15,845 bases of DNA from Chloroflexota bacterium (GTDB taxonomy: Bacteria; Chloroflexota; Anaerolineae; Anaerolineales; Villigracilaceae): positions 1 to 15,845 of the forward strand of contig JACPVD010000223.1 in assembly GCA_016191895.1 (NCBI GenBank), given 5' to 3'. Below are positions 1 to 15,845 of this stretch, piece after piece. Position numbers and translations under genes: made by a program. Position 1 is the stretch's first letter. Each line of letters starts with the position of its first letter. Under the pieces are notes generated by a model, which searched no databases, was not told where the DNA came from, and saw nothing but the letters and a program-made list of their open reading frames with translations.

Positions 1-669
1 CGGGATGCGGACTCCCGCCATCGAGCCGATCAGACCCGACCAGGGTCCTGCCGCATTGAGGACAGTGCGGGTCTCGACCCCGCCCAAACTTGTTTTTACG
101 CTGCGAACCTCCCCGCCGCCGACGGTGATTCCAATTACCTCCGCGCCTGTAAGTGCCGTCACGCCCATCTTCTGCGCCGCGTTGACATACCCCATCACGA
201 CGCTGTTTGGGTCAACAGTTCCATCCTTCTGGTGAAACGTCCCAGCCAGCGCGTCATAGAACCGCATCAATGGCAATCGCCTGCGGATTTCATCTCCATC
301 CAGCCATTCGGTTTGCACGCCGCATTTATGCTGTAATGCGACGTTGTATTTGAACTCCTCCACTTCCTTTTCGTTCGTTGCCACCAGCAGGTAGCCGCAT
401 TGACGGTAGTTGACCTCCTGCCCGATCTCTTCTTTGAATCGTTCGATCATCGGCAGGCTGTGAAGCGACAATGTGACGTTGATCTCGGTCGAGAATTGGT
501 AGCGCACCCCGCCCGCGCAGCGTCCCGTTGCGCCGGTACCGAAATGGGATTCTTTTTCGAGGAGGACAATATTCTTCGCCCCGCGTTTTGCGAGGTGATA
601 GGCGGCGCTGGCGCCCATCACGCCGCCGCCGATGATGAGGATGTCTGCTGTTTTGGGTAATCCGGTCAT
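1..669 (-). CDS. FAD-dependent oxidoreductase (DAO / sarcosine oxidase beta-like), 3' end outside the window
   Basis: The gene starts at ATG 667-669 on the minus strand and stays open to base 1, so 223 residues are visible and the C-terminus is missing. The N-terminus carries the dinucleotide-binding motif IIGGGVMGASAAYHLAKRG followed by IVLLEK, the Rossmann beta-alpha-beta fold that binds FAD in the D-amino acid oxidase family. A second family hallmark, GTGATGRCAGGVR, follows and resembles the segment near the flavin in sarcosine and glycine oxidases. Further on, VDPNSVV and VLNAAGPWSG match conserved positions of the same family. Such enzymes oxidise N-methyl or primary amino acids, but the substrate cannot be read from this half. 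No good ribosome binding site precedes the start. A terminator and a repeat separate it from livF, so it is probably a separate transcription unit. The family call is firm and the substrate is open. Confidence 0.9.
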   Translation of the reverse strand, partial: MTGLPKTADILIIGGGVMGASAAYHLAKRGAKNIVLLEKESHFGTGATGRCAGGVRYQFSTEINVTLSLHSLPMIERFKEEIGQEVNYRQCGYLLVATNEKEVEEFKYNVALQHKCGVQTEWLDGDEIRRRLPLMRFYDALAGTFHQKDGTVDPNSVVMGYVNAAQKMGVTALTGAEVIGITVGGGEVRSVKTSLGGVETRTVLNAAGPWSGLIGSMAGVRIP

Positions 670-716
670 AATATGCTCATTTTACGTAACTACTCTGCCA
701 ATTCACTACCTCGCCT

Positions 717-803
717 TGTCATTTCGAGTGGCGCGAGGCGCCACGAGAAACCTTCCTCAATATTGTGCTGGATTTCTCCTCGCTGGCGCTCGTCGAAATG
801 ACA
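717..803. repeat. Imperfect inverted-repeat intergenic element (REP/MITE-like)
   Basis: The outer arms TGTCATTTCGAGTGGCGCGAGG (717 onward) and CCTCGCTGGCGCTCGTCGAAATGACA (ending 803) are reverse complements apart from a few differences. Inner arms GAGAAACC (745-752) and GGATTTCTC (770-778) pair as well. The whole 87 bp can fold into one long hairpin. It codes for nothing obvious. It looks like a dispersed extragenic palindrome lying between the livF terminator and the oxidoreductase gene. Copy number elsewhere in the genome cannot be judged from here. Confidence 0.65.
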
Positions 804-825
804 GGCTGAGCAGTTACCATTTTAC

Positions 826-860
826 AAAAAAACCCGCTTTCGTGTGAAAACGGGTTTTTT
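826..860 (-). terminator. Bidirectional intrinsic terminator after livF
   Basis: The stem AAAACCCG (829-836) pairs with CGGGTTTT (851-858) around a 14-nt loop. A run of A on the left and T on the right gives a U-tract in either direction. On the minus strand it follows the livF stop codon at 878 by about 20 nt, which suits the end of the liv operon. Confidence 0.88.
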
Positions 861-877
861 ATTGTTGTGTGTTCGCT

Positions 878-1594
878 TTATTCGATACCCAGGTAGGTTT
901 TTTGAACCATTTCGTTCTTCTTCAATTTGGCGGCGTCATCGGTCAGGGCAATCGAGCCGGTTTGGAGCACATAACCGCGGTTGGCAATCGAGAGCGCCAT
1001 GAGCGCGTTCTGCTCCACGAGCAGGATGGTGACACCCTGTTCGTTTAATTTTTTGATGATATCGAATATCAAATCCACCAGCACGGGAGCCAGACCCATG
1101 GAAGGCTCGTCCAGCATGAGGATGCGGGGATTGAGCATCAGTCCGCGTCCGATGGCGAGCATTTGCTGTTCGCCGCCGGAGAGAGTCCCGCCGTATTGGG
1201 AGATTCTTTCCTTGAGGCGCGGAAACATCTCGAAGACCAGTTGGAGCCGGTCTTTGATCGCCTTTTGGTCGTTGACGGTGAAGGCGCCCATTTCGAGGTT
1301 TTCCTGCACGGTCAGTTTTGGGAAGATGCCGCGTCCCTCCGGCACATGACCAATTCCCATCCTGACGATGTTGTGCGGTTCGGCATGGGTGATGTCCTTT
1401 CCGTCCAGCAGGACCTTGCCTTCGCGGGCGTGGATAATGCCGGAGATGGTTCGCAGGGAGGTGCTTTTTCCCGCGCCGTTGGAACCGATCAGGGTGACGA
1501 TTTCGCCTTCGTTAACGTAAAGGGAGACGCCTTTCAGGGCATGGATGTGTCCGTAATAGGAATGGACATTGGTGAGTTCGAGTAGTTTTCCCAT
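878..1594 (-). CDS. livF: Branched-chain amino acid ABC transporter ATP-binding protein LivF
   Basis: This 238-residue protein is the second ATPase of the importer and works at the inner face of the membrane as a heterodimer with LivG. Walker A is GSNGAGKST (37-45), the ABC signature is LSGGEQQ (138-144) and Walker B is ILMLDEP (158-164). The LivF trademark VPEGRGIFP follows at 84-92. The switch position is Gln195 in LLVEQN rather than His, which is usual for LivF and not a defect. Length is normal for the family. The start at ATG 1592-1594 is supported by TAGGAG about 9 nt upstream, which overlaps the livG stop codon. That leaves only 11 nt between the genes and suggests coupled translation. 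It is the last gene of the operon, just before the terminator at 826-860. Confidence 0.97.
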   Translation of the reverse strand: MGKLLELTNVHSYYGHIHALKGVSLYVNEGEIVTLIGSNGAGKSTSLRTISGIIHAREGKVLLDGKDITHAEPHNIVRMGIGHVPEGRGIFPKLTVQENLEMGAFTVNDQKAIKDRLQLVFEMFPRLKERISQYGGTLSGGEQQMLAIGRGLMLNPRILMLDEPSMGLAPVLVDLIFDIIKKLNEQGVTILLVEQNALMALSIANRGYVLQTGSIALTDDAAKLKKNEMVQKTYLGIE

Positions 1595-1605
1595 GACAGA
1601 TGCTC

Positions 1606-2394
1606 CTATGCCTTTTGCTCGTGAGCCACGGCGGCGCCTCTGCCGAGGTAGGCTTCGATCACGCGCTGGTTCGAGCGAATCTCAGCCGGGGAGCCTTCGG
1701 CGATCTTTTCTCCGTAGTCCATCACGCTGATGTGCTCTGATATTCCCATGACCACGCGCATGTCATGTTCGATCATCAGAATGGTGATTCCCTTGTCGTC
1801 GCGGATGCGCCGGAAGAGTTTGATGGCATCCTCCGATTCGTTCGGGTTCATACCGGCGGTGGGTTCGTCCAGCAGAAGCAGGGTGGGGTTGGCCGCCAGG
1901 GCGCGGGCGATCTCGATGCGGCGCTGCCCGCCGTAGGGCAGGTTGCGGGCAAGTTCATTGCCGACATTCTTCAAGCCGACGTATTCCATCAGGTCTTTTG
2001 CGCGCTGCTCGGCGTCGTTTTCCTCTTGATTGAATTTTCTGGTGCGGAAGATCGTGTCGAGCCCGCCTTGTTTCAATTGGATGTGCATACCGACCAGAAT
2101 ATTCTCGATCACGGTCATGCTTCCAAAGAGGCGGATGTTCTGGAAGGTGCGGGCAATGCCGGTGGCGGCAACCTGGTCGGGACGCAGCCCGATCAGGGAT
2201 TGTCCCTTGAAGGTGATCTGCCCCTCTTCCGGTTTGTAGATGCCGGTCAGGCTGTTGAAGAATGTGGTTTTTCCGGCTCCGTTTGGTCCGATGATGCTGA
2301 CGATGCGTCCCTCGTCCACCGAGAAGGTCATTTTGTTGACGGCTACCAGACCACCAAAGCGTTTGACGACATTTGTAGTGTTGAGTAAGGTCAT
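1606..2394 (-). CDS. livG: Branched-chain amino acid ABC transporter ATP-binding protein LivG
   Basis: This 262-residue ATPase pairs with LivF. Walker A is GPNGAGKTT (36-44), the Q-loop is Gln85 in ARTFQNIRLF, the signature is the LivG-type LPYGGQRR (152-159) and Walker B is LLLLDEP (172-178). The switch histidine is His210 in MIEHDM. The C-terminal tail beyond about residue 230 is the short extension typical of liv-type ATPases. The gene starts at ATG 2392-2394, 12 nt after the livM stop codon. A purine-rich AGGCGG overlaps that stop and is the likely, rather distant, ribosome binding site. All catalytic residues are intact. The position between livM and livF is the classic liv order, so the function is secure, although the exact substrate (Leu/Ile/Val, or an amide or urea) depends on LivK. 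Confidence 0.97.
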   Translation of the reverse strand: MTLLNTTNVVKRFGGLVAVNKMTFSVDEGRIVSIIGPNGAGKTTFFNSLTGIYKPEEGQITFKGQSLIGLRPDQVAATGIARTFQNIRLFGSMTVIENILVGMHIQLKQGGLDTIFRTRKFNQEENDAEQRAKDLMEYVGLKNVGNELARNLPYGGQRRIEIARALAANPTLLLLDEPTAGMNPNESEDAIKLFRRIRDDKGITILMIEHDMRVVMGISEHISVMDYGEKIAEGSPAEIRSNQRVIEAYLGRGAAVAHEQKA

Positions 2395-2406
2395 GATGTC
2401 AACCGC

Positions 2407-3744
2407 CTATTCTTTCTCTTCGACAAGTTCGCGCTTGCGCCGTTCTGCCGGGATCAAACCGGACGGACGGAAGATCATCATCAGGATCAGGATTAAACCA
2501 AATACCAGTTTCTGGTACTTCGCCGGGTCCAATTGATTGGAAAGGTCCTTCCAGGCAAAGTTGATGATCGGGATGACGGCGTCGCTCTGGCGAAGTTCGC
2601 TCAGGTACAGCGAGAAGTTTTGCAGGATTTGAATATTGAGCAGCACGACCGCCGCCGCGCCGAAGATGACTCCGGGGATGCTTCCCAAGCCGCCGAGGAT
2701 GACCATGGTCAGCACGCCGATGGATTGGAGGAAGGAAAACGTCTCGGGGCTGACGAAGGTTCGATTCGCGGCGTAGAGCGCGCCCATGGCTCCGGCAAAG
2801 GAGGCTCCGGCGGCGAATGCGGCGAGTTTCATCTTGACCAGCGGAATGCCCATGGCGATGGCGGCGGTCTCGTCTTCGCGGATCGCCGTCCATGCGCGCC
2901 CGATGCGGGAATCTTCCAGGCGGGTGGCGACTAAAATCGCAATTGCGATGATGATCAGCGCCAGGAAGTAAAAGAAGACGTTGTAGAACTCGGCATCGGT
3001 GGGGACGTGCCCCACAAACGGCTCGAGAATATCGCGGAAGAATTGAAGGATCGACTCCGGGGGGAGGGGCGGGCGTTGAATGGGGGTGATGCCCTGCGGT
3101 CCGTTGGTCAGGTTGATCGGTTTGTCGAGGTTGAGCGCCAGCACGCGAATCACTTCGCCAAATCCGAGCGTAACGATGGCGAGGTAATCGCCTTTCAAAC
3201 GCAGGACGGGCAAGCCGAGCAATATTCCTGTAATGGCTGCCAGCCCGACGCCGAGGAAGAGAAAGAGCCAGAACCACCTTGGGTCGAGGGCAAAGGGGGC
3301 ATCGGCGGGAGCCGCGCCCGGAACGGAATAGAGGAGAGATAGTTGTTTCGAACCGAAGATCGCCCAGGAATAGGCGCCAACGGCGTAGAAGGCGACGTAC
3401 CCGAGATCGAGCAGCCCCGCCATGCCGATCACGATATTCAAGCCCAGCGCCAGCGCGGCGAAGACCGCCATCTGGAAGATGACCTCCAAATAGAAAATGT
3501 TGCGGATGCCAAGCACCGGCAGGATGATAACGATCAACATCAAGCCGATGAAAACCTTTACCTTCATGTTCATTTTCATGAAATAAAGGATCAACGGGGT
3601 GGACATCAGGATAAGAAATGCCGCCAGCGATCTTGGGCTTTGATATACGCTAAATGTGCCAATCAACAGGAATGCCAGGGCGATCAGCACGGGCCAGAAA
3701 CCCGTATTGGCTTTCTTGAAAAAATTGCCAAAGAGTGTGTTCAT
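2407..3744 (-). CDS. livM: Branched-chain amino acid ABC transporter permease LivM
   Basis: This is a 445-residue integral membrane protein, one half of the channel with LivH. Hydrophobic segments are obvious at about 16-36, 41-57, 64-80, 88-110, 113-131, 158-178, 256-273, 306-327 and 343-370. Family landmarks are GLNIVIGMAGLLDLGYVAF (101-119) and LRLKGDYLAIVTLGFGEVIR (181-200). The cytoplasmic coupling loop RIGRAWTAIREDETAAIAMGI ends near residue 300, and GGLGSIPGVIFGA lies at 351-363. The N-terminus has extra hydrophobic segments before the core, as often seen in LivM. A good AAAGGG sits about 7 nt before the ATG at 3742-3744. It follows livH by 12 nt, so the two are cotranscribed. Confidence 0.96.
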   Translation of the reverse strand: MNTLFGNFFKKANTGFWPVLIALAFLLIGTFSVYQSPRSLAAFLILMSTPLILYFMKMNMKVKVFIGLMLIVIILPVLGIRNIFYLEVIFQMAVFAALALGLNIVIGMAGLLDLGYVAFYAVGAYSWAIFGSKQLSLLYSVPGAAPADAPFALDPRWFWLFLFLGVGLAAITGILLGLPVLRLKGDYLAIVTLGFGEVIRVLALNLDKPINLTNGPQGITPIQRPPLPPESILQFFRDILEPFVGHVPTDAEFYNVFFYFLALIIIAIAILVATRLEDSRIGRAWTAIREDETAAIAMGIPLVKMKLAAFAAGASFAGAMGALYAANRTFVSPETFSFLQSIGVLTMVILGGLGSIPGVIFGAAAVVLLNIQILQNFSLYLSELRQSDAVIPIINFAWKDLSNQLDPAKYQKLVFGLILILMMIFRPSGLIPAERRKRELVEEKE

Positions 3745-3756
3745 GGGATACCCTTT

Positions 3757-4890
3757 CTACGCCTTCTGACCGACGGTCTGTCCGAGCAGGCCGGAGGGGC
3801 GGAAGATCAGCACCAGGATGAGAATGGCAAAGGCAAAGATATCCTTGTACTCTGCGCCGAACGCGCCGTTGGTGAAAATTCCCAGGTAGGAGGCGGCGAA
3901 AGACTCGAGCAGCCCCAATACCAGACCGCCGAGCAGGGCGCCTGTCAGGTTGCCGATGCCGCCCAATACCGCCGACGTGAACGCTTTCAAACCGGGGAAA
4001 AAGCCGGAGAACGGGTCGAGTTTTGTCGCTTTGAGAGCAAACAAGACGCCCGCCGCCCCCCCCAGCGTGCCACCGACGAGAAAAGTGATCGAAATGATCT
4101 GGTTGACGTTGATCCCCATCAGGCTGGCGGAAGGACGGTCCTGCGCAACGGCGCGGATGGCTTTGCCAACCTTGGTGCCGTTCACCAGGTAATTAAGCCC
4201 CACCAGCATCAGAACAGCGACCCCGACCATGATGGCGGATTTGATCTGGATGCGAAGCGGGTCTTCCATGCCGGGGACTGCCAGTTTCCAGAATTCGTCA
4301 AAGGTGCCGAACTTGGGAAGAATGACGTTGAACTCGCCCGTTGTCAGGCTGAGGATCAGGCGCACGATATCCTGAAGGAAGAAGGACATGCCGATCGCAG
4401 AGATAAGGGGCACGAGTTTCGGCGCGCCGCGCAGGGGTTTGTAGGCGAGCCGTTCCACCACCACCGCCAGCGAACCGGAAACGACCATCGCCAGGATGAT
4501 GGCAAGCGCGATGACCAGGTACTCGTTCATGGTCGCCAGCGTGCCGATATGTTCGAAATACGCCATCAACTGAATGCCGACGATGCCGCCGACCATGAAG
4601 ATCTCGCTGTGTGAAAAATTAATGAATTCCAAAACACCGTACACCATGGTGTAACCCAGGGCGATGGTGGCATAGACAAAGCCGATAGTGACGCCGTTGA
4701 TGACGACCTGCGGCAGGATCAGCATCGTCCTTTCGACCAGGTCGAAATCTGTCACATTGAACTTAAAGATAAAAGCGAGCAAAACGGTTACCAGCGACAG
4801 GACTACGCTCGCTCCGAGGGCGAAAATAAGAATCTGCCCGATTGGAAACAGAAGAAATTTGTAAACGGGATTTTCGGTGATACTCTTCAT
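3757..4890 (-). CDS. livH: Branched-chain amino acid ABC transporter permease LivH
   Basis: The 377-residue permease is the partner of LivM. Landmarks are GYTMVYGVLEFINFSHSEIF (79-98), the coupling loop RAVAQDRPSASLMGI (246-260) and LKAFTSAVLGGIGNLTGAL (301-319). There are about nine hydrophobic segments, including an N-terminal one at 16-43 preceding the usual LivH core. Three in-frame starts compete: TTG at 4899, ATG at 4896 and ATG at 4890. AGGA in ACAGGATTG lies 9 nt before the ATG at 4890 but only 3 nt before 4896, so I chose 4890. A hairpin with a tetraloop separates this gene from livK and probably makes permease expression lower than that of the binding protein. No residue looks damaged. 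Confidence 0.95.
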   Translation of the reverse strand: MKSITENPVYKFLLFPIGQILIFALGASVVLSLVTVLLAFIFKFNVTDFDLVERTMLILPQVVINGVTIGFVYATIALGYTMVYGVLEFINFSHSEIFMVGGIVGIQLMAYFEHIGTLATMNEYLVIALAIILAMVVSGSLAVVVERLAYKPLRGAPKLVPLISAIGMSFFLQDIVRLILSLTTGEFNVILPKFGTFDEFWKLAVPGMEDPLRIQIKSAIMVGVAVLMLVGLNYLVNGTKVGKAIRAVAQDRPSASLMGINVNQIISITFLVGGTLGGAAGVLFALKATKLDPFSGFFPGLKAFTSAVLGGIGNLTGALLGGLVLGLLESFAASYLGIFTNGAFGAEYKDIFAFAILILVLIFRPSGLLGQTVGQKA

Positions 4891-4915
4891 TATCATCAAT
4901 CCTGTCTTGAAAATG

Positions 4916-4945
4916 AGCCTCTCTCCCCTTGCGGGGAGAGAGGCT
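4916..4945 (-). promoter_or_regulatory. GNRA-capped hairpin between livK and livH
   Basis: A perfect 12-bp stem (GCCTCTCTCCCC 4917-4928 with 4933-4944, plus an A-T pair outside) closes a 4-nt loop. On the transcribed minus strand the loop reads GCAA, a GNRA tetraloop. The run after the stem is only CATTTTC, too poor for a full terminator. It lies 20 nt past the livK stop codon. The likely role is partial termination or protection of the livK 3' end from exonucleases, giving more binding protein than permease. On the plus strand AGGCTTTTGTTG follows the stem. Confidence 0.75.
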
Positions 4946-4964
4946 TTTGTTGCAATCGGCGGGA

Positions 4965-6251
4965 TTATTCGCCCTTGCCGGGGGAGGCCACTTCGAGAAT
5001 TTCGACGATCTCGTTGGTGTTCCAGGTGTCCTTGGTCGCGCCGTTCACCTTGAGGATGAAGTACTGCGCGGTCGGGAGGTCACCGATGTCGTCGAAGGCG
5101 ATGGCGCCGGTCAGACCTTCGATGCTGACCTGGCGAACCGCTTCCGCAACCTGCAAGCGGCTGGGGGTGCCGCCGGCGGCTTCAGCCGCAGCCTTGATCG
5201 CGGCAAGGCAGACAGCCATCGAGTCGTACGCCTGGGCGGCGAAGGGTTCCGGCGTAGCGCCGAACTTGGCTTCGTAGTCCGCGGCGAACTGGGCGGCGGC
5301 GGCGTAGGCGCTCGCCGGACCAGCAACGGTGGTGTAGTACATACCGCCGCCGGTGGTCAGAGCGTCGCCGGCAATGTCGGCGAGGTCAGAGGCATCCATA
5401 CCGTCGGTACCCATGAAGGTGCCTTCGTAACCGGCATCGCGAGCCTGCTTGAAGAACACGCCAGCCTGGTTATAGATACCGGCAAAGAACACAACATCCG
5501 GCTGAGCCGCAACGAGCGGGGTCACGATCGCGTCGAAGTTGGCGGTTTCTTCGGTGCCTTCGAAGGCGACGATTTCCAAGCCATCTTCTTCAGCAGCGCC
5601 GCGGAAGAACTCGGCAACGCCCTGACCGTAGGCGGTCTTGTCGTGGATGATGTAGACGGATTTGGCGCCGAGGGTGGTGAAGGCGAACTCTTCAGCAGCT
5701 GGAGCCTGAACGTCATCGCGACCCACGACACGGTTCACTTCGAGGTAACCACGGGTGGTCACAACGGGGTTGGTGTTGGCGGGGGAGACGAAGGCGAGGT
5801 TGGCGGTGTGATATTCCTCGGAAGAGGGGATCATCACGCCGGAGTTCAAGTGACCGACACCGCAGAGGATCTCGGAATCAGCGACGATGTTCTTCGCATT
5901 CGCAACGCCGACGTCAGGGGTCGCCTGGTCATCGTACGGAGCGAGCTGGACATCGTAGCCCATCGCGGCGAGATCGCCGCCGAGCTGTTCGAGAGCCAGT
6001 TCAGCGCCCTGCTTGATGGCAACGCCGAGCAGAGACTGACCGCCGGAGAGCGGGGACTGGGTCGCAATCTTGATGGTACCCATCGAGGCAGCAGCTTCTT
6101 CGGTCGCGGCGGCTTCGGTCGCGGGAGCTTCGGTCGCGGCGGGTTCTTCCGCAGGGGCTTCGGTAGCCGGCGCGGCTCCGCCGCCACAGGCGGCGAGCGC
6201 CATGCTGGCAACAACCAGCAGGGACAGTAAAGCGAGTAAACGCTTGTTCAT
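4965..6251 (-). CDS. livK: Branched-chain amino acid ABC transporter substrate-binding lipoprotein LivK/LivJ-type
   Basis: This 428-residue extracellular lipoprotein delivers substrate to LivHM. The start is ATG 6249-6251, because GGAGGAG lies 7 nt upstream and the protein then begins with a proper lipoprotein signal peptide. That peptide is a short MNKR followed by a hydrophobic core to the lipobox LAAC, with the lipidated cysteine at residue 22. Residues 23 to about 56 form a low-complexity linker of Ala, Thr, Glu and Pro that lifts the domain off the membrane. The rest is a Peripla_BP_6 (type I periplasmic-binding) fold, beginning GTIKIATQSPLSG and containing GVGHLNSGVMIPSSEEYH and the second-lobe segment VYIIHDKTAYGQGVAEFF. 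It is the first gene of the operon. Ligand class (Leu/Ile/Val, other amino acid, amide or urea) cannot be settled by eye. Confidence 0.95.
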   Translation of the reverse strand: MNKRLLALLSLLVVASMALAACGGGAAPATEAPAEEPAATEAPATEAAATEEAAASMGTIKIATQSPLSGGQSLLGVAIKQGAELALEQLGGDLAAMGYDVQLAPYDDQATPDVGVANAKNIVADSEILCGVGHLNSGVMIPSSEEYHTANLAFVSPANTNPVVTTRGYLEVNRVVGRDDVQAPAAEEFAFTTLGAKSVYIIHDKTAYGQGVAEFFRGAAEEDGLEIVAFEGTEETANFDAIVTPLVAAQPDVVFFAGIYNQAGVFFKQARDAGYEGTFMGTDGMDASDLADIAGDALTTGGGMYYTTVAGPASAYAAAAQFAADYEAKFGATPEPFAAQAYDSMAVCLAAIKAAAEAAGGTPSRLQVAEAVRQVSIEGLTGAIAFDDIGDLPTAQYFILKVNGATKDTWNTNEIVEILEVASPGKGE

Positions 6252-6445
6252 TATCTTACTCCTCCAAAACATAAACAAAATTTGATTCCCGCAAGCAACT
6301 GCGGGTGGCAGCAAACAGGCAGACCAGGCGCGGGTGGGTCGGCGTCACCTCCTTTCAAGGGATATATATACAAAGAAAGCCTAAAAAACCTATCCGGATT
6401 TTTTCGGCTTGCTTGGATGACCCTAAAGTGTGCCCGTCTTGAGAA
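6252..6445 (-). promoter_or_regulatory. Structured livK leader with an orphan STAB-like Shine-Dalgarno
   Basis: This roughly 190-nt untranslated leader contains three things on the minus strand. First is an A/U-rich hairpin at 6377-6410: AAGCC pairs with GGCTT and AAAAAA with TTTTTT, with one G/A mismatch and a bulged T. Second is GAAAGGAGGTGA with its core at 6348-6356, a perfect complement of the 16S tail but with no start codon in range. Third is a small hairpin, CCCGCA with TGCGGG (6288-6305), close to the true livK ribosome binding site. GAAAGGAGG is identical to the STAB-SD that stabilises the 5' end of cry3A mRNA in Bacillus. No known riboswitch was recognised. Upstream of the promoter, 6481-6615 holds only short direct repeats (TGTCCATAC at 6488 and 6576). 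Confidence 0.55.
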
Positions 6446-6451
6446 TGACCA

Positions 6452-6480
6452 ATAATACGGCGGATTCTTCCTTCGGTCAA
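6452..6480 (-). promoter_or_regulatory. Sigma70-type promoter of the livKHMGF operon
   Basis: On the minus strand TTGACC (6475-6480) and TATTAT (6452-6457) are separated by exactly 17 bp. Transcription should start near 6445. It is the best-formed -35/-10 pair in the window and points straight at livK. Confidence 0.75.
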
Positions 6481-6615
6481 GCGGTTTTGTCCATACGGGA
6501 GCGCTCAAAGTTTGTTATTTGGACTGCAAAATCCCCTGATTTTGGACTTCGCCCTTACAACCTTTTAGCGCGCCCTGTCCATACTTTTATGGAATACTAG
6601 GCTGTCTGTCGGGAA

Positions 6616-7104
6616 TTATTTTTCAGCCGGTTTATACAACAACTGCTCACGGATGCGCAAATCGGTGTTGCGGATTTTCATCGCCAGGTCAGCCGCAAGG
6701 TTGTACATCATACGATAACCAAGCTGCGGATACGTCTCGCATAACATGATGATCTTATCGCGCGGGATGACCAAAAGCCGCGTATCCTTCTGCGCCGCGC
6801 GGGCGGTTGCCGAACGCAGCCCCTCATCCACCAAAGCCACCTCGCCGAACGATTGCCCCCTGCGTAAACGGGCGACCACCGTGTCCGACTTCGTGAGCGA
6901 ACCCGTCGAACCGCGGTTGATCAAAATATCCACCTCGCCCTGCGCGATCACATACAATTCCTTTGAACCGCTGTTCTCCTGAAATATCACCTGGTTCATT
7001 TCGAACGATTCTTCCCGGCATAAATTCGCCACCAACTCCAACTGGGTCGGCGTGAATTGATAGAAGATATCGCTTTGTTTCAGAAAGTTGACGAGGCTGC
7101 TCAT
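6616..7104 (-). CDS. Stand-alone cyclic nucleotide-binding (CNB/CAP_ED) domain protein
   Basis: This is a 162-residue protein consisting almost wholly of one CNB domain. After two helices (FTPTQLELVANLC) come the beta-roll strands VIFQENSGSKELYVIAQGEVDIL (38-60). The phosphate-binding cassette is FGEVALVDEGLRSATA (86-101). Glu88 and Arg97, which hold the ribose and phosphate of a cyclic nucleotide, are both present, so ligand binding is plausible. A C-terminal helix ends at 162. No helix-turn-helix follows, unlike CRP/FNR regulators, so it cannot bind DNA in the usual way and is more likely a sensor acting on a partner. I chose ATG 7102-7104 because the CNB fold begins right after it. No ribosome binding site is visible. 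TATGCT 12 nt before the ATG could be a -10 giving a nearly leaderless mRNA. The MITE lies just upstream. Confidence 0.88.
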   Translation of the reverse strand: MSSLVNFLKQSDIFYQFTPTQLELVANLCREESFEMNQVIFQENSGSKELYVIAQGEVDILINRGSTGSLTKSDTVVARLRRGQSFGEVALVDEGLRSATARAAQKDTRLLVIPRDKIIMLCETYPQLGYRMMYNLAADLAMKIRNTDLRIREQLLYKPAEK

Positions 7105-7138
7105 GGGCGTGAGTTTAGCATAATCATGGATGAAGTGC

Positions 7139-7306
7139 AACGCTTCGTGTGCAAGCAAAGGTTGTCAATGTGGACTGCAAAAACTTGCCCTGAGCCTGTC
7201 GAAGGGTCTCCCGATTTTGCTCGAAAGTCGGGAGATGCCGCCACGGCGTCACTCTGCACCGCTTTCGACTCCGTGCCTGACATGTTTTGCTTGCACACAA
7301 CGCTTC
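7139..7306. mobile_element. 152-bp MITE-like element with 21-bp inverted ends and 8-bp target duplication
   Basis: The element runs from 7147 to 7298. Its first 13 bases, GTGTGCAAGCAAA (7147-7159), are exactly the reverse complement of its last 13 (7286-7298). After a 3-base mismatch the match resumes with TGTCA on both sides, so the ends agree at 18 of 21 positions. Directly outside both ends stands the same 8-mer AACGCTTC (7139-7146 and 7299-7306), a target-site duplication. Inside are the palindromic motif CCCTGAGCCTGTCGAAGGG (7188-7206) and a hairpin, TCTCCCGA with TCGGGAGA (7207-7214 and 7228-7235). There is no coding capacity for a transposase. Several IS families make 8-bp duplications and I cannot assign one. 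It sits 3 bp beyond the M23 peptidase stop codon. Confidence 0.8.
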
Positions 7307-7309
7307 GCG

Positions 7310-8728
7310 CTACGGGTAGGACTGGTTCAACCAGTCGAGCGGATCCACCTGGATGCCCTTTACCCACAACTCCCAATGCAAATGCGCCCCAGTGACGCGC
7401 CCCGTCCCGCCCACCAATCCGATCACATCGCCCTTACTCACCGCCTGACCAACCTGCACCTGAATTTCAGACTGGTGCCAGAAACCGCTGTAGACGCCCC
7501 AACCGTGATCGATCACCGTCGCGTTGCCGCGCACCGTCCAGGGGCCGGCGAAAACCACCGTCCCTGAGGCGGGAGCCGTGATGGGCAGTCCGTCACCGCC
7601 GCCAAAATCCAACCCGGTGTGAAATCCTTGAACGGTAAAATTCATTTCTTGAGATACATATGTGCGGCGAGTTCCATAGCGGGAAGTAAAATAAGTAGAC
7701 TCCGCATACGCAATGGCAGGTGAAATAAATTGCCCAACCCAGTACTTTGTAGGAGTGGGTTGTGAAGTAATTGTGATTGCTTCTAGTAATTTCAATTCTG
7801 GCTCTGTGATAGTTGGGTCAATAAATGATTGTGGTTGTGGAATGACTTCACCGCTAGGGTAGTTACCAGACACCACCAAGACTAACTGCTCATACGACTG
7901 TTTGCTTCCATCCGGGAGGGTCGCATCCAAACGTAACGGATAAACTCCCGGGTCGAGCAGGGCATGGACTCCCTGCAGGGCGGTTTGGACCCCGTCTTGA
8001 TCCGGGAAGAAATGAAGCGGGCGGTCCACAAGCCCGCCGCCCAATGTAACGCCCGGCTGTGTCATGACTTTGATGACCCCCGTCCCGCCTTGTTTGATCG
8101 GAAGGTCGCGTATTTCCGCGCTGATGAACGCGGACGGCAATCCGCTCGCGTTATTCCCCGTGTCTTCGCCGGTGACGTAAAGTGTATCTCCGGGCAGCCC
8201 CGCCCAGGAGCCCGCCATTTGATTGATGCTGGAGAGAGTCCAGATGTCCGTGTTATTTTTTACAGCCAACTCCAACAAGGATTCGCCAACGGCGGGGGAT
8301 ACCCTTTTGCTGTATTGCGCCTGGTCCTGGATCGGCACGATCATGTTCGCGCCCACATAGAACTCGCTGGGACTGACCACGTGGTTCAGTCTGCGGAAAA
8401 GATCATCAGGCACCTGTGTCTGCCGCATCAGGCTTCGATGCGAATCCCCAAAATTGATGAACCTCGTGTCGAAGATGCCGGTGATTCCCTCAAGACCGGG
8501 GATGATTAACTGCTGACCCGCCGCGAGCGTATTCGGGTCAACGATTCCGTTGACAGCCAATAACTCATCGAGGCTGACGCTGAACCGCGCCGCAATCGAA
8601 TACAAACTGTCTCCCGGCTGGACGATGTAAATGGGTCCGCTCGATTCCTGTGCGCGGGTGGAGCGAAGGGGAAAAAAGAAAGATGAAAGAAGAAATAGAA
8701 TGGGAAGGATGTGGCGGAATTTAAGCAT
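7310..8728 (-). CDS. Secreted LysM / M23 family metallopeptidase (cell-wall hydrolase)
   Basis: The 472-residue protein begins at ATG 8726-8728, inside the end of the DUF192 gene (8-nt overlap, ATG within AAAAATGCTTAA). Residues 1-26 are a signal peptide with probable cleavage after TRA. A LysM domain at about 33-77 (IVQPGDSLYSIAARFSVSLD) should bind glycan chains. Two weaker LysM-like segments follow, one ending in YVGANMIVPI and one with SPAVGESLLELAVKNN. The last 130 residues are a peptidase M23 domain with the zinc ligands His370 and Asp374 (HTGLD), the GFWHQS histidine and H449-L-H451 (GAHLHWE). All metal-binding residues are present, so it is probably an active endopeptidase cutting peptidoglycan peptides. 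Bases of about 7650-7860 are noticeably AT-richer than the rest. Coupled translation with DUF192 is likely. Confidence 0.93.
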   Translation of the reverse strand: MLKFRHILPILFLLSSFFFPLRSTRAQESSGPIYIVQPGDSLYSIAARFSVSLDELLAVNGIVDPNTLAAGQQLIIPGLEGITGIFDTRFINFGDSHRSLMRQTQVPDDLFRRLNHVVSPSEFYVGANMIVPIQDQAQYSKRVSPAVGESLLELAVKNNTDIWTLSSINQMAGSWAGLPGDTLYVTGEDTGNNASGLPSAFISAEIRDLPIKQGGTGVIKVMTQPGVTLGGGLVDRPLHFFPDQDGVQTALQGVHALLDPGVYPLRLDATLPDGSKQSYEQLVLVVSGNYPSGEVIPQPQSFIDPTITEPELKLLEAITITSQPTPTKYWVGQFISPAIAYAESTYFTSRYGTRRTYVSQEMNFTVQGFHTGLDFGGGDGLPITAPASGTVVFAGPWTVRGNATVIDHGWGVYSGFWHQSEIQVQVGQAVSKGDVIGLVGGTGRVTGAHLHWELWVKGIQVDPLDWLNQSYP

Positions 8729-9092
8729 TTTTGAATTCAACTCTGTCCCCGATCTCGTAATCTGCCCAGCGGTCTGGATGAATCTCAAGGGTGTATCTTG
8801 CGTCTGCTTTGGGGAAGTAGGCGGGCTTCCATGATTTGGCGATGACCTTGTCCACCACCGTCATGTCGGAGTTGATCCAGAACACGGCGAGGTCGAAGGG
8901 CACGAAGAACATGTGGATGGACGTGTCGAGGCGTGAATCACGCTTTTCGACCAGGAGCAGGCCGTCGTCCGGGTCGAGAAGCGGGCGGAACATCAATCCG
9001 CGTAAACGACAGGCGAAGGAGTCGCAGTATCCCACGCGGGCGGGCTTCTCCAAATTTCTGCTGAGATTGGCAATATAAATGGGGCGGGGCAT
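8721..9092 (-). CDS. DUF192 family protein
   Basis: This 123-residue protein matches the DUF192 (UPF0127) pattern: SFACRLRGLMFRP near residues 24-37, DGLLLVEKR, then SIHMFFVPFDLAVFWINSDMTV and a C-terminal ADYEIGDRVEF. The family is small, often secreted, and has no settled biochemical role. This copy has no signal peptide, so it is probably cytoplasmic or needs its neighbours. It starts at ATG 9090-9092 with no strong ribosome binding site and ends overlapping the M23 peptidase start by 8 nt. It lies 42 nt after the response regulator, and all three read leftward, so a three-gene unit is likely. Confidence 0.88.
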   Translation of the reverse strand: MPRPIYIANLSRNLEKPARVGYCDSFACRLRGLMFRPLLDPDDGLLLVEKRDSRLDTSIHMFFVPFDLAVFWINSDMTVVDKVIAKSWKPAYFPKADARYTLEIHPDRWADYEIGDRVEFKNA

Positions 9093-9106
9093 GTCTTGTC
9101 ATGGAA

Positions 9107-9128
9107 CGGGCGGCTTGATCGCCGCCCG
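9107..9128. other. GC-rich hairpin between the response regulator and DUF192 genes
   Basis: CGGGCGGC (9107-9114) and GCCGCCCG (9121-9128) form a perfect 8-bp stem around TTGATC. No T-run follows on either strand, so it is not a clear terminator. It could pause RNA polymerase or stabilise one of the two messages. Confidence 0.5.
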
Positions 9129-9134
9129 GATGGG

Positions 9135-9521
9135 TCACTTTTGGTTGAAAACCCTCTCGACGCTTTCCAGTAATTCCTGTGGGCTGAAGGGCTTGGCGAT
9201 GTAATCGTCCACCTTGGCGATGTGCAGACCGAGGACTTTATCTATATTTTGCGCTTTTGCCGTAACCACGATCACCGGGATGTCTCTCAGCGCCGCATCG
9301 GCTTTCATTTGTTGATATACTTCCCAGCCATCCATGTCTGGCATCATCAGGTCGAGCAGGACAAGGTCGGGGCGAAGTTCGCGGATGAGGCGGATACCCT
9401 CCACGCCGCCCGCCGCGCCCCGCACGTTGAACCCTTTTCTCGAAAGGATCAACCGGATCAGGTCGATCATTTCGGGTTCATCTTCCACGCACAGGATGTT
9501 TCTTGAAAGTGTTTCATCCAT
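9135..9521 (-). CDS. Receiver-only response regulator (CheY-like)
   Basis: All 128 residues form one phosphoacceptor receiver domain. The acidic pocket is Glu13-Asp14 (LCVEDEP), the phosphorylation site is Asp57 in LVLLDLMMPDMDG, the switch residues are Thr87 (VIVVTAK) and Tyr107, and the conserved lysine is Lys110 in IAKPF. Nothing follows the receiver, so output must pass through protein contacts. No histidine kinase is in the window, so its partner is unknown. The gene starts at ATG 9519-9521 with AAGGCAGAAG as a modest ribosome binding site. It is divergent from xth across 50 bp that contain a 14-bp palindrome. It is probably cotranscribed with the DUF192 and M23 genes. Confidence 0.95.
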   Translation of the reverse strand: MDETLSRNILCVEDEPEMIDLIRLILSRKGFNVRGAAGGVEGIRLIRELRPDLVLLDLMMPDMDGWEVYQQMKADAALRDIPVIVVTAKAQNIDKVLGLHIAKVDDYIAKPFSPQELLESVERVFNQK

Positions 9522-9534
9522 ATTCTTCTGCCTT

Positions 9535-9548
9535 GTAAACTAGTTTAC
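9535..9548. promoter_or_regulatory. 14-bp perfect palindrome in the divergent promoter region
   Basis: GTAAACTAGTTTAC is its own reverse complement. It is centred in the 50-bp gap between the response regulator (start 9521) and xth (start 9572). Its position and symmetry suit an operator for a dimeric regulator acting on both genes. No matching second copy was noticed in the window. Confidence 0.45.
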
Positions 9549-9571
9549 CATAAAGAGACCGGACGATTTCG

Positions 9572-10336
9572 ATGAAAATCATTACATGGAATGTGAATGG
9601 CATACGCGCCGCGCTTGGAAAGCAGGCGCTGGAATGGGCATTCGAGCAATCTCCAGACGCGCTTTGCCTTCAAGAGGTCAAGGCTCGCCCGGAGCAGTTG
9701 ACTCCCGAACAATCGGCTCTGTTGAAACTCCCGTTTATCTGGAATGCCGCCGAACGCGCCGGGTACAGCGGTGTAACCACTTTTTATGGAAACCCTCCGG
9801 ATGAGATCGTGACAGGAATTGGCGATCCGGAATTCGACGTGGAGGGGCGCGTCCTCCAAACCCGTTGGGGGAATTTGCGCCTCTTCAATATTTACTTTCC
9901 CAACGGGCAGCGCGGACATGAGCGCGTGGATTACAAACTGCGTTTTTATGCGCGCCTGCTTGAGTTATGCAATTCCCTTCATTCAAAAGGGGAGATGATC
10001 GTAATCACAGGCGATTTCAACACCGCCCACATGCCCATTGATCTGAAGAATCCCAAAGCCAATGAAAAGACCTCGGGCTTCATGCCGGAGGAACGCGAGT
10101 GGGTTCAGAATTTTCTCGAAGCCGGTTTTGCCGATGCCTATCGACGTCTCCATCCGGACCGGGTCCAATATACCTGGTGGACCTACCGTCTCAACGCCCG
10201 CGCCCGGGGCATTGGCTGGCGGCTCGACTATTTTCTCGTCTCTGAGTCGCTCATGCCAAAAGTCCGTGACGTGATCGTGCATGAAGGGGTGACGGGGTCA
10301 GACCATTGCCCCGTCGAACTGGATTTCGCTGAATAA
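9572..10336 (+). CDS. xth: Exodeoxyribonuclease III (AP endonuclease family)
   Basis: This 254-residue enzyme of the EEP (exonuclease-endonuclease-phosphatase) superfamily repairs abasic sites by cutting 5' to the lesion and also removes 3' blocking groups. It has the full ExoIII motif set. These are the N-terminal ITWNVNGIR with Asn7, LQEVKA with the metal ligand Glu35, the tyrosine segment NIYFPNGQ, the catalytic GDFNTAH, GWRLDYF, and the terminal GSDHCPV whose Asp-His pair activates water. Length is typical for bacterial ExoIII. The start is ATG 9572-9574. The upstream sequence is weakly purine-rich (GACCGGACGA), so initiation is probably modest. It stands alone on the plus strand, divergent from the response regulator and upstream of ftsH, which has its own promoter. 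Confidence 0.96.
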   Translation: MKIITWNVNGIRAALGKQALEWAFEQSPDALCLQEVKARPEQLTPEQSALLKLPFIWNAAERAGYSGVTTFYGNPPDEIVTGIGDPEFDVEGRVLQTRWGNLRLFNIYFPNGQRGHERVDYKLRFYARLLELCNSLHSKGEMIVITGDFNTAHMPIDLKNPKANEKTSGFMPEEREWVQNFLEAGFADAYRRLHPDRVQYTWWTYRLNARARGIGWRLDYFLVSESLMPKVRDVIVHEGVTGSDHCPVELDFAE

Positions 10337-10374
10337 CCGGCTTAATCCGGGACTTGATGGGTTTTGCAAGCCGG
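10337..10374 (+). other. Inverted repeat directly after the xth stop codon
   Basis: CCGGCTT (10337-10343) pairs with AAGCCGG (10368-10374) around a 24-nt loop. There is no T-run behind it (ATCGGGC), so it is at best a weak terminator or an mRNA 3'-end stabiliser for xth. Confidence 0.4.
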
Positions 10375-10448
10375 ATCGGGCTAAATTTCGAGCCATGTTA
10401 GAGAATCGTAATAATAAAACCCCAAGCCGCCGCGTCTAGGTGGTGACT

Positions 10449-10457
10449 TGGTATAAT
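10449..10457 (+). promoter_or_regulatory. Extended -10 promoter of ftsH
   Basis: TGGTATAAT has a perfect TATAAT (10452-10457) with the TG of an extended -10 element at 10449-10450. No -35 is recognisable at the right distance. Initiation near 10464 would leave a leader of about 23 nt. An imperfect inverted repeat (CCAAG-CCGCC with GGTGG-CTTGG, 10422-10451) borders it and could be an operator. Confidence 0.65.
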
Positions 10458-10486
10458 CTGCCCGTAAGTAAATTTTGGAGGATTCT

Positions 10487-12346
10487 GTGAATTCCCGAGG
10501 TCAATCCTTTTTTGTGTACTTTCTCCTGCTCGTAGCCATCGGCGCGATGGTGTTTATTGGGATGCGCGACACGACCGCCGCATCTGAGCCGCTTACCATC
10601 AGCGAAGTGGCTCGGATGATCCAGGCGGGTCAGGTTGCCCGCATCACGATTGAGAGCGACGACACCATCCAGGTGATCAAACCCAACGGCTCGGCTGAAA
10701 CCGCCCAGGAATCCCGCAAAGAGTCGAATACGTCCCTGATCGAGCAATTGCGCGATTATGGCGTCACCCCCGAACAACTTGCGGAGGTGAACATCGAAGT
10801 CAGCGCGCCTTCGGTCTGGGGCGGGGTCTTGAGCGGCGCGTTGTACCTGCTGCCAGTCATCTTTATGGGCGGTCTGTTGTGGTTCATTTTCCGTCAGGCA
10901 CAGGGCAGTAACAATGCTGCCATGTCGTTTGGCAAGAGCCGCGCGCGCATGTTCAGCGGCGAACATCCCACTGTCACCTTTGCCGACGTGGCAGGCGCGG
11001 AAGAAGCCAAGCAGGAACTCGCGGAGATCGTCGAGTTCCTGAAAGAACCGCAGAAGTTCATTCAGCTTGGCGCGCGCATTCCGAAGGGTGTGTTATTGGT
11101 GGGTCCTCCCGGAACCGGCAAGACCCTTCTATCCAAAGCGGTTTCCGGCGAAGCGGGCGTGCCCTTCTTCTCCATCTCCGGTTCTGAATTTGTGGAAATG
11201 TTCGTGGGCGTCGGCGCCAGCCGCGTGCGCGATCTGTTCGATCAAGCCAAGCGCCATTCGCCTTGTATCATTTTCGTAGACGAAATTGATGCTGTGGGTC
11301 GTCAGCGCGGCGCGGGTCTTGGCGGTTCACACGATGAACGTGAGCAGACCCTCAACCAGATGCTCGTCGAAATGGACGGCTTCGACACCGACACCAACGT
11401 CATCATCATCGCCGCCACCAACCGCCCCGATATTCTGGACCCGGCTCTTCTCCGCCCCGGTCGCTTTGACCGCCGCGTCACCCTCGACCGCCCCGATGTC
11501 AAGGGACGCGAAGCCATCCTCAAGGTTCACGTCAAAGGCAAACCGTTGGAACCCGCCGCCGATCTCGCCTCTGTGGCGCGCGGCACACCCGGTTTCGCTG
11601 GCGCCGACCTTGAGAACCTCGTCAATGAAGCGGCGATCTTGTCCGCCCGCCGCAACAAGAAATCCATCGGTCAACCCGAATTGGAAGAAGCCATCGAACG
11701 CGTGGTGATGGGACCGGAACGCAAGAGCCGCCTCATCTCCGACGAAGAGAAGCGCATCATTGCCTACCATGAAGCTGGTCATGCCATCGTAGCCAATGCC
11801 ATCGCTGAAGCCGACCCCGTCCAAAAAGTGACCATTGTCGGTCGCGGACAGGCTGGCGGCGTGACGTGGTTCCGCCCGGATGAAGACCGCATTCTCATGT
11901 CTCGCAAGAAGATGCTCGCCACTCTCGCCATGGCGCTGGGCGGACGCGCCGCCGAAGAATTGATCTTCGACGACATCACCTCCGGCGCTTCGGGTGACAT
12001 TGAACAGGTCACTAACATGGCGCGAGCCATGGTCACCCGCCTCGGCATGAGTGCGGAAATGGGCACACTGATGTATGGCAAGAAAGAGGAATTGGTTTTC
12101 CTCGGACGCGAAATCTCCGAACAGCGCGATTACTCGGATGCCGTTGCCGAGCAGATCGACCGCGAAGTTCGCAAACTGGTGGAAGACGCCTACAAGCAAG
12201 CCAAAGCCACGGTCAAGAAATACCGCAAGCAGTTGGAGGCTGTGGCGTCAAAACTGCTCGAGGTTGAATCGATCACGCGCGATGAGTTCGAAGCCATCTT
12301 CCCGCCGCCGTTTGGCAAGAAAAGCGGAACCCCGCAGTTGGCGTGA
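10487..12346 (+). CDS. ftsH: ATP-dependent zinc metalloprotease FtsH
   Basis: FtsH is a membrane-anchored AAA+ protease that extracts and degrades membrane and unstable soluble proteins as a hexamer. This copy has 619 residues, close to the usual length. Two membrane segments (about 7-26 and 112-132) flank a small external domain. The AAA module has Walker A GPPGTGKT (206-213), Walker B IIFVDEID (Asp265, Glu266) and the second region of homology [20 protein letters not shown]. The protease site is H428-E-A-G-H432, with the third zinc ligand Asp504 in SGASGDIEQ. The start is GTG 10487-10489, because GGAGG (10477-10481) sits 5 nt before it. An upstream in-frame TTG lies within that ribosome binding site and is not credible. 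It has its own promoter and terminator. Confidence 0.97.
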
Positions 12347-12401
12347 GAAGCAGGCGGGTAGACAGGTAAAAAAAGTAAAAACGCACACACGTAGAATTAG
12401 G

Positions 12402-12433
12402 AAGAGCCTTTGGCAACTGCCGGAGGCTCTTTT
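12402..12433 (+). terminator. Intrinsic terminator after ftsH
   Basis: AAGAGCCT (12402-12409) pairs with AGGCTCTT (12424-12431), with an inner GGC/GCC stem, and TTTTAATT follows. It lies 55 nt beyond the ftsH stop codon. Confidence 0.85.
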
Positions 12434-12479
12434 AATTCTTCCATTACCGGACTCCAGCGTCTCCCGGCGTTCATCTCTT

Positions 12480-12505
12480 ACTCCGAAGCCTCCCGACTTC
12501 GGAGT
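12480..12505 (+). repeat. 9-bp stem hairpin upstream of the NAGPA-type gene
   Basis: ACTCCGAAG (12480-12488) and CTTCGGAGT (12497-12505) form a perfect stem around CCTCCCGA, followed by CCTTGTTTATC. It could act as a second terminator isolating ftsH, or be a copy of a dispersed extragenic palindrome. It lies 47 nt before the next start codon. Confidence 0.5.
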
Positions 12506-12552
12506 CCTTGTTTATCACATTTCGTTCATTCAACCCTGATAGCATTCAGGCT

Positions 12553-13431
12553 ATGAAAACGAAAGGCATTCGCGGATTGTGGGCTGTGCCCGTTGTGTTG
12601 TTTTTGCTTATCGGGGTCTATGGCTTGTTCACGCTTGGGAGACCTGCGCCGGTTCCGGTCAAGCGGCAGCTGTATGAAGGAGTCGCGTATCACCGCGTTG
12701 TTTACTACCTGCCTCATGCCATGATCGCGCATGTGGCGGTGATCGACAGGAGGCAGGCGGAGTTTCGCTTTTTGGTCACGCCTCCCGACGAGATCGAAGG
12801 CGGCGCTCTCAAGGCGCGGACAACCTCTGAGTTCATGGAAGAATTTGGCGTTCAGATCGCCATCAATGGAGACGGGTTTTCTCCGTGGTGGTCGCGTTCG
12901 CCCGTGGATTATTACCCGCACAGCGGAGACCCGGTCACCCCGTTGGGATTCACTGCGTCGGGCGGGGATGTTTATGCCGACGGGTTGCAGGATGAAGAAC
13001 CCGAACCGACTTTGTACATCAACCGGCGCAACGAACTGACGTTCAACCTGCCTCCGAATAAAATCTTTCACGCCCTTTCCGGCGACCGGATGTTGATTCA
13101 GGGCGGCGAGATCGTGACTGGGTTGGATGATTCCGTTCTGCATCCGCGCACGGCGATTGGCGTGAACCGCAACGGGCGGTATGTGATCCTGGTGGTGGTG
13201 GACGGACGTCAGCCGTTTTATAGCGCAGGCGCGACGTACCAAGACCTTGCCGATTTACTCAAGGACTTCGACGCTCATTTTGCCATGGCGTTGGATGGCG
13301 GCGGTTCCTCCACGCTTGTTGTGCAGGATGCGTTAGGCAATGCCGAGGTCTTGAATTCGCCGATTGATAATTACGTCCCCGGGCGGGAGCGCCCCGTGGC
13401 GAATCACTTCGGGGTTTATATCAAACGCTAA
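12553..13431 (+). CDS. Membrane-anchored phosphodiester glycosidase family (NAGPA-like) protein
   Basis: The 292-residue product starts at ATG 12553, chosen because it places the basic MKTKGIRG directly before a hydrophobic stretch (about 9-27), an uncleaved anchor or signal peptide. An upstream in-frame ATG would add an unlikely tail. The C-terminal half is the NAGPA domain. HPRTAIG (197-203), the VVVDGRQ segment with Asp217-Gly-Arg, the LADLLKDFDAHFAMALDGGGSS block (DGGGSS 248-253) and a late RPVANHFGVY tail are its hallmarks. The founding member, human uncovering enzyme, removes N-acetylglucosamine from a phosphodiester. Bacterial members act outside the membrane on sugar-phosphate linkages of cell-wall or exopolysaccharide. 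The substrate here is unknown. The only upstream ribosome binding signal is a weak CAGG. Its stop codon overlaps the stop of the convergent nuclease gene. Confidence 0.9.
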   Translation: MKTKGIRGLWAVPVVLFLLIGVYGLFTLGRPAPVPVKRQLYEGVAYHRVVYYLPHAMIAHVAVIDRRQAEFRFLVTPPDEIEGGALKARTTSEFMEEFGVQIAINGDGFSPWWSRSPVDYYPHSGDPVTPLGFTASGGDVYADGLQDEEPEPTLYINRRNELTFNLPPNKIFHALSGDRMLIQGGEIVTGLDDSVLHPRTAIGVNRNGRYVILVVVDGRQPFYSAGATYQDLADLLKDFDAHFAMALDGGGSSTLVVQDALGNAEVLNSPIDNYVPGRERPVANHFGVYIKR

Positions 13432-14249
13432 AACTCGATCTCCCCGACCTGCTCGAAGTTGATATCGAACAACTCTTCGGCTTCGGTTTCCAACTCCGCA
13501 TCGAGCGCGTCTCCCGCGCGGATACCGCGGTTGCAGTACGATCTATAAGGGCAGTAAAGGCAGCGGTTGGCGTCCTCAGTTTTCGGGTAGGAAGAGGCGT
13601 TTTTTATTTCCTCCGCAAAACGAGTCAGGGCGTCCCAATCCCGCTTGAATTGATCGGCTGCGTAGGGGAATCGGGCCGGGTCGTTTGGAAAATCCGAGAA
13701 CCAGTAGATCATCTCGATCTGTTCGGGGGCGATGGGTTTGCCGCCATTGAGAAACGCGCCCGCCTGAGTCAGCAGCGCGCGGTAGACGCGGGTCTGCCAG
13801 CGAATGGCGAGGAATTCGTTCTTGGGGCGTTTGCGATAGGTCTTCCAATCGTAGATGTAAAACTTTTTTCCGTCGGATGCGATCAGGTCGTATTTTGCGA
13901 CGAGACGATATGCTCCCAATGGCGCGGAGAGGGTTACTTCGGTTCTGAGACCTGACAGGTCTCGCAGACCTGTCAGGTCTTTGGAATTCACGAAATTCCC
14001 CCACCAGCGCGCGAGATTATCGCTGTTCGCTGTTTTGGCGATTTGCTCTGCCGGGATGCCGATGAAATATTGCTGGGCGAGCCGGTGAAAAGACTCGCCC
14101 TCGCGCTGGTGCTTTTCATTTTCGAGCGCGGGCTCGGTTTCGATGGCAGGATACGCCAGGCGTTGCAGATAACGCAACTCAAACCGGCGCGGACAGTCGT
14201 TATAGTCCTGCAAAGACGATTGGCTGAGCGTGGGCAGTTCGATGGGCAT
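13428..14249 (-). CDS. PD-(D/E)XK nuclease of the RecB/Cas4/AddB type with Fe-S cysteines
   Basis: This 273-residue protein fits the PDDEXK_1 family. Motifs in order are QSSLQDYNDCPRRFELRYL with Cys19, GESFHRLAQQ with His55, KYDLI with Asp121, IYDWKT with Asp134 and Lys136, QTRVY (Gln152-x3-Tyr156), and CLYCPYRSYC with Cys230, Cys233 and Cys239. The D/D-x-K/QxxxY set is the metal-dependent nuclease centre of RecB-type enzymes. Cys19 with the three late cysteines is the arrangement that holds a 4Fe-4S cluster in AddB and Cas4. It lacks helicase domains. Residues 91-102 (DLTGLRDLSGLR) are encoded by a palindromic repeat and look like an insertion. No Cas genes are nearby, so a CRISPR role is not supported. 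DNA end-processing or repair is more likely. It overlaps the convergent NAGPA-type gene by 4 nt and is divergent from the NYN gene. Confidence 0.9.
   Translation of the reverse strand: MPIELPTLSQSSLQDYNDCPRRFELRYLQRLAYPAIETEPALENEKHQREGESFHRLAQQYFIGIPAEQIAKTANSDNLARWWGNFVNSKDLTGLRDLSGLRTEVTLSAPLGAYRLVAKYDLIASDGKKFYIYDWKTYRKRPKNEFLAIRWQTRVYRALLTQAGAFLNGGKPIAPEQIEMIYWFSDFPNDPARFPYAADQFKRDWDALTRFAEEIKNASSYPKTEDANRCLYCPYRSYCNRGIRAGDALDAELETEAEELFDINFEQVGEIEF
13948..13980. repeat. 33-bp palindromic repeat inside the PD-(D/E)XK gene
   Basis: AGACCTGACAGGTCT (13948-13962) and AGACCTGTCAGGTCT (13966-13980) are exact reverse complements separated by CGC. Each arm is itself nearly symmetric. The sequence resembles a short dispersed repeat, here captured in frame (33 bp = 11 codons) without breaking the gene. 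Confidence 0.8.
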
Positions 14250-14257
14250 GGCTTATT

Positions 14258-14288
14258 TTGCCACAGAATTTTGCGCCTATGCTATACT
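14258..14288 (+). promoter_or_regulatory. Promoter of the NYN-domain gene
   Basis: TATACT (14283-14288) is preceded by TGC, an extended -10, and TTGCCA (14258-14263) stands 19 bp before it. Transcription would begin near 14295 and leave a leader of about 60 nt containing a CAGGG/CCCTG hairpin. It occupies the 105-bp divergent gap. Confidence 0.5.
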
Positions 14289-14354
14289 CCTGCCAAAATT
14301 CGAGGATGGACAGGGATAAACGCCCTGCCATGCTCATGAAAATCTCGGAGTTTT

Positions 14355-15470
14355 ATGGGACAGGAAACACAAGTTGCTGTTTTCATTGATTACGACAACA
14401 TTGAAATCAGCGTGGAAGAAGCCTTTGGCAAAGGCACGGATGTAGACTGGAACCGCATTTTCAACTATGCCTCGCAGGTCGGGCGGGTGATTCTGCGCCG
14501 CGCCTACGCCGACTGGGCGGAAGCCGCCAACAAACAGCGCAGCCTGCTCGGCATGGGCGTGGAATTGATCCACGTCAACAGCAAGCGCGGCAAGAACGCC
14601 GCCGACATCCGCATTGTGCTGGACGCGATGGAACTGTACTACAACGGGCGCGACACGTTTACCCATGTTTTGCTCGTTTCCGGCGACGGCGATTTTACGG
14701 AACTCGTCCATCGCCTGCGCGCCAACGGCAAGACCGTGATCGGTCTGGGCATCAGCGGCACGACGGCGGATTTCCTCGTCAGCGCCTGCGACAAATTCGT
14801 CTATTACGATAAATGGCAGGGCGTGGGCAAGTTCAGAAGGGAAACGCCATCCAACGGCGGACAGAAACAACAGCAAGCCAAGCCGAACAATCCGCCCGCG
14901 CAAAAGCAGGAAAAGCCCCAGCCACAGGAGAAGCCCCAACCTCAGGAAAAAGCGCAGCCGCAGGAAAAGCCCGCGCCCAAACCCGCCGCGCCGATCTCGC
15001 CCGAAAAACGGCTGGAGCGTTACCTCAACATCCTTGCCGCGCACAAGATTCGCATGACGCCCAGCGCGAATCGTCCGCTGGTGATTTATAAAATCTACGA
15101 CATCGTCAAAGAGGACGCGGGCATTACGTTCAACCAACTGAAGGAAAAGGCGCAGGCGGTCTTTGCCAACACAAAGATCGAGCCGCAACTCGCGCTCGAT
15201 ACCGCGCATCAACTTTTCCATACCTTCTGCTTCGAGTTCGACCAAAGCGGCGACCGCATCATGGATCGCAAGATGACGATCCCCGACGATGTAAAATCCC
15301 CCGCCGACCTGCTCAACAAATGCGACCAGAAACTTTTGCAAATGATCTCAGGCGACCTCGGCGCGTCGGAAACGCTCGACAGGGAAATCGCCGCGAAAAT
15401 CCTCTACGGCGGCGCGCGCAGCCCCAGGGTCTTCGATCATATTCAGGAATTGCTGGACGCCGAAACTTAG
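14355..15470 (+). CDS. NYN-domain (LabA/DUF88-type) putative RNase with C-terminal helical domain
   Basis: The 371-residue protein starts at ATG 14355 with GGAG 4 nt upstream. Residues 5-150 are a NYN domain, a PIN-like metal-dependent nuclease fold. FIDYDNI supplies Asp12 and Asn15, NAADIRIVLDAM supplies Asp84 and Asp90, and LLVSGDGDFTEL supplies Asp111 and Asp113, so the acidic cluster is complete. Residues from about 160 to 215 are a Pro/Gln/Lys/Glu linker with a repeated QEKPQP-like unit, probably disordered. The last 155 residues (from SPEKRLERYLNIL) are mostly helical, with two possible winged-helix-like segments. They recall the RNA-binding C-termini of other NYN proteins, but I cannot name the domain. 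The likely role is RNA cleavage or turnover. A promoter for downstream DNA overlaps its 3' end. Confidence 0.88.
   Translation: MGQETQVAVFIDYDNIEISVEEAFGKGTDVDWNRIFNYASQVGRVILRRAYADWAEAANKQRSLLGMGVELIHVNSKRGKNAADIRIVLDAMELYYNGRDTFTHVLLVSGDGDFTELVHRLRANGKTVIGLGISGTTADFLVSACDKFVYYDKWQGVGKFRRETPSNGGQKQQQAKPNNPPAQKQEKPQPQEKPQPQEKAQPQEKPAPKPAAPISPEKRLERYLNILAAHKIRMTPSANRPLVIYKIYDIVKEDAGITFNQLKEKAQAVFANTKIEPQLALDTAHQLFHTFCFEFDQSGDRIMDRKMTIPDDVKSPADLLNKCDQKLLQMISGDLGASETLDREIAAKILYGGARSPRVFDHIQELLDAET
14907..14978 (+). repeat. Four tandem 18-bp units coding a Pro/Gln/Lys linker
   Basis: Units begin at 14907, 14925, 14943 and 14961. Each starts CAGGA and codes six residues of the QEKPQP type. Third-position differences show that the copies are not recent. 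The array lies in the linker of the NYN protein and keeps frame. Confidence 0.8.
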
Positions 15471-15477
15471 GTATAAT
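15450..15477 (+). promoter_or_regulatory. Promoter upstream of the small ORF and ABC-F gene
   Basis: TTGCTG (15450-15455) and a perfect TATAAT (15472-15477) are 16 bp apart. The -35 lies inside the end of the NYN gene and the -10 starts 2 bp after its stop codon. Initiation would fall at about 15484, next to the ATG at 15485. Confidence 0.65.
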
Positions 15478-15484
15478 CGCAAAC

Positions 15485-15580
15485 ATGCTTTACATCTTCA
15501 GCACAGGCAAACCCCTTTTTGCAATGGCGATCAACGGCTTCGATAACGCCGTTCCTTGTCGTATTGCGCCTGTATGCTGA
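15485..15580 (+). CDS. Possible 31-residue leader peptide before the ABC-F gene
   Basis: An ATG at 15485 opens a 31-codon frame ending in TGA at 15578-15580. It begins MLYIFSTGKPLF and ends CRIAPVC. There is no Shine-Dalgarno. The ATG lies 7 nt after the TATAAT box, so the message would be leaderless or nearly so. It stops 19 nt before a strong terminator and 88 nt before the ABC-F start. I recognise no homologue, and a frame of this size can occur by chance. The support is positional: promoter, short frame, terminator and ABC-F gene in the order of a ribosome-mediated attenuator. An inner in-frame ATG at 15524 would give 18 residues. The alternative is that the region is a small non-coding RNA. 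Confidence 0.4.
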   Translation: MLYIFSTGKPLFAMAINGFDNAVPCRIAPVC

Positions 15581-15599
15581 AAGGTCACACCGCTTTCAC

Positions 15600-15630
15600 A
15601 CGCCGCAGGCAGTCTGCGGCGTTTTTGTTT
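15600..15630 (+). terminator. Strong intrinsic terminator in the ABC-F leader (probable attenuator)
   Basis: ACGCCGCAG (15600-15608) pairs perfectly with CTGCGGCGT (15614-15622) around GCAGT, followed by TTTTTGTTT. It lies downstream of the promoter at 15450-15477 and 38 nt before the ABC-F start, so it would cut the transcript to about 145 nt unless overcome. The 3' arm can instead pair with AACGCCG at 15545-15551. Confidence 0.85.
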
Positions 15631-15636
15631 AAGTAC

Positions 15637-15654
15637 CGCAAGCTTAAGCTTGCG
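15637..15654. repeat. 18-bp perfect palindrome just before the ABC-F start
   Basis: CGCAAGCTTAAGCTTGCG is its own reverse complement and ends 14 bp before the ATG at 15669. It may be a dispersed repeat, an operator, or an RNA hairpin that limits ribosome access to the ABC-F start. Confidence 0.6.
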
Positions 15655-15668
15655 CCACGAGAATAACT

Positions 15669-15845
15669 ATGATCCAAATTCAACGCGCTAACATCACCCT
15701 CGTCCTCGGCGGCATACGTATTTTTGAGAATCTCAATTGGGAGTTTCAGCGCGGACAAAAGATCGGCCTTATCGGTCCGAACGGCGCGGGAAAATCGTCC
15801 CTGTTCAAGCTGATCGAAGGCGAGCATTCGCCCGAACTGGGCGGA
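15669..15845 (+). CDS. ABC-F type ATP-binding cassette protein, N-terminal 59 residues only
   Basis: The frame opens at ATG 15669 and is still open at the window edge. The visible part is the start of an ATP-binding cassette: strands MIQIQRANITLVLGGIRIF and ENLNWEFQRGQKIGLIG, then Walker A GPNGAGKSS (36-44) and LFKLIEGEHSPELGG. There is no membrane segment. The wording of this N-terminus (GGIRIFENLNWEF, SPELGG) is that of the first domain of ABC-F proteins, soluble tandem ATPases that bind the ribosomal E site and relieve stalling or give antibiotic resistance. The second domain and the linker, which would prove the family, lie outside the window. The ribosome binding site (ACGAGAA) is weak. 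Its leader contains a terminator and a possible leader peptide. Confidence 0.8.
   Translation, partial: MIQIQRANITLVLGGIRIFENLNWEFQRGQKIGLIGPNGAGKSSLFKLIEGEHSPELGG

Follow-up and report, generated by a model that had tools for sequence, protein, structure and literature searches.

The window analyzed here (the whole stretch of 15,845 nt) is a contig end from G000, a metagenome-assembled genome with a completeness of 67%. Close to this end, we assigned the following features, each given with the evidence for it:

15450..15477, + strand: promoter, with TATAAT at 15472–15477 and a weak −35-like TTGCTG at 15450–15455 (sequence).
15485..15580, + strand: probably leaderless leader ORF of 31 codons, MLYIFSTGKPLFAMAINGFDNAVPCRIAPVC followed by a stop codon (−10 spacing, wobble-rich substitution).
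15503..15508, + strand: predicted anti-antiterminator segment 1a, ACAGGC (codons 7–8), pairing with GCCTGT at 15568–15573 (MFE, pair probabilities).
15521..15567, + strand: predicted inner helix of the anti-antiterminator, 15521–15530 with 15556–15562 and 15565–15567 (window fold prediction).
15566..15583, + strand: putative antiterminator 5′ strand, GCGCCTG followed by GC and TGAAAG, including the leader stop codon TGA at 15578–15580 (conservation, folds).
15593..15609, + strand: putative antiterminator 3′ strand, CTTTCA at 15593–15598 plus the terminator 5′ arm (GC at 15602–15603, GCAGG at 15605–15609) (folds, pair counts).
15600..15628, + strand: intrinsic terminator, stem 15600–15609/15613–15622, loop 15610–15612, and T-run (pairing, covariation counts).
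15669..15845, + strand: start of the controlled ABC-F ATPase gene, cut by the contig end at 15845.

The ABC-F gene starts with an ATG at 15669, as a first-pass annotation of this DNA had proposed, and has 59 codons inside the window; these show 85% identity over 59 aa to P0001, a full-length orthologue (543 aa) encoded on contig C60 of the same assembly. In a Pfam scan, P0001 contained two ABC domains (PF00005, 2 stretches) and an ABC_tran_Xtn domain (PF12848), and it passed the NCBIfam model NF000355 (“ribosomal protection-like ABC-F”) with 436 bits against a cut-off of 380; both results back the proposed ABC-F identity. Among the 25 NCBIfam matches listed, P0001 remained below the cut-off of the named models for antibiotic-resistance (ARE) ABC-F proteins (Msr, Sal, Vga, producer, CplR, CarA, OptrA, Lsa, VgaF, and MsrSA). 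The nearest matches of the ABC-F protein in a PDB sequence search were EttA entries. Within the genus, an orthologue with at least 78% identity was present in 43 of 57 genomes, as counted by hand (41 full-length proteins and two fragments that include the N-terminus). A gene encoding an NYN-domain protein, co-directional with the ABC-F gene, ends with a stop codon at 15468–15470, about 130 nt upstream of the terminator.

Of the promoter previously proposed at 15450–15477, the TATAAT element stands, while the −35-like TTGCTG presents only three of six consensus matches and a sigma-70 promoter scan of the window called no full site. The 31-codon ORF at 15485–15580 is present as annotated, and a related ORF recurs throughout the genus. 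A total of 46 upstream regions (those of the window and the genus loci, plus one second copy and one paralogue with 50% identity) were scanned, allowing gaps of 4–10 nt between TATAAT and the start codon and leaving GCGCCT out of the search, and the leader was found in 42 of them; the four exceptions represent a contig edge (L036), two loci from which the leader is absent (L016 and L038), and the paralogue (L049). In all 42 leaders, the start codon (ATG in 40, GTG in two) is located exactly 7 nt after TATAAT, and GCGCCT is located 81 nt after the start codon; the ORF has 31 codons in 36 leaders and 25 codons in the other six. From other genera of the family, 44 of 49 loci were added, with the five omitted ones having a match without the N-terminus. 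An automatic rule requiring a −10 element (at least 5/6 matches to TATAAT), a start codon 5–9 nt further downstream (7 nt preferred), CGCCT[GA], and a terminator was passed by 74 of 89 regions; the remaining 15 include three in which ORF and motif are not followed by a terminator that fits the rule, six with the motif string but no qualifying −10 element and start codon, and six lacking the motif. Since the rule demands CGCCT[GA], motif invariance in the 74-leader set is partly due to selection; likewise, TATAAT was present in 73 of these 74 leaders under a rule that itself required at least 5/6 matches. The gap from the −10 element to the start codon measured 7 nt in 55 of the 74 leaders, 9 nt in 13, and 6 nt in 6, and this spacing suggests that the leader ORF is probably translated without a Shine-Dalgarno sequence, as a leaderless ORF.

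Substitution patterns among 60 leaders of equal length point to two different constraints on this ORF. Codons 13–19 (IIGVRGF; AMAINGF in the window) presented a mean of 4.7, 3.3, and 15.3 changes at codon positions 1, 2, and 3, respectively, and this position-3 excess shows that they are under coding constraint. The GCG-CCT codons presented a mean of 1, 0, and 0 changes at the three positions (partly as a result of selection), and codons 24 and 25 presented 2 and 0 changes at position 3 but 9 and 11 changes at position 2, a pattern that is the reverse of coding constraint; the GCGCCTG motif is therefore kept as RNA. In 7 of the 60 leaders, the ORF stops at codon 26, yet ATCGCGCCT persists behind the stop; in four leaders, the motif is found in another frame at a near-equal distance from the ATG (83 nt in L070, L086, and L092, and 78 nt in L063).

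The terminator with its T-run is located where it had been annotated; its stem has 10 pairs, nine of them Watson-Crick and one G-U. Pair counts were structure-based (on 68 aligned leaders for the antiterminator) and uncorrected for relatedness among the leaders, because the alignment is poor in the stem between the motif and the terminator. For the terminator, 96.5% of the cells were paired and 8 of 10 pairs showed double-sided changes; none of 500 shuffles reached as high. Folding with the terminator 3′ arm omitted placed the motif onto the terminator 5′ arm in nearly all 74 leaders, with L011 (GCGCCTA) as a clear exception and L053 folding differently. In the window, the predicted antiterminator pairs are 15569–15573/15605–15609, 15576–15577/15602–15603, and 15578–15583/15593–15598; the antiterminator encloses a second stem at the end of the leader, which in the window holds the stop codon. 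Six leaders (L020, L063, L066, L068, L072, and L082) carry a different, GCCGTGGCGC-type terminator, and in these the motif pairing switches from CCTG-CAGG to GCGCC-GGCGC. Among the 68 aligned leaders, the proportion of paired cells was 91.1% for the outer antiterminator helix and 72.1% for the inner stem, where five of the six pairs showed double-sided changes. The antiterminator score (0.172, as compared to 0.149 in shuffles) exceeded that of each of 500 shuffles and of every slide; the count of pairs with double changes did not exceed that of shuffles (159 of 500). Covariation among orthologous leaders, which the first-pass annotation had named as a way to check its proposal, is thus supported by pair counts for the terminator and modestly for the antiterminator, but with a null simulated along a tree, the MAFFT alignment of the 74 leaders yielded no significant column pair (best expected count approximately 1.2). 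Judged from these sequences, a conserved antiterminator that would exclude the terminator is present.

The principle of mutually exclusive helices had been proposed before and is retained here, but the identity of the antiterminator has changed, as it is the 5′ arm of the terminator, not its 3′ arm, that would be paired. The AACGCCG/CGGCGTT pairing previously named as antiterminator exists in the window but was complete in only 6 of 60 same-length leaders; we thus rejected it as a conserved antiterminator in favor of 15566–15583 with 15593–15609. The second proposed pairing, the AACGGC/GCCGTT hairpin (15533–15538/15548–15553), is present letter for letter and represents the tip of the predicted inner helix of the anti-antiterminator, but it was complete in only 5 of 60 same-length leaders. 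The first-pass annotation had cautioned that pairings this short may arise by chance; the feature as a whole is far beyond chance, as it recurs in front of ABC-F orthologues and of other gene families.

For the anti-antiterminator, the folds listed for individual leaders showed no constant structure, with the partner of the motif differing between subgroups; the partner of GCGCCTG within the ORF is predicted to be CAGGC (codons 7–8) in many genus leaders, and GCGYGG (in the VRGF codons) or other segments elsewhere. Predicted upstream pairing of GCGCCTG averaged 0.71, as compared to 0.61 in synonymous recodings (Wilcoxon 4e-6, on 74 related sequences), so that segment 1 appears only moderately more paired than its coding content would entail. 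Opening of the anti-antiterminator by a stalled ribosome is likewise a prediction of the folds.

A ribosome has a footprint of −13 to +15 nt around its P-site. We blocked this footprint at successive codons and folded each leader as far as the terminator loop. In the window, the modeled antiterminator probability was 0.06 in the ribosome-free state and 0.87–1.00 when the P-site was placed at codons 1–16; it was uneven (0.09–0.91) at codons 17–23, 0.02 at codon 24, and 0.00 from codon 25 onward. The corresponding means for the 74 leaders were 0.58 without a ribosome, 0.57–0.69 at codons 1–9, 0.73–0.84 at codons 10–18, 0.64–0.75 at codons 19–23, 0.17 at codon 24, and 0.00 from codon 25 onward; as the mean is already 0.58 in the ribosome-free state and reaches only 0.66–0.69 at codons 2–9, the sharp behavior of the window (0.06 to 1.00) is untypical. 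The conserved codons 13–19 fall in the range of high modeled antitermination, and the earliest normal stop (codon 26, with the P-site at codon 25) is also the earliest position at which the model is still silenced. In 52 of 74 leaders, the motif would be fully covered by a ribosome that terminates at the ORF stop codon; in 20 it would be covered in part, and in two (L086, and L089, which is frame-shifted) it would be left uncovered. The terminator is predicted to be thermodynamically stronger than the antiterminator in most of the 74 leaders, and the switch must therefore be kinetic.

Taken as a whole, the leader very likely attenuates transcription by means of the ribosome, with a probably leaderless ORF as the sensor, so that the core idea of the first-pass annotation holds, without the antiterminator helix that it named. 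The RNA would begin at or beside the ATG, and the ribosome would start without a Shine-Dalgarno sequence. A ribosome that reaches the end of the leader would cover GCGCCTG and the TGAAAG arm, allowing the terminator (15600–15622) to form and keeping the ABC-F gene off, while a ribosome held early (e.g., by a drug, at or before the IIGVRGF/AMAINGF stretch) would break the anti-antiterminator and free GCGCCTG to pair with the terminator 5′ arm via the extended hairpin, so that transcription would read through. With no ribosome present, the fold of the window itself would hide GCGCCTG and favor termination. The choice between antiterminator and terminator by ribosome position is well supported by the compared sequences; we infer that translation starts leaderless, that the ribosome stalls, that transcription then reads through, and that drugs inhibiting translation are the signal.

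A covariance model built from 68 ABC-F leaders (R1) matched 171 of 350 genomes of the order Anaerolineales, from 67 of 123 genera, at E 1e-3; among 80 named ABC-F loci, it recovered 41 on the right strand with a score of ≥42 bits. The orthologue of the cultured Levilinea saccharolytica (L223) showed no R1 match and no leader by eye. From the matches listed, we chose 60 outside the loci already analyzed and assigned the downstream genes by Pfam scans of 20 proteins, by NCBIfam for nine, and otherwise by similarity and eye. These 60 loci include 8 orthologues of the ABC-F gene in the window, 3 other ABC-F genes, 17 ABC exporters, 4 genes for ABC ATPases that are DrrA-like or comparable, 7 GNAT genes, 2 RsgA genes, 1 MFS gene, and 10 genes in one small-protein cluster (five scanned, with no Pfam match); six had no assignment (L140, L148, L149, L160, L163, and L169), and two were dropped before the counts, i.e., L139 (unrelated, with no visible leader ORF) and L142 (lacking a terminator). 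The ORF called at L140 represents an ABC-ATPase fragment. Two of the exporters were scanned, and as L127 was best matched by MsbA below the cut-off, we do not designate the exporters as “multidrug”.

For a second model (R2), we used 44 of these leaders and excluded any that precede orthologues of the ABC-F gene in the window; R2 nevertheless found the window with 57.5 bits (E 1.9e-13). At 1e-4, R2 matched 40 of 400 genomes of the phylum, including 11 that are G000 itself or from its genus, 13 from the family, 10 from the order, 4 from the class, and 2 from outside the class; the latter two matches are weak. Genome G010 contained seven R2 matches, and G000 contained one further match, in front of a gene that is GNAT-like by eye (L272). 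Together, 70 non-orthologous leaders were available (the 58 retained R1 leaders less the eight ABC-F orthologues, plus 20 found by R2; near-duplicates included). In 66 of these 70, an ORF with a Shine-Dalgarno match of at least 4 spans the motif and stops ≤30 nt after the motif start; the motif is in frame 0, 1, and 2 in 52, 7, and 7 of the 66, respectively. Non-orthologous leaders thus are mostly led by a Shine-Dalgarno sequence, as compared to the probably leaderless ORF in the window.

The terminators of the non-orthologous leaders differ, and the motif pairs with the arm and loop of its own terminator at a mean of −16.6 kcal/mol, as compared to −11.1 kcal/mol for shuffled arms (n = 50); fewer than 5% of shuffles were as good in 24 of the 50 leaders. 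The 50 leaders include three that were scored with a misassigned element, namely L169 (wrong hairpin), L175 (second hairpin), and L183 (shifted motif). Because the null considers composition only and the leaders were found by a model containing motif and terminator, this pairing represents supporting rather than independent evidence. With sequence patterns that were picked post hoc, motifs with AGT before GCGCC showed CACT-like loops in 15 of 31 leaders and GCAA in 1 of 31, and motifs with ATT showed CACT-like loops in 0 of 9 and GCAA in 5 of 9; 13 other leaders fit neither class. In the two RsgA leaders (L152 and L156), the motif reads GTGTGCC and the arm reads GGCACAC, so that a U-A pair takes the place of C-G. 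No Rfam family was matched at the gathering score. These data make it probable that a portable attenuator module, with an antiterminator strand of roughly CCTNNTCGNANTGCGCCTG read in any frame, precedes many unrelated translation-stress or resistance-like genes of Anaerolineales. Such a module would cover two kinds of ABC-F genes, MsbA-like ABC exporters, GNATs, MFS, RsgA, and the small-protein family, with a small number of matches elsewhere in the class and with the leader of the window as a leaderless version.

Could the hairpin simply be the terminator of the upstream gene for the NYN-domain protein, overlapped by an ORF that arose by chance? The short distance and the shared direction of the two genes would fit, but within the sequence stretches taken for 47 loci, 15 had only an NYN gene upstream, 15 had only a divergent PD-(D/E)XK gene, 10 had both, and 7 had neither; as the leader is kept although the upstream gene varies or is divergent, the terminator cannot be ascribed simply to the NYN gene. 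The leader is also missing as a unit from some loci, and ORF length, promoter spacing, and antiterminator are constant, which leaves this explanation scarcely credible. A ligand- or protein-binding leader RNA, riboswitch-like and with an incidental ORF, would account for a GCGCCTG kept as RNA and read in three frames in the non-orthologous leaders; we nevertheless consider it very unlikely, given the protein constraint on the ORF in ABC-F leaders, the Shine-Dalgarno-led ORFs spanning the motif in nearly all non-orthologous leaders, and the lack of an Rfam match.

Two further alternatives keep the ribosome as sensor and change the signal. In an amino-acid attenuator, the ribosome would wait for a scarce charged tRNA, and the same architecture would be expected; leaderless, cysteine-responsive short ORFs are indicated for mycobacteria by the title of one report cited in PMC13236596. 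However, the peptides seen contain no run of a single residue, the peptides of related leaders differ, and the controlled genes are resistance-like rather than biosynthetic, so that we give this reading very little credence. Alternatively, the leader peptide may arrest its own ribosome and be relieved by the ABC-F protein, i.e., a drug-free negative feedback for translation-factor homeostasis. The protein-level conservation of the IIGVRGF/AMAINGF stretch, the EttA-like PDB matches, and the frequency of the ABC-F gene in the genus are in line with such feedback, as is the suppression of msrD induction by ectopic MsrD described in the available part of one report (PMC10314930). Leaders in front of exporters, GNATs, and RsgA carry other peptides, and an ABC-F-specific feedback therefore cannot be the common rule; for the window, we regard it as unlikely, though deserving more weight than the other alternatives. 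Attenuation governed by ribosome position thus remains our preferred reading.

If the portable module is real, it would represent a cis-RNA regulon that reads the state of the ribosome directly, with no need for a protein regulator. In Anaerolineales, several resistance-like genes appear to share a single kind of RNA switch, of which one genome contains as many as seven matches. Under this reading, it may be predicted which genes of these bacteria respond to ribosome-targeting drugs, the conserved leader peptides would be candidate arrest peptides, and models R1 and R2 may serve as an annotation tool. Where sensing begins with a leaderless ORF, even the mode of initiation may form part of the signal. 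Mycobacterial polycysteine leaderless short ORFs reportedly act as attenuator sensors (Canestrari 2020); they would share the leaderless sensor with the window and differ in sensing cysteine and in phylum.

Among titles and opening lines of abstracts in the openly licensed literature on attenuation in Anaerolineae or Chloroflexota, leaderless leader peptides, and ABC-F attenuation, nothing concerned this system. Leaderless genes, with a TAtaaT signal, were predicted in 4 of 12 Chloroflexi genomes, according to the accessible part of one study (PMC3160421). The ABC-F leaders that we found described as stalled-ribosome sensors are from Firmicutes, as compared to the order of mostly uncultured environmental bacteria considered here; in the portions of the sources available, uORF attenuation is described in Firmicutes for vmlR (PMC9226507), msrD (PMC10314930), and hflXr (PMC6310831). 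The Bacillus subtilis vmlR leader, which had already been cited as a precedent for this locus, combines a uORF, an anti-antiterminator, an antiterminator, and a terminator in stalling-controlled expression of an ABC-F gene (PMC9226507). It differs in belonging to Bacilli, in its three-codon, Shine-Dalgarno-led uORF, and in additional translation attenuation via a hairpin that sequesters the Shine-Dalgarno sequence (PMC9226507); the window has 31 codons, no Shine-Dalgarno sequence, and a motif common to leaders of other genes, and a vmlR-type leader can thus be ruled out. Like the window, streptococcal msrDL/msrD has a leader peptide and an intrinsic terminator in front of an ABC-F gene under transcriptional attenuation, but the six-residue MYLIFM has its own ribosome binding site and the stalled ribosome itself blocks the terminator, as described in the accessible text (PMC10314930). 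The MLYIF start in the window resembles MYLIFM by eye only. Listeria rli80/hflXr, another Firmicutes system, has an ORF (of 14 codons), an anti-antiterminator, an antiterminator, and a terminator in front of a translation-rescue gene, and differs by its RLR arrest motif; no mention of a leader motif common to several genes was found in the available portion of that report (PMC6310831). Escherichia coli toiL, in the available description, is a uORF that responds to several classes of ribosome-targeting drugs, for which stalling anywhere within the uORF has been proposed, a likeness that extends to the window insofar as its leader would respond to drugs; unlike the putative intrinsic-terminator switch of the window, toiL acts on topAI translation and thereby on Rho (PMC12121999).

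The same kind of leader precedes genes for the ribosome-assembly GTPase RsgA at two loci, L152 and L156 (RsgA assigned from a scan for L152 and from similarity for L156), and the motif and the terminator arm in these two leaders show a compensatory change. At ten other loci, the gene immediately 3′ of the leader belongs to a small-protein family:

L136, L137, L155, L158, L159, L166, L167, L174, L180 and L182, members of the small-protein family

These proteins are approximately 150–200 aa as called, and none of the five members scanned had a Pfam match; this leader-linked family is a candidate new translation-stress protein. One further leader has the −10 element, ORF and motif, while its terminator is absent:

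G026:C17:28073-28166, leader L142

No ABC-F orthologue was found in this genome (97% complete) among the matches listed in the orthologue search, and the L142 leader is likely a relic of a lost gene.

The G000 assembly, from which the window derives, contains two orthologous copies of the locus, one at window positions 13428-15845 and one at L002/L005 (G000:C60), both comprising the ABC-F gene and a PD-(D/E)XK gene. The two copies share 81% identity across the start of ABC-F, and each carries a leader of its own; the bin therefore probably combines sequences from two related strains or species. Elsewhere in the window, a putative operon, judged by sequence inspection, includes genes for two ATPases, two permeases and a binding protein:

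878-6314, minus strand, branched-chain amino-acid-type ABC transporter operon

Short palindromes of the GTACCGCAAG..CTTGCG type are located between the terminator and the ABC-F start, as well as at another site in the same assembly:

window 15633-15654, short palindrome
L002 1694-1746, short palindrome
L004 1517-1541, short palindrome

These palindromes resemble a dispersed repeat family.
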